Part shown: positions 1 through 41,732 of the stretch, piece by piece
How the letters are laid out: each line of letters starts with the position of its first letter
How positions within the stretch are numbered: position 1 is the first letter of the stretch
DNA from: a virus
DNA length: 41,732 nt
Virus record (IMG/VR): IMGVR_UViG_3300020391_000007
Span: 1 to 41,732 of that record
Reading direction: 5' to 3' (one strand)
Position numbers and translations under genes: made by a program
Notes under the pieces: model-generated
The model's input: the letters and a program-made list of their open reading frames with translations, nothing else
Database searches by the model: none
What the model was told of the DNA's origin: nothing

Positions 1-272
1 GTTATGTGTATGTGAGGTCACTCCTTGTGGTTAGGGGGTGGCCTCCTTTGTTTTGGCACAAAAATGTGAAGGGGTTTCGTTATATATGTGTGCGCTTAAA
101 CCCCCCTAGACCCCTTGCGCGCCGCGCACCCAACCGCATACCCACTATCAACCTGCCACCCATTTGTTACCGCGTGCTTCCCAACCCGCATACTCACTCA
201 CCTCACGACGGACTGTATATCCGACGCCACCTATTTCACCACTTGAGCTAACCCTCAGGTTCTTCATCGGCT
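1..272. repeat. Left terminal direct repeat (imperfect)
   Basis: The first 272 bases recur at 41460-41732. About the first 77 bases are identical and about the last 115 differ at one position. The middle (about 78-155) carries roughly 20 differences and one 1-base indel. The repeat starts at base 1 and its partner ends at the last base, as expected for direct terminal repeats of a T7-like genome. True terminal repeats are copied during packaging and should be identical, so the divergence is odd. No credible gene lies inside. Confidence 0.85.
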
Positions 273-472
273 GTCCGTGTGTTTGCTAGGGTTTTTTGGT
301 AGTATGTGGCAAGCTGTATCATTACGTCGCCCTGTTGGAGGTTCTCGTAAAATCTGTAGGTTTCTGATGGGCGACCGCGGGGCGATGACACAGCATGCCT
401 TAGTCTATAGCGTAGAGTTCCAGTGGTTGGTTCTCGTAGGTTCGGACAGCCTAGTCATCAACATAACTAACT
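273..472. other. Gene-free leader between terminal repeat and early genes
   Basis: This 200-bp stretch is G/T-rich on the + strand, the opposite of the C-rich early arm that follows. I see no coding region of useful length on either strand. The 10-mer GGTTCTCGTA occurs twice, at 340-349 and 429-438. In T7 the equivalent place carries the strong host-type early promoters, so promoters are expected here, but I could not find a convincing -35/-10 pair. Confidence 0.4.
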
Positions 473-715
473 ATGAATACAGTATCAAAAACACAAATCA
501 AATCCGCTCAAGTTATCAACATCGGCTTCGTAGAGTCCAAAAACTCTTACGTCGTTCACTTCGCCGAACCGCAAGCAAACGGTGGCTACAAAGTCTACCC
601 AGAACACTGGACGAACTCATCTCAGATGCCAGCGTTCAAAATTGGGCAGTCCGTCAAGCTCATCCCAATCACGGGCACAGACAAAAAGGAGCGCCTCTGT
701 CCTATACCTGCCTAA
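473..715 (+). CDS. Small early protein, unknown function
   Basis: An 80-residue protein beginning MNTVSKTQIKSAQV and ending ERLCPIPA. I do not recognise the family. Alternating hydrophobic and polar residues (VINIGFVESKNSYVVHF, then a GQSVKLIPITG stretch) suggest a small beta-rich fold. It is the first gene after the terminal repeat, the position where T7-like phages keep host-takeover or anti-defence proteins. It shares the low-G, C-rich composition of the genes to 4199, which supports it being coding. There is no Shine-Dalgarno; the start follows an AT-rich leader. Function cannot be assigned. Confidence 0.6.
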   Translation: MNTVSKTQIKSAQVINIGFVESKNSYVVHFAEPQANGGYKVYPEHWTNSSQMPAFKIGQSVKLIPITGTDKKERLCPIPA

Positions 716-740
716 CCAGCCGCGCACGCTACCATCAAGT

Positions 741-763
741 GGGGACTCTATATCCCCCTTTTT
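741..763 (+). terminator. Possible weak hairpin terminator
   Basis: GGGGA (741-745) can pair with TCCCC (753-757) around a 7-base loop, followed by CTTTTT. It lies in the 92-bp gap after the 80-residue early gene. The stem is short, so this could be chance. Confidence 0.25.
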
Positions 764-807
764 GGAGCCCGGGGCCCTCTTTCTTTCCACTTTCCACTAA
801 CCAAATT

Positions 808-933
808 ATGAAATATAAAAAACCACTCGTTGCCACTCAACGCGAGTTCGATGCCGCCAAAATCGTATTTGCTTGCATCGTCGGCATTCAACTCATCACA
901 TTCATTGTAATCATCAACCAAATACTATCATGA
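808..933 (+). CDS. 41-residue single-span membrane protein
   Basis: A 41-residue protein starting MKYKKPLVATQREFDAAKIV. A basic N-terminus is followed by one long hydrophobic segment (about residues 18-38, including IVFACIVGIQLITFIVII), so it should be a single-pass inner-membrane protein. An AT-rich leader precedes the ATG and no Shine-Dalgarno is visible. Its stop overlaps the start of the next gene (ATGA at 930-933), suggesting translational coupling. A longer reading frame upstream in the same phase overlaps the 473-715 gene and is not believed. Function unknown; an early membrane protein could act in superinfection exclusion or membrane-associated takeover, but that is speculation. Confidence 0.55.
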   Translation: MKYKKPLVATQREFDAAKIVFACIVGIQLITFIVIINQILS

Positions 934-1172
934 CTACTGAACTATACAAATCCGCTATTGCACCTCTGACTCAATCAGACCAATTCGATATTGACGACCT
1001 CACTGCCAATATCATGGATGAAATCAGAAATATCCTTAAAAAATACGAGTCACATTTTCCAGACTGGAACGATGAAGACTGCACATACACTCTTGATGAT
1101 GAAATCTATTATCAAATCTATCATGAAATCCTAAACCACAAACTAGAAACAACTAAAAACAAAAATACATAA
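930..1172 (+). CDS. Small acidic early protein, unknown function
   Basis: An 80-residue acidic protein beginning MTTELYKSAIAPLTQSDQFD. The middle and end look mainly helical, with acidic clusters (DWNDEDC, DDEIYYQIYHEI). The start ATG overlaps the previous stop by four bases and the stop is one base before the next ATG, so 808-1461 reads as one tightly packed transcription unit. Acidic, small, early phage proteins sometimes mimic DNA (as T7 Ocr does), but nothing here proves that. No family recognised. Confidence 0.6.
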   Translation: MTTELYKSAIAPLTQSDQFDIDDLTANIMDEIRNILKKYESHFPDWNDEDCTYTLDDEIYYQIYHEILNHKLETTKNKNT

Positions 1173-1173
1173 C

Positions 1174-1461
1174 ATGAAAAAACAAACATACACAATACAA
1201 GTAACCTGCAACGCATATCAATTCAGCAAGATACAGCGTTTTATTAAAGGAACCATACCAAAGAAAAACAAGCCTGAACGCTTAATTGAACAATATGGCA
1301 AACAATGCGAAGAGCTAGTCAAATACGGCTACAATGCCAAACACATCTACAACGTTATCAAAAACTCGCGCAATGAAACGCAAGAACCGATAAAACTACA
1401 AGATGTATACAATCTCATCAACAACATGGGATACAAACTAACATACACTAAAAACAAATAA
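1174..1461 (+). CDS. Small basic early protein, unknown function
   Basis: A 95-residue lysine- and tyrosine-rich protein beginning MKKQTYTIQVTCNAYQF. The N-terminal stretch looks like a beta strand followed by a basic helix (about residues 19-35). The second half (KYGYNAKHIYNVIKNS, then DVYNLINNMGYKL) is helical and could form a small nucleic-acid-binding fold, but I cannot name one. It starts two bases after the preceding stop and ends 20 bases before the amidoligase gene, with the same C-over-G composition, so it may be an accessory of that cassette. Confidence 0.6.
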   Translation: MKKQTYTIQVTCNAYQFSKIQRFIKGTIPKKNKPERLIEQYGKQCEELVKYGYNAKHIYNVIKNSRNETQEPIKLQDVYNLINNMGYKLTYTKNK

Positions 1462-1481
1462 CCATATAACCACATATACAT

Positions 1482-3119
1482 ATGAATCCAAAACAACTAA
1501 GAGATTACTTGTTCACTAACCACTACAAGCCATGGCCTGTTCAAGAAGCCATCAAACCACACACTAACTATCAAGACTATCGAAAAGAACTAAATGGTTC
1601 TGAAAACATAGTCATAGCGTTTGGCCCTTCATCTGGTCAAACTTTTCCTCGTGAAGAATGTAGATATATCAAACAATCACCTGACGCCCACACAGCAGAA
1701 TACTTCTGGATGTTACGCTCAGACATCTTCTCATACAATCTACGCGGAAGTTTATCAGAAGGTGTGCCAACCGATTACGTAATATGTGTCCATGAAGGAG
1801 ATTATGACCCAGTTCATCCAGATGACATGGTTCTTACCTACTGCAACAGATGGCTTCCTAAAGAAAAATGCGTTACTCTATCGCCTCGATTTTATGCAGA
1901 CGACGTAGACAACAGTGACTCAATCTATCAATACATGGGCGACGTCAGAGAAACTTACGATGGCGATATCATTTGTAATGCCCACGCTATCTTTTGCGAA
2001 AGCGACCACAATTGGTATCACGAAGATGAAGCTAACAGTATCCTAGAATACAACGACTGTCGTGACTACTACGTTCATCCAGACGACGACAACGTTCGCT
2101 GGTGCATAGACATTAACCAATACGCCTTAACAGATGACTGTTATTACTGTCACCAAACTGATGATAACTACTACTATGAAAACAATCTACCATCGCATGA
2201 CCACACACAGACTATCCAAGACTATCACTGCGGCGTCGAACCAAACTTCCACTGCTTACCGCTCGACCAAAACAAACCGTTATCTAAATACACTATCGGC
2301 TTCGAAGTAGAAAAAGCTTGTCTAAACGGCGGTGCAAATGAAGCTGGTTCTTACATCGAACAACAGCCGCTATTCAGCCATTGGGAAACCGACAGCTCAT
2401 GCGGTATCGAAGGTATCACCAACATCTATTCACTAGACAACTTGCAACAATTCACAAACCACGCTTGCGACAGTGACTACCTTAACTTAAATACCAATCA
2501 TAGATGCGGTGGTCACATCAACTTCGCCCACCGAGAAAACAAGCTACAATACTGGCATATCCGTCCTTGGCTTGGTCTCATCTTCTCTATGTGGAAAAAA
2601 CGACTAACCAATCAATACTCAAGCTGTAACAAAAAGCTTAATCCATATCGTGGCACTGACCATCACTACGGCGCTCTCGTAGAAAAAGGCAGATTACGTA
2701 GCAACACTAGGTTCGAACTACGATTACCTAACAGAGTCAAAGACCGCGCATGTATCATACGTCGCTTCAAACTTATGCAAGCTCTAACAGAATGTATAGA
2801 ACACTACATCAATGAAGACTTCACTTGGATGACTGCTACTTACGATGACAAAATTCAAGGCATACCTAACTGGATGTATAAAGACGCAGACAACATAGAA
2901 TGGGACGTCAAAATCAGAGAAATTCTAGCCGACATCAGCGCACCAACACAAGCACGCACACGGTTCTTTGTCGAAAAAGCAAAAGACATGCTATTCGACG
3001 GCTATGCAGAACAAAACCACAAACGTGTTCTAACTTACGCATATGCTTTCCAAAGCTACATCGACGAAGAACAACCTTCACAATCAGTAACACGTCTAAC
3101 CAATGGATACATCAACTAA
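1482..3119 (+). CDS. Amidoligase (glutamine-synthetase-fold COOH-NH2 ligase family) with Cys/acidic N-terminal region
   Basis: A 545-residue protein. The C-terminal half carries the ordered motifs I associate with the phage/bacterial amidoligase family, whose members join a carboxylate to an amine using ATP. These are GFEVEK at 273-278, WETDSSCGIEG at 301-311 (acidic metal/ATP-site-like), CGGHINF at 342-348 and RFELRLPNRV at 410-419. The first 250 residues are rich in Cys, His, Asp and Tyr (for example DDCYYCHQTDD), suggesting a metal-binding or substrate-recognition region that is not part of the ligase core. The downstream gene, 21 bases away, encodes a glutamine amidotransferase/cyclotransferase fusion, the expected partner for supplying or removing an amino group. 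Substrate unknown. The family call rests on motifs seen by eye. Confidence 0.75.
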   Translation: MNPKQLRDYLFTNHYKPWPVQEAIKPHTNYQDYRKELNGSENIVIAFGPSSGQTFPREECRYIKQSPDAHTAEYFWMLRSDIFSYNLRGSLSEGVPTDYVICVHEGDYDPVHPDDMVLTYCNRWLPKEKCVTLSPRFYADDVDNSDSIYQYMGDVRETYDGDIICNAHAIFCESDHNWYHEDEANSILEYNDCRDYYVHPDDDNVRWCIDINQYALTDDCYYCHQTDDNYYYENNLPSHDHTQTIQDYHCGVEPNFHCLPLDQNKPLSKYTIGFEVEKACLNGGANEAGSYIEQQPLFSHWETDSSCGIEGITNIYSLDNLQQFTNHACDSDYLNLNTNHRCGGHINFAHRENKLQYWHIRPWLGLIFSMWKKRLTNQYSSCNKKLNPYRGTDHHYGALVEKGRLRSNTRFELRLPNRVKDRACIIRRFKLMQALTECIEHYINEDFTWMTATYDDKIQGIPNWMYKDADNIEWDVKIREILADISAPTQARTRFFVEKAKDMLFDGYAEQNHKRVLTYAYAFQSYIDEEQPSQSVTRLTNGYIN

Positions 3120-3140
3120 CCACACAATACACACACTACT

Positions 3141-4199
3141 ATGTGCTTAATAATACACAAACCAAACGCGGATACTATCATCCCGCAACACATACTCGAC
3201 AATGCAGAAGACATCAATCCAGACGGCTTCGGTATTGTTTACACTGACACCAACGAATGCATCCGCACTATGGATTACAACTATGCTCACGAACTTGTCA
3301 TAGCCAAACGCCCATTCGTTGCTCATTATCGTTACGCCACACGCGGCACTGTCGACAAAGCTACTTGTCATCCTTACCATATCCAAGGCCTCATACGTCT
3401 GTTCAGTAACGGCACTGTCGCCGACCTTGGTGACAAAGACACTTGTGACACAAAAATCGTCGCTGGCTATCTCAAAACGTTCAACCAAGATACATGGGAA
3501 CCTATGCTCAGCATGACCGAGACAAGATTCGCTATCACGTATCCAGACGGTAGTGTATCACGCCACGGCAAATGGCACGAAAAAGACAACGTGTTCTATT
3601 CCAAGAACAACTGCTTCCATACCAGACAATCCAAAATTGGATTCCACTATAGTAAATCATACAAAAGCACTTATAGCACGTATGGAGATTACTGGGACAA
3701 CGAAGACTACTGGGATAACGGTGTCTGCAATACAGGCACTAGCTTCAATACACCATATGATATGTCTGACACGTCTAGTGCATACGAAAACACAGGCTTC
3801 AAAATTGTAGATACCTTAGGTGACCAAGACATATACGACTGGCAAGACATTAACCTAGTCGCTGTCTACGGAACACTCAAGTCTGGACACACTAACCATG
3901 ACATCCTCGGTGACTCTAGTCTAATCGGTGTAGGCAAAACTGTTAGCAAATACGCAATGCAAGCCGACGCTATACCTTATGTATACGAACACGAGCATCG
4001 CGACCAAATATCCGTAGAAGTCTACGAAGTTGACGCAGACACCACCAAGCTACGTCTAGACAACCTAGAATCTCACCCACATTTCTATGAACGTAAACTA
4101 ACCGACATAGAACTCACCGATGGTAGCGTCCACACCTGCTGGCTCTACTTCGTTCAACAAGAACCCAAAAAACACATGAAATACATACAAACATATTAG
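3141..4199 (+). CDS. Class II glutamine amidotransferase fused to a gamma-glutamylcyclotransferase-like (AIG2/GGCT) domain
   Basis: A 352-residue two-domain protein. Cys2 directly follows the initiator Met, as needed for an N-terminal nucleophile after Met removal. Residues that match the glutamine site of GlmS-type enzymes follow in order: AHYRYATRG at 61-69, CHPY at 76-79, SNG at 89-91 (usually HNG) and DTK at 103-105. A tyrosine/aspartate/asparagine-rich linker spans about 165-235. The C-terminal domain has the GGCT signature AVYGTLKSG at 241-249 and a candidate catalytic Glu310 in LESHPHFYER. The first domain should release ammonia from glutamine; the second resembles enzymes that cleave gamma-glutamyl-amine bonds with cyclisation. 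It is encoded just after the amidoligase, so the two probably act in one pathway. A terminator follows. Confidence 0.8.
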   Translation: MCLIIHKPNADTIIPQHILDNAEDINPDGFGIVYTDTNECIRTMDYNYAHELVIAKRPFVAHYRYATRGTVDKATCHPYHIQGLIRLFSNGTVADLGDKDTCDTKIVAGYLKTFNQDTWEPMLSMTETRFAITYPDGSVSRHGKWHEKDNVFYSKNNCFHTRQSKIGFHYSKSYKSTYSTYGDYWDNEDYWDNGVCNTGTSFNTPYDMSDTSSAYENTGFKIVDTLGDQDIYDWQDINLVAVYGTLKSGHTNHDILGDSSLIGVGKTVSKYAMQADAIPYVYEHEHRDQISVEVYEVDADTTKLRLDNLESHPHFYERKLTDIELTDGSVHTCWLYFVQQEPKKHMKYIQTY

Positions 4200-4561
4200 C
4201 CCTACAATAGACTACATACTAATCATAACTAACATAACATTATTTATTATTATACTATATCTATCGGCTAAATAACCACAAAAGCTCAGAGATACCCTCT
4301 CTGGGCTTTTTTTCTGCTATTCCAGGGCCCCTGGTATACCCTTGCACTCGTCGCTGTCTTGCCCACCACTATCACGTTGCCTGTTTTTTGTTCAAAACGA
4401 TTATTTTTTATTCATAAATACAACGGTATGCCGCTTGTAGCAAATCCCCTGCAATCCGATATTATCCTTCGTCAACCCTTGACGTAAGGTATCCAACAAA
4501 AAGAGTCGGATTAGTTTCTTTTTTCTTGCTTTGTGTCGCAAACCTGCGAATCTTTAAAATT
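4200..4561. other. Intergenic region between early arm and integration module
   Basis: No gene is visible on either strand. It contains an AT-rich stretch (4220-4260), the terminator at 4283-4313, a CCAGGGGCCCTGG-like palindrome near 4322, and a small hairpin TCGCA-AACC-TGCGA at 4536-4549 just before the next gene. TATTAT near 4459, about 19 bases after a TTGTAG, could be a weak promoter for the integrase operon, but the match is poor. Confidence 0.5.
4283..4313 (+). terminator. Intrinsic terminator ending the early arm
   Basis: AGCTCAGAGA (4283-4292) pairs with TCTCTGGGCT (4298-4307) through ten pairs including one G-U, around a 5-base loop, and is followed directly by a run of T. It lies 84 bases after the amidotransferase-cyclotransferase stop and separates the early arm from the integration module. 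Confidence 0.85.
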
Positions 4562-4789
4562 ATGACCACAAGAATACACACAAGAAACACACAATATCGT
4601 AACTTATACCGTGCAAATCCCGTCGCCGTTAAGTTTACCACACAAAAAGTATGGGAAAGAGAGACTAAAGAACTCATAGATATCGCGCATGCCGCTTTTT
4701 GGGCTAGACGAAACTTAAAAGCTCCTTGGGTGTCTAAAGATACAGTCGGTGCGTTTGACTCGGCTGAAAGAGGGGATGGGTTAAAATGA
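4562..4789 (+). CDS. Small protein upstream of and overlapping the integrase gene
   Basis: A 75-residue basic protein starting MTTRIHTRNTQYRNLYRANP. A longer frame begins upstream at a non-standard position, but the ATG at 4562 is preferred because the sequence before it is AT-rich leader with a hairpin. The stop overlaps the integrase start in an ATGA arrangement (4786-4789), so the two are probably translationally coupled. The size, basic charge and place next to int would fit an excisionase or recombination directionality factor, but I see no clear winged-helix motif. This is inference from position only. Confidence 0.6.
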   Translation: MTTRIHTRNTQYRNLYRANPVAVKFTTQKVWERETKELIDIAHAAFWARRNLKAPWVSKDTVGAFDSAERGDGLK

Positions 4790-5793
4790 GTGTAAGATTA
4801 AACGGCAATAAGTTCTTGGCTGACTTCATGTCTAACGGAGTTCGTTATCGTAAACAGTTTCCTACCACCGAGGAAGCAGACGCTTGGGAAGCCGAGCTAA
4901 AGAAACGCATCAGGCTCAATATTCCTTATCAAGAGTTACTTGACGCCAAAAACGGCAAGATTACTATTGATGAGCTACTGAGTAAGACCTTTGTTCGTTA
5001 TTGGGAGGACACAGCTAACGAGTCTACTCAACTAGGTAACATCCGTCTTATCAACGAGTTCTTTGGAGCTAACCAGTCAGTAGACAAAATAGACGCCTCT
5101 TCTCTTGACGAATTTATTGGAGCTATGGAGCGTAAAGGCTTAGCGGCTTCTACCATAAATGGGCGGCTTGCAACAATTAGCAAGGCTCTCACTTACGCTC
5201 AAGATAGAGGCTACATAAACAGCCGACCTAAGATTGAACGGAAGAAAGTTAGTAACCAACGCCTTCGCTTCTTTACTGAAGAAGAAGAGTACGAAATGCT
5301 AGAGGCTTTGCGTGCCGACGGGCGTAATCATTTTGCCCACTTTGTTGAGTGGAGCATTGACACTGGTATGCGTCCTATAGAGTCCCGTAATGTGTCTCAG
5401 GCGTCTCTTCGTGAAGACCCAGAGCTAGGATACCTTATTGACCTGCGTAAGACCAAGAACGCTTACCCACGTACCATACCGCTAACCAAGAGAGCGCACT
5501 TCGCGTTCACTTATTTAACGTCAACTGAATTTATGCCCTTTGCCCAGTTTACAGAAAGTAACATCCGTAAAAACTGGAGGTTCGTCCGTGAGGCTATGAA
5601 TGATGTAGACCCAGAGTTCGTGTTCTATTTGACACGGCACACCTGTGCGTCGCGCTTAGTCCAACGCAATGTACCACTTCATGTGGTCAAAGAGTGGATG
5701 GGACACCGCACCTATGAAATGACTTTGCGCTACGCTAAGCTTACACCAAGGAATTTCCTTGACGCTAAGGTTGCGCTGGAGCAAGCTCTCTAA
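4786..5793 (+). CDS. int: Tyrosine recombinase (phage integrase)
   Basis: A 335-residue tyrosine integrase that would recombine attP with a bacterial tRNA gene. The N-terminal part (VRYRKQFPTTEEADAWE) resembles the arm-binding/AP2-like domain. The central SAM-like core-binding domain runs about 60-150. The catalytic domain shows Arg196 (DTGMRP), Arg284 in TRHTCAS, His307 in MGHRT and the nucleophile Tyr316 in LRYAK. The first position of the usual HxxR box is Tyr281 rather than His, a change tolerated in some phage integrases. It lies upstream of the RNA polymerase gene with attP between them, the arrangement known from integrase-bearing marine T7-like phages such as P-SSP7 and some pelagiphages. 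Confidence 0.95.
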   Translation: MSVRLNGNKFLADFMSNGVRYRKQFPTTEEADAWEAELKKRIRLNIPYQELLDAKNGKITIDELLSKTFVRYWEDTANESTQLGNIRLINEFFGANQSVDKIDASSLDEFIGAMERKGLAASTINGRLATISKALTYAQDRGYINSRPKIERKKVSNQRLRFFTEEEEYEMLEALRADGRNHFAHFVEWSIDTGMRPIESRNVSQASLREDPELGYLIDLRKTKNAYPRTIPLTKRAHFAFTYLTSTEFMPFAQFTESNIRKNWRFVREAMNDVDPEFVFYLTRHTCASRLVQRNVPLHVVKEWMGHRTYEMTLRYAKLTPRNFLDAKVALEQAL

Positions 5794-5837
5794 CTTTATG
5801 AGAACATCAACACTACTAACCAAACTAACCAAAAAAT

Positions 5838-6029
5838 ATGCCATCAAAACAAGTAAACCACTCGCTGTTCAAACCAGACGCCGACGCCGTTCTAACAAGA
5901 GGGCTAAACGCAATGACCAAAGCGTGTGACTCGTTATCAAAGCAAAACGAACAGTTAATTAAAGACATTGAGGGTCTAAAACGTAAAATTGCGCGACTCC
6001 AAGAGCGATTAATTATAGATAATAAGTGA
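5838..6029 (+). CDS. Small coiled-coil protein between int and attP
   Basis: A 63-residue protein starting MPSKQVNHSLFKPDADAV. The second half is a strong heptad-like coiled coil (about residues 32-60, with LSKQNEQLIKDIEGLKRKI), so it is probably an oligomer. It follows int by 44 bases after an A-rich leader, and its stop codon lies inside the first 21-nt repeat flanking attP. It could regulate integration or lysogeny, but there is no recognisable DNA-binding motif. Confidence 0.6.
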   Translation: MPSKQVNHSLFKPDADAVLTRGLNAMTKACDSLSKQNEQLIKDIEGLKRKIARLQERLIIDNK

Positions 6030-6045
6030 CAATATGCTGACAAAC
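6025..6045 (+). repeat. attP-flanking direct repeat, left copy (candidate integrase arm site)
   Basis: AGTGACAATATGCTGACAAAC matches 6282-6302 (AGTGACAATACACTGACAAAT) at 18 of 21 positions. A third, shorter AGTGACAAA occurs at about 6065. The repeats bracket the tRNA-derived core and may be integrase arm-binding sites. Confidence 0.55.
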
Positions 6046-6134
6046 TACGTCGCTAATAACAATCAGTGACAAATTTCTTAATATTAGGTAAAAATAGACA
6101 AGCTAAAATTATGTTTTAAAAACAACAATTTAAG

Positions 6135-6193
6135 TGGTGGGCGACTCTGGAATCGAACCAGACGTGCGTCTCCGCGAGGGAGTTACAGTCTCT
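6135..6193 (-). other. attP: Predicted attP core: 3' half of a tRNA-Tyr gene
   Basis: Read on the - strand this is the anticodon arm to CCA end of a class II tRNA. There is an anticodon loop CTGTAAC (GTA, tyrosine; 6182-6188), a long variable arm GCG-GAGA-CGC, a T arm TCTGG-TTCGATT-CCAGA, the acceptor strand GTCGCCC and ACCA. The 5' half of a tRNA is missing and the anticodon stem has one A-C mismatch, so it is not a working tRNA. Integrases of this class use tRNA 3' ends so that integration restores the host gene. This predicts insertion into a host tRNA-Tyr(GTA) gene. Confidence 0.8.
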
Positions 6194-6281
6194 CGAAAAA
6201 ATCGAATCGACGTAAACCGTTGATTTTTTAAGTAATAATTTCAATCACATATCCGTTGCTGACAGCAGTTTACTGTTGCGT

Positions 6282-6302
6282 AGTGACAATACACTGACAA
6301 AT
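6282..6302 (+). repeat. attP-flanking direct repeat, right copy (candidate integrase arm site)
   Basis: This is the partner of 6025-6045 with three differences. It ends eight bases before the RNA polymerase start codon, so integrase bound here could also affect polymerase expression. Confidence 0.55.
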
Positions 6303-6310
6303 ATTTGAGG

Positions 6311-8722
6311 ATGAGCGAGTTAACACAATCGGAGTTAAACGAGGACATGACCACACTAGGCGTAGGCAGATACCGAGCCAAGGTTGAGTCAGCGAAAGCT
6401 CGTGAGGCTGAGTTACAGACGCCTTACGGTCAACGGTTGATGCGAGCCGCTTTGCCTGAGCTTAACAAAGCAATTAAGAACTGGCAAGAATCCCTATCAA
6501 GAGTAGATAACAAAGCACGATTCCAAATAGAAACGCAAAACCTAGACCCTAAGGTTCTAAGTTTTCTTTCAATCAAAGCTCTACTCGACTGCATCACACA
6601 GAAGAAAACGTTAGCCAGTGCCTCTATTTTTTTAGGCAAGTTGATTGAGGATGAATTGCGTTGTCGCTTTCTAATTGAAAACAATGAAAAGAAAGGGCAG
6701 GGCATTATTCTCGGTGCGGTAAAGCGCAAAGGTACAGCCGCAAAGACTAGGCACATACGTTCCTCAATGAAGCATGAAGCCGACAAAGGTTTGATGGATG
6801 CTTGGGAACCGTGGGCGCACAGAGATAAGCTCAACGTAGGGTTAATTATGACTGAGCTTGTCCGTGTGTCCACAAATCTTATCGAATACACTTACATTCT
6901 TGAGAAGAGGCGTAAGCGTCCTACGCGGTACATCAGCGCCACTCCAGATACCCTTCAATGGATTGAGGAGTTCAATGACCACAGAGAATTTATAGAACCC
7001 TTTTGGCTACCCACAGTGGAACTACCCGCCCGTTGGACAAACATTTGGGACGGAGGCTACGACCACGAGGAATCCTACCTGCCTAAAGTCCCATTTATTA
7101 AAACAAATAACATGGACTACCTGCGGAGTATCACAGGCGCACTGCCTGAGCCAATGGAAGCAACTAATTTAATCCAGCAAACGCCTTGGACAATCAACGA
7201 CAAGGTAATGCGGACGATGGAGTGGTGTTGGGAAAATAATGTCATAGTGGACGGTCTTCCTAGCCGTGAACAGGAAGAGCTTCCTCCTGTCCCTATTGAC
7301 TTTAAACAAAACAAAGAGTCCAACACAACTTGGAGAAGGCTGGCGGCGAAAGTATATAATTCACGGCTCTCTAATACCAGCCGTCGCCTTCTCGTATCGA
7401 AGATACTTTATGTTGCAAAAAAACTTTCTGGTAATCGCTTCTTTTACCCCTCACACGTAGATTTTCGTGGGCGTGTTTATAACATCCCCGCCTTTCTTGG
7501 TATTCAAGGCCCAGACATTAGCCGTGGTTTATTACAGTTTCACCGTGCAGAACGAATTAAGACTGATGATGATGTAAAGTGGTTGGCTATCCAAGGCGCA
7601 AATACTTTCGGCAACGACAAGCTTACGTTAGACAAGCGTGTCGAATGGGCTGAGAGTTTCGCTAAAGCCGCTATAGAAATTCACGACAGTCCTACTACAA
7701 ATTTTATGTGGATGGATGCTGACGAGCCTTTCCAGTTTCTTGCTTGGTGTTTTGAGTGGGGACAGCTACATAAAACTGGGCGGCTAATGACAAGGCTTCC
7801 TATAAATTTAGATGCCTCAAACAACGGGCTCCAAATTTTATCCATGCTCATGCGGGACGAATATGGAGCCAAGGCAACAAATGTTCTCTCAAGTGACTCA
7901 CCTGAAGATATTTACAGAGTTGTCTCTGACTCTATCTTAGCAAAACTCAAGGCTGATACTCACCCTTACGCGGAAAAATGGATTAAGTTTGGTATCAACC
8001 GTAAGCTGGCTAAACGCCCTACAATGGTGTGGCCTTACGGCGGTACGTTCTACTCCTGCCGTGATTATGTTGACGAATGGTATCAAGACACTTTGCGTAA
8101 AACACGATGCGCAAACCCGTTCACAGAGAATGAGCGTTACAAAGTTACTGGATATCTAAGTAAACTGACGTGGGCTTCAATTAACGAAGTTCTCGACAAA
8201 CCAAAAGATTGTATGCAGTGGTTGCAATCCTGCGCTAAAAAGTTGGCACAGCACGGAAAGCCTATAAGCTGGGTTACTCCTTCAGGCTTTCCTGTTCTTC
8301 AGAGTTACCACAAAACTACAAGCCAGAATGTAAATACCAACATCAGCGGACAGGCTACTTATGTAAAATGGTATAGCGAAGACGATGCAATCAGTCCTCG
8401 CAAACAGAAGTCAGGTATTAGTCCTAACTATGTTCACTCACTAGATGCGGCTTGTCTGACAAAAACAGTCATTGAATGTAATAAACAAGGAATATGGGAT
8501 TTTGCTATGATACACGACAGCTATGGAACGCACTCTACAAACTGCCCTAAGTTAAACAAAACTTTAAGAGAACAATATTTAAATGTTTTTGAAGTTGACC
8601 AATTACAACTCCTGCTACATCAACTAATTGAAAACAACCCAAAAATAGATTTTCCAGAAATTCCAGAATATGGCAACGCCGACATCTCTGAGGTGTTGGA
8701 GAGCAAATATTTCTTCTCCTAA
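6311..8722 (+). CDS. Single-subunit DNA-directed RNA polymerase (T7 gp1-like)
   Basis: An 803-residue T7-type RNA polymerase, somewhat shorter than T7's 883. It transcribes the middle and late phage genes from phage promoters. Motifs seen: DFRGRVYN (DxxGR box), motif A LDASNNGLQ with Asp501, motif B AKRPTMVWPYGG with Lys568 and Tyr576 (the residue that discriminates ribose in T7), and motif C IHDSYGTH with Asp736. The ATG at 6311 is chosen over an upstream TTG because GAGG lies just before it. It follows attP, so integration would separate it from the int side of the genome. I could not identify the promoter sequence it recognises. Confidence 0.97.
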   Translation: MSELTQSELNEDMTTLGVGRYRAKVESAKAREAELQTPYGQRLMRAALPELNKAIKNWQESLSRVDNKARFQIETQNLDPKVLSFLSIKALLDCITQKKTLASASIFLGKLIEDELRCRFLIENNEKKGQGIILGAVKRKGTAAKTRHIRSSMKHEADKGLMDAWEPWAHRDKLNVGLIMTELVRVSTNLIEYTYILEKRRKRPTRYISATPDTLQWIEEFNDHREFIEPFWLPTVELPARWTNIWDGGYDHEESYLPKVPFIKTNNMDYLRSITGALPEPMEATNLIQQTPWTINDKVMRTMEWCWENNVIVDGLPSREQEELPPVPIDFKQNKESNTTWRRLAAKVYNSRLSNTSRRLLVSKILYVAKKLSGNRFFYPSHVDFRGRVYNIPAFLGIQGPDISRGLLQFHRAERIKTDDDVKWLAIQGANTFGNDKLTLDKRVEWAESFAKAAIEIHDSPTTNFMWMDADEPFQFLAWCFEWGQLHKTGRLMTRLPINLDASNNGLQILSMLMRDEYGAKATNVLSSDSPEDIYRVVSDSILAKLKADTHPYAEKWIKFGINRKLAKRPTMVWPYGGTFYSCRDYVDEWYQDTLRKTRCANPFTENERYKVTGYLSKLTWASINEVLDKPKDCMQWLQSCAKKLAQHGKPISWVTPSGFPVLQSYHKTTSQNVNTNISGQATYVKWYSEDDAISPRKQKSGISPNYVHSLDAACLTKTVIECNKQGIWDFAMIHDSYGTHSTNCPKLNKTLREQYLNVFEVDQLQLLLHQLIENNPKIDFPEIPEYGNADISEVLESKYFFS

Positions 8723-8758
8723 CAGGGACAAATAAAAACCAAAATAGAGACAAATAAA

Positions 8759-9343
8759 ATGAGTAAAATACTGACAACACCCAAGGGTACAGCAGTGTAC
8801 CCACGCATAGCAGAACCAGACACGAAGTTTAATTCTGACGGAGTTTACCACTGTAAGCTTCACGTTAGTGAGGATGACTTCAATGTGTTTAGTAAAACAG
8901 TAACCGAAATCGTAGAGAAAGAGTACGAAGCAGAGTGCGCCATCAAAGGCAAGAAGCTTACTCGTGCTACCACTAGCCCTATTCGTATTACAGAGGAAGG
9001 CGACTACGAGATATATGCTAAACAAGTAGCCCAACGTCAGACAGTTAAAGGACTTTTAACGTTCACTGTTCCTGTCTTTGACTCAAGCGGCACACGCCTA
9101 GGTAAAGCTCCTAGTATCGGAAGCGGTTCAACCCTCAAGCTAAGCACGGAGGTATACACATGGTTCACCCCTACGCAAGGCTTCGGCTACACACTGCGCC
9201 TTAAAGCAGTTCAAGTAATAGACCTAGTAGAATACGCAGGTGGCGGCTCTGTCTTCGGAAAAGAAGAAGGCTCGTTCATTAGTGATGGCGAATCCTTGGA
9301 TACAGCGTTTGAAGAAGAAGCCCCGTCGGGCGTCGGCTTCTAA
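8759..9343 (+). CDS. Single-stranded DNA-binding protein (T7 gp2.5-like)
   Basis: A 194-residue protein with the N-terminal TPKGTAVYPRIAEPDTKF pattern typical of phage gp2.5/DUF2815-like OB-fold single-stranded DNA-binding proteins. It ends in an acidic tail (DTAFEEEAPSGVGF with a terminal aromatic), as in T7 gp2.5, where the tail contacts polymerase and helicase. It lies directly after RNA polymerase and its 3' end overlaps the endonuclease gene by 59 bases. A near-perfect tandem 14-mer (RGRGACAAATAAAA type) at 8724-8737 and 8746-8759 precedes the start. Confidence 0.85.
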   Translation: MSKILTTPKGTAVYPRIAEPDTKFNSDGVYHCKLHVSEDDFNVFSKTVTEIVEKEYEAECAIKGKKLTRATTSPIRITEEGDYEIYAKQVAQRQTVKGLLTFTVPVFDSSGTRLGKAPSIGSGSTLKLSTEVYTWFTPTQGFGYTLRLKAVQVIDLVEYAGGGSVFGKEEGSFISDGESLDTAFEEEAPSGVGF

Positions 9344-9701
9344 ATATCGCTCGCGCTTCGAAGCTCAACTTGCTCTCACCCTTGAACGGGTGGGGGCTTC
9401 CTTCGACTACGAAAGTCTGAAGGTGAAATACACGAAGGAGGCTACGTATACCCCAGACTTTATATTGCCTAACGGCATTATCATTGAAGCCAAGGGTTAC
9501 TGGATACCTGCCGATAGAACCAAGCACTTACGAGTGCGTGACTGTAACCCAGAACTGGACATTAGATTTTGCTTTCAGAACGCACACAACACACTCAGCA
9601 AAAAGAGCAAGACCACGTACGGGGAATGGTGCGACAAGCACGGCTTCCTGTGGGCTCACAAAACAATACCAACAGAATGGATACACTTAAATCAAAACTG
9701 A
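9285..9701 (+). CDS. Endonuclease I, Holliday-junction resolvase (T7 gp3-like)
   Basis: A 138-residue PD-(D/E)XK nuclease close to the size of T7 endonuclease I (149). Motifs include FEAQLALTL, then TYTPDF with the catalytic Asp and IIEAKGYW with the E-x-K pair. It resolves branched replication and recombination intermediates and helps degrade host DNA. The ATG at 9285 is preferred; a GTG at 9240 in the same frame would add 15 poorly conserved-looking residues. It overlaps the single-stranded DNA-binding protein gene by 59 bases and the primase gene by 25. Confidence 0.92.
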   Translation: MANPWIQRLKKKPRRASASKYRSRFEAQLALTLERVGASFDYESLKVKYTKEATYTPDFILPNGIIIEAKGYWIPADRTKHLRVRDCNPELDIRFCFQNAHNTLSKKSKTTYGEWCDKHGFLWAHKTIPTEWIHLNQN

Positions 9702-11263
9702 CACATCAACCATGCGAAGACTGCGGCTCAAGCGATGCCTTAACAATAAACACCGACGGAAGCACCAAGTGCTACAGTTGCGCTACTTGGCGCTCAGGCA
9801 GGAGTAATACTTATACTGTGACACCTAAAGAAACCAAGCCTTCAGACTTTCTATCTGGAAACACTGTGGACATTCCCGTTCGTGGTTTGACTAAAGACAT
9901 CTGTAAGAAATACGGATACCACGTCGCTACTTACAACGGAGAGGCTTGTCATGTAGCAAACTACAGAAACACCGACGGAGAGTTAGTAGCGCAGAAGTTG
10001 CGTTTTAAAGACAAACGTTTTCAATGTAAGGGCGCACCTAACGTATTCTTCGGACAGCACCTATGGCCTAATGGAGGTCGTATGCTTGTTGTAACCGAGG
10101 GCGAAGTTGATTGCCTATCTGTAGCGATGGCTAACGGCGACGGTAAATGGCCTGTAGTTTCCCTACCAAATGGCGCACAGTCTGCTAAGTCTATCTTCAA
10201 AGCCCAGTTCCCTTGGCTCGACATGTTTGAGACAGTGGTGTTGATGTTTGATGAAGATGAGCAGGGACGTAAAGCATCAGAGGCAGTTAGTCACCTACTG
10301 CCAGCGGGTAAGACAAAGATAGCCCGTCTGACAATGAAAGACCCTAACGAGTTGTTACTGGCTAACCGTAAGAACGAAATTGTTAGTGCTATGTGGGATG
10401 CTAAACCGTGGAAGCCTGACGCTATCACGGACGGTGTTGACCTTTACGAACGCCTCACGACTCCTAAGAATAATAAATCAGTTGATTACCCTTTCCGTGG
10501 TTTAAACCGCCTTACTCATGGTCTTCGACGTGGGGAGATTGTAACCTTTGCCGCTGGTTCTGGGGTAGGCAAGTCTCACGTATGTAAAATTATTGCACAC
10601 AACCTTCTCAAAAATGACCATAAGGTAGGCTACATAGCCCTTGAGGAATCCCTTGAGCGCACCGCTAATTCCATAATCGGTCTGGAAATGGAGAAGCTCA
10701 TACACCTTGACCCAGATTTTCAAGCCACCGATGAATATAATGAAGCCTTTAAAGCTACTGTAGGTTCTGGGCGTTGCTTCCTGTATGACCACTGGGGCTC
10801 GTTGGATAGCGACAACCTTATTGGTCACATACGTTATATGGCTAAGGTTATGGAAGTTGAATACGTAGTCCTTGACCACCTCAGTATTGTTATATCTGGA
10901 CTACACGAGGGGGACGAGCGCAGGATTATTGATAACACAATGACCAAGCTTCGTAGCCTTGTTGAAGAAACCAAAATTGGAATGATTCTAGTTAGCCACC
11001 TCAAGCGCCCAGAAGGTAAGGGACACGAGGAAGGCGCAAGCACTAGCTTAGCACAACTCCGTGGCTCTGCCGCCATTGCTCAACTCTCCGATATTTGTTG
11101 TGGATTAGAGCGTAACGGGCAGTGTCCAGACAACAAGAACAAGACGCTCGTCCGTGTTCTTAAAAATAGATTTTCTGGGGAAACAGGCATTGCTTGCGCC
11201 CTTAATTATGACCCAACCACTGGCTTAATGGCTGAGGAACATTATTGCGAGAACCCCTTCTAA
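9677..11263 (+). CDS. Bifunctional primase-helicase (T7 gp4-like)
   Basis: A 528-residue protein that makes primers and unwinds DNA at the fork. An N-terminal zinc ribbon uses Cys13, Cys16, Cys32 and Cys35. The TOPRIM primase core shows VTEGEVDCLS and MFDEDEQG. The DnaB/RecA-like helicase has Walker A GSGVGKSH with Lys299 and a VVLDHLS Walker B strand. The ATG at 9677 is chosen because it starts just before the zinc ribbon; a longer frame upstream lies inside the endonuclease gene. Overlaps at the 5' end suggest translational coupling. Confidence 0.95.
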   Translation: MDTLKSKLTHQPCEDCGSSDALTINTDGSTKCYSCATWRSGRSNTYTVTPKETKPSDFLSGNTVDIPVRGLTKDICKKYGYHVATYNGEACHVANYRNTDGELVAQKLRFKDKRFQCKGAPNVFFGQHLWPNGGRMLVVTEGEVDCLSVAMANGDGKWPVVSLPNGAQSAKSIFKAQFPWLDMFETVVLMFDEDEQGRKASEAVSHLLPAGKTKIARLTMKDPNELLLANRKNEIVSAMWDAKPWKPDAITDGVDLYERLTTPKNNKSVDYPFRGLNRLTHGLRRGEIVTFAAGSGVGKSHVCKIIAHNLLKNDHKVGYIALEESLERTANSIIGLEMEKLIHLDPDFQATDEYNEAFKATVGSGRCFLYDHWGSLDSDNLIGHIRYMAKVMEVEYVVLDHLSIVISGLHEGDERRIIDNTMTKLRSLVEETKIGMILVSHLKRPEGKGHEEGASTSLAQLRGSAAIAQLSDICCGLERNGQCPDNKNKTLVRVLKNRFSGETGIACALNYDPTTGLMAEEHYCENPF

Positions 11264-11266
11264 TAT

Positions 11267-11623
11267 ATGAAATATTGCTCAAACTTCCGTCACGACCTTG
11301 AAGTAGGACAAGTAGCTGAGAAAGAGATTGGTAAATTGCTATCTGAAAAAAAAATAGAAATAAAAAAAGATATGCTTGCCAAGAAGACGGGCAATGTTTT
11401 TGTTGAATATATGTCACGAGGCAAAACCTCTGGCATCGACCGTTCCGAAGCGGATTACTACTGCTTCGTTGTAGAAAACCTAATTATCTTCATTCCTACC
11501 AATGACCTCAAAGAAATCATCAAGCCCCTCAAAGGCACAAAGAGGGATGTCAGAGGTGGGGATAACAACACATCACGGGGCGTTTTGCTCCCATTAACCA
11601 CACTAATACCAACAAATGAATAG
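11267..11623 (+). CDS. Small PD-(D/E)XK-like protein of phage replication region
   Basis: A 118-residue protein. The core KKDMLAKKTGNVFVEYMSRG followed by SGIDRSEADYYCFV resembles small phage proteins with a nuclease-like fold, in which an acidic residue, a TGN turn, an E and an rGkpSGi segment recur. It sits between primase-helicase and DNA polymerase and overlaps the polymerase start by eight bases. A role in DNA recombination or end processing fits, but catalytic residues cannot be fixed by eye. The C-terminus (after about residue 85) is low in hydrophobics and probably disordered. Confidence 0.65.
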   Translation: MKYCSNFRHDLEVGQVAEKEIGKLLSEKKIEIKKDMLAKKTGNVFVEYMSRGKTSGIDRSEADYYCFVVENLIIFIPTNDLKEIIKPLKGTKRDVRGGDNNTSRGVLLPLTTLIPTNE

Positions 11624-13424
11624 CATAGCATTTTTCGACATAGAAACTAACGCCATTGAGGATTGGACAAAACTGTCCGACCTTGAGACCGTTCATTGCC
11701 TAGCCATACACGACAGCACAGGAACGATTGCGTTCTCTGGTGAGTCCGTACTGACAGGGGTTGAACGACTAAAAAAGTATGACGCCATTGTAGGACACAA
11801 CTCTATTGGCTTTGATTACCCCGCCTTATACAAGATGTATGGCTTTCAGCACCCTATGGTTTTGGACACGGCAGTCATGGCTCGTTGTCTGTATCCAGAT
11901 ATAAAAACCAGCGACTACGACAGGCACTACAGTGACCCTGAAAATGGGTTTCCCCGCGCATTACTTGGGTCTCATAGTCTGAAGGCTTGGGGTAGACGCA
12001 TTGGTGTATACAAGAGCGACCACGGTGATACCGAGGATTGGACTACTTGTACTCCAGAAATGATTGAGTATTGCAAACAGGACACCTACGTGACCTACCG
12101 CTTGTATGAGCATTTTATTAAAAAGAAACCAGATGTTCGCATGCTTACGCTTGAACATAAGTTTGCTAAGCTTATGCGCGTACAGGAGTGGAATGGCTTT
12201 CCGTTTGATGTAAAAGCGGCTGATAAGCTTACCTCTGACCTTATGGTTCGTCGTGCAGAATTAGGAGACGACCTTGCGAAGTCTTTTGGGCCTAGCATTG
12301 AAACACTTAAAAGCTTTTGGTGGATAGCCCCAGACGGAACTACTTCCAAGACTAAAAAGGCTTTGGTCGAAGCGGGCTGGAAAGCTAATGAGATTGAGAA
12401 GGGGCCTAATCGCACCAAGGAAATACCCTTTAACCCTAACTCCCGTGACCAAATATGTGAGCGGTTGATGTCTGAAGGATGGAAGCCCGCCGCTTATGAT
12501 GGCAAGCGCCCTAGGATTGATGAGTCTGTACTTAAAGAGATAGGCACTCCTAACGCTCTAAAGCTCTTAGAATACTTGCTTGTATCGAAGCGTCTTGGAC
12601 AAGTTGCAGAAGGCAATCAAGCGTGGCTCAAGCTCTACAATGATGGACGAATACACGGGAGGGTAAACACCAACGGTGCTATCTCTGGTCGTTGCACACA
12701 TTCACAGCCAAATGTAGCTCAAGTGCCAGCGGGACGCGCACCTTACGGCAAAGAGTGTAGGTCTTGTTTTACCGCTCCAGAAGGTAAGGTACTTGTTGGT
12801 GCTGATGCCTCTGGGTTAGAACTGCGTTGCCTTGCTCACTACTTGTGGAGTTGGGATGATGGAGCTTACGCCAACGAAATTCTTACAGGTGATATACATA
12901 CTGCTAACCAGAAAGCGGCTGGGCTTGAGACGCGTGACCAAGCTAAGACTTTCATCTACGCTTTTCTCTACGGAGCGGGTGACGCTAAGATAGGCTCTAT
13001 TGTTGGTGGTTCTTCTAAACACGGCAAAAAACTTAAACAATCTTTCATGTCCAAAACTCCTGCTATCCGTCACCTATCTGAGGCGGTGGCTAACAAAGTA
13101 AAACAGACAAACAAACTAATAGGTCTGGACGGACGTGGACTACCATGCCGCTCTGCACACTCTGCGCTTAACCTGTTGCTTCAGTCAGCAGGAGCAGTGG
13201 TGATGAAGCAAGCACTTGTTGAGTTCTCAGAAATGGCAACTCGACCTTACGAATTACATGGCAACATCCATGACGAAGTTCAGTTTAGCTGTGACCAAGC
13301 TGACGCTGATGCTCTTGGAAGTTGCTTTGTTCAAGCATTAGCCAAGGCAGGTAAAACCCTTGGTTTCAAATGCCCACTAGATGGAGAGTATTCCGTTGGG
13401 GCTAACTGGTCAGAGACACACTAA
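11616..13424 (+). CDS. Family A DNA polymerase (T7 gp5-like)
   Basis: A 602-residue replicative polymerase (T7: 704). The N-terminal 3'-5' exonuclease has FFDIETN (metal-binding Asp and Glu), GHNSIGFDYPAL and YCKQDTYVTY. The polymerase domain shows motif A ADASGLELRCLAHY with Asp397, motif B RDQAKTFIYAFLYG with Lys444, and motif C IHDEVQF with Asp553. The shorter length suggests reduced thumb or thioredoxin-binding insertions compared with T7. It is preceded by a small overlapping nuclease-like gene and followed after one base by the exonuclease gene. Confidence 0.97.
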   Translation: MNSIAFFDIETNAIEDWTKLSDLETVHCLAIHDSTGTIAFSGESVLTGVERLKKYDAIVGHNSIGFDYPALYKMYGFQHPMVLDTAVMARCLYPDIKTSDYDRHYSDPENGFPRALLGSHSLKAWGRRIGVYKSDHGDTEDWTTCTPEMIEYCKQDTYVTYRLYEHFIKKKPDVRMLTLEHKFAKLMRVQEWNGFPFDVKAADKLTSDLMVRRAELGDDLAKSFGPSIETLKSFWWIAPDGTTSKTKKALVEAGWKANEIEKGPNRTKEIPFNPNSRDQICERLMSEGWKPAAYDGKRPRIDESVLKEIGTPNALKLLEYLLVSKRLGQVAEGNQAWLKLYNDGRIHGRVNTNGAISGRCTHSQPNVAQVPAGRAPYGKECRSCFTAPEGKVLVGADASGLELRCLAHYLWSWDDGAYANEILTGDIHTANQKAAGLETRDQAKTFIYAFLYGAGDAKIGSIVGGSSKHGKKLKQSFMSKTPAIRHLSEAVANKVKQTNKLIGLDGRGLPCRSAHSALNLLLQSAGAVVMKQALVEFSEMATRPYELHGNIHDEVQFSCDQADADALGSCFVQALAKAGKTLGFKCPLDGEYSVGANWSETH

Positions 13425-13425
13425 C

Positions 13426-14154
13426 ATGAAAACATTATTCCTAGACGGCGATATGCTTGCCTACCGAGCCGCCTTCAGTAACGAGGTAGAGACTAAATGG
13501 GAGGATGCTATATGGACGTTACACACGGACGTAAACGCTTCTCTTGCTTACTGTGAGGACTTCATTGAGTCTATGTGCAAGAAGTTCAATACTGAGGATT
13601 ACTTCATAGTCTTCAGTCCTAAGACTAACTTTCGCTATGAACTCTTTCCTGCCTACAAAGGCAACCGTAAGAGCAAGCGTAAGCCCTTAGCATTAGCTGA
13701 ACTGAAGAAACAAATTCGTAAACGCCATACGTTTATGATGTATAATAATATGGAGGCTGACGACCTTATTGGTATTATGTGTACGCAAGCTCCTGAAACC
13801 ACCATTGCTCTCAGTGGTGACAAGGACTTCGCTACGCTACCCATCACTTGGTACAATTACCTCCGTGATGAATTGACTACCCTCACAGAAGAAGAGGCTA
13901 ACAGGAACCACCTTATCCAAACATTGATGGGTGACACTACCGACGGCTACCAAGGTATCAAAGGTGTTGGGCCTAAGACCGCTGTAAAGCTCTTAGACAA
14001 GCACGGCTGGGACTGGGAAGGTGTCGTTAAAATCTACGAAAGCAAAGACATGACAGAAGAGGACGCGCTCCTCACCGCTCGTCTTGCTTATATTCTCAGA
14101 AAAGAAAACTTCAAAGAAGGAAAAATTATATTATGGCAACCCCCTACAAAATAG
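13426..14154 (+). CDS. 5'-3' exonuclease (T7 gp6-like, FEN/PIN family)
   Basis: A 242-residue 5' nuclease that removes RNA primers and helps digest host DNA. Motifs: LFLDGDMLAYRA (first metal Asp), YKGNRKSKRKP (DNA-binding arch), MEADDLIG (metal ligands), SGDKDF and a helix-hairpin-helix GVGPKTAVKLL. The ATG at 13426 directly follows the polymerase stop; the longer frame upstream lies inside the polymerase gene. It overlaps the next gene by 22 bases. Confidence 0.93.
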   Translation: MKTLFLDGDMLAYRAAFSNEVETKWEDAIWTLHTDVNASLAYCEDFIESMCKKFNTEDYFIVFSPKTNFRYELFPAYKGNRKSKRKPLALAELKKQIRKRHTFMMYNNMEADDLIGIMCTQAPETTIALSGDKDFATLPITWYNYLRDELTTLTEEEANRNHLIQTLMGDTTDGYQGIKGVGPKTAVKLLDKHGWDWEGVVKIYESKDMTEEDALLTARLAYILRKENFKEGKIILWQPPTK

Positions 14155-14834
14155 ACGTAGACGCCTCAACAATTTATATTGCTGGGCCTATGACAGGCAT
14201 TGAAGAATACAACTTCCCTGCTTTCGACGCCGCTTCTTTTAAATTTAAAGAACAAGGCTTTAATGTTATTAACCCTGCCGCGCTGAGCAGAACTCACGCC
14301 GCTGAATTAGGCATTGAGATAGGAGAGCTATGCGTACGCGAGTGTGCGATGATTGACCTTGTTGCTGTTATTGGAACCGCTTCGCATATGCACATGTTAA
14401 AAGGTTGGGAATATTCCAGAGGAGCTAAAACAGAACACGCTCTAGCAGAGTGGCTTGATATAAAAATTAGCTATGAAGTAGAGGAAAGTTTTAAGGCTTA
14501 TAACACCCACAACAAAGAGTGGTGGTTCGCCTTCCAAGCTGAGCAGTTCAAGCGTATCTCTAAGCTCACCAAGAAGAAGAACGATGACTACACTGGTGGT
14601 TCCTTCACCTCTAATCCGTTCGCTAACTTCGATGAAGCGGATGACTTTGGGGTAGACCCACTCATCGGACTATCACTTCGAATGGGCGATAAGATGCAGA
14701 GGCTCAAGGCTTTCTGTAACGGAGGGCTTTCGTTGGAGACTAATGGAGACACCGTAGCAGACATCTTTAATGACCTAATTGGTTACAGTTCAATCGCTTT
14801 AGGTATGCTAGAACGTAAGAAGGAGGTGGACTAA
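14133..14834 (+). CDS. Fusion of nucleoside deoxyribosyltransferase-like (DUF4406) and Nmad1/DUF1599-like domains
   Basis: A 233-residue two-domain protein. Residues about 10-110 carry IYIAGPMTGIEEYNFPAF and a GWEYSRGAKTEHALA helix, typical of DUF4406, a relative of nucleoside 2-deoxyribosyltransferases. Residues about 135-230 (KLTKKKNDDYTG, then LSLRMGDKMQRL and DTVADIFNDLIGYSSIA) match the all-alpha family called nucleotide modification associated domain 1 (DUF1599-like), which is related to MazG-type folds. It probably manages or modifies nucleotides for phage DNA. An AAGGA ribosome site precedes the start, and the gene overlaps the exonuclease 3' end. Confidence 0.8.
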   Translation: MATPYKIDVDASTIYIAGPMTGIEEYNFPAFDAASFKFKEQGFNVINPAALSRTHAAELGIEIGELCVRECAMIDLVAVIGTASHMHMLKGWEYSRGAKTEHALAEWLDIKISYEVEESFKAYNTHNKEWWFAFQAEQFKRISKLTKKKNDDYTGGSFTSNPFANFDEADDFGVDPLIGLSLRMGDKMQRLKAFCNGGLSLETNGDTVADIFNDLIGYSSIALGMLERKKEVD

Positions 14835-14835
14835 T

Positions 14836-15033
14836 ATGGACAACAATAACGCTTTTCCTGCTGTTTCAGACAATTTTATTAAAAAATTAGAAGAAGTTTT
14901 TCCTATAAGAGACGATTTTGATTACAGCATCCCTCAAAACGCTCTTGTTTTTTATTACGGACAACGCTCTGTAGTCCGCTTTCTTAAAGAAAAAAATAAA
15001 CTTCAAAACGAAAATATTCTAACTAAAGGTTAA
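14836..15033 (+). CDS. Small conserved podovirus protein, unknown function
   Basis: A 65-residue protein starting MDNNNAFPAVSDNFIKKLEE. The pattern LEEVFPIRDDFDYS followed by YYGQRSVVRFLKEKN resembles short proteins found just upstream of structural genes in many marine T7-like phages. No function is known to me. A GGAGG embedded in the end of the previous gene serves as its ribosome site. Confidence 0.7.
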   Translation: MDNNNAFPAVSDNFIKKLEEVFPIRDDFDYSIPQNALVFYYGQRSVVRFLKEKNKLQNENILTKG

Positions 15034-15035
15034 CT

Positions 15036-15239
15036 ATGTGTACGTCATCCCCCAAAATACCAGACCCTCCCCCTCCTCCAGCGGCTCCTCCCCCTCCCAC
15101 TAAGACAGCGGAGAAAGTGAGAAACAAGGCACTCAAAAGACGTCAGAGTTCTAGAAAGCGCGGAACATCTGCATTAACAATACGTCGCTCGGCAGTGAAC
15201 ACTGGCTCATCTGGCACAGGCGCAAACATCAGCTACTAA
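15036..15239 (+). CDS. Small proline-rich basic protein upstream of the structural module
   Basis: A 67-residue protein. It begins MCTSSPKIPDPPPPP with a long proline run, followed by a basic stretch (KALKRRQSSRKRGTSALTIRR) and a Gly/Ser-rich end. Similar short Cys/Pro-rich proteins sit before the portal gene in many autographiviruses and may be minor virion parts. It is spaced two bases after the previous gene and three before the next. Confidence 0.7.
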   Translation: MCTSSPKIPDPPPPPAAPPPPTKTAEKVRNKALKRRQSSRKRGTSALTIRRSAVNTGSSGTGANISY

Positions 15240-15242
15240 ATT

Positions 15243-18200
15243 ATGTCAACAAGAACAGTTTCGGTTACTGACGGTGGTGGAGGAACCAGAACAGTATACA
15301 TCCCTGACCGCGCTCGTTTTGCTGGTGTAAGAACTGTGACTGTCAACGGGCAGACAGTTACAATAAATCGCTCAGCCCCAGTAATTACCTCAGACCGTAC
15401 AGGTGACTCTCGTCCATTATTAAGGAAAATTGTAGGAGGAGCGAAGGCGGCTTACAGCTTTCGTGACCTCAAAGATAAGACAGGAAAAGCAACTGTAGCA
15501 CGGGTAAGGCGCGAAACTGACGACCAAGAGAGGGACTTCCTTGCGAAGGATATAGCTACTTGTGGCGAGTGGGCAGATGGAAAGTTAGAGACAACACTGC
15601 CTCTAGACCTCATTAACCAAAACACAAATATAACGGAGTTTACTTTCACCATTTTAGGAGGCAATTATCCCGCGTCTTTCGTTAATGAAGTTACGGGTAC
15701 TTACACGAAGGGTCCTCCAGAATCTATAAGTGGAACCAATGCGAACAGAAACGGTATGTCGTTAACCGATGTGTGGACTAACGAACACGGCTCAAAATTT
15801 TTTGGCACGGACCCATTTGGATTTACTACATGGGCAGTAATAAGTGCTAGCGGCTCAATTGCTATATTTTGGGTTGATTTTAATACCGTAAACCCTTGGA
15901 ACGCCACAAATGGTAGTGATTTTTCAGGGCAGTACTTTCAGGGTACGGGGAGTGCTACACAGAATGTCAGCTATGAACCTAACCTAGCGGGTTCTGCCTA
16001 CAGCCTACATCGCCTAAGGAGTTCTTATAATTCCCCTGTTCTTCAGATAAGAAGAGGGTCGGACAACGTAGAGGCAGACGTTCTCTTTGACCGACACGGT
16101 AAAATAAGTAATTCATCTCCTATTACTGAAGTCTTATCTGAGACAGAAGGCACGACTAAGAGCTTTTATGTTAGTAAAGCTACTGGCGTATCCCGTCCTT
16201 TAAATGGGGGACGGTATACCAGAATGTCGGGCACTTCGTGGGTGTCTCTCGGTTCACCTCAAAGATTTATATTAGCTTTACCGCAAGGACAGCCAGCGTT
16301 TTGGATGGCTCTGGATTTATACTCAACAACCTACGCACAGTCCGCGCCTTGTGACCCATCTGTTAAACCTTTTGAGGCTGATTGGAGTAATACGGTCTTG
16401 AGTGAAGTCGATTGGTTGTTCACGTTAGAACCTGAACAAACGTTGGGAGATTTTATAAACGCGGATGCTAATCATGTTGCGTTCACTTACAGCAATACCT
16501 CTATTGATTCCTTTGATGGAACATACAATCGCGTATCAACAAATTCCTACGTAAACGAAAAAGGAACCACAATCACTATAATGGGACCTAGTGGTGGACA
16601 AGGATGGTTTATAGCCTCTTTAGATTTAAACTTTGCTTACCTTAATGTGCCAATAACAAGTGACCCTTGGGAAGCCACTGGTGGTTCAGGTGGTATGTTC
16701 TCTACTCCAGATTTTAGTATGACAGCCCCTACACCTGTATACAGTGGAGGGGAAGATGCCTATGTAGTTACTTGGTATGACCAAAGCACAAACGGAAATG
16801 ACGCTTATGAGTATACCGCTGGAAGTCAGCCTAAGATTGCTAGTGGTGGTACATTATTTGATAAAGTCACCTTCAATAGCTCATCTGAAGAACTGTATAC
16901 AGGCAACAGAAATATACCAATACTTTATGAGGCTGATGTAAATACAGCCATACAAACAAGCACCTCTGGAGTACGGGTTAATATTAACTCAGACACAAAG
17001 GAGTTGATAGCCTATGAAACTGACCAGACCAATAACATATTTAAAATAGAATCTAATATTAATTTTCGTTATGGTCTCTACACGCCCACACCAACAGATG
17101 CCTATTTAGTTACTTGGTATGACCAAAGCGGTAATTACATTGACTTGGAACAGCCAGATAAGAGTAAACAACCTCTAATTAGTAATGCTGGGAGATACCT
17201 TGGCTATGCATCCTTTGGTCGTAGGAACAATGTTGTTTCGTTTCTGCAACCAAACTCTTTTTTAAGTGGAAGCATTTCTTGTTGTAAGGTTACTGAGGAT
17301 ATGGGCGTAGGAACATATGACTTTATTTACTTCTCTAACTTTACTAGTAATCAGAATTATGTAGCCACTTCTAAGTTCCTTGAGTTAGTCTATTATGACA
17401 GAGATGAGACCACAAATAACTTAGCAATTAGAGCTAACATGGCTAATCATGCAGACGCTCCAGTCTTTGGCGAAAGCGATTACTTCAAGCGTATAATGAC
17501 TGACTGTATAGACAACCAAATATTAGGAGCCGACCCTGCTACTCAGAAAGAGTTGTATGGAGTGCAAAATCACAGTTCATCTACTTACACTAGAAACGAA
17601 GATTTCTGGCTAAAAGATACGTTCAATGTCTCCGCGAATGATACCCGCTTACAAGCACTTACTTGTATTAGCCCTTATAACAGCGATGGTAGTAATAAAA
17701 AAGCAGGAGTAGCAATCACCCCTCGACACATTATATGCGCTACTCACTACAAAATAGCTGTAGGCTCAACCATACGATTTATAACAAGACAAAACTCCGT
17801 TGTGGACAGAACAGTCGTAGGCACAGTAAGCATAGGAAGCAGTGATATAGAAATTCAAATACTCGACAGCGACCTCCCAAGCTCAATTACTCCGTGCAAG
17901 GTTCTTCCTTCCAACTACGCAAGTTACTTACCCGCCGACCTCGCTTTGATGCCATTTCTTGCATTAGACCAAGAAGAGAAGGGTTTAGTTGGTGAAATTC
18001 GCACGGTTTTTCCAGACACTAAAACAGTCAATTGGCTCTCCCAGCCAAATAATCAAGCATTAACAGCCCAACGAAGAGCCTTTGGAGAAGAGGTAGTAAC
18101 GTTTGACTCTGGTAACCCTATGTTCTTTGTCACTAAGACCCAGTTATGGTTATTCTCTACTGCGTTTCATGCATTCGATGGACCGTTACTGTCTAATTAT

Positions 18201-18299
18201 ATTTCCGAAATTAATACTGCCATTAATACTCTGGACACGGCTCAAGGTATCTCCTCTGGATACACCGTTACTGAGGGACAGTGGACTGAAAACGTATAA
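15243..18299 (+). CDS. Large adhesin-like virion protein with C-terminal trypsin-like serine protease domain
   Basis: A 1018-residue protein, probably on the virion surface. Near residues 70-100 and 250-285 are two copies of a domain marked AYS...L...IRR.SDN.E.D (second copy QIRRGSDNVEADVLFD). Two VTWYDQS repeats (starting about residues 507 and 621) resemble concanavalin-like carbohydrate-binding modules. The last ~200 residues look like a chymotrypsin-fold protease: GVAITPRHIICATHY with His835, SSDIEIQILDSDLP with Asp868 and TFDSGNPMFF with Ser956. I infer host-surface recognition with a protease function, perhaps self-processing or cleavage of surface protein. Its place upstream of the portal gene is unusual for T7-like phages, which keep adhesins after gp16. 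Confidence 0.7.
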   Translation: MSTRTVSVTDGGGGTRTVYIPDRARFAGVRTVTVNGQTVTINRSAPVITSDRTGDSRPLLRKIVGGAKAAYSFRDLKDKTGKATVARVRRETDDQERDFLAKDIATCGEWADGKLETTLPLDLINQNTNITEFTFTILGGNYPASFVNEVTGTYTKGPPESISGTNANRNGMSLTDVWTNEHGSKFFGTDPFGFTTWAVISASGSIAIFWVDFNTVNPWNATNGSDFSGQYFQGTGSATQNVSYEPNLAGSAYSLHRLRSSYNSPVLQIRRGSDNVEADVLFDRHGKISNSSPITEVLSETEGTTKSFYVSKATGVSRPLNGGRYTRMSGTSWVSLGSPQRFILALPQGQPAFWMALDLYSTTYAQSAPCDPSVKPFEADWSNTVLSEVDWLFTLEPEQTLGDFINADANHVAFTYSNTSIDSFDGTYNRVSTNSYVNEKGTTITIMGPSGGQGWFIASLDLNFAYLNVPITSDPWEATGGSGGMFSTPDFSMTAPTPVYSGGEDAYVVTWYDQSTNGNDAYEYTAGSQPKIASGGTLFDKVTFNSSSEELYTGNRNIPILYEADVNTAIQTSTSGVRVNINSDTKELIAYETDQTNNIFKIESNINFRYGLYTPTPTDAYLVTWYDQSGNYIDLEQPDKSKQPLISNAGRYLGYASFGRRNNVVSFLQPNSFLSGSISCCKVTEDMGVGTYDFIYFSNFTSNQNYVATSKFLELVYYDRDETTNNLAIRANMANHADAPVFGESDYFKRIMTDCIDNQILGADPATQKELYGVQNHSSSTYTRNEDFWLKDTFNVSANDTRLQALTCISPYNSDGSNKKAGVAITPRHIICATHYKIAVGSTIRFITRQNSVVDRTVVGTVSIGSSDIEIQILDSDLPSSITPCKVLPSNYASYLPADLALMPFLALDQEEKGLVGEIRTVFPDTKTVNWLSQPNNQALTAQRRAFGEEVVTFDSGNPMFFVTKTQLWLFSTAFHAFDGPLLSNYISEINTAINTLDTAQGISSGYTVTEGQWTENV

Positions 18300-18305
18300 A
18301 TAATT

Positions 18306-18533
18306 ATGTATCTTATATTCCCAACTAAACAAGAAGCTACCGACCGCGCAGACGTAGAAGGTAAAAAACAAAACTTTGCTTACTGGACTAAAGGCAGAGG
18401 AACCCGCTGGTTGACTAAGCCAGCTCCTACTGCGGATGGTTTGTGGGCTTTAGATGTCTCTGAGTATGCCCTCGACGACCTTGAACAGACTACAGCCGTA
18501 GAGTCCGTAGTATTCCCAGAACCAGAAGAATAA
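18306..18533 (+). CDS. Small conserved protein before the portal, unknown function
   Basis: A 75-residue acidic protein starting MYLIFPTKQEATDRADVEG and ending PEPEE. Residues WTKGRGTRWLTKPAPTADG suggest a small domain seen next to adhesins and portals in marine phages, but I know no function. It follows the adhesin gene by six bases and precedes the portal by three, so it may be a fibre-assembly or chaperone-like partner. Confidence 0.65.
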   Translation: MYLIFPTKQEATDRADVEGKKQNFAYWTKGRGTRWLTKPAPTADGLWALDVSEYALDDLEQTTAVESVVFPEPEE

Positions 18534-18536
18534 TTT

Positions 18537-20075
18537 ATGCACAAATCAGCAGAAGGCTTATACAACTCCCTTGAAGGGAAGCGGTATCAGTACTTAGACC
18601 GCGCTCGTTCCTCAGCTAAACTAACGCTTCCATATGTTATGCCAGACGATGGCTTTGGAGCGCATAGCCGCTTAGATACACCATTTCAGGGCATTGGGGC
18701 TCGCGGAGTAAACAACCTCGCTTCTAAATTATTGTTGGCACTTCTTCCACCCAATGCCCCGTTCTTTAGACTCGCTGTGGACGAATATGGACTAGCGCAA
18801 GAAGGCGCACCCATAGAGCTAGTAACAGAAATTGAAACCTCTTTACAGCGGGTAGAAGAGTCCTTCATGGAGGAGGTTAGTAGAGGTACATACCGCACTG
18901 CAATACACGAAGCTTTAAAGCAACTTATTGTTACAGGTAACGCTTTACTATACGTTCCTGACGACGGCGGCATCCGTGTGTTTCATCTCGACCGTTTCTG
19001 CGTTGAGCGCGACCCAATGGGTAACATCTTATCCGTATCCACAAAGGAAAGCCTTTCCTATACGTCTTTGACACCAGAAATGAAGGAAGTTTGCGGTCAT
19101 CACGAAGGCAGTAAAGACGAAATTAACCTTTATACTGCGGTCTGTCGCCAAGAAAAAGGATGGAAAGTCTGGCAGGAAATCAACGGAAACGTTATTCCAA
19201 AGTCTGAAGGCTTCTACGGTCTAGACAAAAACCCATTTATTCCTTTGCGCTTTACCCGTATTGACGGCGAGGATTACGGACGTGGCTATGTTGAGGAATA
19301 CCTCGGCGACCTACAGTCCCTTGAAGCTCTTACACAGGCTATCGTGGAAGGCTCTGCCGCCGCCTCAAAGGTTCTATTCCTAGTGAACCCTAACGGCACA
19401 ACCAGAGCTAAGACGCTAGCCGACAGTCCAAACGGCGCAATCACACAGGGCAATGCACAGGATGTCACCACCCTACAGGTAAACAAATTTAACGACTTCC
19501 GTGTAGCACAGGAGACAATCAACGTAATTAAAGACCGCTTAGGTCACGCCTTTCTACTTACCAGTGGAACTGTACGCCAAGCTGAGCGTGTTACCGCCGA
19601 AGAGATACGTATGTTAGGTATGGAATTAGAGTCAGCCCTTGGTGGTCTATACTCTCTTCTAAGCACTGAAATGCAACTTCCATTGGTCAATCGTCTAATG
19701 GAGGTAATGAACAAGAAGAACAAACTTCCTAAGATTCCTAAAGACGTTGTGAAGCCTATCATCATTACAGGTGTTGAAGCTTTAGGACGCGGTAATGATT
19801 TACAGAAACTAGACCTGTTCCTAGCTGGAGCCGCCCAAGTGGTAGGCCCTGAAGCTATAGCGCAGTTCGTCAAGGTTTCAGAATACTTTAAACGGAGGGC
19901 AATCTCCCTCGGTATCAAAACCGACGGGCTGGTTAAATCCGAAGAAGAAATGGCAATGGAGGCTCAGCAAGCACAACAAATGCAAATGGCTGAGAAGTTA
20001 GGCCCCGCTGGTATTAAAGCGATGTCTGACCAATCCCTTGCCCAACAACAACAAGAACCAACAAGCGAGGTATAA
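18537..20075 (+). CDS. Portal (head-tail connector, T7 gp8-like)
   Basis: A 512-residue portal forming the ring at the capsid vertex through which DNA passes. Typical features are the N-terminal LEGKRYQYLDRARSSAKL segment, GARGVNNLASKLLLALLPPN, a GYVEEYLGDLQSLEAL region and VTAEEIRMLGMELE. The Gln-rich C-terminus (EEEMAMEAQQAQQMQMAEKL) is common in this family. The length is close to T7 gp8 (536). It is followed directly by the scaffold gene with a one-base overlap. Confidence 0.95.
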   Translation: MHKSAEGLYNSLEGKRYQYLDRARSSAKLTLPYVMPDDGFGAHSRLDTPFQGIGARGVNNLASKLLLALLPPNAPFFRLAVDEYGLAQEGAPIELVTEIETSLQRVEESFMEEVSRGTYRTAIHEALKQLIVTGNALLYVPDDGGIRVFHLDRFCVERDPMGNILSVSTKESLSYTSLTPEMKEVCGHHEGSKDEINLYTAVCRQEKGWKVWQEINGNVIPKSEGFYGLDKNPFIPLRFTRIDGEDYGRGYVEEYLGDLQSLEALTQAIVEGSAAASKVLFLVNPNGTTRAKTLADSPNGAITQGNAQDVTTLQVNKFNDFRVAQETINVIKDRLGHAFLLTSGTVRQAERVTAEEIRMLGMELESALGGLYSLLSTEMQLPLVNRLMEVMNKKNKLPKIPKDVVKPIIITGVEALGRGNDLQKLDLFLAGAAQVVGPEAIAQFVKVSEYFKRRAISLGIKTDGLVKSEEEMAMEAQQAQQMQMAEKLGPAGIKAMSDQSLAQQQQEPTSEV

Positions 20076-20863
20076 TGGCTAACTACCAATCAGTAACAGT
20101 ACAAGAACACACCGAGGAAGAAAATATCTCCCTCGAAAAGCAAGCCGCAATGCAGGAAGAAGCGGCTGAACAACGTAATCAATCACTTGATTTAAACACC
20201 GAAGAGCCTCAAGAGGAAGCGTCGGAAGAGCGCCCAGAGTGGCTAGATGAGAAGTTTGAAACTCCAGAGGACTTGGCTAAAGCATATAGCGAGCTTCAAA
20301 AGAAGCAATCGTCCAAGAATTCTGAATCTAGCGATGAAGAAACTACCGAAGAAGAGACAGGCGTCGCCCTTAACTCTTCCGTACAAAAAGCGACTGAAGA
20401 GTTTTCCGAGACGGGCGAGCTTACTGAAGACACTTTTTCCGCGCTTGAGAAAGCTGGGCTACCTCGTAGCTTCGTAGAAGCTTACATTGCGGGTCAAGCG
20501 AGTCTAATTTCATCAGAAGCCTCGGACATACAAAACGAAATAGGAGGCGACGATAATTACAACGCTATGGCTGATTGGGCTTCGCAAAACTTATCTGAAA
20601 GCGATTTAGACGGCTTCAACAGCATTGTAGAAAGTGGTTCTATAGAGCAAGCTAAGATGGCTGTTAAAGGTCTATATGCTCAGTTCCTCTCTGCTGGCGG
20701 TAATCCCCCTGAGTTATCTCAAGGCAGTACTAGCGGCTCCTCTGTTGTACCCTTTGGGTCAGCGGCTCAAGTAACTGAGTCCATGCGTGACCCTCGTTAC
20801 GCTACTGACCCAGCGTTCCGCGCTAACGTCGAAAAAAGATTAGCCGTATCTAACGTCCTTTAA
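20075..20863 (+). CDS. Capsid assembly scaffold (T7 gp9-like)
   Basis: A 262-residue, very acidic, Glu/Ser-rich protein (long EE-rich stretch about residues 10-100) with a helical C-terminal half and an AYIAGQASLISSEAS segment. The C-terminal MRDPRYATDPAFRANVEKRL is a hallmark of podovirus scaffold proteins. It should guide capsid assembly and then leave the shell. It lies between the portal and the lysis/capsid genes, as in T7. Confidence 0.92.
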   Translation: MANYQSVTVQEHTEEENISLEKQAAMQEEAAEQRNQSLDLNTEEPQEEASEERPEWLDEKFETPEDLAKAYSELQKKQSSKNSESSDEETTEEETGVALNSSVQKATEEFSETGELTEDTFSALEKAGLPRSFVEAYIAGQASLISSEASDIQNEIGGDDNYNAMADWASQNLSESDLDGFNSIVESGSIEQAKMAVKGLYAQFLSAGGNPPELSQGSTSGSSVVPFGSAAQVTESMRDPRYATDPAFRANVEKRLAVSNVL

Positions 20864-20865
20864 TC

Positions 20866-21273
20866 GTGTCTATAGAATTATTATCCATGCTAGGAGGTGG
20901 CATTACAGGTTTTGTAATGCGTCTCGTAGCCTCCCAAGCAGAAGCCCAAGGTAGAGCCCTTGATGCAATGCTAAGAAAGCAGAAGGCGGTAGATGATTCA
21001 GCACAAGCGGCGTCTTCGCGGGGTGGAGTCTGGGTTCGACGAGTAATCGCAGTAAGCATCTTATTTGCTGTAATTGTCGCTCCCTTTTTACTCTCATTAC
21101 TCAACGTTCCTGTAGCTCTCGAAAAAGAGTCAGGGGGCGGTATTTTCTCTCTCTTATTTGGCAAACAAAATGGATATATTAACGTCGAAGGTTTTGTCCT
21201 TCTACCTGAAGTTAGGCAAGGCATGCTTGCTCTGCTTAGCTTTTACTTTGGTTCCTCTATGGTTAAACGCTAA
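20866..21273 (+). CDS. Membrane protein, candidate holin
   Basis: A 135-residue protein with a GTG start at 20866. A helical N-terminus (GGGITGFVMRLVASQAEAQG) and a polar QK-rich linker precede a strong membrane segment RRVIAVSILFAVIVAPFLLS (about 57-76). A shorter hydrophobic C-terminal segment (MLALLSFYFGSSM) ends in KR. The pattern resembles three-segment holins of the gene-transfer-agent type, and the next gene encodes a muramidase-like enzyme that overlaps it, so a lysis role is likely. Two other small membrane proteins near 38.6 kb are competing holin candidates. Confidence 0.6.
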   Translation: MSIELLSMLGGGITGFVMRLVASQAEAQGRALDAMLRKQKAVDDSAQAASSRGGVWVRRVIAVSILFAVIVAPFLLSLLNVPVALEKESGGGIFSLLFGKQNGYINVEGFVLLPEVRQGMLALLSFYFGSSMVKR

Positions 21274-21775
21274 CACTAAAAAATATCAGCTTTATTTACA
21301 TGAATTCGTTTCTCTTATCCCTCTATGGGAAGTGCCGCTCAACAGTCCTCCAGATATTATTGGAGACGAAGGGCTTGGTTATGGGCATTATCAAATCCAT
21401 CAAATTATGGTGGACGATTACAATCGTATCACGGGTCAAGACCTTGCTCACGAAGATGTCTTCGATACGCGTGTTGGTTGGGCAGTCGCTCACACAGTGC
21501 TGGCACATTATTCAAAGCACATACACTCGCTTGGTCAAGAAGTTAAAGTAGACCACTGGTTGTTCATATGGAACGGCGGGGGAGAAGCGTGGAAGCGCGT
21601 GGATAGCCCCGTAGATGACCAGAAACAAAAGAATTTAGAACGCTATCGAAACAAAGCGAGAATAATTATTCACGAATATCTAAAGAATAAATACGCAAAA
21701 TTCGCGATAGAAGTTAACACCCATAAAAATATAAATGGCAAAGAGAAAGGGCGTCAGCCTAAGAAAAGAACATAA
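21170..21775 (+). CDS. Lysozyme/transglycosylase-like endolysin with N-terminal membrane segment
   Basis: A 201-residue protein from the ATG at 21170 (a TTG four codons upstream is also possible), overlapping the candidate holin by 104 bases. Residues about 12-32 (including LGKACLLCLAFTLVPLWLNA) form a signal peptide or signal-anchor. The catalytic region WEVPLNSPPDIIGDEGLGYG with HYQI, FDTRVGWAVAHTVLAHY and WNGGGEAWKRV resembles the lysozyme/transglycosylase-like fold, with Glu in WEVP as the candidate acid. Export without holin passage would fit a signal-arrest-release endolysin. It cuts peptidoglycan by family inference only. No T7-type amidase (gp3.5) is seen in this genome. Confidence 0.7.
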   Translation: MDILTSKVLSFYLKLGKACLLCLAFTLVPLWLNANTKKYQLYLHEFVSLIPLWEVPLNSPPDIIGDEGLGYGHYQIHQIMVDDYNRITGQDLAHEDVFDTRVGWAVAHTVLAHYSKHIHSLGQEVKVDHWLFIWNGGGEAWKRVDSPVDDQKQKNLERYRNKARIIIHEYLKNKYAKFAIEVNTHKNINGKEKGRQPKKRT

Positions 21776-21977
21776 GTCTAAAACTGGAGGACTCTCCAAG
21801 AAAGGGAGAGAGTACTACAATCGTAAGACTGGTTCTAACCTCAAAGCCCCACAGCCTAAAGGCGGTGCAAGGAAGCGTTCCTTCTGCGCCCGTATGAGTG
21901 GCGTTAAAGGGCCTATGAAGGATTCAAAAGGTAGACCTACTCGTAAAGCCCTAGCCCTTAGAAAGTGGAAGTGCTGA
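21735..21977 (+). CDS. DUF6321-like small basic protein
   Basis: An 80-residue Lys/Arg-rich protein beginning MAKRKGVSLRKEHKSKTGGL. The ordered blocks YYNRKTGSNLKAPQPKGG, KRSFCARMSGVKG and a C-terminal RKWKC match what I know as DUF6321 proteins of marine phages. Two Cys (in FCAR and the terminal C) may bind metal or DNA-associated partners. Function unknown; the strong positive charge suggests nucleic-acid binding or packaging in the virion. It overlaps the endolysin 3' end by 41 bases and the next start by one base. Confidence 0.8.
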   Translation: MAKRKGVSLRKEHKSKTGGLSKKGREYYNRKTGSNLKAPQPKGGARKRSFCARMSGVKGPMKDSKGRPTRKALALRKWKC

Positions 21978-22081
21978 TGGAAAAGAAACCATGTACCTGC
22001 GGTAAATCTAAAAACATGCCTTTTTGTGATGGCTCTCACTGTCTATCAACTAAACGTAAACAACTAAAAATAAGGAAGTAA
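21977..22081 (+). CDS. 34-residue CDGSH iron-sulfur mini-protein
   Basis: ATG at 21977 overlaps the preceding TGA by one base, and the frame stays open for 34 codons to TAA at 22079-22081. The protein contains CTCGKSKNMPFCDGSH (residues 6-21), an exact fit to the CDGSH signature C-x-C-x2-S-x3-P-x-C-D-G-S-H, which binds a redox-active 2Fe-2S cluster through three Cys and one His. The rest is a short basic tail (STKRKQLKIRK). It is a minimal single-motif version; family members usually carry more flanking sequence or two motifs. It sits in a chain of tiny overlapping or adjacent genes between lysis and capsid. The role in phage is unknown. Confidence 0.75.
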   Translation: MEKKPCTCGKSKNMPFCDGSHCLSTKRKQLKIRK

Positions 22082-22082
22082 T

Positions 22083-22169
22083 ATGCCAAGTCACTACGGA
22101 CACGGAAAAAAGAAAAAGATGTCTCGCAAAGAGTTAATGATTGCAAACAAGAAAAAGAAGAAATCTTAA
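22083..22169 (+). CDS. 28-residue lysine-rich mini-protein
   Basis: ATG at 22083, two bases after the CDGSH gene stop, gives a 28-residue protein MPSHYGHGKKKKMSRK... ending in KKKKKS. Short MPxHYG-KKKK proteins recur at this place in marine podoviruses, from memory. A polybasic peptide of this size could bind DNA or RNA. The tight spacing in a gene chain supports its being real, though the length alone does not. Confidence 0.6.
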   Translation: MPSHYGHGKKKKMSRKELMIANKKKKKS

Positions 22170-22171
22170 TT

Positions 22172-22327
22172 GTGGCAAAAATATGTCCTAAAGGTATCGC
22201 TTGGGCAAAGCGTACCTTCGATAAATACCCCTCTGCTTATGCAAACATGGCGGCGAGCAAATACTGCAAAGACCCCAACTATGGCAAAGGAAAGCGCAAA
22301 AAACTTTCAGTAAAGAAAAAGAAGTAA
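22172..22327 (+). CDS. 51-residue basic mini-protein with two cysteines
   Basis: GTG at 22172, two bases after the previous stop, opens a 51-residue frame with CPKGIAWAKRTFDKYPSAYA, then NMAASKYCKDPNYGKGKRKK and a lysine tail. The CPKGIAWAKRTFDKYPSAYAN block is a recurring signature in marine phage genomes. Two Cys could bind metal or form a disulfide. The stop overlaps the next ATG by one base (TAATG). Function unknown. Confidence 0.7.
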   Translation: MAKICPKGIAWAKRTFDKYPSAYANMAASKYCKDPNYGKGKRKKLSVKKKK

Positions 22328-22584
22328 TGGGTGAACTGGCAAAATGGAGAAGACAAAACTGGGTCCGCATTGGAACAGATGGAAAAATTAAAGGGGCTTG
22401 CGGAACGTCTAAAAACAAAAAAAATCCAGACCGTTGCCTTCCGATGGCTAAAGCTAAGAGCCTATCCAAATCTCAACGAGCAACAACTGCTAAGAAAAAG
22501 AAAAGAGCGGGCTCCAAAGGAAAACAATTTGTAAGTAACACCAAGGCGGCAAGAGTGTCGCTTCGTGTAAAAAAGAAGAAATAA
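22327..22584 (+). CDS. DUF5872-like small basic protein
   Basis: An 85-residue Lys/Arg-rich protein with blocks MGELAKWRRQNWVRIGTDGK, CGTSKNKKNPDRCLPMAKA and AKKKKRAGSKGKQFVSN, which I recognise as the DUF5872 type found in marine phages. The Cys pair (CGTSK...DRC) may bind metal. Its start overlaps the previous stop. It is the last of a chain of small basic genes that ends 120 bases before the capsid gene. Function unknown. Confidence 0.75.
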   Translation: MGELAKWRRQNWVRIGTDGKIKGACGTSKNKKNPDRCLPMAKAKSLSKSQRATTAKKKKRAGSKGKQFVSNTKAARVSLRVKKKK

Positions 22585-22704
22585 CTTTCGTCCCCAAGCT
22601 AGAAGTAGCGTAAGGCCCTCCGAGGAGGATAACCTTAGACAAGCAAACCCTGCCCACGGACACCTCAAACCCTCAATATTAATCCAAAATAAAGGAACAA
22701 TACT
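22585..22704. other. Leader of the capsid gene
   Basis: A gap of 120 bases without a gene. It holds a short dyad CCTCCGAGGAGG near 22617-22628 and ends with AAAGGAACAATACT before the capsid ATG, one of the few clear ribosome sites in the genome. A phage promoter for the highly expressed capsid gene is expected here but not identified. Confidence 0.45.
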
Positions 22705-23730
22705 ATGGCTAATGGAAATACAAGCCCGTCCCGCTTGGGACAAGTAAATGCCTCTGGCGCTGTAGATGCGTTGTTTCTGAAGGTGTTCTCTGGTGAAATC
22801 CTCACTACGTTTGAAGAAACAAACATAATGAAGGACTTGCATCGGGTACGCACTATTCAGAGCGGCAAAACTGCACAGTTTCCAGCAACAGGCATCGCAA
22901 CAGCTAAGTACCACTCTGTCGGCGAGAATATCGCTGACGCAGGTAACTCTTATCTGTCTGCAATCAAACACGCTGAGAAGACCATCTCTATTGATGATGT
23001 TCTCATCTCCTCAACGTTCATCGCAAACATTGATGAACTCAAAAATCACTACGATATCCGTAGCATCTACGCTAAGGAGCTTGGTAAGGCACTCGCAAAA
23101 CGTTTCGACATCGCTACGATGAAGACTCTTGCCGCCGCCGCTCGTGATTCAGCAACCATCAATGGTGGTAACAGTGGTACAGTCATCGGTTCAAGTAGCT
23201 CTGTATTCAGCTCTACACCAACCGCGGCTGAAATCATCGACGCCCTCTACTTGATGGCTGAGAACCTCGACACCAAGGACGTAGCCGACGAAGGTCGCTT
23301 CGCTATCCTTACTCCGTCAATGTACTACACCCTAATCACAGCAGACAACAACGCAGTGTCGCTTGCGTCTAATCGTGATGCTGGTGGTGTTGGTAATGTT
23401 GCAACGGGTACAATCGCTCAAGTTGCTGGCATCAGCCTCTACAAGAGCAATCACCTAGTCGATATCGCTATTGATAGCTCTGGTGTTTCTACTGGAGACG
23501 GTAGCGCATCGGTCGCTAATGACCCGTTTGGTACTGGCACTGGCTACAACGCTGACTTATCTGGCGTCAAGATTCTTGGCGGCACTAACGAAGCTATCGG
23601 TACAGTCAAGCTACTCGACCTCGCTACAGAGTCCGAGTATCAAATAGAACGTCAAGGTACGTTGTTCGTTGCTAAATATGCAATGGGACACGGCGTCTTG
23701 CGTCCTGAGTGTGCTGTAGAAGTACGCTAA
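22705..23730 (+). CDS. Major capsid protein (T7 gp10-like)
   Basis: A 341-residue capsid protein, close to T7 gp10A (345). It shows the familiar podovirus pattern: ALFLKVFSGEILTTFEE near residues 20-36, then HRVRTIQSGKTAQFPATG, IDDVLISSTFIANIDEL, and a C-terminal VAKYAMGHGVLRPECAVEV. It forms the icosahedral shell of the HK97 fold. A good AAAGGA ribosome site and a strong terminator just after the stop fit high expression. Confidence 0.96.
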   Translation: MANGNTSPSRLGQVNASGAVDALFLKVFSGEILTTFEETNIMKDLHRVRTIQSGKTAQFPATGIATAKYHSVGENIADAGNSYLSAIKHAEKTISIDDVLISSTFIANIDELKNHYDIRSIYAKELGKALAKRFDIATMKTLAAAARDSATINGGNSGTVIGSSSSVFSSTPTAAEIIDALYLMAENLDTKDVADEGRFAILTPSMYYTLITADNNAVSLASNRDAGGVGNVATGTIAQVAGISLYKSNHLVDIAIDSSGVSTGDGSASVANDPFGTGTGYNADLSGVKILGGTNEAIGTVKLLDLATESEYQIERQGTLFVAKYAMGHGVLRPECAVEVR

Positions 23731-23739
23731 ATTAATTCT

Positions 23740-23777
23740 GAGCCCCCTTTGGTTTATTCCTTTGGGGGCTCTTTTTT
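23740..23777 (+). terminator. Intrinsic terminator after the capsid gene
   Basis: GAGCCCCC (23740-23747) pairs perfectly with GGGGGCTC (23764-23771), with an inner GG/CC pair, followed by TTTTTT. It is nine bases after the capsid stop, the same place as the T7 Tphi terminator after gene 10. Confidence 0.93.
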
Positions 23778-23797
23778 AACTTTTAAATTTATATAAT

Positions 23798-24391
23798 ATG
23801 CCCACTCTTACATCAAAGCTAGAAGCTGTTAACTCAATGCTAGGACACATCGGCGAAAGCCCTGTGAATAGTATTAGCGACACCAACGCGCTTCCTATCT
23901 CTGCCGCTACTGCTATCTCTGTGCTGGACGAGGTAAGCCGTTCCGTTCAAGCTGAAGGGTGGCACTTTAACACAGAACTCAAAGTCACCCTGAGCCCTGC
24001 TGGGGATGGCACTATAACTTTATCGGACGACATCTTGGAGGTAGACACCACAGATATCTCTATTGACATCGCCCAGCGTGGTCTCAGTTTATTTGACCGC
24101 TCTAATAACACCTCAGTGTTCTCCAAAGACCTAGAGGTAAACCTGACACGCCTTCTGGACTTTACAAGTCTGCCAGAAGCCGCGAGACGGTATATAACTC
24201 TACGTGCCTCACGGGTATTCCAAGGACGTATTGTCGGCTCTCGTGAGCTAGAAGCTCTTATTGCTCGTGATGAATACAACGCACGGGCTGACCTTATGGA
24301 TACGGAAGGTAATAACTCTGACAGGACTATATTTGACAGCTACAATGTAGCCTCCAGAATTGGTATCAACCGTAACTACGACCTATCCTAA
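23798..24391 (+). CDS. Tail tubular protein A (T7 gp11-like)
   Basis: A 197-residue gatekeeper of the tail, the same size as T7 gp11 (196). Characteristic blocks are LEAVNSMLGHIGESPVNS near the N-terminus, EGWHFNTE, and SLPEAARRYITLRASRVFQ with an EYNARADLMDTEGN C-terminal helix. It binds the portal and the next protein, gp12. The stop overlaps the start of the next gene by one base. Confidence 0.95.
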   Translation: MPTLTSKLEAVNSMLGHIGESPVNSISDTNALPISAATAISVLDEVSRSVQAEGWHFNTELKVTLSPAGDGTITLSDDILEVDTTDISIDIAQRGLSLFDRSNNTSVFSKDLEVNLTRLLDFTSLPEAARRYITLRASRVFQGRIVGSRELEALIARDEYNARADLMDTEGNNSDRTIFDSYNVASRIGINRNYDLS

Positions 24392-27303
24392 TGCCTCTAA
24401 TTAACACAGCGGTTCCTAACCTTATCCAAGGCGTCTCTCAGCAATCTGATGCAACACGCTTTGCTGGTCAATGTGAGGAGCAGGAAAACGCTCTTAGCTC
24501 TGTTGCCGATGGACTAAAGAAACGACCTAATACTAGGCACGTTGGTAAGTTACTTTCGAGTGCCATAGACAGTAATAGCTTCGTTCACTTCATCAATAGA
24601 AGTGGAACTGAGAAGTATGTGATTATTCACGATGGCACATATCTGTGTGCGTATAGTTTGATTGATGGCTCTGAGCAAAGTATCACCTTTGGTGGAACTG
24701 AATACAAAAGCACAAATTCAAATGGCAAGTATCCTATAAGTGGAACTTATCTTTCCTCTGACACGGCTCGTGCGTCACTTAAGGCTCTTACAATCGCAGA
24801 CAGCACATTCTTATTGAACACCGAAGTAGCAATAGGATTAGGCACAGATAACTCTCCATCCGTCGCAAAAAAAGCCTTGTTATTTATTAAACAAGGGGAC
24901 TATAAAAAGAAGTATGGATTTAAAGTGAGAGCTACTTTGGCTTCAAATTCTGGGACGCTTGCTACTTTAACATTCAGTAGTTCGCTGTCCAATACAAGGT
25001 ATATGCAAGAAAGAGCTTATATAAACAACATAACTGTCCCTAGTGGTGGTTCTGGTTCTGGATTTGCCGTAAATGACATTATAAATATTCCTCTCCCATC
25101 CACTAGCATTGTAGACACTTACAATGATGATGATGATGATTTTACATATAATACAACGTTGACCATCTATACTCAGCCAACAATGAGAGTGACCCAGATA
25201 GGTACCAACGGTGTAATAACAGGAGCGTCCGTAGAAAATGCTGGCTCATTTATATACCGAGACGGTACACATCAAGGATTTGGACTCGGAAGCGGCCCAT
25301 TTAACGAGGGTAACAACGGTAATCCAGCGGCAGGTTCAAAGGCTTTAAATATTCCCACCACAAACAGCACTCCTGTTACTACAAGTGGCACATCCAACAG
25401 GGTGACATTACAAAAGGTATTTCAAAGCGGCGATAGCTCAGGCAATAACGCCTCACAGAATACATCTTCATCAACAATCCTTACAGGCGTAACTGCGCTT
25501 AATACGACTAGTGGTTCCCACGCAGGGACAACAAGTAACTTAGGAAGTTATTTTGAAACAGAAAACCACGTTGTGTCCAATTTGCTTATCTTATCCGTTA
25601 AACAATCAAATGGTATAGATTTAGTCGAAGACTTTACAATAAGTCCTATAGACGATTTGTCTGGAGGAGGCATGGGCGTAGTCTACAAGGAAGTAAATTC
25701 TATAACTGACCTACCCCTAGTCGCTAAAAATGGATTTGAAGTAAAAGTAGCAGGTGACGCTGAACTTAACCAAGATGACTATTACGTTCGCTTTGAAACA
25801 ACAGGCGGTGAAGATGTTGGACAAGGCTCTTGGATAGAGTGCGTAGCTCCTGAACTTCGTTTAGGGTATGATACTAACACGCTTCCTATGGAGCTTATAA
25901 GTGACGGTATTGGATTTACGCTTCGCACAATGAAGTTTGCTGACAGAGTTGCTGGTAACGAAGACTCAAATCCTCTCGCGTCCTTTGTGGCTCAAACCAT
26001 AGAAAACTTATTCTTCTTTAAGAACCGACTTGGTTTTCTAAGCGGAGAGAACGTCATAATGTCTGAAAGTGGTCTAGGAGTTTTAGATACAACTGGACAA
26101 CTTAATTTCAACTTTGGACGCACCACAGTAACCACACTACTAGACTCTGACCCAATCGACGTGTCTGTAGCTAGTAGTCGAGTGACTAACCTTAAGTCGG
26201 CTAAGGGCTTCCAAGAGAACCTTGTCTTATTCTCTGAGAATGGACAGTTCGTTCTCAAGGGTGGCGATGTTCTTACACCTAAGACAGTCAGCATCACTCC
26301 TGTTACTAACTTCAACTTTGAAGACCAAGTAGACCCATTACCTCTAGGTTCATATATCTACTTTCCATTTACTCGCGGTAACTTTACAGGTCTCCGTGAG
26401 TTCACCGTAAATGCCACTACGGATGTCTACGATTCTACTGAGGTAACTGAACACGTTCCAGCCTACATTCCTAAAAACATAATTGATATGGCAGGGACTA
26501 CATCAGAGGACATGATTGCGTTACTCAGCGGTGACGAGAAAAGCTCGCTATACATCTATAATTACTTCTGGAGTAACAACCAGAAAGTTCTGAGTGCTTG
26601 GTCTAAGTTTACATTCACAGGTGAAATACGAGGCATTGAGTTTGTTGAGTCCACACTACACGTAGTCATTACTAATGGAACCGAAACTAACCTCGTTGAG
26701 ATGCCCCTAGAGTCTGGTCTTAAGGATGCCGCTGGCTTTGTTACTCACCTTGATATGCGAGTGGCATCTACAGTCACCAACGGTGCATCTACAATCACCC
26801 TGCCTTACACACCAGCAGACAACTCTGTAGAGGTTTACACAACAGACGGTCTCAAGCTTACTTGCACAAACTCAGGAGCCGCTGTTACTCTTGCACAAGC
26901 AGTATCAACAGACACACCTGTATTCGTCGGTATCCCCTACACCATGAAGTACACCTTCTCTGAACAGCTCTTCAAAGCCAAAGCTGGTCAAGGAAGTAGT
27001 CCTTCTAATGCCGCTAAGCTATTGGTTCGCAATGGTTCAATATACTTTGACAATACAGCGTTCTTTAGGGTCAAGGTGACTCCTAAGCACCGCGATACAA
27101 GCGAGAATGTATTTACGCCTGATATAGTAGGTTCATCCACACTAGGCTCCCTAGACCTTGACAGCGGGTTCTATCGTTTCCCTGTGTTTACCAAAGCCCA
27201 AGATACTACTATCACGATTGAGAACGAGAGCGCGTTACCCAGTAACTTCCAGAGTGCTGAGTTTGAATCTTTCCTACACTCGCGCTCAAATAGGTATGGC
27301 TAA
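24391..27303 (+). CDS. Tail tubular protein B, nozzle (T7 gp12-like)
   Basis: A 970-residue tail nozzle protein (T7 gp12: 794). N-terminal LINTAVPNLIQGVSQQSD and the block FFFKNRLGFLSGENVIMSES are typical, as is the C-terminal ESALPSNFQSAEFESFLHSR with RYG end. About 170 residues more than T7 lie mainly in a Ser/Gly/Asn/Thr-rich insertion at roughly residues 190-400 (SGNNASQNTSSSTILTG). It probably forms an exposed, variable loop domain. It overlaps the next gene by eight bases. Confidence 0.95.
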   Translation: MPLINTAVPNLIQGVSQQSDATRFAGQCEEQENALSSVADGLKKRPNTRHVGKLLSSAIDSNSFVHFINRSGTEKYVIIHDGTYLCAYSLIDGSEQSITFGGTEYKSTNSNGKYPISGTYLSSDTARASLKALTIADSTFLLNTEVAIGLGTDNSPSVAKKALLFIKQGDYKKKYGFKVRATLASNSGTLATLTFSSSLSNTRYMQERAYINNITVPSGGSGSGFAVNDIINIPLPSTSIVDTYNDDDDDFTYNTTLTIYTQPTMRVTQIGTNGVITGASVENAGSFIYRDGTHQGFGLGSGPFNEGNNGNPAAGSKALNIPTTNSTPVTTSGTSNRVTLQKVFQSGDSSGNNASQNTSSSTILTGVTALNTTSGSHAGTTSNLGSYFETENHVVSNLLILSVKQSNGIDLVEDFTISPIDDLSGGGMGVVYKEVNSITDLPLVAKNGFEVKVAGDAELNQDDYYVRFETTGGEDVGQGSWIECVAPELRLGYDTNTLPMELISDGIGFTLRTMKFADRVAGNEDSNPLASFVAQTIENLFFFKNRLGFLSGENVIMSESGLGVLDTTGQLNFNFGRTTVTTLLDSDPIDVSVASSRVTNLKSAKGFQENLVLFSENGQFVLKGGDVLTPKTVSITPVTNFNFEDQVDPLPLGSYIYFPFTRGNFTGLREFTVNATTDVYDSTEVTEHVPAYIPKNIIDMAGTTSEDMIALLSGDEKSSLYIYNYFWSNNQKVLSAWSKFTFTGEIRGIEFVESTLHVVITNGTETNLVEMPLESGLKDAAGFVTHLDMRVASTVTNGASTITLPYTPADNSVEVYTTDGLKLTCTNSGAAVTLAQAVSTDTPVFVGIPYTMKYTFSEQLFKAKAGQGSSPSNAAKLLVRNGSIYFDNTAFFRVKVTPKHRDTSENVFTPDIVGSSTLGSLDLDSGFYRFPVFTKAQDTTITIENESALPSNFQSAEFESFLHSRSNRYG

Positions 27304-27766
27304 ACTAAACGTACAGGCTGGTAGATGTTCTGTTGTAGAAGCTACCAAGGAACACATAGAACAGATATATCCGTTTATGCGTACCGCTGACCAGATAGAG
27401 GTTGCCTGTATGGGACATACTCCCAAGGAAGCCTTAGAGAATGGCTTCGCTAATGATGACGTTACCCTTACCGCTCTAGACCCAGATGGCGTCCCCGCAG
27501 GGATGTTCGGTGTCGGACAGGTCGGCAACCTAGCTTACATCTGGTGGTTAGGCACAGACATTGTGAACGACCACAAATACGACTTTATTAAATCGTCCCG
27601 TAAGTGGACACAAATACTCACCAAGCCTTATGGCGCAACTTTCAACTACGTACACGAGGAGAATAAATTGGCTATCAAATGGCTTAAATTCTGTGGTGCT
27701 AAATTCACCCGTAAACTCGACTTTAACAATCACCCCTTCTTTGAATTTGTAATTACTTCTAAATAA
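27296..27766 (+). CDS. Internal virion protein A-like (T7 gp13-like, acetyltransferase-fold)
   Basis: A 156-residue protein starting MAKLNVQAGRCSVVEATKEH at the ATG at 27296. The blocks FMRTADQIEVACMG, GMFGVGQVGNLAYIWWLG and KWLKFCGAKF look like T7 gp13-type proteins, which have a GNAT-like fold. In T7, gp13 is needed for virion assembly or maturation. A longer frame upstream is not used, because it would lie inside the gp12 gene. It lies in the same order as T7 (12-13-14). Confidence 0.85.
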   Translation: MAKLNVQAGRCSVVEATKEHIEQIYPFMRTADQIEVACMGHTPKEALENGFANDDVTLTALDPDGVPAGMFGVGQVGNLAYIWWLGTDIVNDHKYDFIKSSRKWTQILTKPYGATFNYVHEENKLAIKWLKFCGAKFTRKLDFNNHPFFEFVITSK

Positions 27767-27767
27767 T

Positions 27768-28376
27768 ATGTGTGACCCAGTAACCATAGGTGTAACTATG
27801 GGCATAGCCCAAGCAGGTACGTCTATTATAGGACAGCGCCAGCAAGCTAGAGCCCAAGAAAAAGTCCAGCGCAACGCCACAATTGCTGAGCAACAGCGTT
27901 ATCTAGCTGAGGTATCCGCATCTCGTCTTAAAGAAAGACAAGAAAAGATAGCGGCGGCTCAGCGTATTCAAGAGTCTACCACAAAAGCTCGTGAAGCCCG
28001 TGCAACGGCTCGTGTAAGCGCTGGAGAGTCAGGAGTCGCAGGACTAAGCGTAGACTCCCTAATTAACGAGATGACACGAAAAGAAGCGGCGTATAGTTTC
28101 TCTGTTCAACAACAAATGCAATTCGCTAATATGAACCGTCAGCTTGGGCTTGAAGATAGTGCTATGCGTTCTCGTATGAATCTGTTGAGCATTAACAAGC
28201 CTATAGCCCAGCCTAACTACCTTGGAGCGCTTCTTTCTGGAGCCCAAACAGGACTCAGCGCTTACAGCGCGGCTGACACAGCAGGGATTGGGCAACAAAA
28301 CCCTACAGGTAACGTAGTAACGCCCTCTGGCACAGGTTCGTCAGGATATGGGGCAGAAAGATACACAAACCGTTAA
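27768..28376 (+). CDS. Internal virion protein B (T7 gp14-like)
   Basis: A 202-residue protein, near T7 gp14 (196). It has an N-terminal small hydrophobic segment (MCDPVTIGVTMGIAQAGTSI), a long Gln/Arg/Ala-rich coiled helix (about 25-100) with ESGVAGLSVDSLINEM, and a Gly/Ser-rich tail. In T7, gp14 is ejected first and forms the pore in the outer membrane. It starts one base after the previous stop, in an AT-rich leader. Confidence 0.9.
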   Translation: MCDPVTIGVTMGIAQAGTSIIGQRQQARAQEKVQRNATIAEQQRYLAEVSASRLKERQEKIAAAQRIQESTTKAREARATARVSAGESGVAGLSVDSLINEMTRKEAAYSFSVQQQMQFANMNRQLGLEDSAMRSRMNLLSINKPIAQPNYLGALLSGAQTGLSAYSAADTAGIGQQNPTGNVVTPSGTGSSGYGAERYTNR

Positions 28377-28384
28377 TTTAACTA

Positions 28385-30793
28385 ATGTCTAAACAAACTT
28401 TAAAATCATTATTAGGCGCTTCAGACCAGCGCAAGCAGGTAGAACTAAACCTTAACCCTGTAGCCCTACAGCCTACAATACGTAGCGGAGGGCAGTTTCG
28501 TGTAGCGGTACAGGAAACCCCTAAAACATTCGCGGCTTTACAACTCGCTGAGAATCTAAAGACAGGCGTAGACGTATACGGCGCGGCGGTGAGGGTTTCT
28601 CAAGATAAAGCCGAAGACGACGTAGCCGCTATGTCTGAGGAAGACTTTGATAAGTTTCTTGAACAAGGCTTAGACAAAGAGGGAATTAATCTCTTTGGTT
28701 ACACCAAGGCATACAACCAAGCGTTAGCCAAGAAATACTACGCAGAGGAAATGCCTACGAAGCTACAAGCTATCGCCGTTGAGCTTCACAAAGACCCTTA
28801 TAAATACAAAGACCCAGCAGAGTTTGAAGGAGCGGCAATAGCGGCGGTCAACGAAGCTTACGATGAGGCTGATGAGTTACTCGGAGGAAACGTATTTAGT
28901 CAGCAAGCTAACAACGTATTAAAAAGTGCTACCAAGGCTGACTTCATTGAAAAACAAAACGCAGTCTTTATAAATAAGCTTCCTGAGATTACACGCAAAG
29001 TACAATCAGATGTAGCCTTTAAAGCTTTCAGTGAGCTAGATGACGTGGCTAACGTTAAGGACACTATTGACCAGCAGATTTTAGTTGTAACAGATGCAGT
29101 GGGTAATAGAAAAGAAGCCGCCGCAATCGTAACCAAGGCTTACCTTGATAATATTGAGGCGTTGTCGAAACAAGAAGGCAAGGAAGAGCTAGCTCAAGCA
29201 CTGCTAGATGAGTTAGATGATACCACGGTTGCTGGTCTTGGAAGCCAAGGAAGACGAAAGTTTGGTAAGGAAGACATTGAACTATTTAACACGTCAGCCA
29301 ACCGCCTTCGAATTGAAGAGTTAGAAAACAATATAGAGACAGCAGGAGTGTCAGGGTACAACGCCAAGTTAGCTCGTGCAAGGGAAGCCCAAGCAAGTTT
29401 AGAGCTAGAAGCTTTTGGTTTAATAGCAGAAGCAAACGGGGATGAAACAACTGCCCTAGCTCGCTTTGAAGAGATAGAGGCTGAGATTAGAAACGGCTCT
29501 GTAACAATCAACGGTGTTACATATAAGGATACGGTTGAGCTTAACGAGATTAGAAAGTTTATAGCGGGAGCCAGAAGCAATAAAGACCTCTTTGTACACA
29601 ATGCTAAGCTAAACTTTGTTAACAATAATACGGGAGGAAAACGGGCGGCGGTCAACCAGCTTACAACGCAAGGAGCCCTAGCATCAATAAATGCAGAGGC
29701 GGCGGCAAGGCTAGTTAGTGTAAAGCCAAATCCAGTTACAGGAGGAATGGATGTAGTTTACACTCCAGAAGGAGCTACTTTCTTGACTGACTTTAACAGT
29801 GAATTAGAGCAGTTAGAGCTTCAACTTGCTGATGCTCTATTAGGCGACACAAGCCTGTCAGTAGGCGAAAGAATAACTGAGTACAGTAAGTTATACCCCA
29901 CTGAAGTCACTGCAAAAATGCAGGAGTGGCTAACAACTAGACTAAATTCAGTTGTACCTCCCAAGCCAGAAAAACCAAGCACACCCGCTGTATCACAGGT
30001 AGAAGAAGAACTAGCTGAAGAGTTATCAGAAATAACTAATGATGAATTTATAAGTGAAGCGGATAAGGCTAAAGCAAAGAAAATAATTATACAGGAAGAA
30101 CTGGACAGAAAGGAGGGTATTAATTTTATTACAGATGCCGATGGAACAAGAAGACTTAAGGGGACTAAAGACTCTGATTTCATGTCTCCTTATCCTGCTT
30201 TCTCTGCTGACCCAACCGCTCCTTACCAAAGGGCTTTAGAGTTAGGTCAATTTAAAAACAGCGATGAGTTGGCACAAGGATTTGATGCCGTACATAAGAC
30301 CTTTAGCGTGACCTCACAAAAAAGACAAACATCGGCATATAGATATAATATGACGCCCTTTAATATTTTTAGAGAGGAAACCTTCGTAGAAAAAGCGCGG
30401 AAAAAAGGAAGACTCAGAGATACCTTTTCTCTTTATGGTCTTTCAATAACAGAGCTAGCAGAAGATAGTTTTAACACTACATTCTCAATGGGTTATGGCG
30501 GTATTGGAAAGACTAACAGTATTCCCCTGACAGACGTTTACGGACAAGACAACCCCTTTTCTAGCACTCCTATTGTATACGAAGGAAGCATCAAGAATAC
30601 CGTTGAAATCGTTCAAGGTTACTTTAAAAACAAAGAAAGCTACGAAATTTTATCAGACGCAACTGAAACTTCACTAGACCCCCCTTTACCAGACGTCTTC
30701 ACTCAAGCCGCAAAAAATTATGGCATATCTGTAGATACAATGATGAAACAAATGGAAGCTTATTTATTAACCAACAACTTTATAAGTAAATAA
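28385..30793 (+). CDS. Internal virion protein C (T7 gp15-like)
   Basis: An 802-residue, mostly helical protein (T7 gp15: 747). It shows the family's N-terminal arrangement with an FAALQLAENLKTGVDVYGAA segment, Ala/Glu/Lys-rich helices (about 60-420), and an acidic Pro-containing linker (PPKPEKPSTPAVSQVEEELA, about 520-540). In T7, gp15 forms part of the internal core and a periplasmic tunnel during DNA ejection. It is two bases upstream of the gp16-like gene. Sequence is poorly conserved in this family, so the call leans on position and length. Confidence 0.85.
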   Translation: MSKQTLKSLLGASDQRKQVELNLNPVALQPTIRSGGQFRVAVQETPKTFAALQLAENLKTGVDVYGAAVRVSQDKAEDDVAAMSEEDFDKFLEQGLDKEGINLFGYTKAYNQALAKKYYAEEMPTKLQAIAVELHKDPYKYKDPAEFEGAAIAAVNEAYDEADELLGGNVFSQQANNVLKSATKADFIEKQNAVFINKLPEITRKVQSDVAFKAFSELDDVANVKDTIDQQILVVTDAVGNRKEAAAIVTKAYLDNIEALSKQEGKEELAQALLDELDDTTVAGLGSQGRRKFGKEDIELFNTSANRLRIEELENNIETAGVSGYNAKLARAREAQASLELEAFGLIAEANGDETTALARFEEIEAEIRNGSVTINGVTYKDTVELNEIRKFIAGARSNKDLFVHNAKLNFVNNNTGGKRAAVNQLTTQGALASINAEAAARLVSVKPNPVTGGMDVVYTPEGATFLTDFNSELEQLELQLADALLGDTSLSVGERITEYSKLYPTEVTAKMQEWLTTRLNSVVPPKPEKPSTPAVSQVEEELAEELSEITNDEFISEADKAKAKKIIIQEELDRKEGINFITDADGTRRLKGTKDSDFMSPYPAFSADPTAPYQRALELGQFKNSDELAQGFDAVHKTFSVTSQKRQTSAYRYNMTPFNIFREETFVEKARKKGRLRDTFSLYGLSITELAEDSFNTTFSMGYGGIGKTNSIPLTDVYGQDNPFSSTPIVYEGSIKNTVEIVQGYFKNKESYEILSDATETSLDPPLPDVFTQAAKNYGISVDTMMKQMEAYLLTNNFISK

Positions 30794-30795
30794 TT

Positions 30796-33700
30796 ATGGC
30801 AATAGACGAACTCGCAAAATCACTGGCCCGTAGCACGGGGCCTACACCTAATCCTCAAGAAAACCCTAACTATATTGCAGATGTACTCGCTTCACCTTTC
30901 AGAGGCGTTGAAGGAGCTATCCAAAGTATCTATGACCTTGCTGACTTCGCTACAGGAGACGACCTCCTTCCTGACTACAACGAGCGATTTCTAGGGCGTT
31001 CTCAGACGTTTGTAGGGGGCTTAGGCGAGGGAATCACACAGTTCCTCACTGGGTTCATCCCAGTAGCAGGTCAAGCAGGTAAAATAGGGGCTCTTACAAG
31101 AGTAGCTAAAACAGGCAAGAAAGCACTAAACCTCAAGGGTTACGCCGCCTCAGGAGCGGTAGCTGACTTTACCATGTTTCAAGCACAAGAGCAACGTCTC
31201 AGTAATCTTATACAGGCGTTCCCTTCGCTAGCTAATCCAGTAACAGAATACCTAGCCGCTGACAAAGACGATGGCGAGATAGAAGGACGTTTCAAGAATG
31301 CTATTGAAGGTCTTGGGATTGGCGGCTTAGCAGACAGCTTGTTCATGGGTATTAAATTTATCAAGCGCAAACGCGCTGGAGAAGCCGACGAGGACATCTT
31401 AAAAGACGTCAAGTTTGACCGAATTCGTGATAATGAGCTACTCCGCGAAGACTTTGAGACTACCGATGACTTTCGTAGTCTTATTGACCAAGCGTTCACA
31501 AAAGCATTTGGTAAAGGCATTGTAAACGACGGAACCGAGGTCACAGCCCTTGAAGCCGCAAAGCAGTTTAACAGCGTATACGACGGTGAGCTTAAACCCC
31601 TGCTTGAAGCGTTGATTAAAAATGGTGAGCAGTCCCTAGGCAACACTACTCTGAGCTTCTCTAAGAGAGGAAAGGATGGCGACTTTATTGAAGGCACTAC
31701 CTTTAACCACGATTTAAAGACGATTGATATGCAAGAGGGAGGCGCACGTACATTTATTCACGAGCTTCTGCACGCCACTACCTCAACAAAACTAAATGAT
31801 GAATTTGCAAAACTTGGTAGAGAGCTTAGTATAGAAGTAAAAGACACTTCTCTTGAAACCAGAGTAGTAGGAGCTAATAAAGAAGCTCTTGAGACGCTTG
31901 CTCAACAAAAAGGCTCAAACCCTATTGCTGGGCTAGCCGATGTTTACCTCCAAGTAATTAAAGCTCTTGAAGCAGAGGATGCTGTGTTTGGGCGCACCGC
32001 TAAAGAAGTTAGTGGCGCAGAGATAGACTCAATGACTGCTTATGGACTCACAAATATGGATGAGTTCATTTCCGAAGCCTTTACGAACCCAGAGTTTCGC
32101 CGTGTTCTAATGGCAATACCGAGTACTAATCAAGCATCCAGAACGATGTTTGACCAGTTCATGGATGTCATCAAGAAGATGCTTGGAGTAAAGGGTAAAC
32201 CAGCAAGTTTGTTAGACGATGTATTTAAGTACACAGACGAATTAGTTCGTGACCAAGATGCTATGTTTGACGGTAGCTTTGATTTCCTAAAGTCTGTTGA
32301 TGACCTTGGTAATCGGATGAATCAACGAGAGCTTCCAACTTTAGGAGGAAAGCTACGGAGGTTTGAAGGAGGATTTGACCCTAGAGGAAAAGGAACCCGT
32401 GACGGAGATGGTAAAGACCAAGCAATGCGTGACGTTGCTGACTCTGCTATTGTAGAGATTCAAGAAGGAAGAACTAAGCCATCTTCAAGTCAAACATCTT
32501 TAGAACGTCTTGGTACGCCCACAGAAGACTCATCAATAATCATGCTAGCACGAAATGGAACGCTTCGTGGAAAAGAATTACGCGGCGAAACCAAAGTAGC
32601 TATTAAGAACGCACACGACAATGGAGCGGAGTTTGTTGTTGGCGATATGTCTGGCGTAGATAGTCAATTTATAGATTGGCTAGATGAGTTAGGAGCTGAT
32701 TATACTATTTATCATACTGGAGATAGACCACGTATCGGACGAGAAGTCGGCGAAATGAAAGTTGACAAAACTCAGACACCAGAGCGCGGTAAAACTATGG
32801 GGGCATTTAAGTGGCCTGTTAGAGGCAACTTCTTTGGTAAGGACATATCCGAGATACCTACTAACGCCCTAAAAGCGGCGATGCGCTACAACAACAAGTC
32901 GGTCACCGCAGGGGTAAAGAGACGCATCCAAGCAGAGCTAAACGCTATCGAAGCAGGTTATGCTCCGCGTGTTTCTTTTGAAGAAGTGACAAAGGCTCAA
33001 GTAAAAGTAACTCCAAAAATGGTGACAAAAGCTAAGTCTATAGTCAGAAAGCTTGAAAAGGAACTAAAGGACGAAAACCTTACCCCTGCAAAAAGAAAGA
33101 CACTTGAAGGTAAACTAGACGAAGCGCGACAAAACTTAGAAGAGGTTTTAGAGCCAGCAAAAGGTAAAGCGAAAGCTAAGTCTATCCCTCCTGCACGACC
33201 CTACGGTGCAATAGAAGCCGACCCTTCAAGAGTAGGTACAGCAGAATCTTACCTCAGAGAAGTAGCGAGCGGTGGAAAGACCGCCAAGGAAGAGTATGCA
33301 CGTTATCTGCGAAACCGCGGAGGCGTAGGGGGTAAAGCAGAGAACAACTCAATGCGTCTAAAGGAGTATATTGAGAACCAGCAAATCCTAAGAATGGAAA
33401 AAGAGCCGCCTTCAGAGGGAGTTCGATTAGCGAAAACGTATGAAGTCTCTACAAAAGGTGATAAACGATTTAGTGCTTTAAATGCAAAGCTGTCTGATGG
33501 TCGAACTATAGAGAAAGCGTATCAAGAGGCAAAAGGCTCTGGTAAAGGACAGCCAGCAAAAGACCCTAATTTTGATTATTATGGAACGTACTTAGGACTT
33601 TGGAAACAATGGGCAAAGGAAAATCCAAAGCTTATTGATGAGTTAGCAGAAAAAGCTGAAGGCAAAGTTCTTTCAGATAAATTTGCTAAAACAGAAAACA

Positions 33701-36660
33701 ATCAAGCACGTGCCTTATCAGATATTCTTAAAGAAAAATTTCCAGAACGAAGAACGCTAGTCTCTAGAGGAGGCGATTTAAAAATGGCGTCAGACTCAGG
33801 TAAAAACCCTCGTATACAAGGAAAGTCTCAGCGTTCTTCAGACCTTGAAAGAGCAAAAGGTAAAGGCATGGCTGACCCAATTACGGCGGCACGAGAAAGA
33901 GGTAGATTCTTTACTGCTGAGCATCGCTCAAAGTTCAATTTTATGGGACAACGCCAACTCGACCAGAACATCGAAGAGAGCATTGCTCGTATGGCTAACG
34001 ACCTTGAGAGAGGTGGCGACGGAGCAATAGCTAACTTTGCACGAGGTATCCGCAATACAACCCAAGCGGTTGCCCTAGTGCAAGCCATAGCAAAGAACCT
34101 TGAGAAAGCCCCTACAGCTAAGCCTGTAAGTGCTGAAGAGTTAATAGCTGAAAACGCTGATGTACTAGATACATTAGGAGGCAACGCGGGGGACTACGCG
34201 GCTACTATTGGTAAAATTACAGACCAAATAGACCTAAGCAATTACCGCAACGTACAAAACGCGGTTTACAAGCTTATAGACGTAATGACTGCCGACGTTG
34301 TTGACATTGCAAACTTGGCTAAGGAAGCCGAAGTAAATCCAAAGCTTAACAAGAAACAACTAGAAGTACAGTTGCTATCTACCCTTGACCAGATGCAAGA
34401 GGTAGGACGAATATGGTCTTTAATGGGGCGTGAAGCAGGGCTCACCCTAGTGCAACGTAAGTTCCTTCTTGACCCAAGCGGAAAGTATCGCATTAAAAGT
34501 GGTATTGGTTTTGATACAAAAACGGGTACACCAAAAGATTACGACAAGTATGTAAATGAAAACCGTGCTGGTACAATGCCAGTTGAAAAGATGGTTAAGA
34601 TTCTTGCTGGCTCTAAAGACAAAGCATCAGCCAAACAAAACATCAAGAAAACCACAGAGATAGCTGAAGACACTTTCGGTAGTAAAGGTATGGATATTAC
34701 TATGGAAGTGTGGATGAACTCCTTGCTTTCAGGCCCCACTACTCAGGTGGTCAATCTGCTAGGTAACAGCTTAACTGTCGCTATTCGTGCTATTGAACAA
34801 ACAGTAGGCTCTGCGCTGATAAGAGACCCTCAGTTAGCCAGAGCAACGCTAAAGTATGCCTTTGATATGGAATCTATAGTAGATGTAGCCAAAATCGCCG
34901 CACAGACATTTAGGACAGGCGAATCCCGCCTTGTTCAAGGAAGCAAAGCTTTTGAGGACAGACAGGTTACTCGCAGGGCAATAGCAAAAGACGGTGATGG
35001 AGCCTTAGCTACAGCTATCAATATGCTAGGAACAGTAATTAACATACCGAGCCGAGCCCTAGCGTTTGGTGACGAGTTCTTCAAGCAAATGAACTACCGC
35101 TCGTATGTAAAGACAAACCTAGCTTACGAAGCAATGAAAAAGGGAGCCAAGTCAGGCGAAGAAATTGCTGAGTATGTAACCAAGAACTTTGATAACTTTA
35201 TCACGAAGGGCAATAGAGCCTACAGCGAAAAAGGCATCTACATGGATGCTGTCGAAGCGGCGCAAGCTCAAGGATTAAAGTTTGGTAAAGAGCAAGAAGA
35301 GTTCATTGCTCAGTATCTCAAAGACAACCCATTTGATGAGACCCGTGCGGGTCTTGCAGATGCCGCAGAGGGTTTTGCTAAGGAGACAACGTTTACTAAC
35401 GACCTTGAGAATGTAGGCGTAATTGGCACGCTGTCTAATACTCTTAATACCTTGAAGAACAAAGGAGGAGCTTGGAGGACACTTAACTTTGTTATTCCGT
35501 TCCTACGGACTCCTACGAACATCTTAAAGTTCTCTATTGACCGCACTCCGTTAGGCACTGTCGGTATGGTAGCAACCAAAGCAAAGAGAGCAGAGCTTAC
35601 CAAACAGGTTATGAGTGAAGACCCAGCGGTTCGCGCTCAGGTAAGAGGTAAACTCGCAGTCAGCACGGCGACAACCGCGGCTCTCCTTTACTACATGAAT
35701 ACCAACAAAGGCATTATTACAGGCGGTGGGCCTCCTAACAGAGACGAACTTGAAGCCCTACGTATGTCAGGCTGGAGACCTTACTCAATCAAAATAGGTG
35801 ACACTTACTACAGTTACCAAAGGGCTGACCCTATCGCTACAATCCTTGGCTTGTTTGCTGACATCATCGAAGGTCAACAATACCACGACGTAGAAGACGT
35901 AATTAGTCAAGATATGGTTGCTTTAGGTGTACTGTCGCTAACTCAGAACGTAACTAACAAGTCCTACGTTAAAGGCTTGGACACATTGCTTCAGTTGGTT
36001 CGTGACCCCGTAGGTAACTTCAAGCCATTTGCTGGTAACATTGTTGGTGGCTTTGCTCCTACATTCCTTACTCAGGTTCAGAACATGGCTGACGAGCGTG
36101 AACTCAAGGAAACACGTACTATCTTTGATTACTGGCTCAAGAAGGTTCCAGTAGCACAAGCTACGCTTCCGTCACGCAGAAACTTCCTAGGTGAGGTTAT
36201 AACGAACACGAACAGTCCTTACATGACAGGCATTCTAAATCCGATATACTTCAACAAGGAAAGCTCTGACCCTGTAGACAAAGAACTAGCTGGACTACAG
36301 CACGGCTTTAGTCAACCCAGCACCAAGCTATACAACGCCCTTGAAATGCGCGACGTATATAACGCGGAAGGACGCCAAGCGTTTGACCGTTACTTGGAGC
36401 TTTCAGGCACAACCAAAATCGGAGGAAAGACCATGCGTCAGTCCTTACGTCAAATGGTGAAAGACAAAAATTACCAAGCTCTACCAAAAGAAAGTGACGA
36501 CGACCTAGGCGAGCTATCTCCAAGAATTAAAGCGGTACAACGCTTAGTTCGTGCCTACCGACGCAAGGCTCGCTTCGAAATGCTTGAAGAGTTTCCAGAG
36601 CTAAAAGATTCTATCTCCCAACTACAACAAGACAAAGCACAATATCGCTTAATCCAATAA
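30796..36660 (+). CDS. Giant internal virion protein D (T7 gp16-like) with metalloprotease-like and SLOG-like insertions
   Basis: 1954 residues, against 1318 in T7. It is the position equivalent of gp16, the ejected inner-membrane/transpeptidoglycan protein. N-terminal residues (about 60-150) hold hydrophobic helices. At 322-326 is HELLH with Glu427 downstream (FISEAF), a zincin-like metalloprotease pattern. Residues about 590-655 (VVGDMSGVDSQFIDWL, then GADYTIYHTGDRPR) resemble a SLOG/YspA-like nucleotide-binding fold. A Lys/Glu coiled coil is at 745-800, and a DYYGTYLGLWKQWAKENP block near 930 belongs to a domain I cannot name. From about 1280 on it looks like the gp16 C-terminal region. 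No lysozyme motif is seen at the N-terminus, unlike T7. Confidence 0.85.
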   Translation: MAIDELAKSLARSTGPTPNPQENPNYIADVLASPFRGVEGAIQSIYDLADFATGDDLLPDYNERFLGRSQTFVGGLGEGITQFLTGFIPVAGQAGKIGALTRVAKTGKKALNLKGYAASGAVADFTMFQAQEQRLSNLIQAFPSLANPVTEYLAADKDDGEIEGRFKNAIEGLGIGGLADSLFMGIKFIKRKRAGEADEDILKDVKFDRIRDNELLREDFETTDDFRSLIDQAFTKAFGKGIVNDGTEVTALEAAKQFNSVYDGELKPLLEALIKNGEQSLGNTTLSFSKRGKDGDFIEGTTFNHDLKTIDMQEGGARTFIHELLHATTSTKLNDEFAKLGRELSIEVKDTSLETRVVGANKEALETLAQQKGSNPIAGLADVYLQVIKALEAEDAVFGRTAKEVSGAEIDSMTAYGLTNMDEFISEAFTNPEFRRVLMAIPSTNQASRTMFDQFMDVIKKMLGVKGKPASLLDDVFKYTDELVRDQDAMFDGSFDFLKSVDDLGNRMNQRELPTLGGKLRRFEGGFDPRGKGTRDGDGKDQAMRDVADSAIVEIQEGRTKPSSSQTSLERLGTPTEDSSIIMLARNGTLRGKELRGETKVAIKNAHDNGAEFVVGDMSGVDSQFIDWLDELGADYTIYHTGDRPRIGREVGEMKVDKTQTPERGKTMGAFKWPVRGNFFGKDISEIPTNALKAAMRYNNKSVTAGVKRRIQAELNAIEAGYAPRVSFEEVTKAQVKVTPKMVTKAKSIVRKLEKELKDENLTPAKRKTLEGKLDEARQNLEEVLEPAKGKAKAKSIPPARPYGAIEADPSRVGTAESYLREVASGGKTAKEEYARYLRNRGGVGGKAENNSMRLKEYIENQQILRMEKEPPSEGVRLAKTYEVSTKGDKRFSALNAKLSDGRTIEKAYQEAKGSGKGQPAKDPNFDYYGTYLGLWKQWAKENPKLIDELAEKAEGKVLSDKFAKTENNQARALSDILKEKFPERRTLVSRGGDLKMASDSGKNPRIQGKSQRSSDLERAKGKGMADPITAARERGRFFTAEHRSKFNFMGQRQLDQNIEESIARMANDLERGGDGAIANFARGIRNTTQAVALVQAIAKNLEKAPTAKPVSAEELIAENADVLDTLGGNAGDYAATIGKITDQIDLSNYRNVQNAVYKLIDVMTADVVDIANLAKEAEVNPKLNKKQLEVQLLSTLDQMQEVGRIWSLMGREAGLTLVQRKFLLDPSGKYRIKSGIGFDTKTGTPKDYDKYVNENRAGTMPVEKMVKILAGSKDKASAKQNIKKTTEIAEDTFGSKGMDITMEVWMNSLLSGPTTQVVNLLGNSLTVAIRAIEQTVGSALIRDPQLARATLKYAFDMESIVDVAKIAAQTFRTGESRLVQGSKAFEDRQVTRRAIAKDGDGALATAINMLGTVINIPSRALAFGDEFFKQMNYRSYVKTNLAYEAMKKGAKSGEEIAEYVTKNFDNFITKGNRAYSEKGIYMDAVEAAQAQGLKFGKEQEEFIAQYLKDNPFDETRAGLADAAEGFAKETTFTNDLENVGVIGTLSNTLNTLKNKGGAWRTLNFVIPFLRTPTNILKFSIDRTPLGTVGMVATKAKRAELTKQVMSEDPAVRAQVRGKLAVSTATTAALLYYMNTNKGIITGGGPPNRDELEALRMSGWRPYSIKIGDTYYSYQRADPIATILGLFADIIEGQQYHDVEDVISQDMVALGVLSLTQNVTNKSYVKGLDTLLQLVRDPVGNFKPFAGNIVGGFAPTFLTQVQNMADERELKETRTIFDYWLKKVPVAQATLPSRRNFLGEVITNTNSPYMTGILNPIYFNKESSDPVDKELAGLQHGFSQPSTKLYNALEMRDVYNAEGRQAFDRYLELSGTTKIGGKTMRQSLRQMVKDKNYQALPKESDDDLGELSPRIKAVQRLVRAYRRKARFEMLEEFPELKDSISQLQQDKAQYRLIQ

Positions 36661-36681
36661 CTCTAACTAAAGAAAATAATC

Positions 36682-37890
36682 ATGCCTCAATCATACAAAG
36701 AATATCCTAGCGGTAGTGTCACTTTAACCGCTGTCACCTACGCTGTTCCTTTCAAATACCTCAGCATCGACGATGTAAATGTAATCGGATTTGATGGGGA
36801 TAAGTGGATACCTCTAACTCTAGATGCCTCTGCACCACGCGATGCAGTTAACAAGACAGTTACACTGGCAACAGCCCCTAACACCTTGTATACAAAAATT
36901 CGTCTGTATCGCGCGACGTCAACGACGCAACTAGTAGACTTCCAGAACGGCTCAAGACTATCCGAGAGTGACCTAGATACAGCTTACCAACAAGGATTGT
37001 TTGCGGCACAAGAGATAGCCGAAGATGCTAGCACTTCTCAGTTTGCCGCTGTAAGAGAAGCGGGACTTCAATCAGGCACAAGTCTATCAAACTTTGCAAG
37101 CCAATCATTTACAGGAGACAACTCCTCTTTCTCTTTTAACATCACAGCGTTTAATCCTCAAACAACCGTAGCTGAGGCTTATCGTGTGTCTATTGATGGC
37201 GTTATGCAATCACCCACAGACGCCTATTCGATTACTCTTTCTCCCGCACAAATAACTTTTCTAGGAAATGATGCACCCCCAACTGGCTCTAAGATTGTTG
37301 TAGTAACAGCCGCTAGTGCCGCTAGTGCGGTCTCGGTGGATGACGTAACGATTGGACTTACAAGCGCTAACAAAGCTGAGATTAAAGACCTTAGTGTATC
37401 TAACGCTAAACTTGCTGGGGGTATCACTCAGGATAAACTAGCAGGAAGTATTGCAACAAGTAAACTCGCTGAGGTTATAGATGACGACACAATGACTACA
37501 GGCGTGTCAGCAACCTCATTGGCTAGCTCTGAGAGTATCAAGGCTTATGTTGATTCTAAAACTTCAGACCCAACTAGGGATTACGAAAGTCTTACGAACT
37601 CGACTGTTAGTAACAATGTTCAGCAAAACGCCACAGGTCGCCCATTATGGACTAGCTTTACTTTGTACGCCTCTGGAAGAGATATAAATTATTTAGTTCT
37701 GGAGGTTAGCCCTAACTCAGATATGAGTGGAAGCACTCGCATTGGTCAGTCCAGAATGTTAGGCTCAGGCAATTATGATTCAGGAACACAAGTTACTGGC
37801 ATAGTGCCAAGTAATTACTATTGGAAATATAAATATTCACTGAGTTCGGGAACCCCTTCGGAAATGGTTCACTCTAGCTTTGTATTGTAG
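36682..37890 (+). CDS. Tail fibre with T7 gp17-type N-terminal domain
   Basis: A 402-residue fibre. The N-terminal ~150 residues (YKEYPSGSVTLTAVTYAVPF, then YLSIDDVNVIGFDG and DLDTAYQQGLFAAQEIAEDA) match the phage T7 tail-fibre attachment domain. The middle contains a coiled-coil-like segment with SNAKLAGGITQDKLAGSIAT, a fibre-shaft-like repeat. The C-terminal 100 residues are a small beta domain that is likely the receptor-binding tip. T7 gp17 is 553 residues. It attaches to the tail between gp11 and gp12 and recognises the host. Confidence 0.9.
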   Translation: MPQSYKEYPSGSVTLTAVTYAVPFKYLSIDDVNVIGFDGDKWIPLTLDASAPRDAVNKTVTLATAPNTLYTKIRLYRATSTTQLVDFQNGSRLSESDLDTAYQQGLFAAQEIAEDASTSQFAAVREAGLQSGTSLSNFASQSFTGDNSSFSFNITAFNPQTTVAEAYRVSIDGVMQSPTDAYSITLSPAQITFLGNDAPPTGSKIVVVTAASAASAVSVDDVTIGLTSANKAEIKDLSVSNAKLAGGITQDKLAGSIATSKLAEVIDDDTMTTGVSATSLASSESIKAYVDSKTSDPTRDYESLTNSTVSNNVQQNATGRPLWTSFTLYASGRDINYLVLEVSPNSDMSGSTRIGQSRMLGSGNYDSGTQVTGIVPSNYYWKYKYSLSSGTPSEMVHSSFVL

Positions 37891-37942
37891 CACTAATGCT
37901 CCTTCTTAAAACCTCTAAAAACAACCCCCAACTAAACTTATT

Positions 37943-38539
37943 ATGTCAATTACAAAATCGAATACTCGGATGCTGGAAGGCGAAGATTTAACTTTAACAG
38001 GCAACATCCAAGGCGCAGACCTAACTGCAACAGGTAACATACTTGTTGGTGACAGTGCCAAAATTAGGGGCAGTAGTCAAACTGGTGTGTCGGTTGAGCC
38101 TGAAGGTCGTATATATATGAGTAGGGGAGCTGGAACAGGTGGATTTGGTCATTTAGTTTTCTATAACGGAAACGGAGTAGTAGGTTCTGTAACTTCTGAT
38201 GGTTCTGCTACTTCTTATTTAACTTCATCTGATTATCGCCTAAAAGAAAACGTTACAGATGTCACAGATGGTATTACAAGAGTTAAACAACTAGCACCCA
38301 AGAGCTTTAACTTTATTGCAGACGCAGACACAACAGTTGATGGCTTTCTTGCACACGAAGCACAGGCAGTAGTGCCAGAAGCCGTAACAGGCGCAAAAGA
38401 CGAGGTTGATGATGATGGTAATGCAGTCATGCAAGGCATTGACCAATCTAAGCTAGTGCCACTGCTCACAGCCGCACTTCAAGAAGCAATAACTAAGATT
38501 GAAGTCCTAGAAACCAAAGTAGCCGCCTTAGAAGCATAA
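37943..38539 (+). CDS. Short fibre with C-terminal S74 intramolecular chaperone
   Basis: A 198-residue protein. The first ~95 residues are a beta-rich shaft with TLTGNIQGADLTATGNILVG-like repeats. From residue 96 a peptidase S74-type chaperone follows: Ser96-Asp97 and Lys101 in SSDYRLKENV, the SPKSFNF-like APKSFNF block and FLAHEAQAVVPEAVTG, ending in a coiled coil (ITKIEVLETKVAALEA). Such domains help trimerise a fibre and then cut themselves off at the Ser. The mature fibre would be only about 95 residues, a very small one. It may attach to the preceding fibre. Confidence 0.85.
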   Translation: MSITKSNTRMLEGEDLTLTGNIQGADLTATGNILVGDSAKIRGSSQTGVSVEPEGRIYMSRGAGTGGFGHLVFYNGNGVVGSVTSDGSATSYLTSSDYRLKENVTDVTDGITRVKQLAPKSFNFIADADTTVDGFLAHEAQAVVPEAVTGAKDEVDDDGNAVMQGIDQSKLVPLLTAALQEAITKIEVLETKVAALEA

Positions 38540-38544
38540 TACTT

Positions 38545-38706
38545 ATGAACTCCCCACATATTCCATCAGCCGTAGGCATCACAGGACTCCTTGGGACAAT
38601 CACCCTAGGAGACTTAAACCTAGCAGTAGGAATAGCTGTGGGTGTTATGACTCTCGTTTACCTAGGCATTAAAATTTACAAAGAAATAAAGGGAGATGAC
38701 TCTTGA
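38545..38706 (+). CDS. 53-residue single-span membrane protein, candidate holin
   Basis: ATG at 38545 opens a 53-residue frame MNSPHIPSAVGITGLLGTIT... with a long hydrophobic segment LNLAVGIAVGVMTLVYLGIK (about 24-43) and a charged tail KEIKGDDS. Size and topology are those of small podovirus holins (T7 gp17.5: 67 residues, next to TerS). It overlaps the next small gene by 11 bases. It is too short for a family call by eye. Confidence 0.65.
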   Translation: MNSPHIPSAVGITGLLGTITLGDLNLAVGIAVGVMTLVYLGIKIYKEIKGDDS

Positions 38707-38848
38707 GTTAATTAGCGCACTTTGGCCTGTAATACTTGGTCTAATAACCCTTATCATCGTGCTAGCTCGTATGCACTACAACCTAGAAAGTCTAAGCGAT
38801 AAAGTAAAGATACTCTTTGATTTTCATAACAAGAGAAACGATAAATGA
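38696..38848 (+). CDS. 50-residue membrane protein, spanin- or holin-partner-like
   Basis: ATG at 38696 lies within the preceding gene and opens a 50-residue frame starting MTLELISALWPVILGLITLI. One hydrophobic segment (about 3-22) is followed by a polar, helical tail (NLESLSDKVKILFDFHNKRN). The stop overlaps the TerS start. One membrane helix with a short soluble helix resembles inner-membrane lysis partners, but there is no direct evidence. The GGGAG before the start is very close to the ATG. Confidence 0.55.
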   Translation: MTLELISALWPVILGLITLIIVLARMHYNLESLSDKVKILFDFHNKRNDK

Positions 38849-39084
38849 GTGAAAAAACAGAAAAACTTAATGTCCTTCAGGATATGCTTATTAATGAGTT
38901 TATTGAGCGTATTCAATCAGGTGCGGCAACCCCAAGTGACCTTAATGCCGCCCGTCAGTTACTTAAAGACAACGGGGTACACGCACAGGTTACCAACGAT
39001 AATCCTCTAGGTAACCTCGTGGAGATGTTGCCCTTTCGAGATGTCTCTGAACACGTAAAACTTGCCGCAAATGAGAAACTATAA
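38845..39084 (+). CDS. terS: Terminase small subunit (T7 gp18-like)
   Basis: A 79-residue helical protein, close to T7 gp18 (89). Blocks LQDMLINEFIERIQSGAATP and SDLNAARQLLKDNG are the recurring small-terminase pattern in podoviruses. It recognises phage DNA and stimulates TerL during packaging. It overlaps the previous stop by four bases (ATGA) and the next gene by 14 bases. Confidence 0.88.
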   Translation: MSEKTEKLNVLQDMLINEFIERIQSGAATPSDLNAARQLLKDNGVHAQVTNDNPLGNLVEMLPFRDVSEHVKLAANEKL

Positions 39085-39292
39085 AAAGGAGTATAAGGAC
39101 TACCACGGGTCAGCCACACAAAGAGCCCGTCGTTCCTCAAGAAACAAGGCAAGACGCCTAGCTGTGAAGACACACGGTAAATCAGCGGTGCAGGGAAAAG
39201 ACGTTGACCACCGCGACCGTAACCCACACAATAACAGTCGCAGTAACTTGCGGATACAAAGCAAGTCAAAGAACCGAGCCCGTAATAAATAA
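39071..39292 (+). CDS. Small HNH endonuclease between terminase subunits
   Basis: A 73-residue, Arg/Lys-rich protein from the ATG at 39071 (a TTG three codons upstream is unlikely). The core KDVDHRDRNPHNNSRSNLRI with SKSKN carries the D-H...N...N pattern of HNH nucleases; the basic N-terminus may bind DNA. The start lies within terS and the stop overlaps the terL start by one base. HNH proteins next to terminase assist DNA cutting in some tailed phages. Confidence 0.8.
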   Translation: MRNYKKEYKDYHGSATQRARRSSRNKARRLAVKTHGKSAVQGKDVDHRDRNPHNNSRSNLRIQSKSKNRARNK

Positions 39293-40953
39293 TGGAAGAA
39301 CTCAAAGACTTTAGGAACTTCTTGTTCCTTGTCTGGAAGCACCTGAACCTTCCAGAACCAACGCCTATTCAGTATAACATAGCTGACTTCATGCAATGCG
39401 ACGAGAAGCGGCTTATTATTGAAGCGTTTCGTGGTGTCGGCAAGTCTTGGATATGCTCTGCCTATGTAGTCCATCAGTTATTCCTGAACCCCTCTTTGAA
39501 TTTTTTGGTTGTCTCTGCGTCCAAAACGCGCTCTGATGACTTCTCTACGTTTACCCTGCGTCTTATACACGAAATACCCTTTCTGGCTCACCTAAAGCCT
39601 ACAGATAAACAGCGGTTTAGTAAGATTAGCTTCGACGTCGGCCCTGCGCCCGCGTCTCACGCACCTAGTGTTAAATCGCTGGGTATAACGTCACAGCTTA
39701 CAGGTTCCCGTGCAGACATTATTGTAGCAGATGACATTGAGGTAGCGAACAACAGCGCTACCCAGTCCATGCGAGAAAAGCTCAGCGAGCAAGTCAAGGA
39801 GTTTGACGCCATTATAAAGCCAGAGGATGAAGCTAAGATTATATTTCTAGGAACACCTCAGACTGAAGATAGCATCTACACAAAGCTACAAGAACGGGGA
39901 TATATGGCTCGCATATGGCCCGCTAAGTATATTACCCCTGAGAAGAACGCCAAGAGCTATAACGAGGCTGTTAAGGCTATCTGCGTGGACGCTGAGAAAG
40001 AAGGCAAGGCTACAGAACCTACACGGTTCTCAGATATTGACCTGTTAGAGCGAGAAATGTCCTACGGTCGCTCAGGGTTTGCTATGCAGTTCATGCTGGA
40101 TACACGCCTCAGTGATACCGATAGACACCCATTGAAGCTCAACGAGCTACTTGTAATGGATATTGATAACGAGGTAGCCCCAGAGAAGCTTGTGTGGGCT
40201 CAATCGCCTGACCTAGTGTGGGACGGCAGTGTTCCTAACGTAGGATTCAGTGGCGACAGATACCACAGACCCCTTCAAACCATAGGTGACCACATACCTT
40301 TTACTGGCTCAGTGTTAGCTATTGACCCTAGTGGTCGAGGTAAAGACGAAACAGGCTACGCAGTGGTCAAGATGCTTAACGGTATGTTGTTTGTGCCTGA
40401 TGCTGGAGGGCTGATGGGAGGATACAGCGATGAAACCCTCAAAACCCTCGCAATGATTGCTAAGAACCACTCTGTTAACTACGTCATAGTAGAATCTAAC
40501 TTCGGTGACGGCATGTTTAACGAAATATTTAAGCCTGTTCTTACTAAGATACACGCTTGCTCTATTGAGGAGGTCAGACACAATATACAGAAAGAAAAAC
40601 GCATAATTGACACCCTAGAGCCCATAATGAACCAACACAGGCTAATTATTAGCCCTAGTGTTATCCGAAAAGACTTTGAAACAGCGCAGGGCTACCCACC
40701 AGAGCTACAACTGCGCTACCAACTAATGTACCAAATGTCCCGTATTACTAAGGACAGAGGTGCTATAACACACGATGACCGCCTTGATGCTCTAAGTATC
40801 GGTGTAAACTACTGGGTAGAACAAATGGCTCAGGATATGGACACCAAAATCAAGGACAGAAAAGAAGAACTTCTCAACAAAGAACTACAAGACTTCGCAG
40901 ATGCCTATTACAAGCGTTCTAAGGGGTCAAAAAGCTCGTTACAATGGATATAA
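39292..40953 (+). CDS. terL: Terminase large subunit (T7 gp19-like)
   Basis: A 553-residue packaging motor (T7 gp19: 586). The ATPase has Walker A AFRGVGKSW with Lys51 and Walker B IIVADDIE with Asp147-Asp148. The RNase-H-like nuclease shows LAIDPSGRGKDETGY with Asp345, VESNFGDGMF and DRLDALSIGV. It uses ATP to pump DNA and cuts concatemers at the ends. Its stop overlaps the next gene by ten bases. Confidence 0.97.
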   Translation: MEELKDFRNFLFLVWKHLNLPEPTPIQYNIADFMQCDEKRLIIEAFRGVGKSWICSAYVVHQLFLNPSLNFLVVSASKTRSDDFSTFTLRLIHEIPFLAHLKPTDKQRFSKISFDVGPAPASHAPSVKSLGITSQLTGSRADIIVADDIEVANNSATQSMREKLSEQVKEFDAIIKPEDEAKIIFLGTPQTEDSIYTKLQERGYMARIWPAKYITPEKNAKSYNEAVKAICVDAEKEGKATEPTRFSDIDLLEREMSYGRSGFAMQFMLDTRLSDTDRHPLKLNELLVMDIDNEVAPEKLVWAQSPDLVWDGSVPNVGFSGDRYHRPLQTIGDHIPFTGSVLAIDPSGRGKDETGYAVVKMLNGMLFVPDAGGLMGGYSDETLKTLAMIAKNHSVNYVIVESNFGDGMFNEIFKPVLTKIHACSIEEVRHNIQKEKRIIDTLEPIMNQHRLIISPSVIRKDFETAQGYPPELQLRYQLMYQMSRITKDRGAITHDDRLDALSIGVNYWVEQMAQDMDTKIKDRKEELLNKELQDFADAYYKRSKGSKSSLQWI

Positions 40954-41204
40954 ATCATAACTCCCCATTAAAACCCTTGGAAGCCGCCAGAGCAATCCTA
41001 GGAGAACACTTCAAGAACTATGTTATCATTGCTCAAGACTATGAAACACCTACTTCCTATGAGGTAACTTTTAGTGACCCCTATGCCGCTCATGGTTTGC
41101 TAGATTGTGCGAACAACTACCATAAATCATTCCTAAATGCAGGTATAGATGATGAAAATGTAGCTTGGATTTGGGAAGAAGATGATGAAGAAGAACCAGA
41201 TTAA
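40944..41204 (+). CDS. Small acidic protein at the right end, unknown function
   Basis: An 86-residue acidic protein starting MDINHNSPLKPLEAARAILG and ending EEDDEEEPD. The segment GEHFKNYVIIAQDYETPTSY with EVTFSDPYAAHGLLDCA suggests an alpha/beta fold, but I do not recognise it. It overlaps the terL stop by ten bases, so it is coupled. T7 keeps gp19.5 and gp19.2/19.3 in this place, of unclear role. Confidence 0.65.
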   Translation: MDINHNSPLKPLEAARAILGEHFKNYVIIAQDYETPTSYEVTFSDPYAAHGLLDCANNYHKSFLNAGIDDENVAWIWEEDDEEEPD

Positions 41205-41222
41205 GGACTAATATGGGGGGCT

Positions 41223-41258
41223 CTGAGTATACTAAGAGTTAACTTAGAGTAATCTCAG
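41223..41258. promoter_or_regulatory. Dyad-symmetric AT-rich element, first of two
   Basis: A 36-bp imperfect palindrome (16 of 21 half-site positions match) centred on GTTAAC at 41238-41243, framed by CTGAG and CTCAG. A related element is centred 85 bp downstream. It could be a binding site for TerS or a regulator, or an origin-like or terminal-processing site. Confidence 0.5.
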
Positions 41259-41310
41259 TACTTATTTCTTATTAGATTATCTCTATGATTACTATATCAT
41301 AACAAATAAA

Positions 41311-41340
41311 GGTATACTTAGAGTTAACTAAGGGTAAACC
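41311..41340. promoter_or_regulatory. Dyad-symmetric AT-rich element, second of two
   Basis: This one is centred on GTTAAC at 41323-41328 and framed by GGTATAC and GGGTAAACC. The left sequence GTATACTTAGAGTTAACT closely matches the first element (GTATACTAAGAGTTAACT), one difference in 18 bases. Confidence 0.5.
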
Positions 41341-41368
41341 TTTTGTATCACCATGCGGTGAATTGTAA

Positions 41369-41398
41369 TTGTGGTCAGAGACCTGTCAAGACTATAAT
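41369..41398 (+). promoter_or_regulatory. Candidate sigma70 promoter facing the right terminal repeat
   Basis: TTGTGG at 41369-41374 and a perfect TATAAT at 41393-41398 with an 18-base spacer. A TTGACA at 41415-41420 follows, but its best -10 is 19-21 bases away. On a concatemer or circle this would read across the terminal repeat toward the early genes. Confidence 0.4.
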
Positions 41399-41459
41399 AT
41401 TGACCTGTTCTTTGTTGACATGCGTTCTGATGACCTCAGTATATACTTTGTATTTGTTT

Positions 41460-41732
41460 GTTATGTGTATGTGAGGTCACTCCTTGTGGTTAGGGGGTGG
41501 CCTCCTTTGTTTTGGCACAAAAATGTGAAGGGGTTTTGCTATATGTGTGTGTTCCAAATCCCCCCTAGAGGGGTCGCCGCGCCGCGCCCTCAACCGCATA
41601 CCCACTATCACCTCGCCACCCATTTGTTACCGCGTGCTTCCCAACCCGCATACTCACTCACTTCACGACGGACTGTATATCCGACGCCACCTATTTCACC
41701 ACTTGAGCTAACCCTCAGGTTCTTCATCGGCT
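41460..41732. repeat. Right terminal direct repeat (imperfect)
   Basis: 273-bp partner of 1-272. The central part differs. In particular, CCCCCTAGAGGGG here (near 41561-41573) is a palindrome, while the left copy reads CCCCCTAGACCCC. The window ends exactly where the repeat ends. Confidence 0.85.

Follow-up and report, generated by a model that had tools for sequence, protein, structure and literature searches.

Amidoligase gene sets are common in phages, and published accounts do not show what they modify. What, then, might two adjacent genes of this kind do near the left end of a marine virus of bacteria, and do they form a new system or a variant of a known one? The DNA analyzed here (the window) is the complete 41,732-nucleotide (41.7-kb) IMG/VR record IMGVR_UViG_3300020391_000007. 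A sequence-only reading of it had assigned one gene to the amidoligases and its neighbor to the class II glutamine amidotransferases (GATase II), fused to a gamma-glutamyl cyclotransferase (GGCT) domain. It had proposed that the two proteins form amide bonds, supply ammonia, and cut gamma-glutamyl-amine bonds, and had suggested reversible tagging or metabolite modification early in infection.

Genomic setting

The record is that of a marine T7-like virus, as the sequence-only reading had supposed. Pfam families in the window include RNA polymerase, T7-type endonuclease I, nozzle, connector, terminase, gp14, and tail-fiber proteins, and a 273-bp direct terminal repeat is present (window 1-272 and 41460-41732, 93% identity). 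The nearest relative of the RNA polymerase is that of an Autographiviridae Ayaqvirus phage (40% identity); this phage is without the amidoligase/fusion pair and has methylase genes in the corresponding arm. In T7-like phages the two terminal repeats normally match exactly; the mismatches here are concentrated within a stretch of ~90 bp, and IMG/VR classes the record as linear, without end repeats.

The pair lies 5' of a tyrosine integrase gene (4786-5793) and of the T7-type RNA polymerase gene, and it is also 5' of the RNA polymerase gene in those relatives that bear one, a position that would place it in the early region. The earlier placement of the pair in the host-takeover arm agrees with this position, but the claim that the location is striking is weakened by reports of such sets in the left or early arms of RIO-1, UFV-P2/LUZ24-like, and phiEco32-like podoviruses and of OM43 phages (PMC5498523, PMC3890496, PMC10580990). 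A site before the RNA polymerase gene of a T7-like phage, where host-takeover genes sit, would suit a counterdefense role in which the pair modifies or removes a host defense signal or effector early in infection. We consider this highly improbable, given that the pair has no PADLOC match and that its near-universal retention in very different phages argues against a single host-specific defense as its object. The same PADLOC result led us to reject the pair as a defense system in its own right.

Both in the window and in RNAP-bearing relatives, the tyrosine integrase gene stands between the pair and the RNA polymerase gene, and the virus is probably a T7-like phage able to integrate; a search of the window for a tRNA gene that could serve as the attachment site found none. 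Directly 5' of the amidoligase gene is a 95-amino-acid ORF (1174-1461), kept in contigs L001 and L003/L004, for which no family match was found.

Table 1. Features of the amidoligase/fusion segment of the window
Feature	Position	Strand	Description and basis
Divergent GS-fold amidoligase gene	1482-3119	+	ORF, 545 aa; profile-profile comparison, AlphaFold2, Foldseek
Amidoligase core, ~aa 265-430	2274-2771	+	Between N-terminal ~250-aa beta-hairpin-rich region and C-terminal helical part
Class II glutamine amidotransferase - gamma-glutamylamine cyclotransferase fusion gene	3141-4199	+	352 aa
N-terminal Ntn-type GATase II domain, aa 1-157	3141-3611	+	Met-Cys start, R64, N90-G91, D103; Foldseek
Linker, aa 162-229, low confidence	3624-3827	+	pLDDT < 50; missing in several relatives
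C-terminal GGACT/AIG2-like cyclotransferase domain, aa 239-346	3855-4178	+	YGTL 243-246, Glu310; Pfam, Foldseek, profile
Hydrophobic mini-ORF	4180-4275	+	31 codons, one predicted membrane span, +1 frame
Rho-independent terminator closing the segment	4280-4310	+	13-bp stem and T-run; -18 kcal/mol, z -4.25

A divergent amidoligase

The two ORFs, separated by 21 bp (Table 1), lie exactly where they had been reported and contain every motif quoted for them, those of the first protein being GFEVEK, ETDSSCGIEG, GGHINF, and RFELRLPN. Direct family searches with this protein were blank: no family in Pfam, PHROGs, or NCBIfam was reached at the curated cutoff, PDB sequences gave no match in a direct search, and direct HMM comparison did not place it in Pfam Amidoligase_2 (PF12224). 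Its identity was therefore settled by profile-profile and fold comparison. We gathered 59 relatives by profile (branch A4) and compared them with a second, Pfam-positive amidoligase family of 15 members (A5). PF12224 was matched by 14 of the 15 A5 members and, at E <= 0.1, by just 1 of the 59 A4 members; aligned profile to profile with hhalign, the two families matched at a probability of 97.8% (E 1.2e-12).

The AlphaFold2 model of the protein (pLDDT 88.8) is consistent with a ligase fold. Foldseek searches of the PDB with this model returned glutamine synthetases (GS), YbdK, PafA/Dop, and gamma-glutamylmethylamide synthetase with modest scores, the comparison with glutamine synthetase giving an E value of 3e-4 and a probability of 0.96 but a low TM-score (~0.2); from a viral library they returned many proteins annotated as amidoligases of phages, tf and CW02 among them, at E values down to 7e-12. 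G273, E275, E277, K278, E302, D304, S306, E310, G343, G344, H345, R374, E412, and R414 are invariant in all 59 relatives, and the acidic, His, and Arg positions among them presumably fit a GS-type active site, a mapping that we take from knowledge of the family. The protein has in common with Amidoligase_2 the GS fold, equivalent E-x-E, GxHxH-like, R, and E-x-R positions, and the profile-profile match, but it lacks the D-G-S-L...SPPL pattern and has DSSCG...GGHI and ELRLP motifs instead. Its N-terminal ~250 residues are rich in Asp, Tyr, and Cys and are missing from shorter members. Judged by profile and model, the gene product belongs to the GS-fold amidoligase superfamily in the broad sense, as a divergent branch. 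Since this branch is invisible to Pfam, such pairs are under-annotated.

An amidotransferase fused to a cyclotransferase

The second protein contains the amidotransferase motifs C2, H62-YRYATRG, C76-HPY, S89-NG, and D103-TK, followed in its cyclotransferase part by YGTLKSG (243-249). For the window protein alone the Pfam match of the amidotransferase domain is weak (GATase_6, E 0.07); among 78 relatives, 71 matched GATase_4 and 64 matched GATase_6 at E <= 0.1, with best E values of 8.9e-7 and 3.2e-6, respectively. C2, R64, T67, G69, N90, G91, and D103 are invariant in all 78 fusion relatives, as are YGTL and E310, and a Met-Cys start was found in 95 of 97, the remaining two being N-terminally truncated frames. 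Fusion frames L060:6253-6858 and L084:6199-6858 start inside the amidotransferase domain (profile position 69-87) and are possibly broken or misassembled copies.

AlphaFold2 modeled the amidotransferase domain with a block-mean pLDDT of at least 88 throughout, and Foldseek matched it to the GlmS glutaminase domain and the Ntn hydrolase EgtC; the linker that follows is probably disordered, to judge from the model. With its Cys after Met1, glutamine-site Arg, Asn-Gly oxyanion hole, and Asp, the domain has the sequence features of the class II (Ntn) family. It shares these residues and the Ntn fold with EgtC and GlmS but, at ~155 amino acids, is shorter than either. Transfer of ammonia to a synthase partner is a candidate activity, with EgtC-type hydrolysis as the alternative; the shortness of the modeled domain and its resemblance to EgtC, a gamma-glutamyl hydrolase and not an ammonia donor, would argue against ammonia donation.

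The cyclotransferase domain matched Pfam GGACT (PF06094) with an E value of 1.3e-19 (71.4 bits, versus a cutoff of 22.8), Foldseek aligned it with 3jud/3juc (E 3e-8), and its profile matched PDB entry 1vkb (E 1.7e-18), mouse and human GGACT both being found. E310 aligned with E82 of human GGACT, the residue altered in the E82Q entry 3jud. The family match, the YGTL motif, and the catalytic Glu identify the domain by sequence as a gamma-glutamyl(amine) cyclotransferase; fold, motif, and catalytic Glu are those of human GGACT (3jub/3juc), but the phage domain is joined to an amidotransferase. Domain assignments by sequence, profile, and fold thus support, as predictions, all three of the enzyme activities that had been put forward.

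These resemblances also bear on what the pair might do. One alternative is metabolite salvage, in which the fusion protein would be a double breaker of gamma-glutamyl amides (an EgtC-like hydrolase plus a cyclotransferase), the amidoligase would make or trade gamma-glutamyl amines, and nitrogen or amines would be freed for phage nucleotide synthesis in nutrient-poor seawater. The fold matches, which include EgtC for the amidotransferase domain and gamma-glutamylmethylamide synthetase for the amidoligase, agree with it, as do the action of the GGACT subtype on gamma-glutamylamines, the fact that human GGACT is the nearest solved structure, and the origin of most of the contigs in environmental metagenomes. 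Nevertheless, a cycle that makes and breaks one bond would achieve nothing if the substrates were the same, and the related set carried by non-marine phages, LUZ24-like and phiEco32-like (PMC5498523), also makes this alternative unlikely.

Reversible tagging, as first suggested, would have the amidoligase put a glutamyl group on an amine of a host or phage protein and the cyclotransferase remove it. Cyclotransferases require a gamma-glutamyl group with a free alpha-amine, and reversal by the GGCT domain would therefore work solely if the amidoligase added glutamate by its gamma-carboxyl, in which case the chemistry would be closed. The Pup ligase PafA and the depupylase Dop are among the GS-fold relatives, but the fold scores are weak (TM about 0.2), neither a tag peptide nor a Pup-like gene is evident near the pair, and no protein target has been published, the published guess being envelope or peptidoglycan modification. 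Such tagging by the pair is possible, although we regard it as quite improbable.

Conservation of the pair

The fusion gene was found in 97 contigs, 7 of which end too near its upstream side to be informative. In all 90 testable viral contigs an amidoligase gene lies 5' of the fusion gene on the same strand; in none of the 90 is it downstream or on the opposite strand. The pair is thus conserved together among relatives, as the original interpretation needed, and because most contigs were retrieved with the fusion protein as the sole query, this conservation is not a product of the search. Neighbor clustering across the 97 contigs revealed no third gene nearly as widespread, these two families being the only ones common throughout. 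Mapped on the fusion-protein tree, the amidoligase subtype changes 2 times, versus 20.6 in shuffles, and this sorting indicates that the pair is co-inherited. Among close relatives, dN/dS values for the two genes (0.37-0.50 and 0.19-0.33) reveal purifying selection.

Two other explanations were rejected. Chance motif matches are ruled out by the conservation of the pair and of its residues. A host-encoded origin was sought in one genome per species for ~85,000 species; the full fusion was present in just 2 of the 80 best loci, both of them on phage-like contigs.

The pair is also used by a second large phage group: contig L005 (MW202828.1) and similar contigs of ~60 kb carry it together with a groEL annotation and DnaA-like genes.

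A hydrophobic reading frame after the fusion gene

A hydrophobic mini-ORF overlaps the fusion gene at its 3' end, stop codon included (Table 1). In the T7-like members it is ~25 codons long and runs through the fusion-gene stop codon in a different frame, mostly +1 but -1 in L047-L049; the window copy and those of several relatives have no ATG, GTG, or TTG start. Every T7-like contig examined has such a frame after the fusion gene; among representatives the count is 14 of 14, compared with 5 of 97 control gene ends. Codon differences among six close relatives numbered 96 synonymous and 111 nonsynonymous in the mini-ORF frame, versus 15/197 and 22/172 in the other two frames, and an excess at the third codon position was found solely in the mini-ORF frame. 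Its occurrence and this single-frame excess argue against chance, and the substitution pattern indicates that the mini-ORF is under purifying selection.

The mini-ORF is a possible frameshift extension or a possible small membrane gene with an unusual start. Across the +1 group, the junction retains just one constant feature, a Tyr codon with the stop after it, and we would propose, tentatively, that in T7-like members ribosomes shift at this last fusion codon, so that part of the product is membrane anchored, giving an envelope-modifying enzyme with two forms, one of them docked at the membrane. The adjoining membrane ORF is in any case a lead on where the enzymes act. Hairpins equivalent to the terminator that closes the segment occur in relatives, conserved in place and changed in sequence.

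Relation to known phage cassettes and proposed function

RIO1-like podoviruses carry a seven-gene "peptidoglycan modification cassette" that includes a gamma-glutamyl amidoligase, a second amidoligase, an ATP-grasp enzyme, a GGCT, and a glutamine amidotransferase, is conserved in phiEco32, LUZ24, tf, PaP3, and CW02, and is hypothesized to alter the host surface and prevent superinfection (PMC5498523). An amidoligase/amidotransferase/GGCT set has likewise been described in the LUZ24-like phage UFV-P2 (PMC3890496), and in the annotated records of RIO-1, UFV-P2, and T2S2-k141_370465 we found the same enzyme set, unfused. Like the RIO-1/LUZ24/phiEco32-like cassette, the window has an amidoligase, a class II amidotransferase, and an AIG2-like GGCT whose coding sequences lie together among early and replication genes. 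There, however, the amidotransferase (420-486 amino acids) and the GGCT are separate genes accompanied by a COOH-NH2 ligase and an ATP-grasp enzyme, whereas the window has two genes, one for an amidoligase of divergent sequence and one for a fusion whose amidotransferase domain is shorter. Neither COOH-NH2 ligase nor ATP-grasp genes are among the window matches listed (25 of 34 matching Pfam families) or among the families common to its relatives. Among the forms of the system compared, this two-gene version is the smallest and would be the simplest to produce and test in assays; it reduces the question to three activities, the ATP-grasp and COOH-NH2 ligase genes being dispensable.

We think it reasonably likely that the pair is a compact podovirus amidoligase/GATase II/GGCT cassette that modifies either a peptide of the host envelope or a small amide metabolite. 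We favor substrates of these two kinds because of the way the larger cassette has been read in the literature and because of the neighboring membrane ORF. The GS-fold amidoligase would activate a carboxylate with ATP and join it to an amine or ammonia, while the amidotransferase domain would split glutamine via Cys2 and deliver ammonia, or else attack a gamma-glutamyl amide, and the cyclotransferase domain would free gamma-glutamyl-amine bonds as 5-oxoproline via Glu310. Synthesis of the two proteins would precede or accompany that of the phage RNA polymerase, and in T7-like members the adjoining membrane ORF would put them at the inner membrane; most plausibly, the cell surface would be changed to the benefit of the resident phage. 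Two observations weigh against this explanation. The internal gamma-D-glutamyl bond of peptidoglycan has its alpha-amine acylated, and the cyclotransferase would therefore be unable to act on intact peptidoglycan stems; moreover, the COOH-NH2 ligase and ATP-grasp enzyme of the full cassette are absent from the window matches listed. The envelope role is a hypothesis in its source as well (PMC5498523), and published accounts of the phage cassette give no measured substrate or activity for any member.

The marine OM43 phages MEP401 and MEP402 have an amidoligase and a GATase (PMC10580990). In MEP402 these lie 1.6-4.1 kb from the left end, and its GATase matched the profile of the fusion family (E 1.8e-24). 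Their amidoligase (~548 amino acids) adjoins an amidotransferase with a Met-Cys start, and the two lie at the left end of a marine phage genome as in the window, but the OM43 phages have no cyclotransferase domain and their amidoligase is of the canonical Amidoligase_2 type. The window pair is accordingly a slimmed-down, partly fused variant of a known phage gene set and no new kind of system; new relative to the RIO-1-like and OM43 sets are its arrangement as two genes, one of them a fusion, its amidoligase from a divergent branch, and the hydrophobic ORF of the T7-like members. In MEP402, the gene adjoining the GATase gene, gp06 (L193:1616-4128), is annotated "hypothetical protein"; its matches to Amidoligase_2 (E 9e-4) and to the family profile (E 9e-12) make it a probable Amidoligase_2 protein.
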